NCBI GenBank assembly: GCA_015233135.1
Contig: JADFYH010000014.1
Location: 1 to 63,680, forward strand
DNA length: 63,680 nucleotides
Source of the DNA: Deltaproteobacteria bacterium
GTDB taxonomy: Bacteria > UBA10199 > JADFYH01
Direction of reading: 5' to 3'
Shown here piece by piece: positions 1 through 63,680 of the stretch. The position numbers and the translations under genes are program-made. The notes beneath the pieces were generated by a model. It was not told the origin of the DNA, made no database searches, and was given only the letters and a program-made list of their open reading frames with translations. Numbering within the stretch: position 1 is the first letter of the stretch; the number at the start of each line of letters is the position of its first letter.

Positions 1-117
1 CAAAATAATATTTTTAAACAAGAAGCGATTGACTTTAGAAAAGAAGAAGGCAAAGGGAAAAAAATAGAAATCAAGAAACTTCTCGCCTTATCAAAAAAAA
101 CTACCCCCAGTAATTAA
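1..117 (+). CDS. C-terminal end of an unidentified protein (partial)
   Basis: One forward frame stays open from the window edge to a TAA at 115-117, giving about 38 residues that are very rich in Lys and Glu and end in KKTTPSN. A charged tail of this kind is common at protein C-termini, and the frame converges on the L,D-transpeptidase gene, so it is plausibly the end of a gene that starts outside the window. No domain can be recognised in so short a piece, and a chance open frame in this A-rich stretch cannot be excluded. Confidence 0.35.
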   Translation, partial: QNNIFKQEAIDFRKEEGKGKKIEIKKLLALSKKTTPSN

Positions 118-143
118 ATGCATCTTTTGAATATAGAAAAATG

Positions 144-983
144 CTACCACTTGTATTCACTCACCACAGTGGATGAGGAAGAAGAGCTGTGATCGGGGCT
201 GTACAGGTCTTCAATCCTGATTTCTAATTTTTCTTTGCTGGGTTTTTTTAATTTTTCCAGCTTCTCTTCATCAATTTTTGAGATATCAATTTTTGAAAAA
301 ATCAGCTTTTCCAGAATGCTATCCTTCAACTTTTTCAACTTCCCATAATAGTCCGGATAGATTTCAATTTTGTCTTCTTTGACCAACACCGGATCATAAA
401 TAAAGTTAACAGGGACCTCCACGTTCAGGCCCACCACAAAGGTACTGCTTCTATTTTTGCTGTACTTATCCTGCAAGGCTTCATCCGTTTTATCCGAATT
501 ATTGCTTTGGATCATCCAGGCCAGCTCTTTAGCATCTTCATTGTGCATGCGAATACAGCCGTGAGAGGCAGGATGCCCAACGCTACCTGGTTTGTTGGTC
601 CCGTGGATGCGCAAGTCACCATTAATCACCATCTTTACGGGTCCCAGGGGATTTTTAGGCCCTGGAGGAGTGACTTTGGAATTTTTTGCCCAGGCACTAT
701 CAGGCGGATACCAGGTAGGATTCCACTCAATGCGTTTGATGCTGAATTCCCCGGTGGGGGTTTTGTATTGGGCCTGTCCGATGGCAATGGGATATTCCTT
801 ATGCAAACTTCCATCTTTGTACAAATCGAGGCTTAAGCGAGGCAGGTTGACCTCGATTTTTAAATGAGATTCGAGTTTTACCGTAAATGCGCTTTGGGTT
901 TCTTGTGCCTTTGAAAAAGGCTGAAACGCAAGAGAGAGCAGCACCGTAAAGCTGATTAAAAACGATTTGTGGTTGATTTTCAT
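144..983 (-). CDS. L,D-transpeptidase (YkuD domain), secreted
   Basis: Probable periplasmic enzyme that makes 3-3 cross-links in peptidoglycan or attaches proteins to it. From the chosen ATG there is a signal peptide (MKINHK followed by a hydrophobic run to about residue 25). The YkuD core follows: TPTGEF near 75-80, His127 in RIHGT, and the signature SHGCIRMHN at 140-148 with the catalytic Cys143. A charged, Lys-rich region of about 100 residues follows the catalytic domain and is longer than in minimal family members. An in-frame start nine codons upstream exists, but the downstream ATG has AGGGCG about 8 bases before it and begins directly with the signal peptide. The stop is TAG. The family assignment is firm; the exact wall substrate is inferred. 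Confidence 0.9.
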   Translation of the reverse strand: MKINHKSFLISFTVLLSLAFQPFSKAQETQSAFTVKLESHLKIEVNLPRLSLDLYKDGSLHKEYPIAIGQAQYKTPTGEFSIKRIEWNPTWYPPDSAWAKNSKVTPPGPKNPLGPVKMVINGDLRIHGTNKPGSVGHPASHGCIRMHNEDAKELAWMIQSNNSDKTDEALQDKYSKNRSSTFVVGLNVEVPVNFIYDPVLVKEDKIEIYPDYYGKLKKLKDSILEKLIFSKIDISKIDEEKLEKLKKPSKEKLEIRIEDLYSPDHSSSSSSTVVSEYKW

Positions 984-1152
984 AAAGCGCCCTATTTCTC
1001 CAATAACCAATTTAATTGTGGAATACCAGTCACTAAAAACTTCTCCCCAATATTGACCAACGGCAGATTTTGTAAAAAAAGAAGTGAAATTGAATGCCCT
1101 CCTTTAAAAAACCCTTGGCAAATTTAAAGGATCTCGCTACTAGCGTCCCCCT

Positions 1153-2310
1153 ATGAAAATTCATGAATATCAAGGCAAAGAAGTCCTGCGAAAATATGGC
1201 GTTCCCACTCTAGAAGGCCAGGTAGCCTTTACGAAAGAAGAGGCCCTGCAGGTAGTGCAAAAACTGGGCTTTCCCGTCGTGGTAAAGGCTCAAATTCATG
1301 CGGGGGGTCGAGGTAAAGGGGGCGGTGTAAAGCTTGCTAAAAATCTGGAGGAAGCCAAGACCCATATCCAAAACATCCTCGGTATGACTCTCGTGACCCA
1401 CCAAACAGGGCCCGAAGGTAAACTTGTTAAAAAGTTATTCCTCGAAAAAGGCTGTGACATAGGCCGCGAGCTTTATTTAGGGGCGGTGCTTGATCGTGTG
1501 ACTTCCCAGGTCACCTTTATGGCCTCCACCGAAGGGGGAATGGAAATTGAAGAAGTAGCCGCGAAGCATCCTGAAAAAATTCTGAAATTGGCTGTGGATC
1601 CAAGCCAGGGCGTGGATGAAAAAGCTGCCAAAGGCATGGCCGAAAAACTGAGCTTGTCCGGAAAAACCATCGATCAATTTGTGGCCTTTGTGAAGTCTCT
1701 CTATGAGGCCTACATGAAAGGGGATTTTTCTCTTTTGGAAATCAATCCTCTCGTGGTCACCAAACAAGGGGATCTGCTGGCCCTGGATGCCAAGGTGAAT
1801 TTTGACGACAATGCGATGTTCCGCCATCCCGATTATGAAGCCATGCGCGATCTGGATGAAGAAGATCCTGCTGAAATCGAAGCGAAAAAATATGATCTTT
1901 CCTATATCAGTTTAGAGGGAAGCATTGGTTGCATGGTAAACGGAGCAGGCCTGGCGATGGCGACCATGGATATCATCAAAGTCAGTGGCGGCGAACCTGC
2001 GAATTTCCTGGATGTAGGCGGTGGGGCGACCGCAGAAAAAGTAACTGCGGCCTTTAAGATCATCCTCGCTGATCCCGAGGTAAAGGGCATCCTTATTAAT
2101 ATTTTTGGTGGCATCATGAAGTGTGACACGATTGCCGAAGGCGTGGTGACCGCAGCGAGAGAAGTAAACATCCAAGTGCCTGTGGTGGTACGTTTGCAGG
2201 GCACCCATGTCGATTTAGGAAAGAAAATTTTGCAAGAATCTGGACTGCCACTGGTGTCCGAAGATGATTTAACCAAAGCGGCTGCGAAGATAGTGGAGTT
2301 GGCGAAATAA
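1153..2310 (+). CDS. sucC: Succinate-CoA ligase (ADP-forming) subunit beta
   Basis: Beta subunit of succinyl-CoA synthetase, the TCA-cycle step that couples succinyl-CoA cleavage to ATP or GTP formation in the cytoplasm. The 385-residue length is the usual one. The N-terminus [12 protein letters not shown] is typical of the ATP-grasp domain; the glycine-rich [10 protein letters not shown] near residues 53-62 belongs to the nucleotide-binding region, and the C-terminal CoA-ligase domain contains [10 protein letters not shown] and the conserved GGGAT segment. It is followed by sucD after about 120 bases that hold a palindromic repeat, and then ndk, so the three genes probably share a transcript. 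No strong Shine-Dalgarno sequence precedes the ATG. Confidence 0.97.
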
Positions 2311-2319
2311 TTTTTTCTT

Positions 2320-2414
2320 CCCCTTGAGCTCAAGGGGAGGACAGGAGGGGTTATGGTCCACTTATACTCAATTGGCCATAACGCCCCCTGACCCCCTCTT
2401 AGCTTAAGAGGGGG
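2320..2414. repeat. Palindromic repeat, family A, between sucC and sucD
   Basis: The intergenic DNA is a composite palindrome. CCCCTTGAGCTCAAGGGG is a perfect small hairpin, GGTTATGG and CCATAAC pair across the middle, and CCCCTCTTAGCTTAAGAGGGG forms an imperfect terminal hairpin. Related copies lie at 3302-3413 and, in opposite orientation, at 41941-42034. The right half here and the left half of the 41941 copy are near-identical reverse complements. It is a dispersed element and not a gene-specific terminator, although the transcript could fold strongly and affect sucC/sucD stoichiometry. Confidence 0.75.
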
Positions 2415-2429
2415 AATTAAGGAATAATT

Positions 2430-3299
2430 ATGTCAGTGTTGGTCAACAAAAACACCAAAGTCATGACCCAAGGGATCACTGGAAAAACGGGTCAATTTCA
2501 TACCCAACAATGTAAAGCCTATGGCACACAAATGGTGGCCGGAGTCACTCCCGGTAAAGGCGGCCAGGCGTTTGAAGGAATTCCTATCTTCAATTCGGTA
2601 GCCGAGGCCAAGTCAAAAACCGGCGCCAATGTTTCGGTGATTTATGTGCCTCCTCCTTATGCCGCGAAGGCCATTTTAGAGGCGGTGGAGGCCGATCTGG
2701 ATTTGGTGGTTTGTATTACCGAAGGCATTCCCGTCAACGACATGATTCAAGTGAAGCGCAGCATGCAAGGGAAACGCACTCGTCTCATCGGACCGAATTG
2801 CCCGGGGATTATTACTCCCGGAGAATGCAAGATTGGAATCATGCCAGGGCACATTCATCGTCCCGGAAAAGTAGCTGTGGTCTCGCGTTCCGGAACCCTT
2901 ACCTACGAGGCGGTGGATCAGGTGACCAAGATGGGCTGGGGACAATCCACCTGCATTGGCATTGGTGGAGACCCGGTCAATGGAACCAATTTTGTGGATT
3001 GCCTTAAATTATTTAATGAAGATCCAGCCACTGAGGCGATGGTGATGATTGGTGAAATTGGAGGCTCTGCCGAAGAAGAAGCGGCGGATTACATCAAACG
3101 ACACGTAAAAAAACCTGTGGCCGGATTTATTGCGGGCATTTCGGCCCCTCCCGGGAAACGCATGGGGCACGCGGGTGCCATCATTGCGGGGGGAAAGGGT
3201 ACTGCAAAAGATAAAATTGCCGCCCTGGAATCCGCCGGAGTAAGAATAGCCAGAACCATTGCGGAAATTGGATTGGCTCTTAAAGAAATATATTCCTAA
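2430..3299 (+). CDS. sucD: Succinate-CoA ligase subunit alpha
   Basis: Alpha subunit of succinyl-CoA synthetase. It binds CoA in its N-terminal Rossmann domain ([17 protein letters not shown], residues 9-25) and carries the phosphorylated histidine in the C-terminal domain, here in the [10 protein letters not shown] segment near residues 245-254. The 289-residue length matches the family. It follows sucC in the usual beta-alpha order, separated by a palindromic repeat. ATG start with GGAAT/AAGGA-like sequence a few bases upstream. Confidence 0.97.
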
Positions 3300-3301
3300 A
3301 T

Positions 3302-3413
3302 CTCCTCCCCTTAAGGTAAGGGGAGGTTGGGAGGGGTTATGTGTATTGGATTTCATAGAACATAACTCCTCCCGAAATTGTTCGCACAATTTCCCTCTTA
3401 TCTTAAGATGGGG
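3302..3413. repeat. Palindromic repeat, family A, between sucD and ndk
   Basis: A second copy of the family A element. It starts CTCCCCTTAAGGTAAGGGGAG (imperfect hairpin), contains GAGGGGTTATG paired with CATAACTCCTCCC, and ends with a degenerate TCTTAAGATGGGG arm. The left third is almost the reverse complement of the right third of the copy at 41941-42034. It starts 3 bases after the sucD stop. Confidence 0.7.
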
Positions 3414-3433
3414 TAACTGGAAGGTTATTAATT

Positions 3434-3859
3434 ATGTCAAAAGAACAAACCCTCTCCATCATCAAACCGGATGGTGTTGCAAAAAATATCATTGGTGAAT
3501 GTCTGGCCCGCTTTGAAAAAGCGGGTTTAAAAATTGTGGCCAGTAAAATGGTTCGGCTTTCGGCCCACGAAGCCGGGCAATTTTACGCCATTCACAAAGA
3601 TCGCCCTTTCTACAAAGATTTGGTGGCCTACATGACTTCAGGCCCCGTGCTGGTGAGTGTGCTTGAAGGCGAAAATGCCATCCTCAAAAACCGGGAAATC
3701 ATGGGAGCCACTGATCCTCAAAAGGCGGCTGTAGGAACCCTCCGTCGCGATTTCGCGACCTCCATCGAAGCCAACGTGGTGCATGGATCGGACGCGGCTG
3801 AAACAGCCAGGAATGAAATCACTTTTTTCTTTGGGGTCTCGCAGATTTTTTCGAGATAA
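3434..3859 (+). CDS. ndk: Nucleoside-diphosphate kinase
   Basis: Transfers the gamma phosphate of ATP to other NDPs through a phosphohistidine. The whole 141-residue family length is present, starting with the typical SIIKPDG strand (residues 8-14). The active-site His117 sits in VVHGSD and the C-terminal EITFFF strand is intact. Its position directly behind sucCD is a common arrangement that lets the ADP/ATP formed by succinyl-CoA synthetase be exchanged with GDP/GTP. A repeat separates it from sucD and a strong hairpin follows its stop. Confidence 0.97.
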
Positions 3860-3877
3860 GAACGATGGTAAGTGACT

Positions 3878-3919
3878 ACCTCACCCCTGCCCTCTCCTAC
3901 TCTAGGAGAGGGAGAGGTA
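3878..3919. terminator. Hairpin after ndk, related to the family B palindrome
   Basis: CTACCTC at one end pairs with GAGGTAG at the other and the interior CCCTCTCCTA pairs with TAGGAGAGGG, giving a long stem directly between the converging ndk and DHH genes. The core resembles the CTCACCCTG/CCCTCTCCC palindrome seen at 8011, 28196 and 51042. It could end transcription from both sides, but it lacks a clear T run, so the terminator role is inferred. Confidence 0.5.
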
Positions 3920-3926
3920 GTACAAT

Positions 3927-4763
3927 TTAAACTTTCAACTCCAACAACCAAGCAATCTCCTGACTCCTAAACCCTGCTGCCCCCGGATGTCCGCCGCCGC
4001 CGTGTTTTTGTGCGAGTTCGCTCACGTCAATCTTGTTGGAACGCAAACTGAAACTCCAGGTGTCGCCTGTGTAATGAAAAATGAGTCCCAGAGGATAATT
4101 TAATTCTTTGTAAATATATTCTCCGAGCTCGCTCGATTCCAAACCCCAGTTGACCGCCAAGGCCTTGTGCCCGTGAAAATTAATCTCAAAGCCCTTTTTG
4201 GCGGCATCCAAAATGCGCACTCGAAGACCTTTCAGGGAGAGGGCTCCGTGTTGAACGAGTTTTTTGAAACCTTCTTCATCCATTTCCTGGATCAAATATT
4301 TCCAGCTTTTTCCCGCGGGGTCGTGAATGTCTTCGTGCTCTCTCAGGGCCACACTCACCTCGCGAGACTGAGGCAGCTGCCAGAGCCATAAATCTTTGTC
4401 TCGAACATATTGAATAATCTTGGGCAGTGCCTGGCTGGGATGCTCCTGCTTAAAGGTGAGCGAAGCACCGGATTCCTCCAGGTCTACTGTACCCCAGCCC
4501 AGCTCTTGTTGAATAGGGACTGCTGTTTTATGATGATCGTACCAGAACACCTCTTTCGCCTTGGTCTTGAGGTCTTTCATGAGAGACGCTGGAAAACTGA
4601 AGTCGACGATAAAAACGGTTTTGCCACTATAGTCTTCGGGAATAGCCTCTCCATGATTCATGGGAAGCATTTTGGCCTCAGGATATTTACGTTTGAGGAT
4701 GGCGGCAGCAGAGGCCCCATCGACACAATTGGCGTGGTAGAAGCAGAGGATGGTGGAATTCAT
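3927..4763 (-). CDS. DHH-family phosphoesterase (NrnB-like)
   Basis: Predicted metal-dependent phosphoesterase of the DHH/DHHA1 superfamily, which contains oligoribonucleases and cyclic-dinucleotide or cAMP hydrolases. Visible motifs in order are HANCVDG near residues 10-16 (the N-terminal metal motif), FIVDFSFP near 51-58, the DHH signature WYDHHKTA near 73-80, and the C-terminal DHHA1 motif GGGGHPGAAGF near residue 256. These cover the catalytic set. The substrate cannot be told from sequence. It lies 4 bases downstream of the MglA-like GTPase gene on the same strand, so the two are probably co-transcribed. Confidence 0.85.
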   Translation of the reverse strand: MNSTILCFYHANCVDGASAAAILKRKYPEAKMLPMNHGEAIPEDYSGKTVFIVDFSFPASLMKDLKTKAKEVFWYDHHKTAVPIQQELGWGTVDLEESGASLTFKQEHPSQALPKIIQYVRDKDLWLWQLPQSREVSVALREHEDIHDPAGKSWKYLIQEMDEEGFKKLVQHGALSLKGLRVRILDAAKKGFEINFHGHKALAVNWGLESSELGEYIYKELNYPLGLIFHYTGDTWSFSLRSNKIDVSELAQKHGGGGHPGAAGFRSQEIAWLLELKV

Positions 4764-4767
4764 GGGT

Positions 4768-5346
4768 TTACTTCGCCTGCGACTTCACTACAATTTTTGC
4801 CAATTCCTTGAAAGCTTCAAAAACGCCCTCACCTTTGGTGGCAATGCTTTCAAGGTCGGGGTTCTGATTGGGGTTAAGCAGATTGCGAAGGGCATCGTAA
4901 TTGGCAACGTTGGCTAAATCGCGCTTGTTGTATTGAAACACGAGGGGAATTTTATCGAGGGATAAATTTTCTTCTGAAAGATTTTTCTTCAGATTTTCCA
5001 AACTTTTCAAATTGGCTTCCATTTGGTCCATTAATGAATCGGCCACAAATAAAATGCCATCCACCCCTTTTAAAATCAGCTTTCGAGAATCGTCGTACAG
5101 CACCTGTCCGGGGACCGTGTAAAGATGAAAGCGGGTTTTGTAGCCATTGACCTCAGAGAGAAAAAGCGGGACAAAATCAAAGAACAAGGTGCGTTCTATA
5201 CCGGTATCAATGTGTAATTTATCCGACTTTTTCCCTTTAGCTTTCTGGTGGATAAACTTGAGGGAGGTCGTTTTTCCAGAAAGACCAGGGCCATAATAGA
5301 CAATTTTAAAGTTAATTTCTTTATCGCTATAGTTAATAAAAGACAT
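4768..5346 (-). CDS. MglA-like small Ras-type GTPase
   Basis: Small GTPase of the MglA family, which sets cell polarity and controls motility in myxobacteria and has relatives with other roles. The G1 loop is GPGLSGKTT (residues 19-27), the G3 region is TVPGQ (77-81) as is typical for MglA rather than DxxG of Ras, and the base-recognition motif is NKRD (140-143). The length of 192 residues fits. No MglB/roadblock gene is seen next to it, so the GAP partner must lie elsewhere or be absent. Neighbours on the same strand are a DHH phosphoesterase downstream and rhomboid-like and SPFH genes upstream. Confidence 0.9.
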   Translation of the reverse strand: MSFINYSDKEINFKIVYYGPGLSGKTTSLKFIHQKAKGKKSDKLHIDTGIERTLFFDFVPLFLSEVNGYKTRFHLYTVPGQVLYDDSRKLILKGVDGILFVADSLMDQMEANLKSLENLKKNLSEENLSLDKIPLVFQYNKRDLANVANYDALRNLLNPNQNPDLESIATKGEGVFEAFKELAKIVVKSQAK

Positions 5347-5415
5347 AGTTCGCGAATTGTATGGGGGGGGTATTCAGAATGTCAATGAGGAAAACAAAAT
5401 GCTTTTCATAATTGC

Positions 5416-6207
5416 CTAATGCTCCCACACATGCTTGAGACAAAACTCTTTGGGTTCACCACATTTTTCACAATCGCACATCCTGAATTCTTGACTCGGA
5501 TCGTCGCTAGTCACACCACATAGGGCACAGCTGCGTTTTTCGTTTTCTACGCTTTTCTGATTTTGTTTAAATTGATGCCTCACCCCTGCACGAAAGCCTT
5601 CACGGGAAAATCCCCGGAGCAGATTAAAGAGATGAGGACCAAAAAAGAGCAAGTAGTTCGCCAGAACTGCTATAGGAATTAATTTCTGCCAGCCCTCAAG
5701 CATTGCCGCCATGGAAAGAATTAAAATAGCATCCACAATAGCCAACCACTTGACGGGCACTGGAAATATAAAAAAAAGCATGAGTTGAAAATCGGGCCAT
5801 AAAGTTGCAAAAGCCAAAAAGAGGGACATGAGAATATAGGTGTTATCAAGTGACACATGGAGGACAAAGGCAACGATAGTAGAACCCACCCAGCCCACAA
5901 GCCAATAAAGCAAGTAGGAAAAAGCCCCCCAATGCGATTCCAAATAGGTGCCCATCACATAAAGCCAGTAGAGCGCGAAAATAAAAAATAAAGGGGAACG
6001 CGAGGGAGGAATCACAAGCCAAGTGATTAAACGCCAATACTGGCCTTGTAAAATCAAGTCTGAATTCAGCACCAGAATACTCTGAAAGCCGGGCTTCATC
6101 ATTTCAAAGAAAAAAACGATGCCTTGAATGCCGATTAAATAATAAGTGAGATTGGCAGGGGCATAGCGACCATATTTGCGTTCAAGTTTGGCGAGAAGTT
6201 TTTGCAT
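5416..6207 (-). CDS. Rhomboid-like multi-pass membrane protein with C-terminal Cys clusters
   Basis: A 263-residue protein with about six hydrophobic segments in the first 200 residues. GQYWRLITW near residue 55 resembles the rhomboid motif that precedes the first loop. However, no GxSx catalytic serine or matching His is visible at the expected places (the corresponding stretch reads DNTYILMS), so it is likely a rhomboid or derlin-type pseudoprotease. The C-terminal 40 residues carry pairs CALC and CDCEKC plus a late Cys and His, which suggests a zinc ribbon exposed on the cytoplasmic side. It is 15 bases from the SPFH gene. Rhomboid superfamily membership is by general pattern and is moderately sure. 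Confidence 0.6.
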   Translation of the reverse strand: MQKLLAKLERKYGRYAPANLTYYLIGIQGIVFFFEMMKPGFQSILVLNSDLILQGQYWRLITWLVIPPSRSPLFFIFALYWLYVMGTYLESHWGAFSYLLYWLVGWVGSTIVAFVLHVSLDNTYILMSLFLAFATLWPDFQLMLFFIFPVPVKWLAIVDAILILSMAAMLEGWQKLIPIAVLANYLLFFGPHLFNLLRGFSREGFRAGVRHQFKQNQKSVENEKRSCALCGVTSDDPSQEFRMCDCEKCGEPKEFCLKHVWEH

Positions 6208-6222
6208 AACACGAGGAAAAAT

Positions 6223-7065
6223 CTACTTTTTCATGTCTGTAATCGCCTTCACCGCTTCCATCAATTCCACCGGCACCGCTAATATTACGGTATTGGAAGC
6301 CGTAGGCCCAAGACCATCAATAGTTTGTAAGGTCCTCAGTTGCATGGCTCCAGGGCTGGTGGCCATTGTGGTTGCTGCTGCGGCAAGGTTGAAGGCGGCT
6401 TCTTTGTCTCCTTCGGCCTTGGTGATGGTGGCGCGCTTTTCACGTTCAGCGCTGGCCTGGCGACTCATCATTTTCTTAAGTTCTTCGGGCATGTCGATGT
6501 CTTGAATCTTGATGTTACTGACTTGCAGGCCCCAGTTGGCGCTTTCTTTTTCGACCATGTCCTCAATTTCTTTTCCAATTTTTTCACGCTCGGCGAGCAG
6601 TTGATCTAAAGTCATTCCACCGATGACATCCCTCAAAGTGGCTTGGGCATATTGGCTCATGGCGAAGGCATAATTTTGAACCTTAGTGATGGCTTCTACA
6701 GGATCCACTACTCTAAAATAGACCACCCCATTGATCGAGACAGGCACGTTATCCTTTGTAATCACCTGTTGTCGGGGGATGTCCATCGTGAGCGTTCGGT
6801 TATCGATGAAGATGGCCTTGTCTAAAACTGGGATCACCAAACGCACGCCGGGGCCTTTTACCCCGGAAAGTTTTCCCAATCTTAGAATGAGAATTTGCTC
6901 CCACTGGTCGACTATCTTGATAGCCACTGCGACAAGCCAGGCAAAGATAAAGGCGAAGAAACCGGTGAGAGTTCCTAAAGCGGGATTCACCACATAAACG
7001 GCGATGGCAAAGGCCTCTCCCAAGGCGAGGAGTAAAAGAAAGAAAAGGAAATTGACGGGTTTCAT
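6223..7065 (-). CDS. SPFH/band 7 (slipin-like) membrane protein
   Basis: Stomatin/prohibitin-type scaffold protein. Two close hydrophobic segments at residues 5-50 anchor the N-terminus. The SPFH domain follows, with LRLGKLSGVKGPG and IDNRTLTMDIPRQQ in the usual place and the KIQDIDMPEEL segment before a charged Ala/Glu-rich helix (SAEREKRATITKAEGDKEAA) typical of slipins. The length of 280 is normal. The family often pairs with NfeD or membrane proteases; here the partner in the operon is the rhomboid-like protein just downstream. Such proteins act in membrane microdomains or protease control; the exact role here is inferred. Confidence 0.88.
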   Translation of the reverse strand: MKPVNFLFFLLLLALGEAFAIAVYVVNPALGTLTGFFAFIFAWLVAVAIKIVDQWEQILILRLGKLSGVKGPGVRLVIPVLDKAIFIDNRTLTMDIPRQQVITKDNVPVSINGVVYFRVVDPVEAITKVQNYAFAMSQYAQATLRDVIGGMTLDQLLAEREKIGKEIEDMVEKESANWGLQVSNIKIQDIDMPEELKKMMSRQASAEREKRATITKAEGDKEAAFNLAAAATTMATSPGAMQLRTLQTIDGLGPTASNTVILAVPVELMEAVKAITDMKK

Positions 7066-7194
7066 AGAGTTAGAGGTGTAAGGCTTAAAGGATAAGTAGT
7101 AAGGGAAAAAACCCTTATACCTTAAACCTTACACCTTAAACCCTCCCAGAAAGGATGTTGACACCCGCGCACTTTACCCTGTTATTAGTGCAAA

Positions 7195-8832
7195 ATGTCC
7201 AGTCAAAAATTCATTTCTGAAGAACCTCTCGTTAAACTCGAGGCCACAATTCGCGACCCTTATGATTTGGCCGTCGCGACTGCGCGCACCTGTTATTCTT
7301 CGCAAGGGATTATTCGTGTAGAGGATGTGCGTAAAGATGAGCGGGCCAAACAGCTTCGCGATAAAATCGCGCAATCCACGCGTGATGCAGGTCACCTCAC
7401 TACCCGTCAGCATGCGCATTTCGTGTTTTCGCTGCAAAAGGTTTCGCGTCATTTTGTCTGGAGTTTTTTACATTCGCATCCCTTTTACAATTCGGAACAA
7501 GTGAGTCAGCGTTATGTGAAAGTAAAAGCGGAGAATTGGGCGGTTCCTCCCTTGGAGGAAAAGCCGCGAACTATTTATGAGCAGGCGGTGCGGGAACAAA
7601 CGGTCGATTATCAGAGGCTCATCGATCTGCTTTTGCCTTATGTAGGAGAGGCTTATTATTCCATCTTTCCCATCCGTCGAAAATGGGAAGACAAATATAA
7701 AAGCACGGTTGCAAAAAAGGCCTATGAGTTGGCGCGCTATGTCTTGCCTGTGGCGACGCACAGCTATCTTTACCATACGGTTTCAGCGGTGACTTTGCTG
7801 CGTTATCAGCGTTTGGTGAATCTTTTTGACACGAGTCTGGAACAAAAAATTGTCGTTCAAAAAATGTTGGAAGAGGTTTTGAAGGTGGATCCTGAATTTG
7901 GAAAAGATTTTTCAGAGGCTTATCCTTTAGAGGAAACTCCGGAGTGGAAAATGTTGAATCAGTTTGGAAAGGGATTATCATCCTCTTCCCTTGATGGACA
8001 GGAAGCTCTTCCCCTCTCCCTTGAGGGGAGAGGGCAGGGTGAGGGTGCAAACACTCGCCAATTCATTCGCGAATTTGATGTCTCTCTCGAGGGCCACGTC
8101 TCAAAACTAGTTGATTACAAAGTCCATGCGCAAGCTACGGTGGCTCAATCCGTTCGAGAAGTGTTTGGGCTGACCAAGGCGCAAATGAGCGACGAAGTGG
8201 CCTTGGATCAACTTCTAGATCCCTCAAAAAATCCTTACCTGGCGGAGACGCTCAATGTAAACACGCTCTCCAAACTCTCGCGCTGCATGGTGCACGCTCA
8301 TTATACCTTTCGTAAGAAGATTTCTCACAGCGCGGATAGTCAGGATCAGCGGCATCGCATGACACCGGCTTCGCGCCCCATCTTAGAGACGCATTATACG
8401 GGGGAACCCGATTATATAGTTCCAAAGCTCATCGCAGGGCGGCCCGAAGTTTTAGACCTGTATCAAAGGTCTATGGAGAAAGCCTTTCGAGCGATCAATC
8501 GGCTATTGGAGGAGGGCGTGAAGGCAGAGTTCGCGCTTTATCTATTGCCCAATGCCTTTCCCATTCGTTTTGAGGAGTCGGGAGATTTATTGAATCTGCA
8601 TCACAAGTGGCACACACGCGCCTGTTACACGGCGCAAGACGAAATTTTTTATGCCACGATCGATGAAATTGTGCAGGTGAAAGAACTTCATCCAGCACTT
8701 GCTTCAAAGATCTTGGCCCCTTGTTATATTCGCAAACATGCAGGGCTAAAACCTGTTTGTCCAGAAGGAGAGCGATTTTGCGGAACTAAGGTTTGGGAGA
8801 AGGAAATTGGGGAGTATGAGAGGGTTTTATAA
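7195..8832 (+). CDS. ThyX-family protein with two ThyX-like halves
   Basis: FAD-dependent thymidylate synthase family, but 545 residues long where a classical ThyX has about 220-250. The first half holds a ThyX-type core: ARTCYSS near residue 30, HAHFVFSLQKVSRHF near 75-90, SEQVSQRYV near 101-109 and ARYVLPVATHS near 180. The second half repeats the pattern with VHAHYTF and SQDQRHRM near residues 368-388 and FALYLLPNAFPIRF near 445. The canonical RHR-x7-S flavin/dUMP motif is not intact in the first half (HSH in its place), and the second half has RHR in an unusual setting. A palindromic repeat is inserted in frame between the halves. Thymidylate synthesis is therefore likely but not certain. 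Confidence 0.8.
   Translation: MSSQKFISEEPLVKLEATIRDPYDLAVATARTCYSSQGIIRVEDVRKDERAKQLRDKIAQSTRDAGHLTTRQHAHFVFSLQKVSRHFVWSFLHSHPFYNSEQVSQRYVKVKAENWAVPPLEEKPRTIYEQAVREQTVDYQRLIDLLLPYVGEAYYSIFPIRRKWEDKYKSTVAKKAYELARYVLPVATHSYLYHTVSAVTLLRYQRLVNLFDTSLEQKIVVQKMLEEVLKVDPEFGKDFSEAYPLEETPEWKMLNQFGKGLSSSSLDGQEALPLSLEGRGQGEGANTRQFIREFDVSLEGHVSKLVDYKVHAQATVAQSVREVFGLTKAQMSDEVALDQLLDPSKNPYLAETLNVNTLSKLSRCMVHAHYTFRKKISHSADSQDQRHRMTPASRPILETHYTGEPDYIVPKLIAGRPEVLDLYQRSMEKAFRAINRLLEEGVKAEFALYLLPNAFPIRFEESGDLLNLHHKWHTRACYTAQDEIFYATIDEIVQVKELHPALASKILAPCYIRKHAGLKPVCPEGERFCGTKVWEKEIGEYERVL
8011..8046 (+). repeat. Family B palindromic repeat inside the ThyX-like gene
   Basis: CCCCTCTCCCTTGAGGGG followed by AGAGGGCAGGGTGAGGGT, the same element as at 51042 and, in the other orientation, 28196. 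It lies within the coding sequence and reads LPLSLEGRGQGEG without breaking the frame. It falls at about residues 272-285, in the linker between the two ThyX-like halves where an insertion would be tolerated. Confidence 0.85.
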
Positions 8833-8911
8833 TTTTGACTCCCCCGTGTTCATAAGGCCCAGAGTTTTTTGATTGTCCTCCCTCTTAAGACTCGCTAAAA
8901 AACTTCACTTT

Positions 8912-11644
8912 ATGAAAAACAAAAAAATTTTACTAAGTCTTTGTCTTCTGCTCACCCTTTCCTTTGCCAATTCTGGCTGTAAACGTCTGCGGCATCTTTT
9001 TACTCATAAAAAAGAGACTAAACAGGAAGTTCCTAAGCAAACCCCGATGGATGCCCAATCTCCTACAAAGCCTTCTGAGCCCCCTCCCCAGGCAGGGACT
9101 GTTCAAACTCCAATGCAGATGCCCCCTATTAGTCCCATTAACCCTGCTCAAAATAGTTTAGGACTGCAAAATCCACCTCCCCCCCCAGACAATTTGGAGG
9201 CCTCCCCTCCTGTAAATACCACTCAAAACACTGCAGAATCTGCAGTTGCCTTACCTGAGGTAGGGGGTGCTATTTCGGTGTTTGCGGGTAATCCTAAAAG
9301 TGTGGCCGAGGGCTCGTTGTTTTTAGTGGAAGATGCCCAAGCAAGTTCGGTGAGTGGAAAAACACTCCGCTATCAGTGGTCTGTATCTCAGGGCTCGGTT
9401 GAAAAAATGAAGGTGATTGAGGGAACAAGCCTGCAGGGGGTTTTCAAGGTAGGAGATGTGAGCGAAATGTCCACCTTTAGTCTAAAACTCACGGCAAGTG
9501 ATGGCAGCGCCCAATCTTCCTCTGAGCTAAAAGTGACTGTGTTCCCTGCAAAACTCGCGCGGGTTCAGCATTTGGGAGGGATGGCCCGTAAAATTGAGAG
9601 TTTGGAAAATCAAATTTTTATCAGCCGTGGACGAACGATTGAGGTGTACGACGCGGGATTGAATTTAGTCAAAAAAATCGATCTGGACTCCCCTATCCTG
9701 GAAATCTCAGCCTTTGCCGCCAGTGGTAAAAAATATCTCTACAGTTTATCCGAGGCGGGAGATTGGTCTTTGGTGGATGTGAACGATTTGGAAAATCCTC
9801 AGATTTCTTTGGTTCAAAAAGTGGGAAGTTTTTTAAAAAATATCCATGTCTCTTCTTTTTCTGGCGAACTTTGGGCCACTACTACTGAACGGGATAGCGC
9901 CACTTTATGGAACTTGAAAGACGTGGCCCATCCACAGGCGAAATTTGTTTTCAAGGGCCCTTATCAAGGGGTCCAAAAAATATTGCTCTCCGGAAAAAAT
10001 GTTTACCTGGTCGACACCAAGGCTATTCATACCTTGGATGCTTCAACGGGTATTTTGCAGGCCTCGATTCCTTTATCGGGCAAAGTGAATCACCTGGATG
10101 TCGTCTCTCTCAAAAATAAAAACTACCTCTTACTTGCCTTGGGAAATACTACGGATACGGCAGTGAGATCAGAGGCGGGCCTGCGTTTGTTTGAAATCGG
10201 GGCCAGCGGGCGTCTCCTAGCCGAAAAACGGTTTAACTTGAAGGGAAACCTGCCTGTCTTACAATTTGTTGCCGTGCAAAATGCCCAGTTTATCCTGGGA
10301 GTTCAGGAAGGGCAAAACGTCAATTTAAAGGCCTTTGATCTGGAGAAAGGGATAGAATTTCCCTTGATTGTACCAACTGATCTTAAATTGGCTCGTCTGC
10401 AGGATTTATTTGTCCAGGCCTCTGCAAAAGAGACCGACCTTTTGCTTACGGATGGAGCCTCTTTCAAGCGATTAAAGATGGTCACTTCCGCGGCCTCTAT
10501 TAAATTGGATGCCTTGCAAAGCAGCTATTCTGTTATTTTTGCGGGGTCTATGAAGTTGAATGGCGAAAATCTATTGATGAGTGATTTTGGAAGCGGCATG
10601 GATGCGGTGCTTCCCGCCTTCTACGAAATTTCCACACAGGATTTCTCAAAACTCAATCCTCTGGTGCTGAATGCGCCTGCTTATTTTTCGGATTTTGTCA
10701 CTCTGCCTACTTCCAAACAAAGTCTGGGAATTTTGCTCTCTGCCGAGGCCCCAGCAAAAACGGCGGAAAGTTTAAGTGCCGAATCCCAGGCAGAGTCTCA
10801 AAAACAAAGCAACGAAACCCTCAATATAGAAGGAAGCCTGGCCTTATTTGCCAATGGAGTAAAACCACTCAAGATCAGCGAAAAAAGTTTGACTCATTTT
10901 GGCCTATCCCAAGAACAGGCCGCCTCTCGGGCCTTTGCGCTGGGTTATTATAAAAGCGACACTCAATTTATTTTGGGAATTGCCGTTGGTAAAACTCTGG
11001 GCGCCGGTTTGAAAACGGGGCTCTATTTGCTCAAATTCAACTCGGAACAAGAGCTGCTGGCCTCTTTAAAAGAGGATTTAAGCAAAAAGATGACTCAAAT
11101 TCCTTTGAGTGATGCGCGGGATGTCCGTTTCTCAAAGGATGGGAAATGGGCCCTGGTTGCCGCTGGGAGCGAAGGGTTGGTGCTGATCGATTTGGAAAAG
11201 AACCAGGTGAGCCTCAAAAATAATCCCTTCCAAGGTCTACTCGCGGACCGCGTTCAGATTTCGCACGATCAGCAGAAAGTTTTTGTATCTTTTTTATCTC
11301 CTTCGCTGGGCCAAACTCCCCCTCAGTCCAAATTGCAGATTTATTCTTATGATCAAGGCAAACTCGGCCAATGGGGAGGAATCGAGGGCCTGAGCGGGGT
11401 GACTCTTCCCTATGCCCAACGCAGCGGAAACTTTGCCTTGTCCGAGGACGACCTCTTTTTATTTATCGCCAATGGCAGCCAGGGCTTATCCGTTTACAAT
11501 GTAAGCGACGCCGCAGCCCCGGTCTTGATAGAACACCTCGCCACGTTTGGAATGACCGCTGATGTAGTGGTGGGTGAAAAATTCAAGAAAATCTACATGG
11601 CCGATCTGGTAAATGGCCTAGAAGTGGCGGAGTTTGGGTTTTGA
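8912..11644 (+). CDS. Large beta-propeller lipoprotein with PKD-like domain
   Basis: A 910-residue predicted lipoprotein. The ATG at the chosen position gives a clean signal (MKNKK, hydrophobic run, then FANSGC with the lipidated Cys near residue 23); an earlier TTG would add 13 residues and weaken the signal. A Pro/Gln-rich linker runs to about residue 120. A PKD/Ig-like domain follows (LRYQWSV ... LKLTASDGSAQS, about 130-220), then a long array of WD/LVIVD-like blades, for example KYLYSLSEAGDWSLVDV and DGKWALVAAGSEGLVLIDL. It probably sits on the outer membrane or in the periplasm. Its function is unknown. The last 44 bases are copied at 13942-13983. Confidence 0.75.
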   Translation: MKNKKILLSLCLLLTLSFANSGCKRLRHLFTHKKETKQEVPKQTPMDAQSPTKPSEPPPQAGTVQTPMQMPPISPINPAQNSLGLQNPPPPPDNLEASPPVNTTQNTAESAVALPEVGGAISVFAGNPKSVAEGSLFLVEDAQASSVSGKTLRYQWSVSQGSVEKMKVIEGTSLQGVFKVGDVSEMSTFSLKLTASDGSAQSSSELKVTVFPAKLARVQHLGGMARKIESLENQIFISRGRTIEVYDAGLNLVKKIDLDSPILEISAFAASGKKYLYSLSEAGDWSLVDVNDLENPQISLVQKVGSFLKNIHVSSFSGELWATTTERDSATLWNLKDVAHPQAKFVFKGPYQGVQKILLSGKNVYLVDTKAIHTLDASTGILQASIPLSGKVNHLDVVSLKNKNYLLLALGNTTDTAVRSEAGLRLFEIGASGRLLAEKRFNLKGNLPVLQFVAVQNAQFILGVQEGQNVNLKAFDLEKGIEFPLIVPTDLKLARLQDLFVQASAKETDLLLTDGASFKRLKMVTSAASIKLDALQSSYSVIFAGSMKLNGENLLMSDFGSGMDAVLPAFYEISTQDFSKLNPLVLNAPAYFSDFVTLPTSKQSLGILLSAEAPAKTAESLSAESQAESQKQSNETLNIEGSLALFANGVKPLKISEKSLTHFGLSQEQAASRAFALGYYKSDTQFILGIAVGKTLGAGLKTGLYLLKFNSEQELLASLKEDLSKKMTQIPLSDARDVRFSKDGKWALVAAGSEGLVLIDLEKNQVSLKNNPFQGLLADRVQISHDQQKVFVSFLSPSLGQTPPQSKLQIYSYDQGKLGQWGGIEGLSGVTLPYAQRSGNFALSEDDLFLFIANGSQGLSVYNVSDAAAPVLIEHLATFGMTADVVVGEKFKKIYMADLVNGLEVAEFGF

Positions 11645-11671
11645 CGCTTTAATCCGTTGTTAGGTGGTGAA

Positions 11672-12469
11672 ATGGTTTCCTTCTCCAAAAAAATGTTTTT
11701 CGCTTTATCCTTTCTCTATCTGGGTATTCATCTTCTGTTCTTTATTTTTCAGAGAAAACTTCTTTTTCCTAATCCTTCTCTTTTAACAAAAGATGCATCG
11801 CATTCAATTTTGCAAATACCCAGCTCCGACGGACGCAGCATCTATCTACTTATTTCAGAAGTTCCAAAAAGTCGCGCGCTGGTTTTGCATTTTCATGGAA
11901 ATGCAGAAATCATACAAGATACCCAGGAATTGGCTGAGCATTATAAAAAAATAGGTATAAGTTTTGTGGCGATGGAGTACGCAGGTTACGGTTTGGCACA
12001 TAAAGATTCTATTTCGGAAAATAAACTTTATGATGATGCTGAAAAAACCTTTACTTTTTTAAAGGAAAGATTTCCAAATCAGCAAATTGTTTTAGAAGGG
12101 CAGTCGATTGGAACGGGTATTGCCGTAGAGTTGGCCAAACGAGGTTATGGTCAAAAACTTATTTTATTTTCCCCTTATAGCAGTGTGCTCGAGCTTGCTC
12201 GAGCACATTATCCTTTTCTAATTTTTCTTCCTTATCTGGCTTTAGATCGCTTTGAAAATAGAGCTAAAACATCTTTTATCAAAATGGATACTCTTATTGT
12301 TCATGGAAAAGAAGATGAAATTGTTCCCTTTCAAATGGGAGCAGCGCTCCATTCAAAAATTACGAATTCAAAATTGCTTGCCCTAGATCATACAGGGCAC
12401 AATGATTTGTTTTTAAATCATACAGATTCGATATTTCTGGAAATTGAAAATTTGATTGGAAAGAAGTAA
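11672..12469 (+). CDS. Alpha/beta hydrolase, membrane-anchored (Bem46/ABHD13-like)
   Basis: Serine hydrolase with one N-terminal hydrophobic anchor (residues 8-25). The oxyanion motif is HFHGNAE near residue 80, the nucleophile elbow is GQSIG near residue 148, the acid lies in VHGKEDEIVPF near 206-216 and the catalytic His in DHTGHND near 240. This order matches the ABHD13/Bem46 group of unknown substrate. The ATG chosen has GGTGGTGA just upstream; an upstream TTG is less likely. The gene is AT-richer than the preceding lipoprotein gene. A perfect 10-bp inverted repeat (GTGCTCGAGC, 2-base spacer) lies inside the coding region near 12187. Confidence 0.85.
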   Translation: MVSFSKKMFFALSFLYLGIHLLFFIFQRKLLFPNPSLLTKDASHSILQIPSSDGRSIYLLISEVPKSRALVLHFHGNAEIIQDTQELAEHYKKIGISFVAMEYAGYGLAHKDSISENKLYDDAEKTFTFLKERFPNQQIVLEGQSIGTGIAVELAKRGYGQKLILFSPYSSVLELARAHYPFLIFLPYLALDRFENRAKTSFIKMDTLIVHGKEDEIVPFQMGAALHSKITNSKLLALDHTGHNDLFLNHTDSIFLEIENLIGKK

Positions 12470-12508
12470 ATCTTCCGTTACCGGGTTTTTGTATATTAAA
12501 TCCTATTT

Positions 12509-12556
12509 TGTGTAAATTTTCACAAAACAGTAACGTATTATGTGAAAAAAATCACA
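12509..12556. promoter_or_regulatory. Two CRP/FNR-type palindromes upstream of the ATPase gene
   Basis: TGTGA-AAAAAA-TCACA at 12541-12556 is a perfect match to the CRP consensus layout TGTGA-N6-TCACA. A second palindrome, TGTGT-AAATTT-TCACA, lies at 12509-12524. The centres are 32 bases apart, about three helical turns, so two dimers would sit on the same DNA face. They lie between the hydrolase stop and the ATPase start 52 bases downstream. A regulatory role is inferred from the pattern alone. Confidence 0.55.
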
Positions 12557-12607
12557 TTTTAGAACTTAATATTGATTTTTATTTCAGAGTCCCGCAAGAT
12601 AGGTTCC

Positions 12608-13909
12608 ATGCTTCGTAGCCTTTATCAAAAACTTTTGGATTGGAAGGATAGCCTCAGACGCAAACCTCTAATTTTGCAGGGGGCCAGGCAGGTTGGGAAA
12701 ACCTATTTGATAAAGGAGTTTGGGACTAAAGAATATGCGGATGTCGCTTATTTTAATTTTGAAGAAAAACCCAAGCTTGTTTCTCTGTTTGAAAATGAAC
12801 TCAGTCCAGCTGCCCTTATTCAATCTCTCCAAATAGAATTGCAAAAAAAAATTGAGCCTCAAAAAACCTTGATGATTTGGGATGAAGTACAAGTTTCTCC
12901 CAACGCTTTAAACAGTCTTAAATATTTTTATGAAAACAATCCCGAGTATCATTTGATTTGCGCGGGCTCTCTTTTAGGAATTACCCTAGGGCAGCAAAAA
13001 TCTTTTCCGGTGGGGAAAGTAAATTTTTTGAATTTGTATCCCTTAAGTTTTGTAGAATTTTTGCAGGCCCTCGGATTTAGCGAATTGCTCTCTCTACTCA
13101 AAGAAAAAAAAGATTTTTCGCCTCTTCCAGAATTGTTTCATCAAAAGCTCATCGCCCAATTAAAACTTTATTATTTTTTAGGAGGTATGCCTGAAGTTGT
13201 AAAAAACTATCTCCAAAACCAGGATTTACTTGAAGCGCGAACTATTCAACAAGAAATACTTAGATCCTATTTACTTGATTTTTCAAAGCATGCGCAATCT
13301 GTGGATGTCATTAAGATTCAACAAGTCTGGGGACAAGTTCCTTCTCAATTGGCTAAAGAGAATAAAAAATTTTCCGTCTCAGAGCTCCATAAAAATGCAC
13401 GACTCAGAGAATACCGAGTGCCTATTCAATGGCTTTTAGAAGCGGGTTTGCTGCAAAAAGTTGGCAGGGTTAGTCTTCCTAAAATCCCATTAAATGGATA
13501 TTTACAAGAAGGTTTTTCTAAACTTTATCTGTTAGATACAGGTCTACTGGGTGCACTTTTGGAATTAACCCCTAAAACTCTTATTGAGGGAAATGAACTG
13601 TTCACCCACTTTCACGGCGCCCAGGTTGAAAATTTTGTTGCTCAAGAATTACTTACTTATTGCGAGAAACCAATTTATTATTGGAGCAGCCAAGGAAGAG
13701 CCGAAGTTGATTTCCTTGTTTCTTTAGAAGAAGAAATTATTCCCATCGAAGTAAAGGCCGGGGAAAATACACGATCAAGAAGCTTGGGCGAATATGTAAG
13801 GAATTACCATCCTGAAAAAGCATTGCGCTTTTCTTTGAGAAATTATCACTTTCACAACGGGGCATCGGATATTCCCCTGTATGATGTCTTCCGGATTTTA
13901 AGCTTGTAA
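12608..13909 (+). CDS. AAA-family ATPase with DUF4143 C-terminal domain
   Basis: Predicted cytoplasmic ATPase of the common AAA_14/DUF4143 family, whose function is unknown. The Walker A motif is GARQVGKT at residues 25-32, the Walker B region is LMIWDEVQ near 86-93, and a sensor-type CAGSLLG follows near 119. The C-terminal domain contains YLLDTGLLGALL, then the nuclease-like WSSQGRAEVDFLV ... IPIEVKAGE (near 358-385), a PD-(D/E)xK-like arrangement typical of DUF4143. An upstream TTG start is possible, but the ATG has GATAGG 6 bases upstream. Such genes are mobile, variably present accessory genes; here it is followed by a copied 42-base fragment. Confidence 0.85.
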   Translation: MLRSLYQKLLDWKDSLRRKPLILQGARQVGKTYLIKEFGTKEYADVAYFNFEEKPKLVSLFENELSPAALIQSLQIELQKKIEPQKTLMIWDEVQVSPNALNSLKYFYENNPEYHLICAGSLLGITLGQQKSFPVGKVNFLNLYPLSFVEFLQALGFSELLSLLKEKKDFSPLPELFHQKLIAQLKLYYFLGGMPEVVKNYLQNQDLLEARTIQQEILRSYLLDFSKHAQSVDVIKIQQVWGQVPSQLAKENKKFSVSELHKNARLREYRVPIQWLLEAGLLQKVGRVSLPKIPLNGYLQEGFSKLYLLDTGLLGALLELTPKTLIEGNELFTHFHGAQVENFVAQELLTYCEKPIYYWSSQGRAEVDFLVSLEEEIIPIEVKAGENTRSRSLGEYVRNYHPEKALRFSLRNYHFHNGASDIPLYDVFRILSL

Positions 13910-13930
13910 AAAATAATATCGGTGACGGAG

Positions 13931-13994
13931 CAAGTTTATTTGCCGATCTGGTATGGCCTAGAAGTGGCGGAGTTTGGGTTTTGCAAGTTTATTT
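13931..13994. repeat. Copied 42-base end of the propeller lipoprotein gene, flanked by 11-bp direct repeats
   Basis: Bases 13942-13983 repeat 11600-11643 (the last codons and stop of the lipoprotein gene) with only a 2-base deletion. This copy is bounded on both sides by CAAGTTTATTT (13931-13941 and 13984-13994), like a target duplication. The second direct repeat contains the stop codon of the PLP dehydratase gene, which stays intact. Confidence 0.85.
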
Positions 13995-15392
13995 CTTGAG
14001 CTCATTCCACAATCCTCTGCCGTATTTCGTATCGATTTCATAGAGCCTGTTAGGATCGATGTTTCTACCAGAATAAATGAGAACAACGGGCGTATCACTG
14101 GCTAACCCGTATGTGTCTAATTGGAGAACTCTATAGAGGAGAGCCACTAGCGGTGTCGCGGCGGCACCCTCGGCGACATAACCATCATCATGGAAATAAG
14201 CGATTCCTCCTTGAACAAATTTCTCAGGAATTTTAATGACGTCTCTGGCGTATTGCAGAATGTTTGGGAAGCCAGTTTGGCCGATGCGTTGGAGAGCAAT
14301 GCCATCGGCATCCGTATCGACATGATAGTAATGATCGGGCCGAATAATTTTTTTGGCCCGGAATGATTCTGAAATATAAGGATGGGAATCGGATTCAACG
14401 CCAATGACAAGAAGCGAAGGAGCCAACCACGTTGCGATTCCAGCCAACATGCCCCCACCGCCCGCAGGGACAAGTGTGGTGAAAAGCTTGATCCCTCGTC
14501 GAGTCATTTCAAGCAATACCTCCATACCGATGGTGCCCTGGCCCATCGACACAAGAGGATTTTCGTAGGCGGGAACAAGAATACGCTCGTCCGGTTTTTC
14601 GGCCTGCCAGGCTCGCGCCTGATCTTCAGCTTCTTCAAAAGTGTCACCGACCAATCGCACCTCGGCACCCATTTCGCGACACTGTTCAATTTTTATCGGA
14701 GAAGCATTGGTGGGAAGAAAAAGAAGGACTTGAGGAAATCCCAGATTGGCTGCTGCCTGAACCAGTCCTTGTGCGTGGTTCCCATGTGAAGCCGCACAGG
14801 GACGCCGTTTTCTCCCCATCACCAATTCATGAATCAAAAGATTCGCCGCACCTCGAATCTTAAACGAACCAATATATTGTCGGTCTTCGCGTTTGAGGTA
14901 GACTTCCCTGCCCAGATGTTCGGAAAGCGCCGGAAATAATTCAAGCGGCGTCTGGATCGTGTGATGCGCGCGACCCCCTCGTGGCCGCAATCCCATCTCG
15001 CGCTGGAGACCTTCGGCAAAGGGTTCACGGATCCATCGAAACGCCCGCTCGATCCCGGAGGGGTTGATCAGCCCATGACCTTCAATCAACTGTTGAAATT
15101 GCTCGCGCACCACCTCGGGCAAAGTCCCTTCACGAGCCATCGTTCCATAAAGTCTTCCCTCAATCTCAAGAAGGATTTTTTGAGCTTCACGGATGGGGGG
15201 GTTGGGCTTTTCAAAACGTCGGATCAGATAGATGACACGATCGAGATCCGGTTGAATGGCGTGCATGGATTGCAGTGGCAAAAGGACACGAAGCGTCTCT
15301 TGGCCGACATGAGGAATATCGTCCACAAATTCCAACGGCGCAAAAAGCGACGCAATCTGTGTGGCAACATGAAAGAGAGAGGATGATGTCAT
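13989..15392 (-). CDS. PLP-dependent threonine/serine dehydratase-like enzyme
   Basis: Fold-type II PLP enzyme. The lysine that binds PLP is Lys178 in SFKIRGA, the phosphate/substrate loops are SHGNHAQG (near 202) and AGGGGM (near 280), and IYSGRNID near the end fits the family's C-terminal PLP contact. Relatives deaminate Thr, Ser or hydroxy amino acids. There is no C-terminal ACT domain, so feedback control by isoleucine is unlikely. The first 120 residues are a family-atypical N-terminal extension of unknown role. An in-frame GTG adds 14 residues; the ATG was preferred because GGACAGG lies upstream. Base composition is higher in GC than the flanking ATPase gene. Confidence 0.85.
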   Translation of the reverse strand: MTSSSLFHVATQIASLFAPLEFVDDIPHVGQETLRVLLPLQSMHAIQPDLDRVIYLIRRFEKPNPPIREAQKILLEIEGRLYGTMAREGTLPEVVREQFQQLIEGHGLINPSGIERAFRWIREPFAEGLQREMGLRPRGGRAHHTIQTPLELFPALSEHLGREVYLKREDRQYIGSFKIRGAANLLIHELVMGRKRRPCAASHGNHAQGLVQAAANLGFPQVLLFLPTNASPIKIEQCREMGAEVRLVGDTFEEAEDQARAWQAEKPDERILVPAYENPLVSMGQGTIGMEVLLEMTRRGIKLFTTLVPAGGGGMLAGIATWLAPSLLVIGVESDSHPYISESFRAKKIIRPDHYYHVDTDADGIALQRIGQTGFPNILQYARDVIKIPEKFVQGGIAYFHDDGYVAEGAAATPLVALLYRVLQLDTYGLASDTPVVLIYSGRNIDPNRLYEIDTKYGRGLWNELKK

Positions 15393-15531
15393 AAATACCT
15401 GTCCCCGGTACTCACGCAGGGCGTTGAAAAACACTCAAAAAACTCACTAAAAGATTATCCGGTGAAAAAACTTAGCAACCAAATTTTTATTTAACCGATA
15501 ATACTTTGGCCTTTAATCAAAGGAGTGTTTC

Positions 15532-16487
15532 ATGATTCGTTATCAATTAAATATTGGCTCAGGAAGAAATCCTTCCATTCTTGCTTCTCTCAATCATTCT
15601 ACTCCCCCGCAGAATCAGGGCCAAACGGAATTAAATAGGTCAGAATCTTTAGATCCGACTTCTCTTTTATTAGAAATTACAGAAAATTTAAAACTTATCC
15701 CTACTCTTTTTAACACCTTTGTCAGGCCTTCTGTCTCTCATTTTTTTCATGAAATCAGTCAGGATATTTTTACTCCTCAATTTGCGGTAAAATGGGGCGG
15801 GCTGCAGGTTCTCTATTCACCAACCCTGTTTTTTGTTTACCTTTTCGGGCCTTTTTGACCCACTTGGGCATGAGTCGAAGTAATGAAATTTTGACTGCCT
15901 TGTTACGAGGTGGATCTGTTCAGTGGCGGCATCTTGTTCGATTAGATCATCAGGATTTACTCGGGACCTTCAATGTTGCTGTAGGGGAGGTCTTGGGCGC
16001 AAGAGTAGAAAGTAGTTTGAGCATACGTTCACGAGCAACTCAATTTATAGCAGGTCGAATTGGTGGGGGTCTCACCATGAGTTTTAGTTCTTTTTTAGAA
16101 GCATGTTTGGGCTCTGCTTTAGGATGGACGCACGAAGAGGCTCTTTCCAATCTCTCGGCAAAATCCATTATAAAAAGCATTGCCATGGATACAGGGTTTA
16201 GGTTGGGTCATACTTTATTTGCCCTTCCTTTTTCCAACAGCCACAGTGCTTATGCAGAGCGTTTACGCTCTCGTGCGGATTTAAGACAAATTGAAAGACA
16301 AGATTTGCGACAAGCAGGACACGTGATTGCGGAAGGAGCAAGGCAAGCACCTTACATATTAGTTGGAGTAGGGATGGGAATGGGGGCAGGAGTATTGCGA
16401 AGACCTCGATTTATTCAATCTCAAACAGGGAGTCTTCGCTTATGCACTCTGATCGATCAACCTATCTCCAAGAGCCCGTTGCCTTAA
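15532..16487 (+). pseudogene. Unknown protein, apparently frameshifted at a poly-A tract
   Basis: Two overlapping open frames make one plausible protein of about 318 residues. The first starts at the ATG with a good GGAG upstream and stops at 15858; the second runs from near 15792 to 16487. The switch fits the AAAA tract at 15789-15792: with one more A the reading would continue as FAVKMGRAAGSLF. The second part has glycine-rich hydrophobic stretches (ILVGVGMGMGAGVL). No family is recognised. It may be a true pseudogene, a sequencing deletion in a homopolymer, or two overlapping genes. Confidence 0.5.
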
Positions 16488-16603
16488 TTGGGCACGGCGG
16501 GTTCGACAAGGAGCTCGTCCTTATTTAGGACGGGTTTACTTTATGGCTTCCACGTCCCAGAAATTATGGTCAAGGAGTAGAGGGAAAAAGAGCAGTCCTC
16601 AAA

Positions 16604-16810
16604 ATGAGAATGGTCCAAGCTGCATTAAAATTACATCCTGATAGTCGTGAAAAAATAAAAGATCGAGATGTTTTATTGGTGGATGACAATGGAACCGATT
16701 GGGTGACTTACATTTGGGCGAGGAACCTTTTTTTTGAAGCTGGGGCTAGAAGTGTGGGGATTGTGACTTTGACAAACACGATTAGAAATACGGCGGATTT
16801 AATTATTTAA
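16604..16810 (+). CDS. Phosphoribosyltransferase-like (ComF-type) C-terminal fragment
   Basis: A short 68-residue frame with DRDVLLVDDNGTDWVTY followed by FFEAGARSVGIVTLTNTIR. This resembles the PRPP-binding strand-loop and last strand of ComF-like phosphoribosyltransferases (VLLVDD.xTTG.T then a helix, then V.V.TLA.T), but the TTG of the PRPP loop is not intact. The same frame is open upstream for about 70 bases without a start, and no N-terminal zinc finger is in frame. It is probably the remnant of a broken gene; small functional protein is the alternative. Confidence 0.35.
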   Translation: MRMVQAALKLHPDSREKIKDRDVLLVDDNGTDWVTYIWARNLFFEAGARSVGIVTLTNTIRNTADLII

Positions 16811-17027
16811 AAAATAAATTTTCGCAAAAGGGTGAAGCAGGATGGGAGTCTAAAAATTGTGTGCTTTTGAAGCCTTCTTGAGTACCTGCTTCCACTTCAT
16901 TGCTGGCGGCAGAAAAAAATCTCTTTTTATTTTAGCAGCCTAATTTTTATTTTGATAAAAATAAAGGGATAAATTTGATGAAATTTGACTTTTTTGGCAT
17001 AAATATTAATACAGTTTTTGATTAAAT

Positions 17028-18200
17028 TTAAGGAATTACGCGTTTTATAAAATCTCCAAAAAGTGGAACGGTAAACTCGGTATCGCCATGGGTTTGGCTG
17101 TAAATCATTCCTTTTTTAATGAGGGAGTTTCGGACAGGGGCCCCGGATTGAACTTTGATTCCTAAGACTTTTGCAATATCCCCTGAACGATAAGGGCCTT
17201 CCCCCAATTCGGCCATGGCTCGAAGATAGTTTTTTTCACCTCGTGTCAATCGATCGAAGCGAACACGGAAGAAGTTTTCATCCAACTTTTTGATGATTTG
17301 AGGCATGGCCTTTTCAACATCTTCTAAAAGGATAGGGGATTGTTTGGCAAAGTTCCAGGTTTCGTAGCCCCATTCTTGGATAAAATACGGATAGCCTTTT
17401 GTGGTTTTCAAAATACTTTGAATGGCATCGGGATGAAATTTTACTCCCTGTTGTTGAACCGGAACATTGAGGGCCTCGGCAGCATCCTTATCCTCCAGAG
17501 GACCAATATCGGGATAATTAAACAACCGCTCTGCATAAGATTTTGCTTTTCCAGCCAAGCCCACCACTTGGGGAAGACCGGCCCCAATTAGTACTACCGG
17601 AAGTTGCTTTTGACCTACAGCATGAATGGCCATAATCAAGGCGCCAAATTCTTTTTCACTGATGTATTGGATTTCATCAATAATTAAGGCAATTCCAGTT
17701 TGTCGCGCTGCTGCAGCTTCTCCCAGCGCTATAAATAAGGCGCTTAGGTCGGATTCAAGGTTTCCACTATCTGCAGTTCCGGTTTCAGGCTCCACATCCA
17801 AACTTACATTGAAATTTTCATTCCCCAATTTAATAGAGCCGATAAAACTCCGAAAGATTCTCAAGGCACGTTTTACCTTTTGGTTTAGGTTCTCCATTCG
17901 ATCCAGTTTGAATAATATTTCTCGTAAGGCGGGAATAATTAATTCGGAAAGGCTTTTATTTTCGGGTGCTTCAATAAATGCTGCTTGATAGCCGAGTTGA
18001 AGGGCTTCTTCATAAATAGTTCTAAGAAGGACCGTTTTTCCCACTCCACGAAGCCCTACAAGTAAGAAACTCTTCTCTGAGCGTCCATTTTTGATGCGTG
18101 CCAAGGTTACTTTTGCTTGGGTAATAATAGGCTGACGGCCAACTAAGGCAGGAGGAGGGGTTCCGGCTCCTGGGCTAAATGGATTTTGAATCGGGTTCAT
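17028..18200 (-). CDS. AAA_16-type ATPase with winged-helix tail
   Basis: Predicted STAND/Orc-like ATPase of unknown function, 390 residues. The Walker A is VGLRGVGKT (48-56), Walker B is IALIIDEIQYI near 170, and a sensor 1-type VVLIGAGLPQ near 195-204. The C-terminal 60 residues look like a winged helix (GEGPYRSGDIAKVLG ... SLIKKGMI), so DNA binding is plausible. The stretch 16811-17027 behind it is AT-rich and shows only a small TTTTTATTTTGATAAAAATA hairpin. An inverted repeat lies just upstream of the start. Confidence 0.8.
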   Translation of the reverse strand: MNPIQNPFSPGAGTPPPALVGRQPIITQAKVTLARIKNGRSEKSFLLVGLRGVGKTVLLRTIYEEALQLGYQAAFIEAPENKSLSELIIPALREILFKLDRMENLNQKVKRALRIFRSFIGSIKLGNENFNVSLDVEPETGTADSGNLESDLSALFIALGEAAAARQTGIALIIDEIQYISEKEFGALIMAIHAVGQKQLPVVLIGAGLPQVVGLAGKAKSYAERLFNYPDIGPLEDKDAAEALNVPVQQQGVKFHPDAIQSILKTTKGYPYFIQEWGYETWNFAKQSPILLEDVEKAMPQIIKKLDENFFRVRFDRLTRGEKNYLRAMAELGEGPYRSGDIAKVLGIKVQSGAPVRNSLIKKGMIYSQTHGDTEFTVPLFGDFIKRVIP

Positions 18201-18226
18201 ATATAACGAAGTTAGTGAAGTATAAT

Positions 18227-18253
18227 AAAGTTATCAAGTTTAAAGATAACTTT
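18227..18253. promoter_or_regulatory. Inverted repeat upstream of the AAA_16 ATPase gene
   Basis: AAAGTTATC and GATAACTTT form a perfect 9-base inverted repeat with a 9-base spacer, 27 bases before the ATPase ATG and about 30 bases after the acyl-CoA dehydrogenase stop. The geometry suits an operator for a dimeric regulator, perhaps the winged-helix ATPase itself. A weak hairpin terminator for the dehydrogenase strand is the alternative, though no T run is seen. Confidence 0.4.
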
Positions 18254-18282
18254 TGTATAAATCGATCTGTTCTACCCTGAAT

Positions 18283-19530
18283 TTACTCCCCATAATTCTT
18301 TTCTTCCACCTGATCTGCAGACGCGGCATCGCTCTCGGAGTCACGGGTTTTGCGGGCCTCTCTCATTTTTTGTCGTTCCTTGTACCATTCCTCTGCGATG
18401 ATCACATTCATGATTTCGTTGGTTCCTGTCCAAATGGAGGCAAGGCGCAGATCTCTGTGGATGCGTTCGACGGGAAAGACATCGGTGTAGCCGATTCCTC
18501 CTATTACCTGCATGGCGTTATGAGCGACCTGCTGGCAAGACTCAGTCACAAACCTCTTGGTCTCCGAGACCATGCGCCGAAGCTTTTTTTCCTCCACCCC
18601 TTTGTCCACGGCCTCAGAAGTCACATACACCATCGAGCGTGAGGTATCGAGCAAAGTCACTGCCTCAGCGATCTGAAAGCTCACTCCCTGGAATTGGGCC
18701 ACTGGCCGTCCAAAGGCCTTGCGGCGGCTGCTGTAATCTGTGGCTATTTCCAGGGCCGGACGCGCCGCACCAATCGTCATGGCGGCTGTTCCGAGACGTT
18801 CGGGAATCATCATTGTTTTGAAGACCTCAAAGCCACCGTTCATTCGACCAACAATATTCTTTTTGGGAACCTTCACATCCCTGAAGACGACACGGCTGGT
18901 TCCGCCACCGCGGCAGCCCATCAAGCCATAGTGATACGGCGTTTCAACACCGGGGCCACGTTCCACGATCAGGGCTGAAATGCCTTTGTGAGATTCTGCC
19001 TGGGCGTCTGTTCGTGCATAGACCAGAAAAAAATCTGCCCCTTCTCCACCGACAATAAAGCGCTTCTGACCATTCAGAAGGAAATAATCGCCTTTGTCTT
19101 CGGCCTTCGTCGAAGTCCCAAAAAAATCAGAACCTCCACGAGGTTCTGTCAGACATTCGGCCGCAAACACTTTCCCTTGAAGGAGAGGGAACACGTATTT
19201 CTCTTTTTGCTCGTCGCTTCCATGGATCATAAGGGCATCACACACCAGTTCGGCTCCCACCCCAAAGGTACAGGCGAAGATATAACCCAGCGTTCCGATC
19301 TCTTCCATGGCCATGCTGGCGGTCACCCAATTCATCTCTCGTCCCCCCCACTTCTTGGAATAGCGGCAACCCAGCAGATTTCTTCGCCCTGCCTCCTGAA
19401 GAAATTCCTTTGGAAAAGTAATCTTGTTGGCATCCATATCCAGAATCATCTGACTCGGAATGGATTTGACGAAATCTCGAATTTCGTCGCGGAATTTGAG
19501 TTGTTGTTCAGAGAGTAAGTGATCGAACAT
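18283..19530 (-). CDS. Acyl-CoA dehydrogenase
   Basis: FAD-dependent enzyme of fatty-acid or branched-chain acyl-CoA beta-oxidation. The family signature is visible: LTEPRGGSDFFGT near residues 120-135, the mid-domain GLMGCRGGGTSRVVF, and the C-terminal bundle with AFGRPVAQFQGVSF and the late VIGGIGYTDVFPVERIHRD and WTGTNEI. It lacks electron-transfer partners nearby. The start was set at the ATG preceded by GAGG; an upstream ATG adds 15 residues that do not match the family N-terminus. Substrate chain length cannot be told. Confidence 0.93.
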   Translation of the reverse strand: MFDHLLSEQQLKFRDEIRDFVKSIPSQMILDMDANKITFPKEFLQEAGRRNLLGCRYSKKWGGREMNWVTASMAMEEIGTLGYIFACTFGVGAELVCDALMIHGSDEQKEKYVFPLLQGKVFAAECLTEPRGGSDFFGTSTKAEDKGDYFLLNGQKRFIVGGEGADFFLVYARTDAQAESHKGISALIVERGPGVETPYHYGLMGCRGGGTSRVVFRDVKVPKKNIVGRMNGGFEVFKTMMIPERLGTAAMTIGAARPALEIATDYSSRRKAFGRPVAQFQGVSFQIAEAVTLLDTSRSMVYVTSEAVDKGVEEKKLRRMVSETKRFVTESCQQVAHNAMQVIGGIGYTDVFPVERIHRDLRLASIWTGTNEIMNVIIAEEWYKERQKMREARKTRDSESDAASADQVEEKNYGE

Positions 19531-19571
19531 AAAAAATACCTCGTTTGCGAAAATTGTTGGAAACTTTATCT

Positions 19572-21113
19572 TCAAGTTAGAACAAGCGACTTGCCCATCA
19601 TCCTTGCCGGCTGAGGAATATGCATAAGCTTTAATAAAGTAGGCGCAATATCCGGTAGGCCCCCGCCCTGGCGTAAAATCTCGGAAGATTTTCCGCGGTA
19701 ATTTTCGCTAATCAAAATAAAAGGGACCAAATCGATAGTATGCGCGGTATGGGGATTTCCCCTTTCATCCTTCATTTTTTCACAATTGCCATGATCGGCT
19801 GTAATCACCACGCTCCCTTGCTGAGACAAGACTTTCTCAACCAGTTGCCCCAGACATTCATCCACCACTTCCACCGCACGGATGGCCGCGGGCAGATTTC
19901 CCGTGTGTCCCACCATGTCGGGGTTGGCAAAATTGCAGATCACAAAATCATATTTTTGCTCATCCAGGGCTTTCAGTAATTTTTCAGTAATGCCCTTCGC
20001 ACTCATTTCCGGCTTCAGGTCATAAGTGGGCACTTCTTTGGGGGAAGGCACTAAAATCCGGTCTTCCCCCGGATAGGGCTGTTCTACACCCCCGCTAAAA
20101 AAGAAGGTGACATGGGCATACTTTTCGGTTTCCGCAATCCGCAATTGTCTTAAGCCCTTTTGGCTGAGGATTTCTGGGAAGGTTTCGCGAATATCTATTT
20201 TTGGAAAAGCCACTGGCAGATTGAAACCGGCATCGTATTCCGAAAAACATCCAAAATAAGAAAGGCTGGGAAATGTTTTTCGTTCAAAGCCTTCAAAATT
20301 TTGTTGCGTCAAGGCCTGCGTCATTTCTCGGGCACGGTCAGCACGAAAGTTGAAGAAGAGGACGGAGTCCTTCGATTGAATCCTCCCGCAAAGCGCAAGC
20401 ACTGTCGGTAAAATAAATTCATCCGTTTCATTATGTTGAAATGCCGTCTGAACAGCCTCTTCCAGGGTTGAACACAGACGTCCCTTGCCTTCGACTATTG
20501 CTTCATAAGCCAGCTGAATTCTCTCCCAGCGTTTATCGCGATCCATAGCATAAAACCGACCGCTCACAGTGGCAATTTGTCCGACTCCAATTTGACGGAT
20601 CTGATCTTGAAGTTGCATCAAATAAACATCTGCCATTTTTGGAGCAGTATCGCGTCCATCGGTAAAGGCATGGATGTAAACTTTCTCGAGGCCCTTCTGC
20701 TTCGCCATTTTCAGGAGTGCATAAAGGTGATCCTGATGCGAGTGCACCGCTCCATCAGACACCAAGCCCAGCAAATGCAGGGCAGAGTTGTTTTGTAGTG
20801 CAGCATCCATAGCGGACACCAAAACAGAATTTTTAAAGAAAGAGCCCTCTTCGATCGCCGCATAAATTCGAGTGAGTCCCAGCAAAACAATGCGTCCTGC
20901 ACCAAGGGTGAGATGACCTACCTCAGAATTTCCCATCAGGCCAGCGGGTAAGCCTACGGCCTTGCCGGAAGCCTCAATCAGGGTGTGAGGATAATTTTTT
21001 AAGAAGGAATTCAAATGAGGAGTGTCGGCTTGTTTAACCGCGTTGTCTTTGATTTCGGCTCGTTCGCCAAAACCATCGAGGATAATCAGTACGGTGGGTT
21101 TCATATTAGGCAT
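19572..21113 (-). CDS. gpmI: 2,3-bisphosphoglycerate-independent phosphoglycerate mutase
   Basis: Glycolytic enzyme that interconverts 3- and 2-phosphoglycerate with a phosphoserine intermediate and manganese. The 513-residue length fits the family. ILDGFGE near residues 11-17 holds the first metal ligand, Ser63 in GNSEVGH is the nucleophile, and TADHGNCEKM near residue 437 carries the other metal ligands. The ATG overlaps the rlmH stop by 8 bases; a second ATG three codons later is equally possible. It ends the hicBA-rsfS-rlmH-gpmI string. Confidence 0.96.
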   Translation of the reverse strand: MPNMKPTVLIILDGFGERAEIKDNAVKQADTPHLNSFLKNYPHTLIEASGKAVGLPAGLMGNSEVGHLTLGAGRIVLLGLTRIYAAIEEGSFFKNSVLVSAMDAALQNNSALHLLGLVSDGAVHSHQDHLYALLKMAKQKGLEKVYIHAFTDGRDTAPKMADVYLMQLQDQIRQIGVGQIATVSGRFYAMDRDKRWERIQLAYEAIVEGKGRLCSTLEEAVQTAFQHNETDEFILPTVLALCGRIQSKDSVLFFNFRADRAREMTQALTQQNFEGFERKTFPSLSYFGCFSEYDAGFNLPVAFPKIDIRETFPEILSQKGLRQLRIAETEKYAHVTFFFSGGVEQPYPGEDRILVPSPKEVPTYDLKPEMSAKGITEKLLKALDEQKYDFVICNFANPDMVGHTGNLPAAIRAVEVVDECLGQLVEKVLSQQGSVVITADHGNCEKMKDERGNPHTAHTIDLVPFILISENYRGKSSEILRQGGGLPDIAPTLLKLMHIPQPARMMGKSLVLT

Positions 21114-21579
21114 GATGATAAGGAACCTTCTTCAAAATCGTATAAGCTCGATAAAGCTGTTCGACCAGGATCACGCGTGCTAATTCATGGGGAAAGGTCA
21201 TTTTGGAGAGCGACAGGCGTTCCCGGGCCCCACGAAGCAGCTCTTCGGACACTCCAAAAGGTCCACCTAAAATAAAAACAACCTCTTTGCGGTTTTCATT
21301 TTCCAAGCGCTGCAGCAAGGCAGAAAGGTCCTCGCTGCTTTTTTGTTTCCCCTTGACGTCTAGCACAATGTAAAAAGAATCGTCCGACAGCCGCTCTTTA
21401 ATGAATTCGGCCTCCAGATTAAGCGCTACAGAAGTAGACGTCCCTTTACGAATGGGAAAGTCTTTTACTTCCTCCAACCTCAACGGACACAGGGGTTGAA
21501 TTCTTCGCAGATAATTTTGGAGTAAATCAAACAGGGCAGGTTCTTTGAGTTTGCCAACGGCAACGATTCTTATTTTCAT
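21106..21579 (-). CDS. rlmH: 23S rRNA (pseudouridine1915-N3)-methyltransferase
   Basis: SPOUT-class methyltransferase that methylates pseudouridine 1915 in helix 69 of the ribosome. The length of 157 matches the family. The knot region FILGGPFGVSEE near residues 102-113 and the C-terminal HELARVILVEQLYRA ... YHH signature are complete. It follows rsfS with a gap of 5 bases, the standard rsfS-rlmH pairing, and overlaps the start of gpmI. Confidence 0.96.
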   Translation of the reverse strand: MKIRIVAVGKLKEPALFDLLQNYLRRIQPLCPLRLEEVKDFPIRKGTSTSVALNLEAEFIKERLSDDSFYIVLDVKGKQKSSEDLSALLQRLENENRKEVVFILGGPFGVSEELLRGARERLSLSKMTFPHELARVILVEQLYRAYTILKKVPYHHA

Positions 21580-21584
21580 AAACC

Positions 21585-22013
21585 TTACTTCTTCTTTTTC
21601 GCAGGAGAAACTTTTTTGGCTTTTGCGGATATCTTTTTGATGGACGCCTTAGGTCTACTCTTTTTTTGACTGGTCTTCACGCGTTTGGCCTTCTGCCAAA
21701 AGCCTTCCAGGTCGTACTGTTTTCGAACTTCTTCAGTAAAGATGTGCAACACGACATCGAAATAATCGACGATGATCCAAGCCCCCTGATCATAGCCTTC
21801 CACCGAATTGGGGCGAATTGCTTCTTTTTTAAGATCCATTTCCACCTTGTCGCAAATGGCCCGGGTCTGGCGGTCTGAAGTGGCCGAACACACCACAAAA
21901 AAATCCGTAAAACTGGAGATGCCTTCCAGGTCTAAGATAACAGGATCAATCGCCTTGATTTCACTGGCCAGTGAGGTGATTTTTTTTGCGAGTTCTAGGG
22001 GATTATTTTTCAT
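21585..22013 (-). CDS. rsfS: Ribosomal silencing factor RsfS
   Basis: Binds ribosomal protein uL14 and prevents subunit joining in poor growth conditions. The conserved VILDLEGISSFTDFFVVCS (near residues 25-43) and the AIRPNSVEGYDQGAWIIVDY region (near 80-100) are present. A tail of about 35 residues is almost entirely Lys, Ser, Ala and Pro, longer than in most relatives. Its ATG lies inside the last codons of hicA, so translation may depend on the toxin-antitoxin transcript. The usual upstream nadD is absent here. Confidence 0.94.
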   Translation of the reverse strand: MKNNPLELAKKITSLASEIKAIDPVILDLEGISSFTDFFVVCSATSDRQTRAICDKVEMDLKKEAIRPNSVEGYDQGAWIIVDYFDVVLHIFTEEVRKQYDLEGFWQKAKRVKTSQKKSRPKASIKKISAKAKKVSPAKKKK

Positions 22014-22236
22014 TTTGATTTACCTTAATCCACTGTTTGTTAGAAATTCCTGCTTGTTTTAAAATTCTTTTGAGTAACTCAACACCAATATCGCTTTTAT
22101 GTGGATTAGGAACTGTCAAAGTAAGATCTGCTTTCTGCATAAACAAATGCTTTCCTCCGGAATAAGGGCCACTAAATCCAAATTTCCGCAGCACTTTAAG
22201 AAAATTTCGATGAGAAATGGGGTTTAAAGAAGGCAT
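22003..22236 (-). CDS. hicA: HicA-type mRNA interferase toxin
   Basis: A 77-residue double-stranded-RNA-binding-fold toxin that cleaves mRNA. The catalytic His30 is in GGKHLFM, and the LTVPNPHKSDIGVELLKRILKQAGIS section is typical of the family. The start overlaps the hicB stop in TAATG and its last 11 bases overlap rsfS, so it is translationally linked on both sides. The order antitoxin-toxin is the less common one for hic but is known. Confidence 0.9.
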   Translation of the reverse strand: MPSLNPISHRNFLKVLRKFGFSGPYSGGKHLFMQKADLTLTVPNPHKSDIGVELLKRILKQAGISNKQWIKVNQNEK

Positions 22237-22478
22237 TAAGCTACTTTTTTGAAATTCAAATTAATCCCTTTTAAGACAGGCAACAATAAATTTTTTCTCA
22301 GTCGGATTAAAATCCATTCCTCTAAAACTTCTCGAAGTTCGGTGCGACAAGTTTCTAAATCTTTTGCATTTGCACTCACCCCACGAAAACCAGGGACCTC
22401 AGCATAATAACTTTTATCATCCTCAAGAATTTCATATTTTGCCTTTTTAAGAGCTAAATCGACATATTCAAGAATCAT
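22236..22478 (-). CDS. hicB: HicB-type antitoxin
   Basis: An 80-residue partial RNase H-fold antitoxin: YYAEVPGFRGVSANAKDLETC near residues 24-44 is the HicB core (P..G..A.G.T-type) and LREVLEEWI follows. There is no room for a C-terminal ribbon-helix-helix or HTH domain, so DNA binding for autoregulation is not obvious. It neutralises the adjacent HicA. Between this gene and proA is an AT-rich 80-base gap that likely holds its promoter. Confidence 0.87.
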   Translation of the reverse strand: MILEYVDLALKKAKYEILEDDKSYYAEVPGFRGVSANAKDLETCRTELREVLEEWILIRLRKNLLLPVLKGINLNFKKVA

Positions 22479-22558
22479 AAAAATCTCCCTCTTTACAAGA
22501 AATAATAAAGTACAACTTTCTCGATTTTGGCATTTATTTTTTTTTTAAGAAAGAAGAA

Positions 22559-23809
22559 TTATTCCCGAATCTGCCCTTCGCCCCGCACTACATACTTTTG
22601 AGCGGTCAGTTCTTCCAAACCCATGGGACCAAAGGCATGCAGTTTGGTGGTCGAAATTCCGATTTCGGCGCCTAAGCCCAGCTGACCCCCATCGTTAAAA
22701 CGAGTGGAGGCATTCACCAAGACCACCGAAGAATTCATCTCGCGTAAAAAGCGTTCGGCATTTTCTTTGTTTTCAGTGACAATCGATTCGGTATGCAAAG
22801 AACCATATTTTTGAATGTGCCCCATCGCCTCCTCCAGATTTTTCACTACCTTGATGGCAATGATCAAATCGAGATACTCTGTGGACCAATCTTCTTTAGT
22901 GGCGGCCTTCACAGAGGGACAAATGGCCTTGGTCTTTTCACAGCCCCTCACTTCCACCCCCAGGTTCTGGTAAGTTTGAACCATTGGGGGAAGAAACTTT
23001 GCCGCCACTTTTTCATGCACCAGCAAGGTCTCGAGGGCATTGCAAACCGAAGGGCGTTGAACTTTGGAATTGATACAGATTTTTTCAGCCCATTCGAGAT
23101 TGGCACTTTCATCCACAAAAACATGACACACACCCTTATCGTGTTTCACCACAGGAATTCTCGAATGTTCCCGAATAAACTGCATCAACGACTCACCCCC
23201 CCGAGGGATGATGAGATCAATATATTGATCCTGAAGCAATAACTCTTTCATGGCCTCACGATCAGTCACAGGAACCACCTGGATGAGATCTTGATGAATG
23301 CCTTCCTCTTTGAGCACCTCGCGTAAAATTTCACCTAGAACGAGGTTCGAATGAATGGCTTCCGAGCCCCCCCGCAGCACCACGGCGTTGCTCGATTTTA
23401 AACAGAGCACGGCTGCATCTACCGTCACGTTGGGGCGAGATTCATAGATGATTCCAATCACGCCTAAAGGAATGCGTACTTTTTGAATTTGTAAATGATT
23501 AGGGCGAGTCCATTCCTTGACCACTTGCCCGACAGGATCCGCAAGCTCGACGACTTCTTCCACCGCCTTGGCCATTTCTTCGACCCGTCTTTCGTTGAGA
23601 GTGAGACGCTCAAGCATCGCAGCAGATAAGCCTTTTTCACGACCGGCTGTTAAATCTTTTTCATTGGCTTCAATAATGCGTGAAGATTGAGCCCGCAGTG
23701 CTTGGGCGATGTGTGACAAGGCCTTGTTCTTTTGAAGCGTCGTCAAACGCGAGGCATAAAAAGAAGCAATTTGGGCATTTTGCGCAATTTTTAAAACAGA
23801 CAATTTCAT
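22559..23809 (-). CDS. proA: Glutamate-5-semialdehyde dehydrogenase
   Basis: Second step of proline synthesis: reduces gamma-glutamyl phosphate with NADPH. The 416-residue length is standard. The aldehyde-dehydrogenase-fold features are visible: IGIIYESRPNVTVDAA near 116-131, VVLRGGSEAI near 144-153, LIIPRGGESL near 203-212 and the Cys nucleophile near 252 in RPSVCNALETLL. Its start overlaps the proB stop by 4 bases (ATGA), so the pair is coupled. Confidence 0.97.
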   Translation of the reverse strand: MKLSVLKIAQNAQIASFYASRLTTLQKNKALSHIAQALRAQSSRIIEANEKDLTAGREKGLSAAMLERLTLNERRVEEMAKAVEEVVELADPVGQVVKEWTRPNHLQIQKVRIPLGVIGIIYESRPNVTVDAAVLCLKSSNAVVLRGGSEAIHSNLVLGEILREVLKEEGIHQDLIQVVPVTDREAMKELLLQDQYIDLIIPRGGESLMQFIREHSRIPVVKHDKGVCHVFVDESANLEWAEKICINSKVQRPSVCNALETLLVHEKVAAKFLPPMVQTYQNLGVEVRGCEKTKAICPSVKAATKEDWSTEYLDLIIAIKVVKNLEEAMGHIQKYGSLHTESIVTENKENAERFLREMNSSVVLVNASTRFNDGGQLGLGAEIGISTTKLHAFGPMGLEELTAQKYVVRGEGQIRE

Positions 23810-24621
23810 TTCTCTCTCCCCCTGCTATTTTGGGCTAAAAATAAAGTTCCTTCTTCATTTCCTTGGGCCAAAGAAACAAGAACGCCCGCCCTTCTTCCGG
23901 AGGCTATCACCGTCGAAATTCCAAAGGAGAGGGCTCGCTCAGCTGCCTGTAGCTTGGTAATCATGCCGCCTGTGGTTCCTCGGCCTTGGGTATCTTGGGC
24001 CAATTTTTTGATCTTGGCAGATATTTTTTCAACGAGGCTCAGTTTTTCTGCCTGAGGATTCCTTCGGGGATCTGCCGTATAAAGACCTTCTTGATCAGTT
24101 AAAATTACCAGCAAGGAAGCTTGAGCCACTTCACTCACCCAGGCCGAAAGATTATCATTATCCCCCACCTTGATTTCTTCGACGGCCACCGTATCGTTTT
24201 CGTTGATGATAGGGATGCAATTCATCTTTAACAATTCGTGAATCGCATGACGGGTGTTCAAGTGGCGTTCAGGGGAACTAAGGTCTTCTCGCGTGAGCAA
24301 AATTTGAGCGATGTTTAGGGCATGTTTTGAAAAAGCCCTTTCATAAAAATTCATCAGACTAATCTGCCCAGCCGCAGCGATGGCCTGTTTTTTTGCAATT
24401 TGCGTGGGTTTTGTCTGAAGCCCTATCTTGTGCATGCCACAGGCGATTGCACCCGAGGAAACGAGGATCACTTGCTTTCCGCTGGCCCGAAGCTGAGCCA
24501 TTTCTTGGGCAAGTCGGGAAAAGATTTTTACATCGGGCGTTCCCTGACTATCGGTCAAAATAGAGCTGCCAATTTTGATGACCCAGAGCTTTGTTTTTTG
24601 GATGAAGTGTCTGGAGTTCAT
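23806..24621 (-). CDS. proB: Glutamate 5-kinase without PUA domain
   Basis: First step of proline synthesis: phosphorylates glutamate on the gamma carboxyl. The amino-acid-kinase fold shows VIKIGSSILT near residue 14-23, VSSGAIACGM near 53-62, INENDTVAVEE near 140-150 and GRGTTGGMITKLQAA near 208-222. About 271 residues is the length of the kinase domain alone, so the C-terminal PUA domain of the E. coli type is missing, as in other bacteria with short ProB. The ATG chosen lacks a clear Shine-Dalgarno; a TTG 14 codons upstream is the alternative. Confidence 0.95.
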   Translation of the reverse strand: MNSRHFIQKTKLWVIKIGSSILTDSQGTPDVKIFSRLAQEMAQLRASGKQVILVSSGAIACGMHKIGLQTKPTQIAKKQAIAAAGQISLMNFYERAFSKHALNIAQILLTREDLSSPERHLNTRHAIHELLKMNCIPIINENDTVAVEEIKVGDNDNLSAWVSEVAQASLLVILTDQEGLYTADPRRNPQAEKLSLVEKISAKIKKLAQDTQGRGTTGGMITKLQAAERALSFGISTVIASGRRAGVLVSLAQGNEEGTLFLAQNSRGREK

Positions 24622-24712
24622 GTTAGGGTTTTGAATACGTATATGGACCTGCCTTAGAGTCAAGCAAGTAGTAGTAGAATTTTCAAATATTCTTTGCTAA
24701 CTCAACAGGCCC

Positions 24713-26119
24713 ATGACCAACAAAATCAAAATCCTCCTTGTCGACGACAATCCCGAAGTGCTTTCGCTGCTCAGCGATCTGCTGGAGGAAAATCCAAAGT
24801 ATAAGGCTTATGGTGTCCACTCTATCGAGGAAGCCAAGGCGCTTTTTAAAAAGCATGTCTTTCAACTCGTCATCAGCGATTTGCGTCTTAAGAATGAAAG
24901 CGGTTTTGATTTGCTGAAAGAGTTGCATCAGGAAAGCCCCTGGGTTCCAGTGATGGTGATGACCGCTTACGGGAGCGTGGATACCGCCATCGAAGCCATT
25001 CGCAAAGGAGCCTTTGATTATATCGAAAAACCTTTCCATTCTGAAAAGATTTTTCTCACCGTTTCCCGGGCCATCGAGACCTATTCGTTGCGCACCCAGG
25101 TGTATCAGCTGAAACAAAATCTGGTAAACCAATCGTCGTATCATCACATTATTTCTCAAAGCCCCAAGATGCAGGAGGTGTTTTCGCTAATTGAACGCCT
25201 CAAAAGCAGCGATGTGAATGTCATCATCACAGGCCCCAGCGGCACCGGAAAAGAAATGGTCGCTCGCGCTATCCATGAGAGTTCAGTAAGAAGCAGCGGA
25301 CCTTTTATCACCCTGAATTGTTCGGCGATTCCAGAGAATTTGCTCGAAGGAGAATTGTTCGGTTACAAAAAAGGGGCCTTCACTGATGCCAAGGCCGACA
25401 AACTGGGTTTGCTGGCCGAAGCCAACGGGGGGACTTTTTTTATGGATGAAGTGGCTGACCTTCCTTTGACTTTACAACCTAAACTCCTGCGAGCCGTGCA
25501 ACAAAAAGAATTTCGTGCCTTGGGATCCACCCAGATGCAAAACCTCAATCTACGTTTTTTAGCTGCCACCAACCAGGATCTCAAACAGAGGGTGGAAGAA
25601 AAAAAGTTTAGGGAAGACCTTTATTATCGTCTCAATGTCGTGCACCTTGACTTGCCGGCCTTAAAAGATCGACGGGAAGATATTCCCCTTTTGACCGAAT
25701 ATTTTCTGGAAAAAATTTCAGCCCGATTTCAAAAGGCCTTTAAAGGAATTCAAGAAGGGGCCTTACAAGAACTGATCAGCTACGACTGGCCCGGAAATGT
25801 TCGCGAGTTGGAAAATAGGATGGAACGTGCGGTTGCCCTAGCGGAAGGAGAATGGATTAGTTTAAAGGATCTAAACCTTTCCAAACAAAATGGAAGTAAA
25901 AACCCCCACAGTTCTTCCGGTTCGGGCGGTCTGCTGAGCCTTCAAGACATGGAAAAAAATCACATCCTAAAGGTTCTGGAAGCGGCTAAGAACAACCGGA
26001 GCCTGGCGGCAAAAATCCTTAAGATTGACCGTAAAACACTTTACAACAAGCTGGCCGAATATCAAATTCAGCTTCCTCAAGAAGAAGAGGGACTAAATAT
26101 CGCCCTGGAAAAAAACTAG
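24713..26119 (+). CDS. NtrC-family sigma-54-dependent response regulator
   Basis: Three-domain transcription activator. The receiver domain has Asp11/Asp12, the phosphoacceptor Asp56 in VISDLRL and Lys106 in EKPF. The AAA+ domain has Walker A GPSGTGKE (174-181), the sigma-54 contact loop GAFTDA (221-226, where the consensus is GAFTGA), and Walker B GGTFFMDE (239-246). The C-terminal Fis-type helix-turn-helix (LEAAKNNRSLAAKILKIDRK) binds DNA. No histidine kinase is adjacent, so it is an orphan in this window. The 3' end overlaps the converging fmdB-like gene by 4 bases. Confidence 0.95.
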   Translation: MTNKIKILLVDDNPEVLSLLSDLLEENPKYKAYGVHSIEEAKALFKKHVFQLVISDLRLKNESGFDLLKELHQESPWVPVMVMTAYGSVDTAIEAIRKGAFDYIEKPFHSEKIFLTVSRAIETYSLRTQVYQLKQNLVNQSSYHHIISQSPKMQEVFSLIERLKSSDVNVIITGPSGTGKEMVARAIHESSVRSSGPFITLNCSAIPENLLEGELFGYKKGAFTDAKADKLGLLAEANGGTFFMDEVADLPLTLQPKLLRAVQQKEFRALGSTQMQNLNLRFLAATNQDLKQRVEEKKFREDLYYRLNVVHLDLPALKDRREDIPLLTEYFLEKISARFQKAFKGIQEGALQELISYDWPGNVRELENRMERAVALAEGEWISLKDLNLSKQNGSKNPHSSSGSGGLLSLQDMEKNHILKVLEAAKNNRSLAAKILKIDRKTLYNKLAEYQIQLPQEEEGLNIALEKN

Positions 26120-26382
26120 GCCTTATTCTCAGGGGATTTTGGACTAGCAGGTGCGACTGGCACTGCAGCTTTCTCCACCTTTTTTTCAACTTTTTTCTCA
26201 GCCTCTTTGCTATAGCCCGAGGCATACCAGCCGCCGCCTTTCAGCTGAAAACTGGAGAGGGACATCTTTTTCTGCATCTTTCCGCTGCACGAAGGACATT
26301 TGCGCAAAGGCTTGTCGGAGGCCTTTTGGATAATTTCGTGGTCTTTGCTGCAATTGAGACAGTGATATTCGTATATGGGCAT
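26116..26382 (-). CDS. FmdB-family zinc-ribbon protein
   Basis: An 88-residue protein with the standard FmdB/CxxC regulatory domain: MPIYEYHCLNC, then KCPSCSGKMQKK, giving two CxxC pairs for one zinc, followed by LKGGGWYASGY. The C-terminal 30 residues are a low-complexity Lys/Ala/Val/Pro tail typical of the family. Role unknown; some relatives regulate amidase or formamidase genes. It lies 9 bases after the patatin gene on the same strand. Confidence 0.85.
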   Translation of the reverse strand: MPIYEYHCLNCSKDHEIIQKASDKPLRKCPSCSGKMQKKMSLSSFQLKGGGWYASGYSKEAEKKVEKKVEKAAVPVAPASPKSPENKA

Positions 26383-26391
26383 AGGGAGTTC

Positions 26392-27228
26392 CTATTTTTT
26401 TAAAGCCTTTTGGGCATCCCGATAGCCCATTTCATAAGCGGCTTTGATTTTTTTTGGGTCTCGGGTGGTGCGCCCCACGGATAATTTTCCTTCCGGTCGA
26501 ATCAGAATTACTTTTACATTTGCAGGGGGATTTTCCAGCCAATCGAGCGTGTCGTTATAAATTTTCCAGCGTTGGTTCAAGGCCTTGGCCAGATTTGGAT
26601 AGCGAGGAAAGAAAAGGTAATTCAGAAAACCCACGGGATTGGGCTTTTTGCGATAGCCTTTGGGCCGGGTACCTATCACTATGATTTCGTCACATTTTTC
26701 TTGCAGCGCTTTTTCGATGGGAATGGACGCCGAAACACCTCCGTCGACATGACGTCGTCCATTTAAAATAACCTTTCGGCGATAAAGATAGGGCATAGCG
26801 CAAGAAGCGCGGAGATGCTCGACTAGTCCGGGCTCGCGGGCCTCGAAATAAACGGCCTGACCACTGCTGCAATCGGTGGTGTTGATATAAACGCGAGCCT
26901 CGCCTTTTAAAAATTCCTCCAGGGGCAGGGGAATTTCCTTTTTGAGAACCTCATCGAGTAAATAGTCGACATCCACAATATTTTTTTTGCTGAACAGGTT
27001 TCGATAGCGAATAAAGCGGGGCCCTGCCAAATATTCATGCAGAATTTTGAAATTACGGATGGGATGCCCCCCTACAAAATTTATGGCGCAGGCGGCTCCT
27101 GCGCTGGTACCCGCAATCACGTCAAAGTCACGCAGTCCGAGGTCGTGCAAGGCCACGAGGGCACCAGAGGCATAGGCCGATCGCATTCCTCCGCCTTCTA
27201 TGACGAGTGCTTTTTTTGGTATTGGCAT
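26392..27228 (-). CDS. Patatin-like phospholipase
   Basis: Acyl hydrolase with a Ser-Asp dyad. The oxyanion loop EGGGMRSAYASGAL is at residues 11-24, the nucleophile Ser42 in GTSAG (40-44), and the catalytic Asp in HVDGGVSASIP near residue 155. It belongs to the bacterial YjjU/RssA-like group and may act on membrane phospholipids. The ATG overlaps the TAA of the upstream acyltransferase gene (TAATG), so the two are translationally coupled, hinting at phospholipid acyl-chain turnover. A longer frame without a matching upstream start signal was not used. Confidence 0.9.
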   Translation of the reverse strand: MPIPKKALVIEGGGMRSAYASGALVALHDLGLRDFDVIAGTSAGAACAINFVGGHPIRNFKILHEYLAGPRFIRYRNLFSKKNIVDVDYLLDEVLKKEIPLPLEEFLKGEARVYINTTDCSSGQAVYFEAREPGLVEHLRASCAMPYLYRRKVILNGRRHVDGGVSASIPIEKALQEKCDEIIVIGTRPKGYRKKPNPVGFLNYLFFPRYPNLAKALNQRWKIYNDTLDWLENPPANVKVILIRPEGKLSVGRTTRDPKKIKAAYEMGYRDAQKALKK

Positions 27229-28829
27229 TATTTTCTCAACAATTTCAACGATACATCCAGTAATAATTTTTCCCATTCTTCAGGCGCCGCAGGATGGAGT
27301 ATCAATTGCACCAAGGCTTCCTGATATCCCCTCCAAAGGCTGTGGGGTAAAGCATATAGACGATCGAGGAGGATAAAGGGAAGATTATTTTCAATTGCGT
27401 CTTCGCGTTCCAAATATTGCTCCAGTTGATCTCCATTTTCGGGGCAATCGATCACAAACCGCTCAATTAACAATTTATGTCGGCGGGTGGTCTTTTCCAA
27501 TTCACGGTCTATCTGCCCCTGAATGGCTTCCAGCGTGGCCAAATAATTATGATGGGCTTCCTTGCTGCATTCTTGCCCTTGGGGATTTTCAAGCTCGACA
27601 TCGGGCAATTCCACTTTCCAAAGTTTTCCCAAGCGGTAAAACACTTCACTTTCGGTTTGAATTTTAAAAGAACCCTTGGGTCCCACGGTGGCACTGCCAT
27701 CAATACCGATAAATAAAACCTGCAGGCTTTCGTTTTTTTCTCTCAGCTTCAGGGCGGCATCCAGCACGAGTTGGGCGGTGCCTAATTTGAGATGGCCACG
27801 AGGGTCTGTTAATTTTTTTTTGGAAAATGTGGTGTAATAACCTGCGTCAATTCTGTTGTTTTCCGAATCAAGCAGGCCCCAAGCTCGCGTGCCCTGCGGA
27901 TATACGGCGACCTCCACATCCGTATCCGTCAGCTTTTGCGCCGCTTCCTGCATAGCCAGCCAGCCTTTGCCTTCTTGACGATTGATAAAAATCATGCCGG
28001 CCTTTTGAATACACTGGCCGACACCCAACCAGGAATAAAAAAGCGGATTATCAATAAAATGATCTTTGGCGGCAATAAAGCGGGGACGCAGATGCCTCCC
28101 CTTGTTTTGAAGTGCCCCCAAGGCAAAAAAGTTGAGGGCAAAATCGAGATAACTTTTGTGGTTGAAGACGAGCAGGAGTTTTCCGTCTAATTTTTCACCC
28201 TCACCCTTACCCTCTCCCCTCAAGGGAGAGGGGACACACTCTAGTGAAATCTGCGCCCGCTGAACAATACGCGCTCCCCAGATGCGGGCGAAGGCATCAA
28301 ACATGTCTATCCCTTTTTGCCCTTCAAAATTTTGCATGGCAAAAATAGCCAATTTGGCGAGCGTCGCCGTATCGATGGCAGATAAAATAAGAGGGCTAAA
28401 TATTTGCCGAGTTGCCTTCCCCTGGCGATAATCAATTTTCTCAAAACTCACCCGCCTGGCCTCTTGAGGGAAGGGGCGCCTGAAAGATCCCAGCCCTCGG
28501 TAGTAAGTCTCAAAAAACTCACCCGGTTCAAGATTATCGATTTTATAAACCCATTCGCAAAAAGCCTTGCGAAAAGAATAGCGATGCAAACGATTGAGGA
28601 CAGAAAGAATAGCCAAGGCGAAGAAGCAAAAAGCCCTGACAGGATGTGCATGATAAAAATCGAACAATGAAAAAATGAAAAGACCGCTAGCAAGCAGTGT
28701 ATCTCGCCAGGGAGAGAAAAAATATTCCCAATGTCCCAGTTTGCTCAGATAGGATGAGCGGTCCTTTTGTGGAAAGAGAAAAGAGAAGATCTTTAATAAA
28801 AGTGGCAAGTAAATCAGGCTTAAAAACAT
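27228..28829 (-). CDS. PlsC-type glycerolipid acyltransferase carrying an in-frame repeat
   Basis: Membrane-bound acyltransferase of about 533 residues. Hydrophobic segments near 1-15 and 40-75 precede the PlsC domain, which has the catalytic NHKSYLD (HX4D) near residue 220 and YPQGTR near 300 in place of the common PEGTR. It probably acylates lysophospholipids or glycerol phosphate; the length suggests a GPAT-like or 'glycerol acyltransferase' relative. A palindromic repeat adds about 13 residues (PSPLRGEGKGEG) at residues 199-212, just before the catalytic motif. It is coupled to the patatin gene downstream. Confidence 0.82.
   Translation of the reverse strand: MFLSLIYLPLLLKIFSFLFPQKDRSSYLSKLGHWEYFFSPWRDTLLASGLFIFSLFDFYHAHPVRAFCFFALAILSVLNRLHRYSFRKAFCEWVYKIDNLEPGEFFETYYRGLGSFRRPFPQEARRVSFEKIDYRQGKATRQIFSPLILSAIDTATLAKLAIFAMQNFEGQKGIDMFDAFARIWGARIVQRAQISLECVPSPLRGEGKGEGEKLDGKLLLVFNHKSYLDFALNFFALGALQNKGRHLRPRFIAAKDHFIDNPLFYSWLGVGQCIQKAGMIFINRQEGKGWLAMQEAAQKLTDTDVEVAVYPQGTRAWGLLDSENNRIDAGYYTTFSKKKLTDPRGHLKLGTAQLVLDAALKLREKNESLQVLFIGIDGSATVGPKGSFKIQTESEVFYRLGKLWKVELPDVELENPQGQECSKEAHHNYLATLEAIQGQIDRELEKTTRRHKLLIERFVIDCPENGDQLEQYLEREDAIENNLPFILLDRLYALPHSLWRGYQEALVQLILHPAAPEEWEKLLLDVSLKLLRK
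28196..28233 (-). repeat. Family B palindromic repeat inside the acyltransferase gene
   Basis: CACCCTCACCCTTACCCTC followed by TCCCCTCAAGGGAGAGGGGA on the plus strand, the reverse complement of the elements at 8011 and 51042. In the acyltransferase frame it reads PSPLRGEGKGEGE. The reading frame used differs from that in the ThyX-like gene, yet is also stop-free. Confidence 0.85.
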
Positions 28830-28875
28830 GACCGCAGAGCACTAAAGGGCTGTTCTGGCGCTGTCAAATGGAGAA

Positions 28876-28953
28876 TTACTCCCTCTTGAGACGACCCAGC
28901 TTTTTATCCTGGATAATTTTTTTTAGTTCTTGAATTTTTATTTTTCCTCCGTC
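28876..28953 (-). pseudogene. Fragment of a Phd/YefM-type antitoxin gene
   Basis: The reverse strand reads KIQELKKIIQDKKLGRLKRE and a stop, nearly the same as the C-terminus of the intact antitoxin at 30025-30264 (IIQELKKFNQDKKLGRLKIS). The DNA of 28889-28945 matches 30058-30110 with few changes, including GAGACGACCCAGCTTTTTAT. No N-terminal half precedes it. It is a left-over of a duplication or of an old toxin-antitoxin copy. Confidence 0.6.
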
Positions 28954-29013
28954 ACCGATTGCTGATTCCACGGCGTTTCAAAGGTTTTAAAAAACAGATT
29001 GAGTAAATCTTAA

Positions 29014-29220
29014 CTTGAGTTCCGCAGATTTTAGTAAGAAGCCACTCTGAAAAGTCCTCTCTCCCTTGAGGGGAGAGAGTCAGAGAGAGGGTGATCCTGA
29101 GTGCACTAGAAATACCCCTCACCCTGACCCTCTCCCTCAAGGGGAGAGGGGAAATGCTTTATAGATGGGTACTTGCCAAGAATGAGCAAAAAATGATTCT
29201 TAAAATCTGCGGAACTCAAG
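29014..29220. mobile_element. 207-bp MITE, copy 1, with terminal inverted repeats and TSD
   Basis: Both ends are CTTGAGTTCCGCAGATTTTA (as inverted repeats), flanked by TCTTAA at 29008-29013 and 29221-29226, a 6-base target duplication. The interior holds two family B palindromes in opposite orientation and no gene. The same element lies at 52065-52271 in opposite orientation; by eye the two copies are identical along their full length. The insertion duplicated the stop-codon region of the gene at 29223 without breaking it. No transposase is encoded, so mobility must be supplied in trans. Confidence 0.9.
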
Positions 29221-29222
29221 TC

Positions 29223-29813
29223 TTAAGAAATCCACGCCATAGAATGTTTAATTAATTTTAATTGCCCATCTAGATACCGATATAGAAAAAAGTTTCCACT
29301 TCCCCAGATAGCATCGCATGTAAAGCTTTGATAAATTAATATATAGCCTTTCTTTTCATCGATGGCGGGTAAAGAAAATGAAATGAAGCAACCCATTTCA
29401 GGATTTTCTTTTCGAAAATTAGGCCAACCTCCAAAACCATTTTTTTTAAAATATTTACTATATCGATCTTCATAGTTTACAATATAACCCTTTTGGATAT
29501 CTGAAGTTAAAGTGAGGGGAACAGATTCTTGGTTAATTTCAAAAATCTTATCGATTAAAGATTTAGTGTTGTAGCCTGATACTTTTAGATCCTTTTTTAG
29601 TCTTTTCTTGGACTCTTGAATTTCCTTTTTATTTTTTTGAAATGAGATTTCGTTAAATTCTGTTTTAGGGCTGACTATTTGAATTTTTTTACTCTCACTA
29701 TTTGTCAGTAGCAAAGAATAGATATCATTTACAGAGGGGAATTCCTCCTTCTGATTTGCATAAAGAAGAGAACTCAAAAACAAAGTAAGAAAAATAAAAA
29801 AGAATTTTTTCAT
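29223..29813 (-). CDS. Secreted protein of unknown function
   Basis: About 196 residues. A clear signal peptide (MKKFFFIFLTLFLSSLLYA, cleavage expected after YA near residue 19) is followed by a Lys/Glu/Ser-rich, mixed alpha-beta region with no recognised domain; it ends in YLDGQLKLIKHSMAWIS. The codon use is more AT-rich than its neighbours, which with the MITE and toxin-antitoxin debris around it marks a patch of foreign DNA. Start: third in-frame Met, the one that begins the signal peptide; two upstream starts would place a charged lead before it. Confidence 0.55.
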   Translation of the reverse strand: MKKFFFIFLTLFLSSLLYANQKEEFPSVNDIYSLLLTNSESKKIQIVSPKTEFNEISFQKNKKEIQESKKRLKKDLKVSGYNTKSLIDKIFEINQESVPLTLTSDIQKGYIVNYEDRYSKYFKKNGFGGWPNFRKENPEMGCFISFSLPAIDEKKGYILIYQSFTCDAIWGSGNFFLYRYLDGQLKLIKHSMAWIS

Positions 29814-29844
29814 AAAAAATCTCATCGTGATCAATCCCAAATCC

Positions 29845-30028
29845 TCAAAACTTCAAAATCTTTACCCCATTTTGTTTGCATGCCTTTAAAAGCGCCCCAT
29901 CTTTGCTAGCGATGGGGAGATTGTTTGACAGTGCAAGTGCCAGATAAACTGCATCATAGGCGGAAAGTGAATTTTTTCTCGCGAGTTGAAGCCATGGTTA
30001 CAGAAGCATCTAAAATAAACGATTTCAT
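29845..30028 (-). pseudogene. VapC/PIN-domain toxin, broken by an internal deletion
   Basis: The N-terminus MKSFILDASVTMA holds the first PIN-domain acidic residue and is joined out of frame to LARKNSLSAYDAVYLALAL and LPIASKDGALLKACKQNGVKIL, the normal PIN C-terminus with the later acidic residues. Roughly 70-80 codons of the middle are missing, with a frame change at the junction. The ATG overlaps the stop of the antitoxin gene (ATGA), the usual coupling. The ribonuclease must be inactive. Confidence 0.75.
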
Positions 30029-30264
30029 CTTCTTCCTTCTGCTTTCAATGATGAAATTTTGAGACGACCCAGCTTTTTATCCTGGTTAAATTTTTTTAGT
30101 TCTTGAATGATTTCTTTTACTGGAGTGGCGGGGAATTTTTTGGCTGGAATAAGATAAGCAATGGGCATCCCATGTCTGGTTATAGTGATACGCTCTCCCA
30201 GAGAGACTTTCTCTAATAGCGCTGGTAGATGAGTTTTTGCCTCGTAAGAGCCGACTGATTTCAT
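30025..30264 (-). CDS. Phd/YefM-family antitoxin, partner toxin broken
   Basis: A 79-residue antitoxin: MKSVGSYEAKTHLPALLEKV, then GERITITRHGMPIAYLIP, the N-terminal DNA-binding fold of Phd proteins, followed by a flexible charged tail that would wrap the toxin. The gene is intact, while the vapC it overlaps is deleted, so it is an orphan. It may still repress its promoter or neutralise a related toxin elsewhere. Confidence 0.82.
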   Translation of the reverse strand: MKSVGSYEAKTHLPALLEKVSLGERITITRHGMPIAYLIPAKKFPATPVKEIIQELKKFNQDKKLGRLKISSLKAEGRR

Positions 30265-30321
30265 GGCAAATCCCCTGGATCTCGTCTGACACTGGTCTTA
30301 TCGGGTGTAAGGGTTGATTTC

Positions 30322-32406
30322 TTAACCCCTCAACCTCTCCGCAATCGCCTTCGCCGCGCGGTAATTGGAGCTCAGGGCCAAGGGCACGGATTTTTGTTCG
30401 GCGTAATCTCCGGCGACGTACAGGCCTGTGAGGGGGATTTTTTCTGCGTTTTGTGTGGTGAAGGCGGCTTGGGTGTTGGGGTTGATGTCTGGATTTTTAT
30501 TTTCTTCTTTGAAGGCCAGGCCTACCGCCTCCATCATTTCGCGGTCCATCATCCAGCCCACGGCGGGGGCAAAATAGTCGACGACGATGTAGGTGGGGGT
30601 TTCTCCCTCTCTGAAATTCATTTTGAATCTTGTCTTTCCATTTTCTTCAACTTTTTCCACGCCTGCCGTGTTGGTGTTCCAAAGAATTTTCACCTTTCCT
30701 TCGGCCTCCCATTGCAAAAATTGATCGTTGTTGTGCACGTGCAGGGAGACGGGGACATTGAAAGGTTTTTTGTGATAAGAAACGTAGATCGTGTTTTTCT
30801 TTCGGCCGCTGCCATTTCCTGACAGGCTTTTTACGTTGTCAAACGCGGTATTCCCGCCCCCAATAACGAGGACAGAGGCGTTTTCGATATCGTCTACCTC
30901 TACCCCGCGCACGACGCTTTTTCGGATGTCTGAATCAGCAGTGCCCTCTTCCCATTTCAACAAGCGCGGTTTGCCGTAACGGCCTGCAGTCATCAGCACA
31001 TTTTTTGCCAGATATTTCCCTTGCGGTGTTTCAATGGACCAAAGCGAATTTTCTCGGGCGATTTTATTTACTGGTTCTTTACGTCGTAAATTCACATGAA
31101 AATAATCCAGAAAACTGTTCATGCGGTTCAAAAAAACGGCGCGGGTGGTGTCTTGCATACCCACCAGGCCGGCGATAGGTCCCGGAGGGCCACTGTAAAA
31201 AGTATCGGCCTCTTTTTCTCTCGACCAGATGTCGCGTACGGTAGAATTGGCTTCGGATTTTTCAAAGATTGCATAACGAAAAACACCCATGGCCGTCAGA
31301 TTGACCCCGGCTGAAATTCCGCCAGGGCCTCCGCCAATCACCGCCACATCGAGTACAGCGGGATTTTCATCCAATTTTCCGGAACGCATTTCTTCGACAC
31401 TGGGGGCATAAACCAGACGAGATTCCGCATCAAAATGCAGCCTTAATTTTCCCTGGGCATCCCAGATTTTCACGTTGGCAATGTGGTCAACGTCCGGCAT
31501 GCGAAAATAATGATGTTGATGGGGGTTGGGCAGATAAAGCAACTTTTCAAAAAAGTTTTTCCAATTGATTTGTGCAGAAGCGTCCAGGTGCAAGTCCAGG
31601 TTCTGGTATTGTTCACGAAGCAGACCAACAAGTTCCTCTTCGCTTTTTAAGCCTTGAACGACTTTGGCTTTAAAATCATGGGCCGGAAGAGGCCGCACAA
31701 AGCCCATCAGATCCTGTTCACAAAATTGAGCGATATTTTTTGCCAAAAGGGACGAGCTGTTCAGGCACTTGTTAATTTGCTGTTTGAAGATTTCTATCGT
31801 GACCTCGCGTTCGGGCCGGTTGGAGGTCTGCGAGAGGGTCTCTGCATCTTCGCGAATTCCGATGAGGTCGATTCCCAGGGCCAGTGCGAGGACGTGTCGA
31901 ATCTCCTCCTGTGCAAAACCCACTTCCTTTTCGGCGAGTAAAATTTCATTTTTACCCAGAAATTCCTGCACATTCTGCAAATGCGACAAGGTGTTTAATT
32001 CGCGATAGGGTTTTTCGAGGGCAAAACGTTCGGGCTGATCGTAATAATAGTTGGTAAGAATGCGGGTGGATTTCTGTGCCAGATCGAGTGCCGGCCATTT
32101 TTTTTGATCGCCGCGAGTGAGCTCCAGGCCTTCCATTACCGTCTGGAGTGCCTCTTCGTACAATTTTTCTGCCTCCGCTTTTTTGTTTTGTTTCAGTAAA
32201 GCATAGGCCTGGATAATAGCTTGAGTGCGCTGGTTAATCTTTTGAGTGTCAGCTCCGGCTGGCAGGGGAGCGGAAAGTGCCTTGAGTTCCTCGAGCAACT
32301 TTAGAGTTAGATCGCACCTCGCCTTGAGTTCAAATTTCTCATCGTGCAGAGGCACAAATCGGTCTAGGAGTAGGGCCAGCAAGACATCTTGTGTAGAACA
32401 ATGCAT
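30322..32406 (-). CDS. Flavin-dependent pyridine-nucleotide oxidoreductase with helical N-terminal domain
   Basis: A 694-residue protein. Residues 1 to about 330 are mostly helical, have no recognised domain and include a segment resembling TPR (LLKQNKKAEAEKLYEEALQ). The rest is a thioredoxin-reductase/YpdA/FMO-like two-Rossmann enzyme: FAD site VIGGGPGGISAG near 355, NADPH site LVIGGGNTAFDN near 505, and the C-terminal GLYVAGDYAEQ near 665. No redox CxxC is visible, so it is more like the FMO/YpdA group than a thioredoxin reductase. The fusion to the helical domain is unusual; substrate unknown. Confidence 0.8.
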   Translation of the reverse strand: MHCSTQDVLLALLLDRFVPLHDEKFELKARCDLTLKLLEELKALSAPLPAGADTQKINQRTQAIIQAYALLKQNKKAEAEKLYEEALQTVMEGLELTRGDQKKWPALDLAQKSTRILTNYYYDQPERFALEKPYRELNTLSHLQNVQEFLGKNEILLAEKEVGFAQEEIRHVLALALGIDLIGIREDAETLSQTSNRPEREVTIEIFKQQINKCLNSSSLLAKNIAQFCEQDLMGFVRPLPAHDFKAKVVQGLKSEEELVGLLREQYQNLDLHLDASAQINWKNFFEKLLYLPNPHQHHYFRMPDVDHIANVKIWDAQGKLRLHFDAESRLVYAPSVEEMRSGKLDENPAVLDVAVIGGGPGGISAGVNLTAMGVFRYAIFEKSEANSTVRDIWSREKEADTFYSGPPGPIAGLVGMQDTTRAVFLNRMNSFLDYFHVNLRRKEPVNKIARENSLWSIETPQGKYLAKNVLMTAGRYGKPRLLKWEEGTADSDIRKSVVRGVEVDDIENASVLVIGGGNTAFDNVKSLSGNGSGRKKNTIYVSYHKKPFNVPVSLHVHNNDQFLQWEAEGKVKILWNTNTAGVEKVEENGKTRFKMNFREGETPTYIVVDYFAPAVGWMMDREMMEAVGLAFKEENKNPDINPNTQAAFTTQNAEKIPLTGLYVAGDYAEQKSVPLALSSNYRAAKAIAERLRG

Positions 32407-32560
32407 GTATCATCCTTGTCTAAGGTTTTTAATGGGGGCACGGCAGAACGGCCCCTACCCCATAAAGAAGGACGCAAGCAAGCTCAACTTTTAGGGCTAT
32501 TTATTAGTCCCATTAAGCGATTTTATAGCCCTGTAGCCTCCCTCCCCCCGGAGAGAGCAT

Positions 32561-34462
32561 TCATTGTGAAATCTCAAAAATTCCATCTGTTGCCAATAAA
32601 TACAAATGATTTCCATCGCTGATCAAATCGTAAAACTTTTTCTTTTTTTCTTTTTCTGCCGTCTCGCCCATGAGTTGAGTGGCAGACATTTGTTTTAATT
32701 CTTCCCAATTTCTTTCTTCTTCATTCCACCTATAAATTCTTTTATTTGAAAGCGCGAAAAGTTTGTTTTGATGGCTAATGAGTTTAATCAAATCTCCAAA
32801 ATAGCCGGGGATGAAGTCCCAGGTTTTGTTATTAAAATTGTAGCGGTAGACACTGCCCGCATCGGTCTGCAGGGCCAGCCAGTTGTTAGTGGAGGCTACA
32901 TGATAGGCAGGGGAGTCTTTGCTTTTTTCGGCCACCGGCACTTTTTCCCAGGGGCCTTTTCCATCAAATTGATAGAGGCCCGACATAGTGCCTAAATAGA
33001 GTTTGCTGTCGGTGGTGGTGGTGACACAGCAAATGTGTTCGTTTCCTGTAGGGTTTTTATTTTTTAACAGAGAGAAAACCTTTTTCCATTCCTTCTGGGC
33101 CGTCCACTCGTACACGTCTGTCAGAGACAAGGCATAGAGTTTATTCTGGAAAAAAGTGAGTCGGTAAATGGTGTCGTAAGTTTTATCAGGGCAGGGAGGA
33201 GATTTTAGCTGAGTTGGAACGGCATGAATGCCCTTTTGATAAGCAGTAAACGGCTGATCTTCCTGGCCCGCATAAACTCCACCAGTGTAAGTGCCTATCT
33301 AGACCTTGTCGTCCCGCAACAAAATCGGATACACCGTTTGAGAGCAACCGGGAGAAAAAAGATTGGTCGAGTTTTTCCACTTTTTATCTGCGCTGTCATA
33401 GCTAAAAAGACCCTTGATGCTGCTGAGTAAAAAACCTTTTTTTGATTTTTCGAGATAAATCAGATTGTCCGCTGTCTCCAAGCCTTGATTGGCACTCTCA
33501 ATTTTAGCGCCTTCTTTGACAAAAACTTCATTTTTACTGGACGCAAAAATCTGTTTTCCTCTTTTGCTGAGGGTGACAATGTCTAGATTTTCCAGACCTA
33601 AATTTAAAGGCACCCAGGCTGTTTTATGGGCATTCAGCCGGTATTGATTTTTATTGCTATAGGCTATCAGTTCTTCATAAGGCATGGAAAAGTGCAAAAA
33701 ACTTTCAGCGCTGCCTATCCCTTCGTTGAAAGGGCTCCACCCCGTGTCTTTAAGATCTCGCTTGAAGATGCCCTTGCCTTTAAGGCCAATGTAGAAAGTT
33801 TCACCTATCACCATGAGGTCTCGAATTTTGTTTTCACTGGTGATTTCTTGTTCGATATTGGCGCTGATGTCTATCCACTCTTGCCGGGCCTGCGAATAGG
33901 CATAAATTTTTGTCCCCGAAGACACGACCACCATTTCCTTGCTCATTCCCCAAAATCCATAGGAAGGAGGCTCCTGGCCTTTAGCGGGGACTTTTTCCCA
34001 ATTATTATTTTTCGATAATTGATAGACTCCATAATTCCCACTGACTAAAGTGAGTTTTCCCCCACTCTGAGAAATGGCATAAGGGTCTAATCCTTCAGAA
34101 AGATGACCTGTGATTCCCCATTTCTTTACTTTTGAATCGTAACCATAAACTCCGTCTGGGGTAGCGGCGTAGAGCTTTTTCCCGTCCGAATAAAGCATAT
34201 CGGCATTTCCCCTTAAGCCCTCATTAAAATCTTCCCAGCCCTTTTGAGCCTCATTCCAATGTTTGATGTTGCCACTACTTTGAGTACTACTCTGAATTGT
34301 ATAGATCTGATTTTGATGCTGAAAAATATATTCGCGGATGGGGTTGAACAGCGGGATTCCCGTTATTTTTTTTGTGCTGAAATCTTGGGCCTTGAAGTCT
34401 GCCCAAAGATTCGTGTGCATCAGAAATATCAGGATAAAAATACTGCTTATTTTTTTGAACAT
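32561..34462 (-). pseudogene. Secreted beta-propeller protein interrupted by one in-frame TAG
   Basis: Reads as one protein of about 633 codons except for a TAG at 33299-33301. Before it, a signal peptide (MFKKISSIFILIFLMHTNLWA) and blades such as KLYAATPDGVYGYD, TFYIGLKGKGIFKRD and GFLLSSIKGLFSYD. After it the same frame continues with IGTYTGGVYAG, KLYALSLTDVYEW, KLYLGTMSGLYQFD and ends in LYLLATDGIFEIS. By the blade pattern the TAG replaces a Trp (W in VWIGTYTGG), so a single TGG-to-TAG change explains it. Two-sided product, sequencing error, readthrough and pseudogene are all possible. Function unknown. Confidence 0.75.
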
Positions 34463-34575
34463 AGGGCCTCCTCGTTCGAATATCCACTTTCACCACTGCT
34501 AAAACAATGAGCCCTTGGAGCCTTACTCAGTGGAGGGAATTTATCAAGCGTAAGATCAATATCCTCCTTATCGGC

Positions 34576-34604
34576 TTGACGAAAAAAATCCTTCTGTGTA
34601 GCCC
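34576..34604 (+). promoter_or_regulatory. Candidate sigma-70 promoter of tRNA-Val
   Basis: TTGACG, 17 bases, then TAGCCC, placed 16 bases before the tRNA. The -35 is good and the spacing ideal; the -10 is a weak match, but it is preceded by TGTG as in an extended -10. Confidence 0.4.
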
Positions 34605-34619
34605 AAGACTCTGTAAATT

Positions 34620-34693
34620 AGGCGTGTAGCTCAGCTGGTTAGAGCGCTGCATTCACATTGCAGAGGTCAACGGTTCGATCCCGTTCACGCCTA
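34620..34693 (+). tRNA. tRNA-Val (anticodon CAC)
   Basis: Complete cloverleaf: acceptor AGGCGTG/CACGCCT (7 pairs), D arm GCTC...GAGC, anticodon stem CTGCA/TGCAG with loop TTCACAT, T arm AACGG-TTCGATC-CCGTT. The CCA end is not encoded. Confidence 0.95.
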
Positions 34694-34828
34694 TTTAAAA
34701 AAATGACGCAGTGGATGTATAAAAATCGTTATTAATTTCAAATAGTTATGCGTGAAAAAAGAGTTTAACACTCTCTATTGCCCTGGCGAAGGGCTCTCTG
34801 ATACAACTATAGACGAGGTTAGAGGTTT

Positions 34829-35317
34829 ATGACGGTTAAGAAAATACCCAAATTAAGTCAGAAAATAAGCGTTAAAAAGAGGTCTAAAGAGGCCTTGGAT
34901 GTGGGTTCGTCCATTTCTCCGCATCTCGCTTGGGTTTATCCTTTTTTACTGAAGGCCAAACGAAAGATGCCCTCCTTGACCCTGCCTAAGCAAATTCGAC
35001 CCTTTAAGCCCACAAAAAACAAGATTATGCGCGTGTTTGGAAATGTGTATTTTGAGAAAAAATTGGTGATGTTGGCAACACACACCCAACAAACCTGCCT
35101 CAACAAAAGGGGACAGCTCAAGGTAAAAAAGATTATTCGCCTCCCCAAGGCGAAGGTTTTAGATACCTTAGCCCATGAATTGGCCCATTTACGGTATCAA
35201 GACCACGGCTATGAGCATGAGCAGTACACCCGCATGATTTTTAAAACTTTCGATATTAAAGAAAAATGCCCTTATTGTAGAGGGAGCGGAAAGATTCACA
35301 TCGATAGCAAGCCCTAA
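34829..35317 (+). CDS. SprT-like/YgjP-type zinc metalloprotease domain protein
   Basis: A 162-residue protein with the zinc-protease motif HELAH at 116-120 and a third likely ligand His130 in GYEHEQY, followed by KCPYCRGSGKI, a short C-terminal Cys pair. The spacing fits the SprT-like/wss1-related fold. A basic N-terminal 30 residues precede it. It is coupled to the RluA gene by overlapping stop and start (TAATG), so both may be co-translated. Substrate unknown; the family acts on DNA-protein cross-links in eukaryotes but not demonstrably in bacteria. Confidence 0.75.
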   Translation: MTVKKIPKLSQKISVKKRSKEALDVGSSISPHLAWVYPFLLKAKRKMPSLTLPKQIRPFKPTKNKIMRVFGNVYFEKKLVMLATHTQQTCLNKRGQLKVKKIIRLPKAKVLDTLAHELAHLRYQDHGYEHEQYTRMIFKTFDIKEKCPYCRGSGKIHIDSKP

Positions 35318-36009
35318 TGAATTTGCCTACAAAAATTGAGATTCATCTCGAATCTGAGGATTTTCTAGTCATCGAAAAACCTGCAGGCATGCATTGCCAT
35401 CCCTTGAAAGAGTCCGATCAAAATACGCTGATTCAAATATTGGCCCAAAAATATCCTGAAGTATTAACGATAGGAAACCCAGGCCGCGAAGCAGGCTTGG
35501 TGCATCGCTTGGATAAAGAAACCTCAGGATTAATATTAGTAGCGCGAAATCATTCAACTTATTCTTTTTTAAGAAATGAATTTCAAGCACGAAGGGTACG
35601 AAAAGAATACTTGGCCCTTTGCCCAAAAATGACAAATTTTGAAGGCTGGAAAAAAATCGATGCCCCCATCGCTCATCATGCAAAAAACAAACGCAAGATG
35701 CAGGTGGGTGGAAAAAAAGCGAGGCCAGCCATCTCTTTTTATCAAATTGAAGAACAATTAGCGGATGCAACTTTAGTCCGAGTGAGAATCGAGACAGGAG
35801 TGCGACATCAAATTCGAGTGCACTTGGCTCATCTGGGTTTTCCATTATTGGGAGATGTTTTGTACAAGGGAGAAATAAGAAAAGGTTTGGAAGGGTTTAA
35901 ACTGCAGGCAGTTTTGCTGGAATTTCAGGATCCTGCTCATCCTTCGAAAAAAATACGGTCTCAAAATATGGAGGCGGGGGGAATCGCACCCCCGTCCGGA
36001 AAGATTTGA
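35317..36009 (+). CDS. RluA-family pseudouridine synthase
   Basis: Converts uridine to pseudouridine in rRNA or tRNA. The catalytic Asp66 lies in the signature HRLDKETSG (63-71). KPAGMHCHP at 21-29 and VRIETGVRHQIRVHLAHLGFPLLGD near 155-180 are typical of the RluA group. There is no S4 domain, as in RluA and TruC-type members, and the target site cannot be assigned. The last 41 bases, coding EAGGIAPPSGKI, overlap antisense to the tmRNA 3' end, so the native C-terminus may have ended earlier. Confidence 0.9.
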   Translation: MNLPTKIEIHLESEDFLVIEKPAGMHCHPLKESDQNTLIQILAQKYPEVLTIGNPGREAGLVHRLDKETSGLILVARNHSTYSFLRNEFQARRVRKEYLALCPKMTNFEGWKKIDAPIAHHAKNKRKMQVGGKKARPAISFYQIEEQLADATLVRVRIETGVRHQIRVHLAHLGFPLLGDVLYKGEIRKGLEGFKLQAVLLEFQDPAHPSKKIRSQNMEAGGIAPPSGKI

Positions 36010-36324
36010 TGACGGCTTCTACAGGTTTATCCGATATTTTGAGTCTCGCTCTTTAGCCCTCGCATCGGCACGATTTCTAAAGAACCAGCCTGATGAATTT
36101 CGCTCTTCGTGATCAGACATCCCAAGAGCTATCCCACTTTTTGTCATTCGCTAGCCCTCGCGGGAGAAGTGCTAGAGAATGTGGCGGCGATTAAGCTGCC
36201 ATTGCGTAGTCGAAAGAATCGACTTCTGCGTTTGCAGTTGTTTTTTGCCTGAGTTTGACGAGCTACAAGCTTGCTCGACCTGCGACACGTCCTCGCCTAC
36301 ATTCCGTCGAAACTATTCGCCCCC
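35969..36324 (-). ncRNA. ssrA: Transfer-messenger RNA (tmRNA)
   Basis: The reverse strand starts GGGGGCGAATAG-TTTCGACGG and ends GGGGGTGCGATTCCCCCCGCCTCCA, the tRNA-like domain with a 7-pair acceptor (GGGGGCG with CGCCTCC, one G-U). The reading frame GCA AAC GCA GAA ... GCT TAA encodes the degradation tag ANAEVDSFDYAMAA, ending in the usual AxAA-type sequence for ClpXP. It rescues stalled ribosomes. CCA is not encoded. The 3' end overlaps the RluA gene on the opposite strand. No clear promoter is seen in the inverted repeat just upstream of its 5' end. Confidence 0.96.
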
Positions 36325-36328
36325 TGTC

Positions 36329-36444
36329 GGGCTTCAGAAATTCCTTTATACTTCGTTGTTCGTTCGATCACAATCCTCACGTAGCGCTGCTACGCTCCGG
36401 TTGCTCCCTCTCTCTCGCCTCGTCTAAAGGAATTTCTGAAGCCC
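36329..36444. repeat. 116-bp element with 20-bp perfect terminal inverted repeats
   Basis: GGGCTTCAGAAATTCCTTTA at 36329-36348 and its exact reverse complement at 36425-36444 enclose 76 bases with a small inner palindrome GTAGCGCTGCTAC. It lies 4 bases upstream of the tmRNA 5' end on its promoter side. It could be a MITE, but no clear target duplication or second copy is seen in this window. The rest of 36445-36528 holds nothing recognisable. Confidence 0.7.
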
Positions 36445-36528
36445 TCCTTCGAGTGTTTGGTTGGTGCACTGACGTGCACCTTTTACAAGTAAGTTCTATT
36501 TTTTAGAAAGCAAGTCTCTACGCCTGAA

Positions 36529-37560
36529 TTATCTGAAAATCGATTTATTGACCTCCTTACCCTTAGTCCATTTTTTGAAATCGGCCCACATTTCCTGGAG
36601 GATGTATTTGCGTTCGGTTCTTTGTTTCAAATAGAAGGGCACCACACAGCCACAGCGTTCGCAATCGGCCTCTTTGCCCATCATGCATTGATCTTTTTTA
36701 TTTCCCATCGGGTCAAAGGCATGGCCTTTTTGCAAGAAGACGCAATTGTTGCCGAGGGCCTTGTGACGTTCTTTGCCTTTCATCAATTCCAGCACTCGCT
36801 CACTGATGCCAATGAAATCGCCGTATTTTGTTTTTTTGAGGTGGAGGATGCGGTCGATAATTTGTTCCTGTTCTTCAAAGGGGATGAAAAGATCGTGCTT
36901 CACGCCTTTGACCGGAGTGAAAAAATCGAACAGGATATGTTTCACTTTTTTATTGGGGGCCCATTCTTCCAACAGATCTTCCATGCAGAACAGATTGCGT
37001 TTGTTGAGGCAGGTAGCCAGCGAGATGTTCAGACCCTCGGGAGCCTCGTGGATATTCTTTTTGAGTTTTTGATAAACGTCTTTGCCGCGAATGTCGTTGT
37101 GGTAACTTTCGGTGCCATCCACTGAGATATGAAAATAGACATCCTTCCAATCGGGCAGGGCAAAGGTGCCGTTGGTCACGATGATATTTCCACGAAAATA
37201 CTTTCGACCCACTTCAATCAGATCCTTGCGCAGCATGGGATCCCCGCCTACCCAGGTGGCGCTATAAAGAGGAAAACCCTGCTTTTTGAGGGATTCCAGG
37301 CGTTCCAACCATTGTTCCGGAGTCAGCTCCTGTTTTTGTTCATAGGCAAAGAAGTAGCAATGTTTGCAGCGGAGGTTGCATTTGTTGGTCACATCAATAG
37401 AGACCACGGCGTTCTTTGGAAAACCTCGGAACAAGAAAAATAATTTAGGCATTAAATATTGCTTAAAAAATTTTTGCCTTTCTTTTCTAAAAAAAGAAGG
37501 ATCTGTTTCGTGGGTTGTACTTTCGGTTTCGTTTTCTATTTTTAGCGCAAGATTTTTCAT
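36529..37560 (-). CDS. Radical SAM protein
   Basis: The 4Fe-4S-binding motif is CNLRCKHC (Cys61, Cys65, Cys68), followed by the TIM-barrel features GGDPMLR near 106-112, NGTFA and HISVDG. The C-terminal part has further cysteines in DQCMMGKEADCERCGC, which could bind an auxiliary cluster as in SPASM/twitch-type enzymes. The length is 343. Neighbours give no hint of the substrate; the PlsC-type acyltransferase gene is divergent. The first 45 residues are charged and without domain match. Confidence 0.85.
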   Translation of the reverse strand: MKNLALKIENETESTTHETDPSFFRKERQKFFKQYLMPKLFFLFRGFPKNAVVSIDVTNKCNLRCKHCYFFAYEQKQELTPEQWLERLESLKKQGFPLYSATWVGGDPMLRKDLIEVGRKYFRGNIIVTNGTFALPDWKDVYFHISVDGTESYHNDIRGKDVYQKLKKNIHEAPEGLNISLATCLNKRNLFCMEDLLEEWAPNKKVKHILFDFFTPVKGVKHDLFIPFEEQEQIIDRILHLKKTKYGDFIGISERVLELMKGKERHKALGNNCVFLQKGHAFDPMGNKKDQCMMGKEADCERCGCVVPFYLKQRTERKYILQEMWADFKKWTKGKEVNKSIFR

Positions 37561-37701
37561 AGGGTCCTCGGGTCCTGGTTTTCCAGCCGAAATTTAATTT
37601 TACTATTCGAGTTACCTCCGTCCGTCAAGACTGCTTCCTTTTTTTTAAAAAAAGTGAAAAAAGTATAAAAGGAGGCTTCTCAAAAAAAAATAAAAAGAGT
37701 A

Positions 37702-38595
37702 GTGTTTCTCTTCATGAAAACTTTTTCTTCTGCCTCCTCTTCTCTTGCCCCTCGAGTAAGTGCCGAATCGTCGGAAAATTCGATAGGTGCTTTGTTGGGT
37801 AAGGTCACCAAACTTTTTTCCTTTCAATACAACGACAAGCCTTTGGATGATCAGTTCTACGAACTGCACATGTTTTGGCTCAAGCTTTTTCATGACATCT
37901 ATTTTAGGGTGGAACATCTGGGGCATGTGCAAGAAGGATTGGAAGTGGCCAGGCATGAGCATGTGATCTTCATCAGCAATCATGTGATTGCCCTGGAGGC
38001 TGCCTTGATTGGCTATTACCTCTATCGCAATCAGGCCGGGAAACTGGGGACTTTGGTCTATCCCGAGGCCTTTAAACTTCCTCTCGTCCGTGAGTTTTTT
38101 AGAAGTGGTCAATGTGTGGCGGCGACGGTTGAAAATGGGGTTCAGACCCTTTTCAAAAAGCATCTTTTGCTTTTTCCTGAGGGAATGGATTTTGTGAGTC
38201 ACATCATCAATCCGGATCGAGTCCCCAAGTTTCACAAGGGATTTTTGAGGATGGCCAAGGGTTACATGGAAAAAAGCCACCGCAAACACATCAAGATTAT
38301 TCCTATCGGCCATGCGGGAATCGAACAGGTGCTCAAGCTTTGGGTAGTTAAAAATGAAACCTTTTTAGATCTGTTTATCAAGCCGTTTGCCAATTATCCT
38401 TTTTGGATTTTTCCCAAGCTTCCCTTCTTGATGCCTTCCAAAGTGGTGATGGATTGGGGTTCTCCAGTCACCCTTACTTTGGAAGATCTTAAGAACGAAA
38501 AGAAACTCATCCAAAAATCGAACGCCTTTCGTTCGAGTCTGCTCGCTTTAAAAGCGCGTGCCGCAAAGTTGAGAGGTATGGAGACGCAATCGTAA
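37702..38595 (+). CDS. PlsC-type acyltransferase with HX4E in the catalytic motif
   Basis: Predicted 1-acylglycerol-phosphate-type acyltransferase. Motif I reads NHVIALEA near residue 100, where canonical PlsC has NHxSxxD, so His-x4-Glu replaces His-x4-Asp. LLFPEGMDF near 155 corresponds to the PEGTR block without its arginine. KIIPIGHAG near 200 fits motif IV. A GTG start is used; an in-frame ATG lies four codons later and both lack a strong Shine-Dalgarno. It precedes the tRNA-Pro gene by 15 bases and may be divergently controlled with the radical SAM gene. Confidence 0.78.
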   Translation: MFLFMKTFSSASSSLAPRVSAESSENSIGALLGKVTKLFSFQYNDKPLDDQFYELHMFWLKLFHDIYFRVEHLGHVQEGLEVARHEHVIFISNHVIALEAALIGYYLYRNQAGKLGTLVYPEAFKLPLVREFFRSGQCVAATVENGVQTLFKKHLLLFPEGMDFVSHIINPDRVPKFHKGFLRMAKGYMEKSHRKHIKIIPIGHAGIEQVLKLWVVKNETFLDLFIKPFANYPFWIFPKLPFLMPSKVVMDWGSPVTLTLEDLKNEKKLIQKSNAFRSSLLALKARAAKLRGMETQS

Positions 38596-38610
38596 CGATG
38601 TGAAAAATTT

Positions 38611-38684
38611 CGGGGCGTAGCTCAGCCTGGTAGAGCGCTTGTTTCGGGAACAAGAGGTCGCCGGTTCAAATCCAGTCGCCCCGA
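38611..38684 (+). tRNA. tRNA-Pro (anticodon CGG)
   Basis: Acceptor CGGGGCG/CGCCCCG (7 pairs), D arm GCTC...GAGC, anticodon stem CTTGT/ACAAG with loop TTCGGGA, T arm GCCGG-TTCAAAT-CCAGT (one mismatch). CCA is not encoded. TTGAGA/TAACGA with 18-base spacing upstream, inside the acyltransferase gene, is a weak promoter candidate. Confidence 0.94.
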
Positions 38685-38771
38685 TTGATGAAAAATAGCG
38701 AACAAAGTGAGCGAGAGGGGAGGCTCACGAGGCCTTGCCGAGTGAGGGGCGACGCGAGCCCCTGTGAAGCC

Positions 38772-38801
38772 GTCGCCGGTTCAAATCCAGTCGCCCCGAT
38801 T
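38772..38801 (+). repeat. Second copy of the tRNA-Pro 3' end (att-like repeat)
   Basis: The last 30 bases of the tRNA region (38657-38686, GTCGCCGGTTCAAATCCAGT and following) are repeated exactly here, 85 bases after the first copy ends. The segment between has no gene. A direct repeat of a tRNA 3' end is the footprint of tRNA-targeted integration or of a tRNA-tail-carrying small element. Confidence 0.75.
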
Positions 38802-38816
38802 ACATCCCAGCAAAAA

Positions 38817-38849
38817 AAAAGCCGGAGAGATTCTCTCCGGCTTTTTTTT
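38817..38849. terminator. Bidirectional rho-independent terminator
   Basis: AGCCGGAGAGA and TCTCTCCGGCT form the stem, with eight A's before and nine T's after it. It serves the tRNA-Pro direction (T run downstream) and, on the other strand, the end of the minor-pilin operon, whose stop is 15 bases away. Confidence 0.9.
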
Positions 38850-38863
38850 AAATCAGCCGCGAC

Positions 38864-41800
38864 TTATTTACAATTCTTCGCGCTAATCAACACCGTCAAA
38901 TCCTGGAAGTCCGCCGCGGTACTGGTGGGATACTGAGACACATCCACTCCCAGTTCCATCGTGATAATGGATTCATTGGCGGCCAGTTTCACCTTCTTGG
39001 CACTCATATCGATGTAAGGTGCCAAACAGGTATTGAGGGATTTTTGTCCTCCAAAGCCTGCGATATTGGAAGGCGGATTGCTGCCATTTACCCAAATCAT
39101 GGTCTGATTTTTGTTCGTGGAATCGTAGGTCGAATTAAAGCTGCCATATTTTGCATTGGCCTTGATCATATAAACGGCAGGGGCGCTGGAGGCCACCGAT
39201 TCGGTAAATACCTCTCCTTCGTAAACAGGGGTATTGCTGAACATCCAGTTGTTGAAGTAGCTCCCATTGAGGGCACGATTCATTTTTACAGGAATTGCCG
39301 GCCCTCCGGCGCCATAAGTAATTTGATTACAGATTACCTTGATTTCGGAGTCGCAGTTTTTCCCAACGCTGACGGTCCCTGTAGAAGCATTGGTCACAAT
39401 GGGAAGCCTGCAGACACTAGGCGCTCCCGTGCAGACATTATTGCCTTCCACCTGACAGGTAGAAGAACATCCATCTCCACTGGTTCTGTTTCCATCATCA
39501 CAGGTTTCACCCGCATCGATTTTACCGTTACCACAGAGAAGGCTGCAGGTGCTGAGAGGAGAACCCGTGCAGGCATAGCCTGCCTCAACGGTGCAGGTGG
39601 AAGAGCAACCATCTCCATTGGTTTTATTTCCATCGTCGCAGGCCTCACCGGATTCCAGTTTGCCATTTCCGCACACAGGTGTGGGAAGTTTACAGACGCT
39701 GGGAGCGCCCGTACAGGTATAGTTGGGTTCCACCGTGCAGTTGGCACTACATCCGTCTCCACCGATTTGATTCCCGTCATCACAGGCCTCACCCGTTTCC
39801 ACCTTGCCATTTCCGCATTTGGAGGGAGGCAGCGTGCACTTGCTGGGTGTGCCCGTGCAGGTATAGCCAGATTCAACGATGCAGTTCGAAGAACAACCGT
39901 CCCCGTTCACCTTATTTCCATCGTCGCAGGCCTCGGCGTTTTCTATCTTTCCATCCCCGCAAAGGTTGTTGCTGCTCACCAGGCAAGGATAGTCTATGGG
40001 CAAAGGAGGGGCACCTTTACAGGCGGCGATGGTATCTCCCGCGCAAGGGCCTGGAATATCTCCATGTTGCTGAATATGGGCACAGACGGCATTTTCGCTG
40101 ATCGAGATTGTATTATAAGGATTAGCCCCCGAACTGGTGTAGTGACAGATGCAATATTTTTTTCCGGCGATGTCACAAACGCTGGGCGCGCCCGAGCAGG
40201 CATAGTCCGTTTCAATCTGGCAGGTAGAGGAACAACCATCCCCGTTGTTTTTGTTTCCATCGTCACAAGCCTCGCCGGCTTCGATCTTTCCATTGCCACA
40301 AACAGGGGTGGGAATCGTTGGGGTACAGGTGCTCTTGGGTGACCCCGTACAAGTATAGTTTGCTTCTATTTTACAGCTTGAAGAACAGCCATCGTTACTA
40401 GCGACGTTCCCATCGTCACATTCTTCACCGCTTTCAAGAATGCCATTTCCGCAGATTGAACCGGGAATTTTACTGCAAGTGCTGAGAGGAGATCCACTGC
40501 AGGCCCAGCCTGTTTCAATCTGACAGTTTGAGGAGCAACCATCTCCATTGACCGTGTTTCCATCATCACAGGCCTCAGTGCCGGCCTTGTTTCCATCTCC
40601 GCAAACATTGGGCTTGATGCAGACACTGGGATTACCCGAGCAATTGTATCCAGGTTCTACGGTGCAATTGGAGGAACAACCATCTCCATTTTTGGAATTT
40701 CCATCGTCGCAAGATTCTCCCGTTTCTACGATTCCATTAGGGCAGACGGACGCAGGAGGGGGAATGAGTGTACATTTGCTGGGAGACCCACTACAGGTAT
40801 AGCCAGATTCTACGGTACAGGTAGAAGAACAGCCATCCCCATCTTTAGTGTTGGCATCGTCGCAAGCCTCCCCCTGATCGAGTTTTCCATTTCCGCAGAC
40901 GGGGACATAGATGGGGGCACAGACGCTCGGGTTTCCTGAACAGGTAAATCCGTTTTCGATTTGACAAGTAGAAGAACAGCCATCCCCGTTGTTGGTATTA
41001 CCGTCGTCACAGGCTTCACCTGCTTCGATGGCCCCATTCCCACAGACAGGAGTAGGAATGATTAAACTACAGCTACTCGGATTCCCATTACATTTATAAC
41101 CCGGTTCGACGGTACAATTGGAGGAACAACCGTCTCCATTGTTTTTATTTCCATCATCACATTCTTCACCGGTCTCAGGAATTCCGTTTCCACACACTTG
41201 GGCAGCCGTGGCGTCGATACAAGTGACTTGGCTGGTAGTATGGTCAGTGTACTCCGAAGTAATGGTATAGCTTTTAGCTCCCACAATGTTGCTAGAAAAT
41301 CGGATGAAATCAACAGGGTCGGGCGAGGGGGTGGTGGGAATCGTATAATCCGTAATATCAATAAAGGTTCCCGATTTGGTGCCTGTCGCATCGCTATAAA
41401 CCGATTGACTATTAATTTGAATGCCTGAAACTTTTTCACCATTATCGGGAGTAAAGCTCACTTTCATGCGGGCAATAATAGGGTGGCTGAGGCAGGCCTT
41501 GCTGACATAAACTCCCAGGAGATCTTTTCCATTGGAATGAAAATTGTTGCAGGACATCGAAACGCAGGAGCCTGACATCGCAGTGGTAATGGATCGGGTC
41601 ACTTGGGCAACATCCGATTTTCCAACGGAGGTGATTTGATTTCCATTGATCGTAAGGGTTGCCGAACCCATGTCAAAGGTTTTTACCCCGTTGGGGTCTT
41701 GGCCCTGATCAATCGCTCGGAGGGCATATTCGATGCCTGCCAGGGCGTAGTAATTCGCCCTTTCCTTGTTCGTGTTATTCGCCGTTTCCGTTGAGGAATC

Positions 41801-41905
41801 GTTCACTACACTATTGCTGCTCATGGCAAAAAGGCCAAGAATCAGCAAGCCCAGCACGATGGCAACGGAGATGAACCCACCCTCTTTTCTATTTAAATTT
41901 TTCAT
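38864..41905 (-). CDS. PilX-like minor pilin fused to eleven DUF4215 cysteine-rich repeats
   Basis: A 1013-residue surface protein. Residues 1-65 are a PilX-type N-terminus: short charged lead, GGFISVAIVLGLLILGLFAM membrane helix, then RANYYALAGIEYALRA. From about residue 238 to 845 come eleven copies of a roughly 42-residue repeat with six cysteines, pattern CGNG...GEACDDGN...GDGCSS.C..E..Y.C.G.PS.C, known as 'Myxococcus cysteine-rich repeat'. Between copies seven and eight sits a CHYTSSGANPY...AHIQQHGD motif, also found in secreted bacterial proteins. A beta-rich C-terminal domain ends the protein. It is the last gene of the minor-pilin operon and a strong candidate for pilus-tip adhesin or PilY1-like role (inference). 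Confidence 0.85.
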   Translation of the reverse strand: MKNLNRKEGGFISVAIVLGLLILGLFAMSSNSVVNDSSTETANNTNKERANYYALAGIEYALRAIDQGQDPNGVKTFDMGSATLTINGNQITSVGKSDVAQVTRSITTAMSGSCVSMSCNNFHSNGKDLLGVYVSKACLSHPIIARMKVSFTPDNGEKVSGIQINSQSVYSDATGTKSGTFIDITDYTIPTTPSPDPVDFIRFSSNIVGAKSYTITSEYTDHTTSQVTCIDATAAQVCGNGIPETGEECDDGNKNNGDGCSSNCTVEPGYKCNGNPSSCSLIIPTPVCGNGAIEAGEACDDGNTNNGDGCSSTCQIENGFTCSGNPSVCAPIYVPVCGNGKLDQGEACDDANTKDGDGCSSTCTVESGYTCSGSPSKCTLIPPPASVCPNGIVETGESCDDGNSKNGDGCSSNCTVEPGYNCSGNPSVCIKPNVCGDGNKAGTEACDDGNTVNGDGCSSNCQIETGWACSGSPLSTCSKIPGSICGNGILESGEECDDGNVASNDGCSSSCKIEANYTCTGSPKSTCTPTIPTPVCGNGKIEAGEACDDGNKNNGDGCSSTCQIETDYACSGAPSVCDIAGKKYCICHYTSSGANPYNTISISENAVCAHIQQHGDIPGPCAGDTIAACKGAPPLPIDYPCLVSSNNLCGDGKIENAEACDDGNKVNGDGCSSNCIVESGYTCTGTPSKCTLPPSKCGNGKVETGEACDDGNQIGGDGCSANCTVEPNYTCTGAPSVCKLPTPVCGNGKLESGEACDDGNKTNGDGCSSTCTVEAGYACTGSPLSTCSLLCGNGKIDAGETCDDGNRTSGDGCSSTCQVEGNNVCTGAPSVCRLPIVTNASTGTVSVGKNCDSEIKVICNQITYGAGGPAIPVKMNRALNGSYFNNWMFSNTPVYEGEVFTESVASSAPAVYMIKANAKYGSFNSTYDSTNKNQTMIWVNGSNPPSNIAGFGGQKSLNTCLAPYIDMSAKKVKLAANESIITMELGVDVSQYPTSTAADFQDLTVLISAKNCK

Positions 41906-41940
41906 ACGCCCCCCTATAAATGAATCCTCTCCTTAATTTC

Positions 41941-42034
41941 CCCCTCTTAAGCTAAGAGGGGGTCAGGGGGCGTTATGGCAATGACATCCCATTGCACCAT
42001 AACCCCTCCCAACCTCCCCTTAGCTTAAGGGGAG
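41941..42034. repeat. Palindromic repeat, family A, between pilin genes
   Basis: CCCCTCTTAAGCTAAGAGGGGG, then GTCAGGGGGCGTTATGG, then CCATAACCCCTCCCAACC and CCTTAGCTTAAGGGGAGG. The left half is the reverse complement of the right half of the copy at 2320-2414, and the right half matches the left half of 3302-3413 in reverse. It interrupts the otherwise tight minor-pilin operon between the fimT-like and PilX-like genes. Confidence 0.75.
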
Positions 42035-42068
42035 GAGACTACGGAAAAAGACTTTAGTCTCAAGAGTC

Positions 42069-42533
42069 TCAAGGCAATATTATCAATCCGGTATTATTCG
42101 TGACTGTAAAAGTTCTGCTGGAGCTGTCCTTGCTTAAATTCACCGCCAGCCCACCTCCCAGCACGGGTTGTCCATAGCTGTTGAATTCAACCTGATAATT
42201 TCTCGCAAAATTTACATTTTTATAGTCCTGATAGAGACTGATCTGCATGGGAGCCGAGGTGCTTGGATCGTTGACTGGGTTTCCAGGTGTGAGCTGGTAA
42301 ATTTCGTATTGCGTGGCTGAGATGGTTCTAAATCCATGATTCACGCCTGTAATAATAGCCCTGTCTTGTGCAAAACGAATGTCGGACACCACCTTGAGCA
42401 TGGCGCTTTGAACTGTGGGATCGGAGGTGTTGGAACTTGAAACCACACTCAGGCCCAAAATGGAAATAAGGCTTATCGTGAATATAAGTTCGAGTAAGGA
42501 AAATCCCCTTTTATTTTTAATAAATGTTTTCAT
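42069..42533 (-). CDS. GspH/FimT-like pseudopilin
   Basis: A 154-residue prepilin. The class III signal MKTFIKNKRGFSLLELIFTI has the prepilin-peptidase cleavage between Gly10 and Phe11 and the conserved Glu5 of the mature protein. A hydrophobic helix follows, then the GspH-like region DIRFAQDRAIITG with the final KDSSSRTFTVTNNTGLI strands. The product is a minor pilin of a type IV pilus or type II secretion pseudopilus. It is 3 bases from the upstream pilW-like gene. Confidence 0.88.
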   Translation of the reverse strand: MKTFIKNKRGFSLLELIFTISLISILGLSVVSSSNTSDPTVQSAMLKVVSDIRFAQDRAIITGVNHGFRTISATQYEIYQLTPGNPVNDPSTSAPMQISLYQDYKNVNFARNYQVEFNSYGQPVLGGGLAVNLSKDSSSRTFTVTNNTGLIILP

Positions 42534-42536
42534 GAT

Positions 42537-43082
42537 TTATTTAAAATTCGAGTAATAAAAATTTCTCGGATAAACCTCTCCCCTTAATTTGACATCCCCA
42601 TGATTATTGCTTGCATTCACCCCAAGATTAATCTGAATTCTTCGAACATTACTTACATTTCCATCCTGAATCTGGGCCCCCAGGGAATCGAGATAGGTAA
42701 GAGAAAAGGCGCTCAGGTTTTTGGCCAAAAGATCATTGCCCCGGTAGAGATTCAGAATACCTGCATCGGTCTGAGTTCTGAAATTGGTGGCAACGCCTGA
42801 AGTATCAATAAAAGAAAGATTGCTGCTTGAAATCGAAACCAGGGCATTAGAATCGATATAGAGCAGCTCCTCAGTAATTCGGTTAATAGCCAGGCGTGCC
42901 TGGGAAAGAGCTTCCTTGCGCGAAGTGATGGCAGAATATTGATCGATAGTAATTCCAAACAACGACGCAAAACTCAAGCTGATAATCCCTACCACCACAA
43001 GCCCCAAGGTGATTTCAAGCAAACCAAATCCCTTTTGGTTTTTGGCCTTCTTCTGAATGAATTTTAGAAAATGTTTCGGCAT
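42537..43082 (-). CDS. PilW/GspJ-like minor pilin
   Basis: A 181-residue prepilin with QKKAKNQKGFGLLEITLGLV: the cleavage would fall between Gly and Phe near residue 18/19, with the conserved Glu at mature position 5. After the helix comes SRKEALSQARLAINRITEELL, typical of PilW/GspJ. No disulphide pattern. It stands between the pilV-like and fimT-like genes, in the order found in minor-pilin priming operons (pilV, pilW, then others). Confidence 0.85.
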   Translation of the reverse strand: MPKHFLKFIQKKAKNQKGFGLLEITLGLVVVGIISLSFASLFGITIDQYSAITSRKEALSQARLAINRITEELLYIDSNALVSISSSNLSFIDTSGVATNFRTQTDAGILNLYRGNDLLAKNLSAFSLTYLDSLGAQIQDGNVSNVRRIQINLGVNASNNHGDVKLRGEVYPRNFYYSNFK

Positions 43083-43086
43083 AGTT

Positions 43087-43506
43087 TTAGTAATTCGAAA
43101 TTAAACTCATCATCTGTACACTCAGGAGGCCTCCGTAATTCCAGGAAACACTTACATTCACGCTCTTGTATCCCGTGTCCAGAGCGCTGACTGTTCTTAA
43201 ATCGCTGGAATCCACAAATTGAATTTGGGTGCGTCGAGTAAAGTTGTAAGAATCGTAACTGATATTTTCGGTGGTGGTTCCCGTGTTGATGCCGGCATAT
43301 CCACTGATTGCCTTGGTCGCAATCAGATCCTCCATCTTTTCTCCGGCCAAGTGACCCGCCCGCAAACGCATGTCATCGGTTTCTGTGGTCTTGGCCATTT
43401 GAGAGAACAGGGTCATATAACCGATGAAGCCGACACTGAGAATCATGATGGCAAAAATGGCCTCCAGGGCCGAAAAACCTTTTTGTATTTTGAAACGAGA
43501 TTTCAT
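43087..43506 (-). CDS. PilV/GspI-like minor pilin
   Basis: First gene of the minor-pilin operon. With the chosen ATG the prepilin lead is MKSRFKIQKG and the cleavage precedes FSALEAIFAI; Glu5 of the mature form is present, then the helix and AGHLAGEKMEDLIATKAISG as in PilV/GspI. A run GGGGGGAGG stands about 10 bases upstream of this ATG; the frame is open 18 codons further but without pilin features. Region 43507-43712 upstream has a small CCCTTTGTTTACAAGGG hairpin and probably the promoter. Confidence 0.86.
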   Translation of the reverse strand: MKSRFKIQKGFSALEAIFAIMILSVGFIGYMTLFSQMAKTTETDDMRLRAGHLAGEKMEDLIATKAISGYAGINTGTTTENISYDSYNFTRRTQIQFVDSSDLRTVSALDTGYKSVNVSVSWNYGGLLSVQMMSLISNY

Positions 43507-43712
43507 CCTCGAGCGCCTCCCCCCTAAGAAATCGGTTAGGAAACCGGACGGAAAAACCAAATTTTTTCTGATAGCTAAAGTGTACGCCTCGAAAAAACCC
43601 TTGTAAACAAAGGGAAAGCGCAGACTTAAACGTTTTAGGAGCTGTTAACAGGCGTAAACCTTGACGTGGAAAGACAAGAGGCTAAGGGGAGCAACAAGAT
43701 TAAACTTTCTTA

Positions 43713-44237
43713 TTAAAATTCACTAAAGGTATCTTTTTTTGCCTTGATGAGTTTGATGGCGTAGGACTCGATAATGTCTTTGTCGTTAAAGGTGATGACG
43801 AGGGAGACGGGCTTTTTATTGCGACGAATGCGTTTCCCCTGCTGATCCATCAAGATAGTGGTTTGGCTGGGATTCTCTTCGTTTTGATAAGACCAGATCC
43901 AATTGTATACCCAGGTTTCTTTATCTTGGGGGGAACGAGTGATAATATTAGGCGCAGAGAACAATTTCAAAACCGTCAGCTGATCGGTAACGCCTTCCTT
44001 TAAATTATCGAGAATTCTTCTTTGCGGAACGGTGGACTCCACACCAATAATTTGAACCTTGGAATGATGACGATGATGGGAAGGATTATCATAAACAGCG
44101 TCCACATCTTCCCAATAGTTTTTGTTGAGTTCACTATTTACGTACTTGTTTCTTCCCAAGCCCTCGTTAGCCCTCAATAGAGACGCAGAAGCAAGCAGTG
44201 AAAGCAAACCCAAGCTCATTGCAATAGTCTTCTTCAT
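43713..44237 (-). CDS. Periplasmic protein with BamE/SmpA-like domain
   Basis: A 174-residue exported protein with signal peptide (MKKTIAMSLGLLSLLASASLLRA). The part from about residue 75, LKEGVTDQLTVLKLFSAP ... TWVYNW ... SLVITFNDKDIIESYAIK, has the layout of the SmpA/OmlA fold seen in BamE (G.t...v...lG.P, W.Y, l.i.F....V..y). It lacks a lipobox Cys, so it is likely periplasmic and soluble, unlike BamE itself. The role is unknown. The AT-rich 44238-44454 stretch upstream holds the diverging promoters. Confidence 0.6.
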   Translation of the reverse strand: MKKTIAMSLGLLSLLASASLLRANEGLGRNKYVNSELNKNYWEDVDAVYDNPSHHRHHSKVQIIGVESTVPQRRILDNLKEGVTDQLTVLKLFSAPNIITRSPQDKETWVYNWIWSYQNEENPSQTTILMDQQGKRIRRNKKPVSLVITFNDKDIIESYAIKLIKAKKDTFSEF

Positions 44238-44454
44238 AAATCTCCCCTGTTAAAATTCAAATAGAGTTCGAGAGTTGTAGGGTAACAAAGCTGATAAAAG
44301 TGTCAAAGAGAATTTGCAGACTTTCTTTTAGCAATTCTTAGCAAAATTTTCAGAGACGCAACTTTTGAGGCCTCGGGAAACGATATCTCTTTAAAGGAGT
44401 GAAGTTTTAACGGATAATGTGAGACGGTGTAGACACAGACAAAGGAGTTTGACC

Positions 44455-46461
44455 ATGGGTTTTCATATCAATCCGAATGCCAATCCTAATTCTGCAGATG
44501 GTTACGTCTTTACAGACAATCAGCATCACCAAGAATTTAGCATCGTTCAACGTGATGGCCATGCAAGCTTGCAAGGGCAGGTCCCTCCAAGGGAAGCACT
44601 TCACAGCATCTTACAAGAAGTGCAACACTTAAGGGCTGAAGTGAGACAGGGTTATGCTCAACTTCAAGGGCTTCCTGGTGGAGATCACACTGCAGCAACT
44701 GAACGATTACGCGGAAGGGCCCAGCTTGCGGGAGAACTTTTTCTTCAGGCGCAGGTACTTCGGGCGGATATACGTTCTTCTAATGCCCGACATGGAGATA
44801 TCCCAGCAAACACCAGACAGTTATACCAGCAACTCAACAACGATACCGCTTATAGGGATAGAACCTTAGGACCACTCTTTGCCAACGACACTTATAGACC
44901 TCCTCAGCAAAGATTAGGGCAACTGCATGCAAGCTTACCGTCTACGGAATCCGCCGCTTGGATGGATGCACGCTTTGAACTTTCAGAAGCACGACGTCAT
45001 CTCGAAAGAGGGGAACCCGCCCGTGCCCTGGAATTTCTGGATCAAGTGAGAGGAAACTATCAGCGCATGGCGGCCCTTCCTGGACATGACGCCGGGTGGC
45101 TGAGCAGTTTGCAGACAGAACACAACACACTTCGTGCCTCTATCCAAACGGCAAATCCCCGCATCAACATGGATGCACATCCTGAAATAAGACCCGCAGT
45201 GGCAGAACTCGGTGCCCGTGATTTGGAATTAAGCGTCGGACAGCATTTGGGTAGCGCGCGCAGCTTTGCAAGCAGTGACCCAGACCGAGCCCTACGGGAA
45301 TGTGCTTTGGCAGATGAGAGTCTCAGCAGACTTCTCCATCATACAGAGGCAAGACCAGAAACCATCCAGGGTCTCCAGGCTGAGTTGGGACAGGTATTGG
45401 GAAGCTTGCGGCCTGAAGGAACAAACCCTCCTCCCCCAAGCAATCCGAGGGCCCCAGCGGTACCGACAGGAGGGATTGCGGTGGCAACTACCACACCAGT
45501 AGTTCCAGCCCCAGTCCCAACACCTCAACCCACCGCAACTCCAGCACCCACGCCTACGCCAGCTCCAGTGGCAATAGCCCGAACGCTTATCCCAGAAACG
45601 CCTGGCGCAACTAGGCCCCCAGTTGTGCCTCCATTACCAGCAGCACCCGGAGCCTGGCGTTCAGAGGCTCCCATAACTACTACTTCTCAAACCATAACTC
45701 CTCCTACTGAAATGGCCACTCCAACTCCTGCTCTGAACACAACTCCAAGTGATGAAGCCACTCGAGCTTCTGCAGAGGCAGAGGCTGCCTTAGCTGCTTT
45801 AGGGCGTAGCAATACTGCCACAGTGGCCACTCTTGTTGGAGCTCCTGGACAACCACAAGCACCTGGAGTTGCACCTGAAGCGCCACCGCAAGATTCAACA
45901 TCACCTTCTCCTACAGGGTCAGCAATAGTTAGAGGAGGACAAGCTGCTGCAGGGGTAGGCCTTGGAAATCTCGGGACTCCCTCCGCTGCCGCATCTAATA
46001 ACATCGGATCAGGCGGTACAATAGGAGGAGGACCTGGAAATGCTGTACTCAGAGCAGCTAGTGGCTTACCTCCCAGTCTCTCTGACAATATCGGGGTGAC
46101 GGATCCTCTAAGCGCTGGTGGCCGACCAGTAGCCCGCTTAAATCAAGCAGCGATTGGAGGCATTTATAATCATCTTTCAGATGCGATCAACGACCGTAAG
46201 ATTTCAGGTCTTCAGTCGGTAAGAATTGGCCTTTATTATGAACCCGGAAGCAGCAATCGGGTGAGAGTCGTGGTCCTTCAGGCAAGGGTCTCGGAAATAG
46301 ATCCCGCTACGGGAAACACTATCACAAGACCTGCTCGCCCAGGAGATAGACAAGTAAACAGTGTATTAAATGCACTCAGAGAAAACCCAGCTTTGATACC
46401 AAGCCTTTCCTCTCCCACTGGTGAGACAGGCTCGGTGAGTGAGTTTAATGTACCAGCGTAA
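44455..46461 (+). CDS. Unknown protein with coiled N-terminal and Pro/Thr-rich middle region
   Basis: About 668 residues. The start was chosen at the ATG preceded by AAAGGAG; twelve in-frame residues upstream were left out. Residues 1-320 are helical and Glu/Gln/Arg-rich, with repeated LRAE/ELGARDLEL-type heptads that may form a coil. Residues 330-490 are a Pro/Thr/Ala-rich linker. The C-terminal 150 residues contain a Gly-rich section and an alpha-beta region (RIGLYYEPGSSNRVRVVVLQARV). No signal peptide or family is recognised. Linker plus end domain resembles cell-envelope or TonB-like layouts, but this is only a likeness. Confidence 0.55.
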   Translation: MGFHINPNANPNSADGYVFTDNQHHQEFSIVQRDGHASLQGQVPPREALHSILQEVQHLRAEVRQGYAQLQGLPGGDHTAATERLRGRAQLAGELFLQAQVLRADIRSSNARHGDIPANTRQLYQQLNNDTAYRDRTLGPLFANDTYRPPQQRLGQLHASLPSTESAAWMDARFELSEARRHLERGEPARALEFLDQVRGNYQRMAALPGHDAGWLSSLQTEHNTLRASIQTANPRINMDAHPEIRPAVAELGARDLELSVGQHLGSARSFASSDPDRALRECALADESLSRLLHHTEARPETIQGLQAELGQVLGSLRPEGTNPPPPSNPRAPAVPTGGIAVATTTPVVPAPVPTPQPTATPAPTPTPAPVAIARTLIPETPGATRPPVVPPLPAAPGAWRSEAPITTTSQTITPPTEMATPTPALNTTPSDEATRASAEAEAALAALGRSNTATVATLVGAPGQPQAPGVAPEAPPQDSTSPSPTGSAIVRGGQAAAGVGLGNLGTPSAAASNNIGSGGTIGGGPGNAVLRAASGLPPSLSDNIGVTDPLSAGGRPVARLNQAAIGGIYNHLSDAINDRKISGLQSVRIGLYYEPGSSNRVRVVVLQARVSEIDPATGNTITRPARPGDRQVNSVLNALRENPALIPSLSSPTGETGSVSEFNVPA

Positions 46462-46539
46462 ATTAAATTTGATTCCAAAAAACACGACAGGCCCATTTTT
46501 TTATTGAGTGAAAAGCAAAGGACAGTTTACTAGTGCGGG

Positions 46540-47334
46540 ATGCAAAATTTTAATGTCACGGTCATCTTAAAAAAAATAGCCCCCAATCCCAGACACCAAT
46601 CCACGCATCTGGAGAGTATTGCACGCGTTGAAGAGGCGCTTTCGAAGCGGAATATTTTTTATCAAATTACCTCTCGCCACTCGAGAAACAATATCAGTAG
46701 CGCGAATCTGATTGTAACCGTCGGAGGCGATGGGACCTTTCTGCACGCCTCTCATCTGGCCTTGAATGGGCAAATTCTGATGGGCATCAACTCTGTGCCG
46801 CAGGCCAGCCACGGCGAGTATTGTGTGTCGGATGCCCAGGGGTTTCCGGCCATTCTGGACCAATTTCTCTCTGGAAAATCCAAAATTACGGAAGTTTATC
46901 GTTTGCAGGCAAAAATCAAAAACAGAACTCTGCCTGTACTGGCTTTAAATGACATTCTTTTCTGCCATCCCTGCCCTGCAGGAACCACACGCTATCAAAT
47001 TGAAGTGGATCATCAAAAAGAGGAACAAAAATGTTCCGGGGTCTGGATTTCTACCGCAACAGGATCCACCGCGGCCACGCACTCTGCGGGAGGAAAAATC
47101 TTGTCCAAGGAAGATCCTCATTTTCAGTTTGTAGTTCGGGAACCCTTTAGCACAAAAAAAAATACACTGAGGTTGACTCACGGAGTACTCGCCCCGCATC
47201 AAACCCTTAAACTGAGCCCTCACATGCCCAAGGCCATGGTTTTCATCGATGGCTCTCATCATGCCTTTTCGATGAACGAAGGGGAAGTATTGAGTATTGG
47301 TGTTTCGAAGAAGAAATTAAAAATGGTAATCTAA
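46540..47334 (+). CDS. NAD(+) kinase-like protein
   Basis: Phosphorylates NAD to NADP. The signature VGGDGTFLHA is at 61-70 and the second conserved block GVWISTATGSTAATHSAGGKI near 167-187 fits the NAD kinase C-terminal beta domain; the NDIL motif is at about 138-141. The 264-residue length is in the family range. Sequence around NE/D motifs differs from E. coli NadK, so a diverged or long-branch NadK is likely. It converges on the transhydrogenase operon, so both halves of NADP(H) supply lie side by side. Confidence 0.82.
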   Translation: MQNFNVTVILKKIAPNPRHQSTHLESIARVEEALSKRNIFYQITSRHSRNNISSANLIVTVGGDGTFLHASHLALNGQILMGINSVPQASHGEYCVSDAQGFPAILDQFLSGKSKITEVYRLQAKIKNRTLPVLALNDILFCHPCPAGTTRYQIEVDHQKEEQKCSGVWISTATGSTAATHSAGGKILSKEDPHFQFVVREPFSTKKNTLRLTHGVLAPHQTLKLSPHMPKAMVFIDGSHHAFSMNEGEVLSIGVSKKKLKMVI

Positions 47335-47349
47335 CAAAGAGCTTGTGCC

Positions 47350-48717
47350 TTATAATTTCTTCAGCGATTGGATCAGATGGTTTGTTACTTCTTGTGCATC
47401 GCCATAAAGCATGCGGGTGTTGTCGGTGTAGAAGAGTTCATTTTCAATGCCAGCAAAACCTTTTCCTTTTCCGCGCTTGATCACGATGACGTTCTTGGAT
47501 TTATCCACATCCAAAATCGGCATGCCGTAGATAGGGCTGGAGGTGTTATTACGAGCCGCAGGATTTACCACGTCGTTGGCTCCGATGACCAAGCTCACCG
47601 TGGTAGAAGGGAACTCGGCATTGATTTCTTCGAGGTCAAAGAGTTTTTCGTAGGGAATGCCCGCCTCGGCCAACAGAACGTTCATGTGTCCGGGCATACG
47701 TCCTGCCACGGGATGAATGGCAAATTTTACTTCCACTCCCCGTTGATCGAGCAGATCGGAAAGCTCGCGCATCTTATGCTGGGCCTGGGCCACGGCCATT
47801 CCATAACCGGTGACGATAATGACCTTCTCTGCGTAGGCAATCAAGATTGCGGCATCCTCAAGCTCAATAGACTTCATGCTTCCCTTAATTTCTTGTTGGC
47901 CTCCTGTGCTCTCCTGTCCAAAGGCACTGAATAATACATTGAGGATGGAACGATTCATGGCCTTGGCCATCAACTGAGTCAGCAGAGTCCCTGCGGCACC
48001 CACAACGGTTCCGGCGACTATCATGGCATAATTTTGCAGGGCAAATCCCTCAAAGCCCACCGAAAGACCGGTGAGGGCATTGAAGAGGGAGATCACTACG
48101 GGCATGTCTCCACCGCCGATGGGAAGAGTCATCATAACCCCAAAAAGGAAGGCGAGGGCGAAGAAGAGTACCAAGAACCAGAGGGTGGCAGCAGGGCAGA
48201 AAAGCAAACTGGCCCCCATCGCGATGGCTGCCAGCAGGATCAGCATATTTAAAAATTGCTGGCCCGGAAAAGTGTAAGGACGCTCTCTCAGCAGAGACTG
48301 CAATTTGGCAAAGGCAATCACACTTCCGCTGAAAGCCACCATCCCAATAAGCCCGCCTATAACGGTAATCGCCTTCAGACCAAAAGGAAGATCGTCCCCT
48401 TTTGAGAGTTCAACCGCGGCAATAGCGGCAGCCGCGCCCCCTCCCATCCCATTATAGATCGCAATCATCTGGGGCATGTTGGTCATTGCCACTCTTTTAC
48501 CACCAACCCAGGCGATAATGCTTCCCACCACGAGGGCGATAAGCATCAAGGGATAGTTTCCTAAATTAGGTTGGAATAAAGTGGCTACCGTGGCCAACAA
48601 CATGGCTCCTCCCGCCCAGATAATTCCGGAACGTGCGGTCAGAGGAGAGCTCATGCGTTTCAAGCCCACAATGAATAACAAAGCCGTTACAAAATAGGTG
48701 AGTTGTATCCAGATCAA
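47350..48717 (-). CDS. pntB: NAD(P) transhydrogenase subunit beta
   Basis: Integral membrane, proton-translocating subunit with an NADP(H)-binding C-terminal domain (dIII). The first 260 residues hold about nine hydrophobic segments. The dIII domain shows IVTGYGMAVAQAQH near 305-318, the KFAIHPVAGRMPGHMNVLLAEA block near 340-361 and VIGANDVVNPAAR near 388-400. The last block KRGKGKGFAGIENELF is typical. The length 455 fits. It starts within the last codons of pntAB (4-base overlap). Confidence 0.97.
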   Translation of the reverse strand: MIWIQLTYFVTALLFIVGLKRMSSPLTARSGIIWAGGAMLLATVATLFQPNLGNYPLMLIALVVGSIIAWVGGKRVAMTNMPQMIAIYNGMGGGAAAAIAAVELSKGDDLPFGLKAITVIGGLIGMVAFSGSVIAFAKLQSLLRERPYTFPGQQFLNMLILLAAIAMGASLLFCPAATLWFLVLFFALAFLFGVMMTLPIGGGDMPVVISLFNALTGLSVGFEGFALQNYAMIVAGTVVGAAGTLLTQLMAKAMNRSILNVLFSAFGQESTGGQQEIKGSMKSIELEDAAILIAYAEKVIIVTGYGMAVAQAQHKMRELSDLLDQRGVEVKFAIHPVAGRMPGHMNVLLAEAGIPYEKLFDLEEINAEFPSTTVSLVIGANDVVNPAARNNTSSPIYGMPILDVDKSKNVIVIKRGKGKGFAGIENELFYTDNTRMLYGDAQEVTNHLIQSLKKL

Positions 48718-49025
48718 GGGGTAGGCTCCTTTTTCTTTTTCTCGTTCTTTTTCTCGAACATTTCAAGCATACGTACGGTGACGGCATAACCCCCGGCGGC
48801 ATTCACGGCCCCCAAAAATACTCCGAGGAATCCGATAATTTTGTCGGGCATGGTATGCGCCAGACCCAGGGAAACCATGGCTCCGACCACGACGATTCCA
48901 TGGATAAAATTTGAACCCGACATGAGCGGGGTATGAAGCACCACGGGCACCTTCGAAATCACCTCGTAACCGGTGAAGACTGCCAGTAAGAAGATGTAGA
49001 GAGCAGGCATGAGATTTTCAGTCAT
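48714..49025 (-). CDS. pntAB: NAD(P) transhydrogenase subunit alpha, part 2
   Basis: The small membrane piece (103 residues) found where the alpha subunit is split in two genes. Three hydrophobic segments and the GYEVISKVPVVLHTPLMSGSNFIHGIV region are exactly as in PntA-2 of other bacteria. The C-terminus ends in a Lys/Glu-rich tail. It overlaps pntAA and pntB by 4 bases each. Confidence 0.94.
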   Translation of the reverse strand: MTENLMPALYIFLLAVFTGYEVISKVPVVLHTPLMSGSNFIHGIVVVGAMVSLGLAHTMPDKIIGFLGVFLGAVNAAGGYAVTVRMLEMFEKKNEKKKKEPTP

Positions 49026-50161
49026 GATCTTTTTTCCTCCAGCAAGGCCTTGGTGGGGGCATGCTTGATCTCACCCTGATAGCTGAGCAGAGATCCGATA
49101 ATGATTTCATCCTCAAGGTTAGGGCTAAGCGTTTTCCCCTCCTGGGTGAGGAGAGTAAGGAAGTTAAACATATTTTTTGCGTACATCTCACTGGCATGAA
49201 AAGGCAGAGAACTGGACAGATTGGCCGGACCCACAATGCGCACGCCATTTTTTACCACCTCGGTTCCCAGCTTCGTCAAAACACAATTGCCTCCGGATTC
49301 GGCAGAGAGGTCGACGATGACAGATCCGGGTTTCATACGACCCACGACTTCCTCGCTAATTAATATAGGAGCAGGTCGTCCGGGCACATGGGCCGTGCTG
49401 ATCACCACATCCGCCGAAGCAATGTGTTTGTCCAAGGTTTCTTGATCTTTCTTTTTCTCTTCCGCACTTAATTCTCGGGCATAGCCTCCTTGGCCTTCTC
49501 CATCCACCGTGCTTTGTACAAATTTTGCCCCGAGCGACTCAATCTGTTCTCTCGAACTCTTACGGATATCATAGGCCTCCACAACAGCCCCAAGCCTTCG
49601 AGAAGTGGCAATAGCCTGCAAGCCCGCCACGCCAGCCCCCAACACCAGAACCTTTGCAGGACGAATCGTTCCTGCTGCTGTGGTGAGCATGGGGAAAAAG
49701 CGACTGCAGCGGTCTGCCGCAATTAAGACAGCCTTGTAACCATTGACCGTTGCCTGCGAGGAGAGGGCATCCATGCTCTGCGCACGGGTCACCCGGGGGA
49801 TGAGTTCCATCGCAAAGGAGGTAATTTTTTTGTTTTGAAGTTCGCGCACCCGATCTGGAAAGCGGTAGGGATAGAGGAAGCTGATGAGGATCGCCCCGTT
49901 TGGAATTTGTTTGATTTCCTCTTCGAGGGGGGGGGCTACTTTGAGGATCACCTGGGAATTCTGAAGGATCTGTTCCCGACTCTGCAGTTTCGCCCCTGCC
50001 TTTTCATAAGATTCATTTGGAAAAAAGGAAGCCTCTCCCGCGCCTCTTTCGATGCAGACCTCATAGCCCATCTTCACCAGACGGCCCACTACATCGGGAA
50101 CCAGCGCCACCCGAGACTCGCCTTCACTTAGTTCTTTGGGTATTCCTAATCGAATAGTCAT
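49022..50161 (-). CDS. pntAA: NAD(P) transhydrogenase subunit alpha, part 1
   Basis: NAD(H)-binding soluble domain (dI) of the proton-pumping transhydrogenase. MTIRLGIPKELSEGESRVAL is the normal N-terminus, ALSSQATVNGYKAVL and VLVLGAGVAGLQAIATSRRLGA (NAD Rossmann) follow near 140 and 170, and VIVDLSAESGGN near 275. An AAGGAG lies about 6 bases upstream of the chosen ATG; a frame 17 codons longer was rejected. It heads the pntAA-pntAB-pntB operon. Confidence 0.96.
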   Translation of the reverse strand: MTIRLGIPKELSEGESRVALVPDVVGRLVKMGYEVCIERGAGEASFFPNESYEKAGAKLQSREQILQNSQVILKVAPPLEEEIKQIPNGAILISFLYPYRFPDRVRELQNKKITSFAMELIPRVTRAQSMDALSSQATVNGYKAVLIAADRCSRFFPMLTTAAGTIRPAKVLVLGAGVAGLQAIATSRRLGAVVEAYDIRKSSREQIESLGAKFVQSTVDGEGQGGYARELSAEEKKKDQETLDKHIASADVVISTAHVPGRPAPILISEEVVGRMKPGSVIVDLSAESGGNCVLTKLGTEVVKNGVRIVGPANLSSSLPFHASEMYAKNMFNFLTLLTQEGKTLSPNLEDEIIIGSLLSYQGEIKHAPTKALLEEKRS

Positions 50162-50255
50162 GGAACTCCTTTTTTTTTGACCGCGGCTGGGTACTATAAA
50201 AAAGAGACCCATGGCAATATTTTTTTTGAGGTGACCTCAAAAAAATAAAAGAAGT

Positions 50256-51002
50256 CTATTTTTTGTCTTTCGCCTTATTCATCTTGGAACCATGCGAAGG
50301 CGTAATCAATTTATCCGGCACTTCGGAGGGGGTATGATCGTTCGAGGGAACCGCGCGGTCGAGTGAGCTGGAAGAAAGGGCATCAAAATTTTTCTTTAGG
50401 CTGGCTGAATAAAAACTGATGGAGCGGAAATTGTATAAATCGACTTTTTCGGAAAAAAACAAATCGAAGGTTTGGGTAAAGCCCACTTGCACCCCAGCCG
50501 GATATTCGATGATGTCCTTTACCTTGGAGGGAAGCTGCGCCCAGGCCTTGGCGTCACTGATTCGGAGCGAATAAATTCCTTTTTGTTTTTTGCCCCAGGC
50601 ATCTTCGACCACCCATTCATCTTTCACAGGATCCAACTTAATGGTATCGACCCCTCTATTGCTTAAGGCCACCGTCACCACTTTATAGCCAGGCACCAAT
50701 CCATCCAGTTTTTTATCGTAATTCGCATCCACCACCACTCCCCAGGTGGGCACATTCAGACGGGCCTGGCTGGTATCTTTGGGAGGCCTTTCGGAAGAAC
50801 TGAAGCAGGCGGAGCAGACGATGAAGAGCAGAGCTAATAGACCTCTTGCATAAATCGCTGCACGACCCAATTTCGGCGTTGCGGTTTCCAAAAAATCCTC
50901 ATTTGCAGTAGCAAACTCCGGTTTTTTGGACCCTCCGCGCCTTGAACTTGGGCCGTTCGCTGATTTATGCAAGAGGTCTAATATTCGGATTTGTTTTTTC
51001 AT
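50256..51002 (-). CDS. Probable lipoprotein with signal sequence split by a MITE insertion
   Basis: As read now, 248 residues with MKKQIRIL, about 48 residues of foreign sequence, then LLALLFIVCSACFSSS. Removing the 141-bp element plus one copy of the 3-base target duplication joins MKKQIRI to LALLFIVCSAC, a perfect lipoprotein signal peptide with the lipidated Cys. The mature part (NVPTWGVVVDANYDKKLDGLVPGYKVVTVALSNRG) resembles a beta-sandwich domain of unknown role. Insert length plus duplication is 144 bases, so the frame is kept. Whether the extended leader still works is open. It lies upstream of pntAA and downstream of oppF. Confidence 0.7.
   Translation of the reverse strand: MKKQIRILDLLHKSANGPSSRRGGSKKPEFATANEDFLETATPKLGRAAIYARGLLALLFIVCSACFSSSERPPKDTSQARLNVPTWGVVVDANYDKKLDGLVPGYKVVTVALSNRGVDTIKLDPVKDEWVVEDAWGKKQKGIYSLRISDAKAWAQLPSKVKDIIEYPAGVQVGFTQTFDLFFSEKVDLYNFRSISFYSASLKKNFDALSSSSLDRAVPSNDHTPSEVPDKLITPSHGSKMNKAKDKK
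50839..50979. mobile_element. 141-bp MITE in a lipoprotein signal peptide
   Basis: Terminal inverted repeats AGACCTCTTGCATAAATC (18 bases, perfect) bound a 141-base element with no gene, flanked by AAT on each side (50836-50838 and 50980-50982). A 3-base target duplication and this type of end suggest mobilisation by an IS5-like or similar transposase, which is not present here. It is unrelated to the 207-bp MITE. Confidence 0.85.
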
Positions 51003-51041
51003 ACTTATTTTTTCCTTTGCCGATAATTACATCCCAAAAGT

Positions 51042-51079
51042 CCCCTCTCCCTTGAGGGGAGAGGGTCAGGGTGAGGGTG
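51042..51079 (+). repeat. Family B palindromic repeat after oppF
   Basis: CCCCTCTCCCTTGAGGGGAG followed by AGGGTCAGGGTGAGGGTG, the solo element in its cleanest form. It lies between the oppF stop (51085) and the start of the MITE-hit lipoprotein gene. It could act as a hairpin terminator for the opp operon. Confidence 0.8.
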
Positions 51080-51084
51080 AAAAA

Positions 51085-52050
51085 TCAGCTATGCACTTTT
51101 TTGACCAAATGACAGGCGACACTATGCCCCGGAACGAGTTCCGCTAACACAGGCCTTTCTTGTTTGCAAAGTTCTTCTGCAAAAGGGCAACGCGGATGAA
51201 AACTACAGCCCGAAGGCGGATTGAGGGGAGAAGGAGGCTCGCCTGCCAAGGCCTTAAGGTGGACGCTGCCTTGCAGAGGAGAAGGCAAAGAGGCCATCAG
51301 CGATTGGGTGTAGGGGTGTTTGCAATTCAACAATTGACTACTCGGAAGGATTTCCACCAGGCGACCCAGATACATCACGGCAATGCGGTCGCTTAAATGT
51401 TGCACAACCCTCAAATCGTGAGAAATAAAAAAATAACTGAGTTTGTATTTGGCTTTCAGATCAGCCAACAAATTAATCATTTGTGCTTGAATGGAGACAT
51501 CCAAGGCCGAAACGGGTTCATCACACACCAGCAATTTGGGAAGCACGCTCAAGGCACGGGCAATCCCCAGGCGTTGGCGTTGACCGCCTGAAAATTCATG
51601 GGGATATTTTCCCAGGGCTTCTTCGGACAGCCCCACCGTTTTTAATAGTTCCAGACAGCGTTTTTCTCTTTCATCCGGACTACCCAAATGATGGATCTTC
51701 ATTCCCTCCTGCAACAGGCTCTCAACCCTTTGACGCGGATTTAAAGAGGAAAAAGGATCCTGAAAAATCATCTGTAAATTTCGTCTTGCCCGCTTGAGAC
51801 CGGCCCCTCGTAATTGATGGAGGTTTTCCCCTTCAAAGCGTACGGTCCCTGAATCGGGTTTCAAAAGAGCCATCAGCATCTTTGCTACAGTGGATTTCCC
51901 GGAACCAGACTCCCCCACCAAGCCCAGGGTTTCACCTTCTTCCATGGAGAATGACACGTCATTCACCGCAGCCACCCATTTCTTTTTTCCAAGAAAAGAA
52001 GTGGCGGCGGGGAAGCGTTTTATTAAGTTTTTAACTTCTAGAAGTGGCAT
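51085..52050 (-). CDS. Peptide ABC transporter ATPase (OppF/DppF-like)
   Basis: Second ATPase of a peptide importer. Walker A GESGSGKST near 44-52, Q-loop FQDPFSSL near 97, signature SGGQRQR near 159-165, Walker B LLVCDEPVSALD near 178-189. The C-terminal peptide-transporter extension with the Cys cluster C.FHPRCPFAEELC is present (near 288-302). It is separated from oppD by the second MITE copy, otherwise the operon is continuous. OppD and OppF pair as the ATPase heterodimer. Confidence 0.94.
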   Translation of the reverse strand: MPLLEVKNLIKRFPAATSFLGKKKWVAAVNDVSFSMEEGETLGLVGESGSGKSTVAKMLMALLKPDSGTVRFEGENLHQLRGAGLKRARRNLQMIFQDPFSSLNPRQRVESLLQEGMKIHHLGSPDEREKRCLELLKTVGLSEEALGKYPHEFSGGQRQRLGIARALSVLPKLLVCDEPVSALDVSIQAQMINLLADLKAKYKLSYFFISHDLRVVQHLSDRIAVMYLGRLVEILPSSQLLNCKHPYTQSLMASLPSPLQGSVHLKALAGEPPSPLNPPSGCSFHPRCPFAEELCKQERPVLAELVPGHSVACHLVKKVHS

Positions 52051-52064
52051 AGATTAGTTACCAG

Positions 52065-52271
52065 CTTGAGTTCCGCAGATTTTAAGAATCATTTTTTGCT
52101 CATTCTTGGCAAGTACCCATCTATAAAGCATTTCCCCTCTCCCCTTGAGGGAGAGGGTCAGGGTGAGGGGTATTTCTAGTGCACTCAGGATCACCCTCTC
52201 TCTGACTCTCTCCCCTCAAGGGAGAGAGGACTTTTCAGAGTGGCTTCTTACTAAAATCTGCGGAACTCAAG
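52065..52271. mobile_element. 207-bp MITE, copy 2, with terminal inverted repeats and TSD
   Basis: The reverse complement of the element at 29014-29220, with no difference seen by eye. The ends are CTTGAGTTCCGCAGATTTTA and its inverse, and the flanks TTACCAG at 52058-52064 and 52272-52278 form a 7-base duplication. It is inserted between oppD and oppF in the opp transcript and holds two family B palindromes. Confidence 0.92.
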
Positions 52272-52305
52272 TTACCAGTTACTAGTTTTAACAACTGCTA
52301 ACTAC

Positions 52306-53397
52306 TCAAGCATTCACACATCTCACCCAATGCTGCTCTCCAATATATTTCAAAGGAGGGGCCTTTACGATGCAGGAATTGGGACTCATTTTTTCACATC
52401 GATCTTGAAAGCGGCAGGCCTTGGGCAGCTTTGCCAGGTTTGGAACATTTCCGCCAATCATTTTTAGTGCCGGGCGATTGTCAAACTCTTCCGGGGTTTT
52501 AAAAGTGGGAAGCGAATACAGCAGGCCTTGGGTGTAAGGATGTTTGGGCCGCGAAAAAAGCTCGCTTGCCGGTGCTCTTTCTACAATTTTTCCCGCATAC
52601 ATCACCGCCACTTCATCACAATAATGCGACACCAAAGACAAATCGTGGCTGATCAACAACAGCGCCATCTGTTTTTCTTGTACCAGTTTTTTCAGCAGAT
52701 CCAGAATTTGTGCCTGCAGCGTCACATCCAGGGCCGTCGTGGGTTCATCGGCAATCAGCACCTGAGGCTCACAAGAAATGGCCATGGCAATCATCACACG
52801 CTGGCGCATACCCCCTGAAAGTTGATGAGGATAATCGTGGTAACGCCGGCTGGCATCGGCAATGCCCACTTGATTCAGCAAGGCAAGGCTTCGTTCCTGG
52901 GCCTCCTGAACAGAAATATTTTCGTGCGCTAATAGGGTTTCCCGAATCTGTTCCCCCACCGTCAGCACCGGATTCAAGGCCGTCATGGGCTCTTGAAAAA
53001 TCATCGCAATTTTTTTTCCGCGGAACATTCTCAGTTCGGAATTGCTGCATTTACGCAGGTCGATGGCAAAACCCGCTTTTTCGGGATCCAATTTTTCTTC
53101 GACGCTAGAAATCGCGGCAAAAGGATGAAGGGGTTCTAAAGGGGTTTTCTCCTCCGAGAGTAAGGGCAACTCTTCTTCAGATTTTTCAAAAAAGAGGATT
53201 CTCCCCCCCACTATCTTTGCAGGCTCGCAAAGCCGCAGTAAACTCAGGGCCGTCATCGATTTCCCAGAGCCGGATTCACCCACCAAGCCAAACACCTTGC
53301 CCTGATACAAACTGAAGTTCAGCCCATCGATTGGAAATATTTTTCCGGAGGGGCCTTCAATTTCGGCTACCAGATTTCGGATATCGAGAAGTTTCAT
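52306..53397 (-). CDS. Peptide ABC transporter ATPase (OppD/DppD-like)
   Basis: First ATPase of the importer, 363 residues. Walker A GESGSGKSM near 37-45, Q-loop FQEPMTALNP near 132, signature SGGMRQR near 196-202, Walker B LIADEPTTALD near 215-225, and the typical C-terminal cluster CRFQDRCEKMSPN. A roughly 40-residue insertion lies between Walker A and the Q-loop. Its start overlaps the oppC stop by 4 bases. Confidence 0.94.
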   Translation of the reverse strand: MKLLDIRNLVAEIEGPSGKIFPIDGLNFSLYQGKVFGLVGESGSGKSMTALSLLRLCEPAKIVGGRILFFEKSEEELPLLSEEKTPLEPLHPFAAISSVEEKLDPEKAGFAIDLRKCSNSELRMFRGKKIAMIFQEPMTALNPVLTVGEQIRETLLAHENISVQEAQERSLALLNQVGIADASRRYHDYPHQLSGGMRQRVMIAMAISCEPQVLIADEPTTALDVTLQAQILDLLKKLVQEKQMALLLISHDLSLVSHYCDEVAVMYAGKIVERAPASELFSRPKHPYTQGLLYSLPTFKTPEEFDNRPALKMIGGNVPNLAKLPKACRFQDRCEKMSPNSCIVKAPPLKYIGEQHWVRCVNA

Positions 53398-54374
53398 GCA
53401 GCCCTCCCCCGGGGATCCAGAGCATCCCTCAAACCCTCTCCCACCAGATTAAAGGAAAGGATGGTCAAAAAAATGGCCAGCCCTGGGAACAAGGCCAACC
53501 ACCAGGCAAAATCAATGTAATCCCTGGAGTTGGAAAGCATGTGCCCCCAGCTGGGATCGGGAGGTTGCACGCCCAAGCCCAAAAAAGACAAGGCCGACTC
53601 GGTGAGAATAGCCGAGGCAATTCCAAAAGTAGCCGAAACAAAAACGGGGGTGAGGGCATTGGGTAAAATATGACGAAAGATGGTGCGTAGAGAAGATGCC
53701 CCCAGGGCCTTGGCCGCCAACACAAAATCGGTTTCACGCAGTTTTAAGAACTCTCCTCGCAACAGACGGGCAATTCCGGTCCAACCGGTAAGACCAATCA
53801 CGATCATCACATTGTAAATAGAAGGACCTACGAGGGCCAAGACCGTCAAAATGAGAAAAAAAGTGGGAAAACAAATCACCACTTCGATGACGCGGCTGAT
53901 CACACCATCTACCAAAGAACCAAAATAACCGGCCAGTGCTCCGAGAAAAATGCCAATGAGCACGTAAATCCCCACGGCGATAAAACCTACGGAAAGGGAG
54001 ATGCGCGCCCCATAAATAAGACGGGCAGCCACATCGCGGCCTTGCTCATCGGTCCCTAAAAAATGTTTCGAAGAAGGGGCTTCCAGAATGGCATCGAGAT
54101 CGTATTGAAAAGGGGAGAAAGGAATGGGGGCCCACAAGAGGAAGACCTCCTCTCGTCTTTGAAAATTGGAATCGTGTAATTTCTCGAGAGAAAGCTCGGA
54201 ATAAGACGCCATGGAATGAAAAAGTGGGAAATAAACCTTATTGTCGATAGAAGCATACAAGGGTTCAGAATTCGCCAGCAGGGGCGCAAAAATGGCCAAA
54301 AGAAAAAGGAACAGCACGAGCATCAGGCCCAGGAGATTCAGTTTTCTTTTTTTGAAATGAGTCCAGGCGTTCAT
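53394..54374 (-). CDS. Peptide ABC transporter permease (OppC/YejE-like)
   Basis: Inner-membrane permease, 326 residues. The first helix is near residues 14-32. A long periplasmic stretch follows, including VYFPLF, SMASY and LDAILEAPSSKHFLGTDEQG (about 33-115), longer than in typical OppC and similar to the YejE/microcin C type. The permease core and EAA loop are GEFLKLRETDFVLAAKALGA near 205-225. The ends of oppB and the start here are only 6 bases apart. Confidence 0.92.
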   Translation of the reverse strand: MNAWTHFKKRKLNLLGLMLVLFLFLLAIFAPLLANSEPLYASIDNKVYFPLFHSMASYSELSLEKLHDSNFQRREEVFLLWAPIPFSPFQYDLDAILEAPSSKHFLGTDEQGRDVAARLIYGARISLSVGFIAVGIYVLIGIFLGALAGYFGSLVDGVISRVIEVVICFPTFFLILTVLALVGPSIYNVMIVIGLTGWTGIARLLRGEFLKLRETDFVLAAKALGASSLRTIFRHILPNALTPVFVSATFGIASAILTESALSFLGLGVQPPDPSWGHMLSNSRDYIDFAWWLALFPGLAIFLTILSFNLVGEGLRDALDPRGRAA

Positions 54375-54380
54375 ACGTTT

Positions 54381-55490
54381 TTAACTCTTACTAAAATCAA
54401 TCCGTGGATCTACCGCCACATACAGTAAATCGGAAAGCAGCAAAGAAATTAAGGTCAGCAGGGCCTCAATGGCTGCAATGGCCATAATTAAAGGATAATC
54501 CCGTTGGAACACCGCTTCAAATCCCAGACGACCCATGCCGGGGATTGAAAAAATTTGTTCGATGATCACACTGCCTCCAAGCAAGGCAGGCAATAGAGTG
54601 CCCATCAGCGTCACCAAAGGAATGAGTGAATTTCTGAAGGCATGTTTCCAGACCACTTGTTTTTCTGTCAGGCCCTTGGCCCGTGCCGTGCGGATGTAAT
54701 CCTGTTGGATGACTTCCAGCATATTGGCCCGGGAAAAACGGGAGAGAAAGGCGAAACTTCCATAGACCATACACACAATGGGTAACACCAAATGCCAAAG
54801 GATATTTTCTAAATAACCCAGCCGACTCAGGTGCTCGGCGCCATCCGACCAAAGTCCGAACATGGGAAACCAGTTGAAATATTCTCCACTCGAAAAAAGC
54901 ATAATCAAAATCATGGCCACCCAGAAAGTAGGTAACGAGTAAAGAGTAAAGAGAGTCAGCATCAAACTTTTGTCGAAAAAAGAATCTTTTTTAAACGCCG
55001 AATACACCCCCAAGGGCAGCGAGATAAAATAGACGATCAAGACTTCAATCAGATTGAGGGCCAGGGTAATGGGCAGGGCCTCTTTGATTTTATCGATGAC
55101 CTTGCGATTGTCTTTAAAACTGATTCCAAAATCGAGATGCACAATGCTTTTCATCCAACGCCCATACTGGATGCAATTTTCTCCCACCCACACCATGCTG
55201 CGTCGAAACCAGTTTTGCGTTTCCACATCGCTGACCCCAAAAAACCTGGCATTGGTGCTATGGATAAAATGTTCGTACCAGCCCGGCAGCACTACCTTCA
55301 GACCGTAGAGCACTTGAATCTGATCAATGACCTCTTGCGAAAAATTCTGGGCCTTCATCCCCTCGGCCGATTGCAGTTTTTCTTCGATAGGTGAACCCGG
55401 GGCAAGCTTGATCATGAAGAAGGTAAGCAGGGTAATCCCCAGAAAGGTGGGGATAATTAAGGCTAGTCTTTTGAAAAAATAATGGGACAT
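54381..55490 (-). CDS. Peptide ABC transporter permease (OppB/YejB-like)
   Basis: Inner-membrane permease of 369 residues. Starts MSHYFFKRLALIIPTFLGIT with the classic first helix and APGSP loop, then a long periplasmic segment to about residue 130 as in YejB, and the core helices. The EAA loop QQDYIRTARAKGLTEKQVV is near 255-273. The last helix ends DPRIDF, the usual OppB C-terminus. Coupled to oppC downstream and 9 bases after oppA. Confidence 0.93.
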   Translation of the reverse strand: MSHYFFKRLALIIPTFLGITLLTFFMIKLAPGSPIEEKLQSAEGMKAQNFSQEVIDQIQVLYGLKVVLPGWYEHFIHSTNARFFGVSDVETQNWFRRSMVWVGENCIQYGRWMKSIVHLDFGISFKDNRKVIDKIKEALPITLALNLIEVLIVYFISLPLGVYSAFKKDSFFDKSLMLTLFTLYSLPTFWVAMILIMLFSSGEYFNWFPMFGLWSDGAEHLSRLGYLENILWHLVLPIVCMVYGSFAFLSRFSRANMLEVIQQDYIRTARAKGLTEKQVVWKHAFRNSLIPLVTLMGTLLPALLGGSVIIEQIFSIPGMGRLGFEAVFQRDYPLIMAIAAIEALLTLISLLLSDLLYVAVDPRIDFSKS

Positions 55491-55498
55491 TTAGTTTT

Positions 55499-57100
55499 TT
55501 ACTCCAGCAACTTCCACTCCAATACATCTTCTCCACCCTTGTAAATCTTCACATTCTTAAATCGGGCGGAACGAACCAGCAAGGTCGGATTGGCGTACAA
55601 AAAAGTATAAGGTTGATCCTCGGCCACAATTTCATGAAAGCGCTGGTACAGGGCGCTGCGCTTTTCTTTGTCGAAGGTGGACCTCGCCTTCTCCAGAATT
55701 TCATCCACCTCTTCATTTTTATAACCCACAAAATTCGAACCTTTTTGATGTTGTTCATTTTCAATTTGAGAAGAATGCCAGACCTGGTAAGGATCATCAT
55801 CAAAACTCGAACTCCAACCCATGATCACTGCATCAAAATCCCAGGTCTGAGCGCGATGAAATAAAATAGAGCGCTCCATGGGAATGATTTCCATTTTTAT
55901 TCCGGCCTTCGTGAAATCTTCCTTCAGAATGCTGGCCACATATTCGTGGGTGCGATTCCCGGTGCGAACCAGCAATTGAAATTCAAGTTTTACTCCGTCT
56001 TTGTCGCGTATGCCATCGCCATCGTGATCCGTCCAACCGGCTTCATCCAGAAGTTTGGCAGCCGCTTCGGGATCGTAGGGCAGGGGTTCTACCTTTTTAT
56101 TATAAGAGTCGCTTTGAAAAAAGAAGGGCCCACTAATCACCTTCGCCAGTCCATAGATCAGTTTGTCGACAATGGCCTGCCGATTGGAAAGCATCGTTAA
56201 GGCCTGCCGAACTTTTTTATCGTTAAATTGAGGCCTGCGAAGATTCCATCCCACATAATAATAAACCGGGGCATCGTAGTGGTGCTTTACAAAACGCGCG
56301 TTGAAATCCGGAGAATTCGTCTGCTTCATCCATTGGATGGGGCTGACATTCATCAGATCGATGAGGTCTTTTTTGAGGGCCATCAGGGCCACCGCGTCAT
56401 CGGTAATCACCTTAAACACAATCCCCTTAATTTGAGGAAAGCGCGACTTGTCCCAATAATCTTCATTTCGTTTGAGAACAATTTGTTTTCCCGCATCCCA
56501 GCGCTCAAACTGGAAAGGACCCGTGCCAATGGGCTTACGGTTGGCAGAATGGGTGTTAAAATCCTGGCCATCGTCATAAATATGTTGGGGAATAATGGGC
56601 AGACCCCCACAGAATTCCAGGGCCTTGAAATAAGGTTTGGCGTAAGTGAAGCGCACCGTATTTTTATCCAGTTTTTCCAGCTTGGAGATGTCTTTGTAAT
56701 AGTTGGAGAGGTGGAGGGTCTCGGGGTTCGGTTCCTGGATTTTTTTGAAGGAATAAAGAATGTCTTCGACCGTAAGAGGAAGCCCATCGTGCCATTGGAT
56801 ACCCTCTTTTAGATGAAAGGTATATTGCATCCCATCTTTTGAAACTTCCCAGGCCGAGGCCAAGCGCGGAATCCATTCCAGCGTTTCGTTATCACGGGCG
56901 ATGAGACTTTCATAAATGTACCCGTTGACCATCGAAGACGCAAAATCATTGGAAATCAACAAATTCAAATTAGTCGGATCCGCAGCCATATGCACGACAA
57001 GGATATTGGGATCTTTGGGGGCTTTGAAGGAAGAGCAAGACAGCGCTGTGAAAGTAAACAGCAAAATTAAAAATTTTATTGCACTAAGGTAAAATTTCAA
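55499..57100 (-). CDS. Peptide ABC transporter substrate-binding lipoprotein
   Basis: Periplasmic solute-binding protein family 5 (OppA/DppA), anchored as lipoprotein. With a TTG start the leader is MKFYLSAIKFLILLFTFTALSC, with Cys near residue 22 as lipidation site; AGGAG lies 9 bases before this TTG. An ATG ten codons upstream, overlapping the DUF4292 gene more, is the alternative. The SBP_bac_5 body shows NGYIYESLIARD, IQWHDGLPLTVEDILYSF and the later GTGPFQFERWD. An intact opp set (A-B-C-D-F) imports oligopeptides. Confidence 0.92.
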   Translation of the reverse strand: MKFYLSAIKFLILLFTFTALSCSSFKAPKDPNILVVHMAADPTNLNLLISNDFASSMVNGYIYESLIARDNETLEWIPRLASAWEVSKDGMQYTFHLKEGIQWHDGLPLTVEDILYSFKKIQEPNPETLHLSNYYKDISKLEKLDKNTVRFTYAKPYFKALEFCGGLPIIPQHIYDDGQDFNTHSANRKPIGTGPFQFERWDAGKQIVLKRNEDYWDKSRFPQIKGIVFKVITDDAVALMALKKDLIDLMNVSPIQWMKQTNSPDFNARFVKHHYDAPVYYYVGWNLRRPQFNDKKVRQALTMLSNRQAIVDKLIYGLAKVISGPFFFQSDSYNKKVEPLPYDPEAAAKLLDEAGWTDHDGDGIRDKDGVKLEFQLLVRTGNRTHEYVASILKEDFTKAGIKMEIIPMERSILFHRAQTWDFDAVIMGWSSSFDDDPYQVWHSSQIENEQHQKGSNFVGYKNEEVDEILEKARSTFDKEKRSALYQRFHEIVAEDQPYTFLYANPTLLVRSARFKNVKIYKGGEDVLEWKLLE

Positions 57101-57902
57101 ACGCAGCGTCTCCTGGCTTTTCTTCGACATTGATTTCCATGTTGGAATAATGAAGGCCCATTTCACTGCCTTGAGCGAAATCTTTCAACCAAATTTTATG
57201 GGGGAGGGCGATATTTTTGACTTTTACCCCTTCAAAGTTGGAGGCCTCATAACGAAAAAGGAGTCTGTTTTTTTGATAGGTCTCCAAGACGGTGACGCGC
57301 TTGAACTCTTCATCCCACAAATAACGGGTGGAGGCCCAAGAGATCCAGACCTGATTTGGATTTTCTGCAAACCTCGCAAAGCCAGGTTCAGTGGTTTCTG
57401 GAGGCAGAATCAGTTTTCCAAAAAGAAGCCCCAGGGTTTGGGCAATACTGGTTTGAAAGGGCAGGAATTGCCTCAGCAAATGGGGAGAAAGTTTTTCAAC
57501 CCGTTTTTTTTGGGCCTGCACATCCTGAAGCAGTAACTGTTCTCCATCCGATTTCAATAAAAATAAAAGCCCTCCCAGATCATCCAGACTTTCCAGGCTA
57601 AATCGATGGGGAAGTCGAATTTGCAGCACCTCCGTAGCGGAATAAGCGCGCCCTCGGGTCTTCAATTTAATTTCGGCCAGTCCTTGAAAGGAATTTACGC
57701 CCTCAAAAGCATTCAAGTAAGCCAGAAAATCCGATTTTATCTGGCTTTGTTCCGAAAGATTGGGGAGGCTCTGGATTTTTTTCTGGCTGGGAGCGCAGGC
57801 ACTTACAAAAAGAAATGTGAAGATTAGAAATATTTTTTGGATTAATCCCCTCTCCCTTGAGGGGATGAGGAAAAGCCGCAGGGTTTTCGGGAGAGGGTGC
57901 AT
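57084..57902 (-). CDS. DUF4292/LolB-like lipoprotein whose N-terminus comes from a repeat
   Basis: About 272 residues. The visible lipoprotein signal is GLIQKIFLIFTFLFVSACAP, with Cys near residue 36. The section AYLNAFEGVNSFQGLAEIKLKTRGRAYSATEVLQIRLPHRFSLE fits DUF4292/LolB-type lipid-binding folds, and LLFLLKSDGEQLLLQD follows. The first 20 residues (HPLPKTLRLFLIPSRERG) are translated from the palindrome at 57847-57898, so the natural start has been replaced or extended by it. It precedes oppA with a small overlap and follows the TPR lipoprotein gene. Confidence 0.75.
   Translation of the reverse strand: MHPLPKTLRLFLIPSRERGLIQKIFLIFTFLFVSACAPSQKKIQSLPNLSEQSQIKSDFLAYLNAFEGVNSFQGLAEIKLKTRGRAYSATEVLQIRLPHRFSLESLDDLGGLLFLLKSDGEQLLLQDVQAQKKRVEKLSPHLLRQFLPFQTSIAQTLGLLFGKLILPPETTEPGFARFAENPNQVWISWASTRYLWDEEFKRVTVLETYQKNRLLFRYEASNFEGVKVKNIALPHKIWLKDFAQGSEMGLHYSNMEINVEEKPGDAAFEILP
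57847..57898. repeat. Degenerate family B palindrome at the start of the DUF4292 gene
   Basis: CCCCTCTCCCTTGAGGGGAT, then a diverged middle GAGGAAAAGCCGCAGGG, then TTTTCGGGAGAGGGTG that pairs with the first arm. It occupies the first codons of the DUF4292 lipoprotein gene, providing its ATG and n-region. Confidence 0.65.
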
Positions 57903-57978
57903 GATAAAGGTTCCATTTTTTTATTTTTTTTTACTACTCTTAAAATCCTTTATTTTAGGAAAATGTCCCTTTCTTTTT

Positions 57979-58018
57979 ACCCCCTCTCCCTGCCCTCCCC
58001 CTCCAGGGGGGAGGGAGA
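57979..58018. terminator. GC-rich hairpin between TPR and DUF4292 genes
   Basis: TACCCCCTCTCCCTGCCCTC and CCCCTCCAGGGGGGAGGGAG, a family B relative whose CCCCTCC/GGGGGGAGG arms form a stem with a short loop. It lies directly behind the TPR gene stop and could attenuate readthrough toward the opp genes. Confidence 0.5.
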
Positions 58019-58021
58019 AAA

Positions 58022-59716
58022 TCACACTAGCGGATGTGAAAACTTTTTTTTTAAGCGGGCCAGATCTTCTTCGTCTTCCTGGTCCTTAATCTGTTTGGCC
58101 TGCAAGAACTCGAAGGCTTTTTTGTAATAGACAACGGCTTTCGTCCGTTCGCCCAGGATGGCAAAGACATCTCCGATATGCTCTAAAATGGTGGGCTCGC
58201 CGGGGTTTAAGAGGATGGCCTTTTGCAAATTCTGGAATGCCCGCACAAAATCCCCTTTTTTATAGTAAACCCAACCTAAGCTATCGAGAATAAAACCATC
58301 CTTGGGTCTTAATAGAACCGCCTCATGGGCGTATTTCAGGGCTTCATCCAGATAGATGCCTTTCTCCGCAAAGGTATAGGCCATGTAATTGAGCGCCGAG
58401 GCATTTTTGGGATTGGTTTGAATTACTTCTCGCATCGTCTGAACACTTTTCTCGAAATTCCCCTGCTTGTCGTAGGCCACTCCCAGACTGAATTGCAGGC
58501 GATCTTCTTTTGGAAATTTCTGAATGGCTTTTTCCAAGACTTCTACTGCTGCAGTCATTTTTTTCTGAGCGATTAAGATATTGGCATACACGTCATAAAA
58601 TTCGGAGACCGATTCTTTTTTTGCAAGGGCTTCCTGGATAAGCTTTAAGGATTTTTCGGTTTCGGCACGCTGCTGCAGAATCAAAACTTGGCGCAGAACG
58701 GCATCTTTATAATAAGTAGATTCCGCTGGCACTTGCGCAAAATATTTCAAGGCCTCAGTATCGTCATTTGTATTTTGATAAAGTATCCCCAGGTAATACT
58801 GGATTCGATCTGCACTGGGATTCCTGGCCAGCACTTTCTTAAAGACCTCAATGGCCAACTTATAGTCTCTTTTTTCGTAATACAACAAACCCAGGCGCAC
58901 CTGTATGGAAAGATCACTAGGATTAAGGTTTGCCAGGGTTTCGTATATCCTGAGCGCATCGGCATTTTTACCCTCATCCACATAGAGCTGCCCCAGGGCC
59001 TGAAGCGCACGGGAATCTTCCGGACTGGTTTCCAGGACATTCTTGAACGCCTCAATGGCCTTAGAAATATCCTTTTTCGATTTGGAACTCGCATAAATCA
59101 AACCTGAATATAAAGACGCGATACTCGATTCGGGATTGGCCTTCTTGAGTCGCGCAAGCACCTCCAAGGCCTGGGCGTTTTTCTTTTGGGCAAGATATTC
59201 GCGAACTAGCGAAGAATAAGCCTCATCGTCTTTGGGAAGCAACTGGATGACCGTTTCATATTGGGCAATAGCTTTTTCAGATTCTTTTTTGGCCGCCAAA
59301 AGCTTTCCCAAAAGCAGATGGGCATCGGTATTTTTAGGATCCAGTTCAACCGCCTTCTGGGCAGCCTCAAAGGCCTCACTTACCTGATTGCTTTCAATAC
59401 TATGCTGAGCAAGTTCGAGCTGCAAAAAAGAAGAGCTGGGATGCAAGGCTATAGCTTTTTCAAGCAAGCTCCTTCCCTCCAGGGTATGTCCTTCAAAGGC
59501 ATCCAGTTCGGAGAGCACATAATAAAAATAGGAGTTTTCTTTAGAAAAATAACGCAGGCTTTTCTGCTGCTGGGCCTGCTCATGGACTTGATCGTGGGAA
59601 TGCCCCGAAAAAAAACGCTCCACTTGCGAGCGGCGTACTTGTTTTTGAGGATTTCCTGCACAAGAGACACTCAAGGCAACACAACTCGTACAAATAACTT
59701 TTTGAAGAAAATTCAT
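58022..59716 (-). CDS. TPR-repeat lipoprotein
   Basis: About 564 residues from the ATG that begins the signal MNFLQKVICTSCVALSVSCAG (lipidated Cys near 19). An array of tetratricopeptide repeats fills most of the rest, roughly a dozen, for example AFEAAQKAVELDPKNTDAHL and YDKQGNFEKSVQTMREVIQTNP; the last one includes YYKKGDFVRAFQNLQKAI. Such lipoproteins act as protein-docking scaffolds in the periplasm or at the outer membrane. A 38-residue longer frame running into tlyA was rejected. It lies between tlyA and the DUF4292-opp genes, all on one strand. Confidence 0.9.
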   Translation of the reverse strand: MNFLQKVICTSCVALSVSCAGNPQKQVRRSQVERFFSGHSHDQVHEQAQQQKSLRYFSKENSYFYYVLSELDAFEGHTLEGRSLLEKAIALHPSSSFLQLELAQHSIESNQVSEAFEAAQKAVELDPKNTDAHLLLGKLLAAKKESEKAIAQYETVIQLLPKDDEAYSSLVREYLAQKKNAQALEVLARLKKANPESSIASLYSGLIYASSKSKKDISKAIEAFKNVLETSPEDSRALQALGQLYVDEGKNADALRIYETLANLNPSDLSIQVRLGLLYYEKRDYKLAIEVFKKVLARNPSADRIQYYLGILYQNTNDDTEALKYFAQVPAESTYYKDAVLRQVLILQQRAETEKSLKLIQEALAKKESVSEFYDVYANILIAQKKMTAAVEVLEKAIQKFPKEDRLQFSLGVAYDKQGNFEKSVQTMREVIQTNPKNASALNYMAYTFAEKGIYLDEALKYAHEAVLLRPKDGFILDSLGWVYYKKGDFVRAFQNLQKAILLNPGEPTILEHIGDVFAILGERTKAVVYYKKAFEFLQAKQIKDQEDEEDLARLKKKFSHPLV

Positions 59717-59730
59717 GCGGATTCCATCAT

Positions 59731-60501
59731 TCACAGAAACAAAGCGACTTTCAAGCCCTTTGTCGGCTTTTTTTTGAAGAAAGCAAAGTATTCTAGGTTT
59801 CCTTCGGTCCCTGGAAGACTGGAAGGGCAAGATCCAAGCAGCTCTGCGCCTTCCTTTTTCAAATTTTCTAGCACTTGTTGTAACACTTCTTCCCTCTTGG
59901 CTTCATCTTTCAAAACCCCACCACTAGGAAGATCTTTGCGACCCACTTCAAACTGAGGCTTGATGAGGCAAAGAAAAAAGGTCTCAGAATTATCCAACAA
60001 ACGAAACAGGGGAGGAATTACTAACGAAAGAGAAATAAAAGACACATCCGCTACCACTAACTGAGGAACTTCGCTCAATTCTTTGGCCTCCCAATAACGG
60101 ATATTCACTTTTTCGATCACTAGCACCCGTGGGTCCTGTCTGATTTTCCAAGCCAGTTGATTGTGCCCCACGTCCAGTGCATACACTTTCTTTGCCCCGC
60201 GTTGGAGCAAGCAATCCGTAAAACCGCCGGTGGAGGCCCCTACATCCAGACAAACCCAATCTTTTACGGAGAGCTGAAAATGATCCAAGGCCCCAGCCAG
60301 CTTCACTCCCCCGCGCGAAACATAGGGATGATCTTGGCCTTTCACTTCAATATTCATCTCAGGCAAAAAAGTCTGAGAGGCCTTTGAAACCTTTTGCCCC
60401 CCTGCAAAGACAAGCCCCGCCATCACCCAGGCCTGGGCCCGTTCGCGCGAAGGGGCCAGGCCTTTATCGACCAACAATTTATCGATGCGTTCTTTTTTCA
60501 T
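59731..60501 (-). CDS. tlyA: TlyA-family rRNA 2'-O-methyltransferase (hemolysin-like)
   Basis: An S4 RNA-binding domain (MKKERIDKLLVDKGLAPSRE, residues 1-60) followed by an FtsJ-type methyltransferase: VSRGGVKLAGAL near 77-88, CLDVGASTGGFTDCLLQRGA near 100-119 (SAM site), DVSFISL near 172 and IKPQFEVGR near 205. TlyA methylates 16S and 23S rRNA and thereby affects capreomycin sensitivity in mycobacteria; the hemolysin label is historic. Six codons upstream of the chosen Met are in frame but lack a family match. Confidence 0.93.
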   Translation of the reverse strand: MKKERIDKLLVDKGLAPSRERAQAWVMAGLVFAGGQKVSKASQTFLPEMNIEVKGQDHPYVSRGGVKLAGALDHFQLSVKDWVCLDVGASTGGFTDCLLQRGAKKVYALDVGHNQLAWKIRQDPRVLVIEKVNIRYWEAKELSEVPQLVVADVSFISLSLVIPPLFRLLDNSETFFLCLIKPQFEVGRKDLPSGGVLKDEAKREEVLQQVLENLKKEGAELLGSCPSSLPGTEGNLEYFAFFKKKPTKGLKVALFL

Positions 60502-60582
60502 GACGAGCAACAAACCCATTCCACATCATTTTTCAAGATTTTAAATTTGACCCTGGAAATAAAAAAATAAGATAGAAGCTTC

Positions 60583-62007
60583 ATGCAAATTTTATTTTTC
60601 TTTTTTGTTTTAATTTTTAGTGGAGTTCAAAACCTGCAAGCTCAAGGCGTTGCCCAAAATTCTGCCCAAAATCTAGAAGACCACGAAAAACAATTGCAAC
60701 TTTACCGAAGTCAGCAGCGCTGGATCAAGGCGAGTGAAGAGCTGAAAATTATTTTGGATAAAAGCAGCCCTGAAGAAGTCGATAGACGTAGCGAAGAAGC
60801 GGCAGAGGCTTTTTTTAAGGCCCGCAACTACCGGGAGGCGGCAAAATATTATCAGCCTCTTTCTGAAAAAGTTGAAAACCAGAACAACTCTAAAATTTTA
60901 GACAAACTTGTTTCTGCCTATGCCCGCTCCAGCCAGTTCGATTTGGCCTTGAAAAACCTTGTGCTGTTGCAAAGTTTGACGGATCAGCCTTCTCCCAATT
61001 TAGATTACAAAAAAATCTTTCTTTTGTACGATGCGTCCCGCTGCAAAGAGGTTATTCCAGAAACAGACATTTTTGTTAAAAGCTACCCCAAAAGTCCAAA
61101 AACAGACGATGCGCTTTGGCTGAAGGTTGTCTGCGAAAAAAACCTGGGTCAGATCAGCGAAGCTCTGGAAGATTTACAAAATTTCAAAAAAAAATACCCC
61201 GAAAGCAACGCAAGGGTTTTGTTTTGGGAAAGTCGTTGGAACGACCTGATTCATGAAACCAAAAAGGCAAACAACGCGCACAAGGAATTGCTTCAGATGG
61301 AAAACAATTTTTATAACCTCTGGGACATGCGCAGAAAAAATCTGGATGCGAACGCGTGTTTAATGACTGCATCTCCCTTCAGCAAAAAATCACCTTCTGC
61401 AAAACAGAAAAAGAACAAGAAACTCACTGCTGACACTCAGCCTCGGGTCTTGAGTTTTCAAGAAATGGAACAGGTTTTAAAGGAACAAGAAACGGAAATT
61501 CAGAAATTGAAACCTGCCTCCTTTAACGAATGGGTGGAAGCGCTCGCTAGAATTCGAAAGATTCCCCCCGCATTAATTTATGCAATCCTGTACGAAGAGA
61601 GCCATTTCAATCCTAAAGCAACATCCCCTGCAGGGGCCTTGGGGCTTATGCAGATGATCCCTGAAACAGGTTTCGAAATTGCCGAGGCTTTAGACCTCAG
61701 TACTTTTGATTTTAATGATTTACTGGACCCCTGGCTAAATTCGAAATTTGGCATCACCTACCTCTCGATGCTGATGGAAAGATTTTCTGGAAATCTGGTC
61801 TACACCATCGCGGCCTACAACGCAGGCCCTGAAGCTGTAGAACGCTGGATTGGATTAAGAAAAAGTAAAAACTGCGAAGAGTGGATGGACCAAATCCCTT
61901 ACAAAGAAACTTACAATTACGTCCAAAAAGTTTTGAAAAGCCTGTGGCGTTTTGAAAATGAAAAACCCTCTCTACTCCCAGGCTTCACTCAACCCAGCAA
62001 AACATGA
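60583..62007 (+). CDS. Soluble lytic transglycosylase (Slt/TPR-like N-terminus)
   Basis: Exported muramidase. Signal peptide MQILFFFFVLIFSGVQNLQA, cleavage near 20-22. The part to about 310 is helical with TPR-like repeats (FFKARNYREAAKYYQPLSEK), as in the Slt70 superhelix. The SLT domain follows: catalytic Glu339 in YEESHFNP, GALGLMQMIPET near 351-362, and AAYNAGPEAVERW near 415-427. It cleaves the glycan between MurNAc and GlcNAc. The last 19 bases overlap the small converging gene. Confidence 0.95.
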   Translation: MQILFFFFVLIFSGVQNLQAQGVAQNSAQNLEDHEKQLQLYRSQQRWIKASEELKIILDKSSPEEVDRRSEEAAEAFFKARNYREAAKYYQPLSEKVENQNNSKILDKLVSAYARSSQFDLALKNLVLLQSLTDQPSPNLDYKKIFLLYDASRCKEVIPETDIFVKSYPKSPKTDDALWLKVVCEKNLGQISEALEDLQNFKKKYPESNARVLFWESRWNDLIHETKKANNAHKELLQMENNFYNLWDMRRKNLDANACLMTASPFSKKSPSAKQKKNKKLTADTQPRVLSFQEMEQVLKEQETEIQKLKPASFNEWVEALARIRKIPPALIYAILYEESHFNPKATSPAGALGLMQMIPETGFEIAEALDLSTFDFNDLLDPWLNSKFGITYLSMLMERFSGNLVYTIAAYNAGPEAVERWIGLRKSKNCEEWMDQIPYKETYNYVQKVLKSLWRFENEKPSLLPGFTQPSKT

Positions 62008-62237
62008 TCAATCTTGTGAAGGGGAATAAAAATTTCCGCAAAGGGGGGAATTTTTTCAACTTGCCTGTCTGACCCTACCCATTTGACTGTTAGCTGCAGC
62101 CCCGCCGAGCTTTTTTCGATTATTTTTCCGCCCACCCTCAAGATATTTTCCAAAATAGGCTTTTCTTTAATCTTGTTCCGATCGGCAATAATTAACAGCG
62201 GAGTATTGAGTAAGATCTCTACGTTTCTATCTTTCAT
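61989..62237 (-). CDS. Small protein of unknown function
   Basis: An 82-residue frame that overlaps the transglycosylase gene by 19 bases at its end. It is rich in beta strands and Ile/Lys (VEILLNTPLLIIADRN, LRVGGKIIEKSSAGLQLTVKWVG), looks like a small beta-barrel or SH3-like domain, and lacks a signal peptide. It is 15 bases downstream of the dgt-like gene on the same strand, so likely co-transcribed. No family recognised; coding status moderately supported by codon use and context. Confidence 0.5.
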   Translation of the reverse strand: MKDRNVEILLNTPLLIIADRNKIKEKPILENILRVGGKIIEKSSAGLQLTVKWVGSDRQVEKIPPFAEIFIPLHKIDHVLLG

Positions 62238-62252
62238 GATTTCAAATCCTTT

Positions 62253-63410
62253 TTATACCTTCGTATGCGGATTAAACAATTTTTCGTACTCTTCCAAAGC
62301 AAAACGATCTGTCATGCCTGCCACATAATCGCAAACGATTCGTTCTACCTGAGAGCCCTCTTGAATTTTTTGAAAGACTTCTGTGGGTAAAATTTTGGGA
62401 TGATCCAAATAAGCCTTGAACAAATCACGAATAATACGCCCGGCCTTATGGGCCATTCGTTCGACACGATAATGGCGATACAGATTGGCGAAGAGAAAAC
62501 GCTTTAACTCCACTGTTTTTTTCTTGATCCCTTCACTGAAGCCCACCAGCATTTTTCCGCGACTTCTAACTTCTTCCAGGGTTTGAATATTTCTTTCCAA
62601 GATATTTTTTTGCGTCTCTTCAATGAGATCGGTCACTAGAAGATTAATCAAACCCTTCACAGTCACTCGACATTGAATCTCTTCGGGGGCCTGCGGATAC
62701 AGTTTCTGAATACCCTCAAAATTTTCCTGCCACAACTCTACTGCTCTAAGTTGAGCAAGACTAATCAAGCCCGAACGCAAACCATCATCCAAATCGTGGT
62801 TGTTGTAGGCAATTTCATCGGCCAGATTCACCATTTGAGCCTCTAAGCTGGGTTCTCCTTCTCGAGCAAACACCCGACCTTGGGGAAGATCATATTCTGT
62901 AAAATGTTTTGAAATTCCCTCGAGCACCTCATAGGTTAAATTAAGCCCTGGAAAATTTGGGTAAGCCAACTCCAGCAGGGTCACCACTCGCAAAGATTGG
63001 CGATTGTGCTCAAAACCTCCAAAATCTTTCATGAGTTCGTCCATCACTTCTTGCCCCGAATGTCCAAAAGGAGGATGACCCAAGTCATGAGCCAAAGCGA
63101 TGGCTTCAGCCAGATCTTCGTTCAGGCCCAGCATGCGCGCCATGCTGCGGGAAATCTGCGCCACTTCCAAACTATGCGTCAGTCGAGTACGATAATGGTC
63201 CCCTTCATGGTTGACGAAGACCTGAGTTTTATACTCAAGGCGGCGAAAGGCCTTGCTATGAATGATACGATCCCGATCGCGCTGAAAACGGCTGCGGTAA
63301 GGATGTTCTGGTTCAGCATATTCTCTTCCCATCGACTTTTGAGAATGACAGGCATAAGGAGCAAGGATTTGGAATTCTATTTCTTCAAGATGGACACGGG
63401 TTTTAAGCAT
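62253..63410 (-). CDS. dGTPase-like HD-domain phosphohydrolase
   Basis: Deoxynucleoside-triphosphate triphosphohydrolase family. The sequence DRDRIIHSKAFRRLEYKTQVF near 45-65 is the family signature; the HD motif is formed by His79 in THSLEV and His108-Asp109 in LAHDLGHPPFGHSG; the later Asp is in NLADEIAYNNHDLDDG near 197-212. The length of 385 fits the short (type 2) bacterial group. It cleaves dNTPs to nucleoside and triphosphate, modulating pools. Confidence 0.94.
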   Translation of the reverse strand: MLKTRVHLEEIEFQILAPYACHSQKSMGREYAEPEHPYRSRFQRDRDRIIHSKAFRRLEYKTQVFVNHEGDHYRTRLTHSLEVAQISRSMARMLGLNEDLAEAIALAHDLGHPPFGHSGQEVMDELMKDFGGFEHNRQSLRVVTLLELAYPNFPGLNLTYEVLEGISKHFTEYDLPQGRVFAREGEPSLEAQMVNLADEIAYNNHDLDDGLRSGLISLAQLRAVELWQENFEGIQKLYPQAPEEIQCRVTVKGLINLLVTDLIEETQKNILERNIQTLEEVRSRGKMLVGFSEGIKKKTVELKRFLFANLYRHYRVERMAHKAGRIIRDLFKAYLDHPKILPTEVFQKIQEGSQVERIVCDYVAGMTDRFALEEYEKLFNPHTKV

Positions 63411-63560
63411 GATCCACCCTTAATCGACATTGTTGTTTAGTCAAAGGGTCATTCAAACTTTTTCCAATGAACAAGTTTATTTCAATATTAGCACTCATAA
63501 AGTCCACAAAATGACTTGTCATGCAGGACAATCATGTACCAAAATGCATCATCATGTCAG

Positions 63561-63650
63561 CGCGCATGACAGGGAGCCTGGAGTTCGCATGATAGGGCCC
63601 CACCTGTACGCATGATAGGGACCCGGTGGTTCGCAAGGATAGGGACCCAC
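63561..63650 (+). repeat. Array of four imperfect 22-24-bp direct repeats at the window edge
   Basis: Units around GCATGATAGGGACCC: GCGCATGACAGGGAGCC, TTCGCATGATAGGGCCCC, TACGCATGATAGGGACCC and TTCGCAAGGATAGGGACCC, spaced about 22-24 bases. The rest of 63411-63680 has no clear gene; it is upstream of dgt. Repeated blocks of this kind occur at the ends of IS21-type elements, whose body would lie beyond the edge; iteron-like binding sites are the other option. Confidence 0.55.
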
Positions 63651-63680
63651 TTTTTCCTCTAAAAAATAGCGACGGATCTT

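Follow-up and report, generated by a model that had tools for sequence, protein, structure and literature searches.

The double-domain ThyX-like gene at 7195-8832 of the window (the whole 63,680-nt stretch of DNA that was analysed) carries an almost perfect palindrome with a purine tail at the linker between its two halves. The question raised by this locus is whether these residues are part of an ordinary linker or were brought into the gene by a repeat, and if so by which one. A preliminary description had read them as a palindromic repeat inserted in frame, one of a set of coding insertions like the Rickettsia palindromic elements.

The element in the ThyX-like gene

The gene and the sequences in it are the following.
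7195..8832, plus strand: double-domain ThyX-like ORF (FAD-dependent thymidylate synthase family), 545 aa, with Pfam Thy1 matches
8009..8051, plus strand: TM/PIT element, consisting of the hairpin CCCTCTCCC-TTGAG-GGGAGAGGG, the 2-nt linker CA and the third tract GGGTGAGGG; encodes aa 272-286
7982..8002, strand not given: possible decayed second copy CCTCTTCCCTTGATGGACAGG; among random genome 49-mers, 1.3% aligned locally with a score at least as high

Each half of the protein matched Pfam Thy1, and the element lies in between. CCCTCTCCCTTGAGGGGAGAGGG at 8012-8034 is followed by CAGGGTGAGGG, and their in-frame reading is LPLSLEGRGQGEGAN (aa 272-286 of 545); the core CCCTCTCCCTTGAGGGGAGAGGG-CA-GGGTGAGGG (8012-8045) is translated as LPLSLEGRGQGEG. 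The extent given at first (8011-8046) was corrected to a unit of about 43 nt (8009-8051).

ThyX homologues were gathered in 46 class genomes and through a collection scan. The interval from TPEY to REFD spans 40 aa in the host protein versus 16-20 aa in 15 of 15 homologue loci, at least two of which are one gene taken from two collections, and the element peptide was present in 0 of these 15 loci. The in-frame insertion at the linker is thus borne out, with an extra segment of 20-24 aa (60-72 nt) in place of the 12-13 residues first proposed. This gain exceeds one 43-nt unit, and the putative decayed copy directly upstream (7982-8002) may account for the residues beyond one element, which is suggestive at the level of sequence.

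Neither thyA nor a further Thy1 gene was detected in the 98%-complete genome, where the ThyX ORF is the only thymidylate synthase detected. The gene is therefore presumably functional with the insert, and the protein probably works despite it. The insert extends the linker that joins the Thy1 halves, and the protein probably tolerates it without making use of it. A phmmer search of ThyX against solved structures gave no match, and an AlphaFold model built from four sequences was unusable (pLDDT 38), so no structural claim was based on it.

A TM/PIT repeat dispersed through the genome

The element consists of a CCCTCTCCC/GGGAGAGGG hairpin and, after it, the mirror purine tract GGGTGAGGG, which is the layout of TM_ECO, formerly named PIT (potential intrastrand triplex) (Hoyne and Maher 2002; Holder 2015, PMC4666352). 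Compared to Table 1 of PMC4666352, the repeat is close to identical with E. coli TM_ECO no. 2, and CCCTCTCCCTTGAGGGAGAGGGTTAGGGTGAGGGT is an example of a TM_ECO repeat from that table matched in sequence and layout. It has been reported that TM repeats form triplexes in vitro, that E. coli K-12 has 23 copies with no transposon or mobile-element association, and that in E. coli they are always intergenic (PMC4666352). Matches spanning at least 80% of the unit were found in 4842 of 5426 E. coli genomes, with identities of 80-99% (90-95% being commonest for the best place), and the eight E. coli matches listed overlapped no annotated feature. For the single DNA strand a hairpin of -10.4 kcal/mol was predicted, with a modest z of -1.6 to -1.8, and four G tracts (GGGG AGA GGG CA GGG TGA GGG), as read from the sequence, fit a quadruplex pattern. 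A single strand of the hairpin and third purine tract could fold as a triplex or a G-quadruplex. The G-quadruplex-hairpin-duplex motif (Kaplan 2016) is probably the same TM/PIT repeat.

In the 2.61-Mb genome, the 23-mer of the element occurred at 124 places when up to 3 mismatches were allowed (26 places had no mismatch) and at 0 places in the backwards control, which bears out the earlier view of the palindrome as a dispersed repeat. A profile of the unit detected 177 unique copies (114 per Mb) in a survey sample of 1.55 Mb without N (59% of the genome, with 72 kb of C2 masked), and 0 matches in the reversed-sequence control at the same cut-off of E<0.01; extrapolation gives about 300 copies for the whole genome. 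The motif was found in 31 of 46 genomes of the class, among which this genome has the most forward matches (109, the next having 20).

Three further features of the window, outside the ThyX-like gene, involve the repeat between genes or on a longer mobile unit.
29014..29220: MITE of 207 nt; an inverted TM pair lies inside its 20-nt terminal inverted repeats CTTGAGTTCCGCAGATTTTA; duplicated target TCTTAA (6 bp)
51036..51080, plus strand: near-consensus single TM copy, intergenic
52065..52271: second copy of the 207-nt MITE, 99% identical, inverted; 7-bp target duplication TTACCAG

The 207-nt MITE was present in 14 copies in the 59% of the genome sampled (two of them in the window), 12 of the 14 had 5-7 bp duplications, and the TM pair on it is tails-inward. 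A classical element can therefore carry TM pairs; the genic TM copies lack the MITE ends. Around bare singles and pairs no target duplication was found above the shuffled-flank control, and 91 single copies showed neither an insertion-site motif nor a GTAG or CGTC tag in their flanks.

Copies in opposite orientation within 60 nt of each other were arranged differently between and inside genes. All 31 intergenic pairs were tails-inward, as against 4 of the 12 intragenic ones, the other 8 being tails-outward, an arrangement seen in 0 pairs between genes (Fisher P 3e-6, on small pair counts in which some pairs share one gene). The tails-outward inverted pair might be a distinct mobile unit compatible with coding, built from the triplex motif, inserting peptides and weakly counter-selected in genes, a tentative idea that we consider rather doubtful.

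Several other repeats were observed. A second dispersed palindrome family, CTCCTCCCCTTAAGCTAAGGGGAGGTTGGGAGGGG, also with a hairpin and a third purine tract, occurs at 2332-2416, 3293-3341 and 41938-42046 of the window. The first copy of an exact 31-nt direct repeat, ATGGCCTAGAAGTGGCGGAGTTTGGGTTTTG, ends at the stop codon of ORF 8873-11644 (11613-11643), and the second (13953-13983) lies just beyond ORF 12572-13909. A repeat protein, the 1013-aa minus-strand ORF 38864-41905, contains ten degenerate copies (about 135-161 nt each) at 39405-41198. In the MutL linker (aa about 350-360; L081:17154-18965) the peptide SPLNKGGWGG looks like a translated third type of palindromic repeat.

In-frame copies in conserved genes

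With genes called by a simple codon-usage caller, 56 of the 177 copies were located 30 nt or more within ORFs, 36 ORFs in total, and a stricter filter kept 38 copies in 24 ORFs. The intergenic-only location, which is a habit in E. coli and not a part of the defining structure, thus does not hold here, and the set of coding insertions that the preliminary description had proposed is real, and genome-wide, in the 59% sampled. Copies inside genes were nevertheless far fewer than the 78% expected at random placement (P about 1e-40), with a density of 42 per Mb in coding sequence versus 592 per Mb outside (14-fold lower).

Most host ORFs match conserved families. Clear family matches were obtained, among others, for UvrA, UvrC, MutL, MutY, PriA, LeuRS, MetH, pyruvate dehydrogenase E1, a 2-oxoacid dehydrogenase E2, D-Ala ligase, ComEC, Lnt, QueA, PdxA, ATP sulfurylase and RNase E/G. 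Some genes have several copies: five in MetH (L203:12472-16179) and three in LeuRS (L202:2343-4991), at separate sites, and three in uvrA. Similarly, in-frame copies were found in ligA, leuA, trpE and other genes of the two class relatives examined. Truncation of the PdxA gene at its copy was considered and rejected, since the gene reads through from an in-frame start further upstream. In a 3816-aa ORF, five almost identical TM copies are clustered in alternating orientation, as if tandemly amplified in frame (G000 C26:26881-27220, L200).

Insertion into other genes was judged by comparison with homologues. UvrA has two separate inserts, one at aa 243-272 and one at about 471-508, both some 30 residues long or longer and neither present in the homologues (0 of 19); its class matches break at about 241/273 and 470/509. 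The UvrC pair (aa 494-527) is missing from most of 19 homologues, the linker itself being variable, and from solved UvrC structures. Solved structures of ATP sulfurylase are shorter at the insert, and the MutL homologues have a linker too variable to prove insertion. Two sites in the window had been named as companions of the ThyX copy (28196 and 57847), and the copies there are the following.
28192..28235, minus strand: in-frame TM copy (VPSPLRGEGKGEGEK); its host, ORF 27228-28829 (minus), encodes a protein with an acyltransferase domain
57844..57865, plus strand: partial TM copy; it precedes a lipoprotein-like signal at the outermost 5' end of ORF 57084-57902 (minus strand) and is not internal

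The first is a true in-gene copy: its peptide occurs in none of the 19 homologues, most of them shorter by 7 aa at this point, and the net gain is about 7 aa (about 21 nt). The second, at the very start of its ORF, drops out of the set of internal insertions. The inserted length does not always equal the 43-nt element, being 60-72 nt in ThyX and about 21 nt in the acyltransferase. As far as alignment of homologues can tell, insertion is confirmed for thyX and uvrA, and uvrC and the acyltransferase agree with it, their linkers being variable; the homologues behind these comparisons are about 60-65% identical or less, this genome being the only one available from its family.

Intragenic copies occur on both strands and in all codon phases. 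It had been suggested that the palindrome avoids stops, and this did not hold: of six frames, full intergenic copies leave 3.5 open versus 3.6 for random 43-mers, and intragenic copies leave 4.5 open. The linker of the ThyX copy is 2 nt (CA) versus the commoner 3 nt, and the ThyX frame is open because of this, as a 3-nt linker before GGGTGAGGG would yield TGA in that frame. Among copies read in the ThyX frame with the GGGTGAGGG tail, 4 of 4 have the 2-nt linker, versus 27 of 78 intergenic copies. This pattern points to survival of compatible insertions, i.e., filtering, and not to a built-in stop-free design.

Spread of the repeat and comparison with known systems

We consider it highly probable (roughly 0.88) that 8009-8051 is a TM/PIT repeat which has spread in the genome in a REP-like manner and which survives in genes as a tolerated in-frame insert. 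Such a repeat would spread as a non-autonomous sequence, in singles and inverted pairs, and most insertions into genes would be lost, as suggested by the 14-fold lower coding density. The survivors would be those that keep the frame, bring no stop into the reading frame in use and fall where an insert is tolerated, for instance in a linker, leaving inserts of about 7-35 residues rich in Gly/Glu/Arg or Pro/Leu. The bare copies may move by a single-strand or replication-coupled route, which would leave no target duplication.

Other explanations have to be weighed against this. Linkers tolerate drift and those of the ThyX homologues are variable in sequence, so the segment might be an ordinary linker or low-complexity drift with a coincidental likeness to a palindrome. 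However, the exact 23-mer recurs at 26 places and never backwards, the unit also lies between genes and in all codon phases and on both strands of unrelated genes, and the homologues lack the residues, which makes drift hardly credible. A selfish Rickettsia-type element, adapted to coding sequence and inserting precisely with compatible frames, would behave alike, being palindromic, in frame and present in many unrelated housekeeping genes, and RPE-4 and RPE-6 have been classed as CGTC REPs (PMC3733652). The likeness noted earlier thus holds for in-frame coding insertion, but the sequence belongs to the TM_ECO/PIT family (Table 1 of PMC4666352), no CGTC or GTAG tag flanks the 91 single copies, and intergenic copies are open no more than expected by chance; we regard this origin as very improbable.

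The only RAYT-like Y1 transposase of the genome (one Y1_Tnp gene, PF01797) could move the copies, as proposed for GTAG REPs. No target duplication is expected from HUH single-strand transposition, and the missing duplications fit this. On the other hand, no TM copy was found in the 3.2-kb locus of this gene (within about 1.5 kb), there is no GTAG-type tag, and TM repeats in E. coli are not associated with a transposase (PMC4666352), so that its involvement seems rather unlikely. It is less likely still that the insertions, instead of being simply tolerated, alter the activity of repair and replication proteins (UvrA, UvrC, MutL, MutY, PriA) and give rise to a mutator lineage with expansion of the repeat. 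Five of the 36 hosts act in repair or replication, LigA carries a copy in a relative, and for GTAG/CGTC repeats the same leaning has been reported and the same idea proposed (PMC3733652); yet the enrichment is weak (P about 0.03 at a 5% background and 0.002 at 2.5%, both backgrounds assumed), and the majority of hosts are metabolic genes. The preferred reading is a REP-like spread of the TM/PIT repeat, with tolerance of the surviving inserts.

The TM repeat is here a source of small added peptides, and peptides such as PSPLRGEGQGEG and TPHPNPLPQGERG should be recognised in annotation as encoded by the repeat. TM/PIT repeats are present in hundreds of bacterial genomes; those of E. coli have been described as lying between genes, with no connection to mobile elements. 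One lineage with TM copies in frame in dozens of core genes is thus a natural collection for studying repeat movement and the tolerance of proteins to short inserts. Palindromic repeats in uvr and other repair genes were already known from another repeat family, and this is a second such case. We found no report in the literature of TM/PIT repeats inserting into genes on this scale; repeats inside genes are known.

Compared with TM_ECO/PIT, the repeat here shares CCCTCTCCC, a short loop, GGGAGAGGG, a 2-3 nt linker and GGGTGAGGG, and inverted pairs occur in both. It differs in number and place, with about 114 copies per Mb and a third of them inside ORFs, whereas the 23 copies of E. coli K-12 are all intergenic, and in that one paired form sits on a MITE. 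Terminal inverted repeats with target duplications, the marks of MITEs, were found on the 207-nt units, but the bare ThyX copy and most TM copies have neither. GTAG and CGTC REPs lie inside genes of, e.g., Opitutus terrae and Rickettsia conorii (Di Nocera 2013, PMC3733652). They are likewise short palindromic repeats in unrelated conserved genes and often occur as dimers coding for 20-30 aa, and uvrA is one of their hosts; the TM family has a third purine tract and no GTAG or CGTC tag. The GTAG REP/RAYT system is recognised by a repeat-flanked RAYT gene, RAYTs flanked by other TIRs being also allowed (PMC3733652), and the Y1 gene here is not flanked by the repeat. As in the Rickettsia palindromic elements, a palindromic repeat is inserted in frame in unrelated conserved proteins and is absent in relatives, cleanly so in ThyX and UvrA; sequence family (its class being set by the TM match) and organism differ, RPE-1 is longer (PMC3733652), and most copies here are intergenic. 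In-frame palindromic repeats are thus known already from the GTAG/CGTC REPs and the Rickettsia elements, and what is new is the occurrence of TM/PIT repeats as coding insertions.
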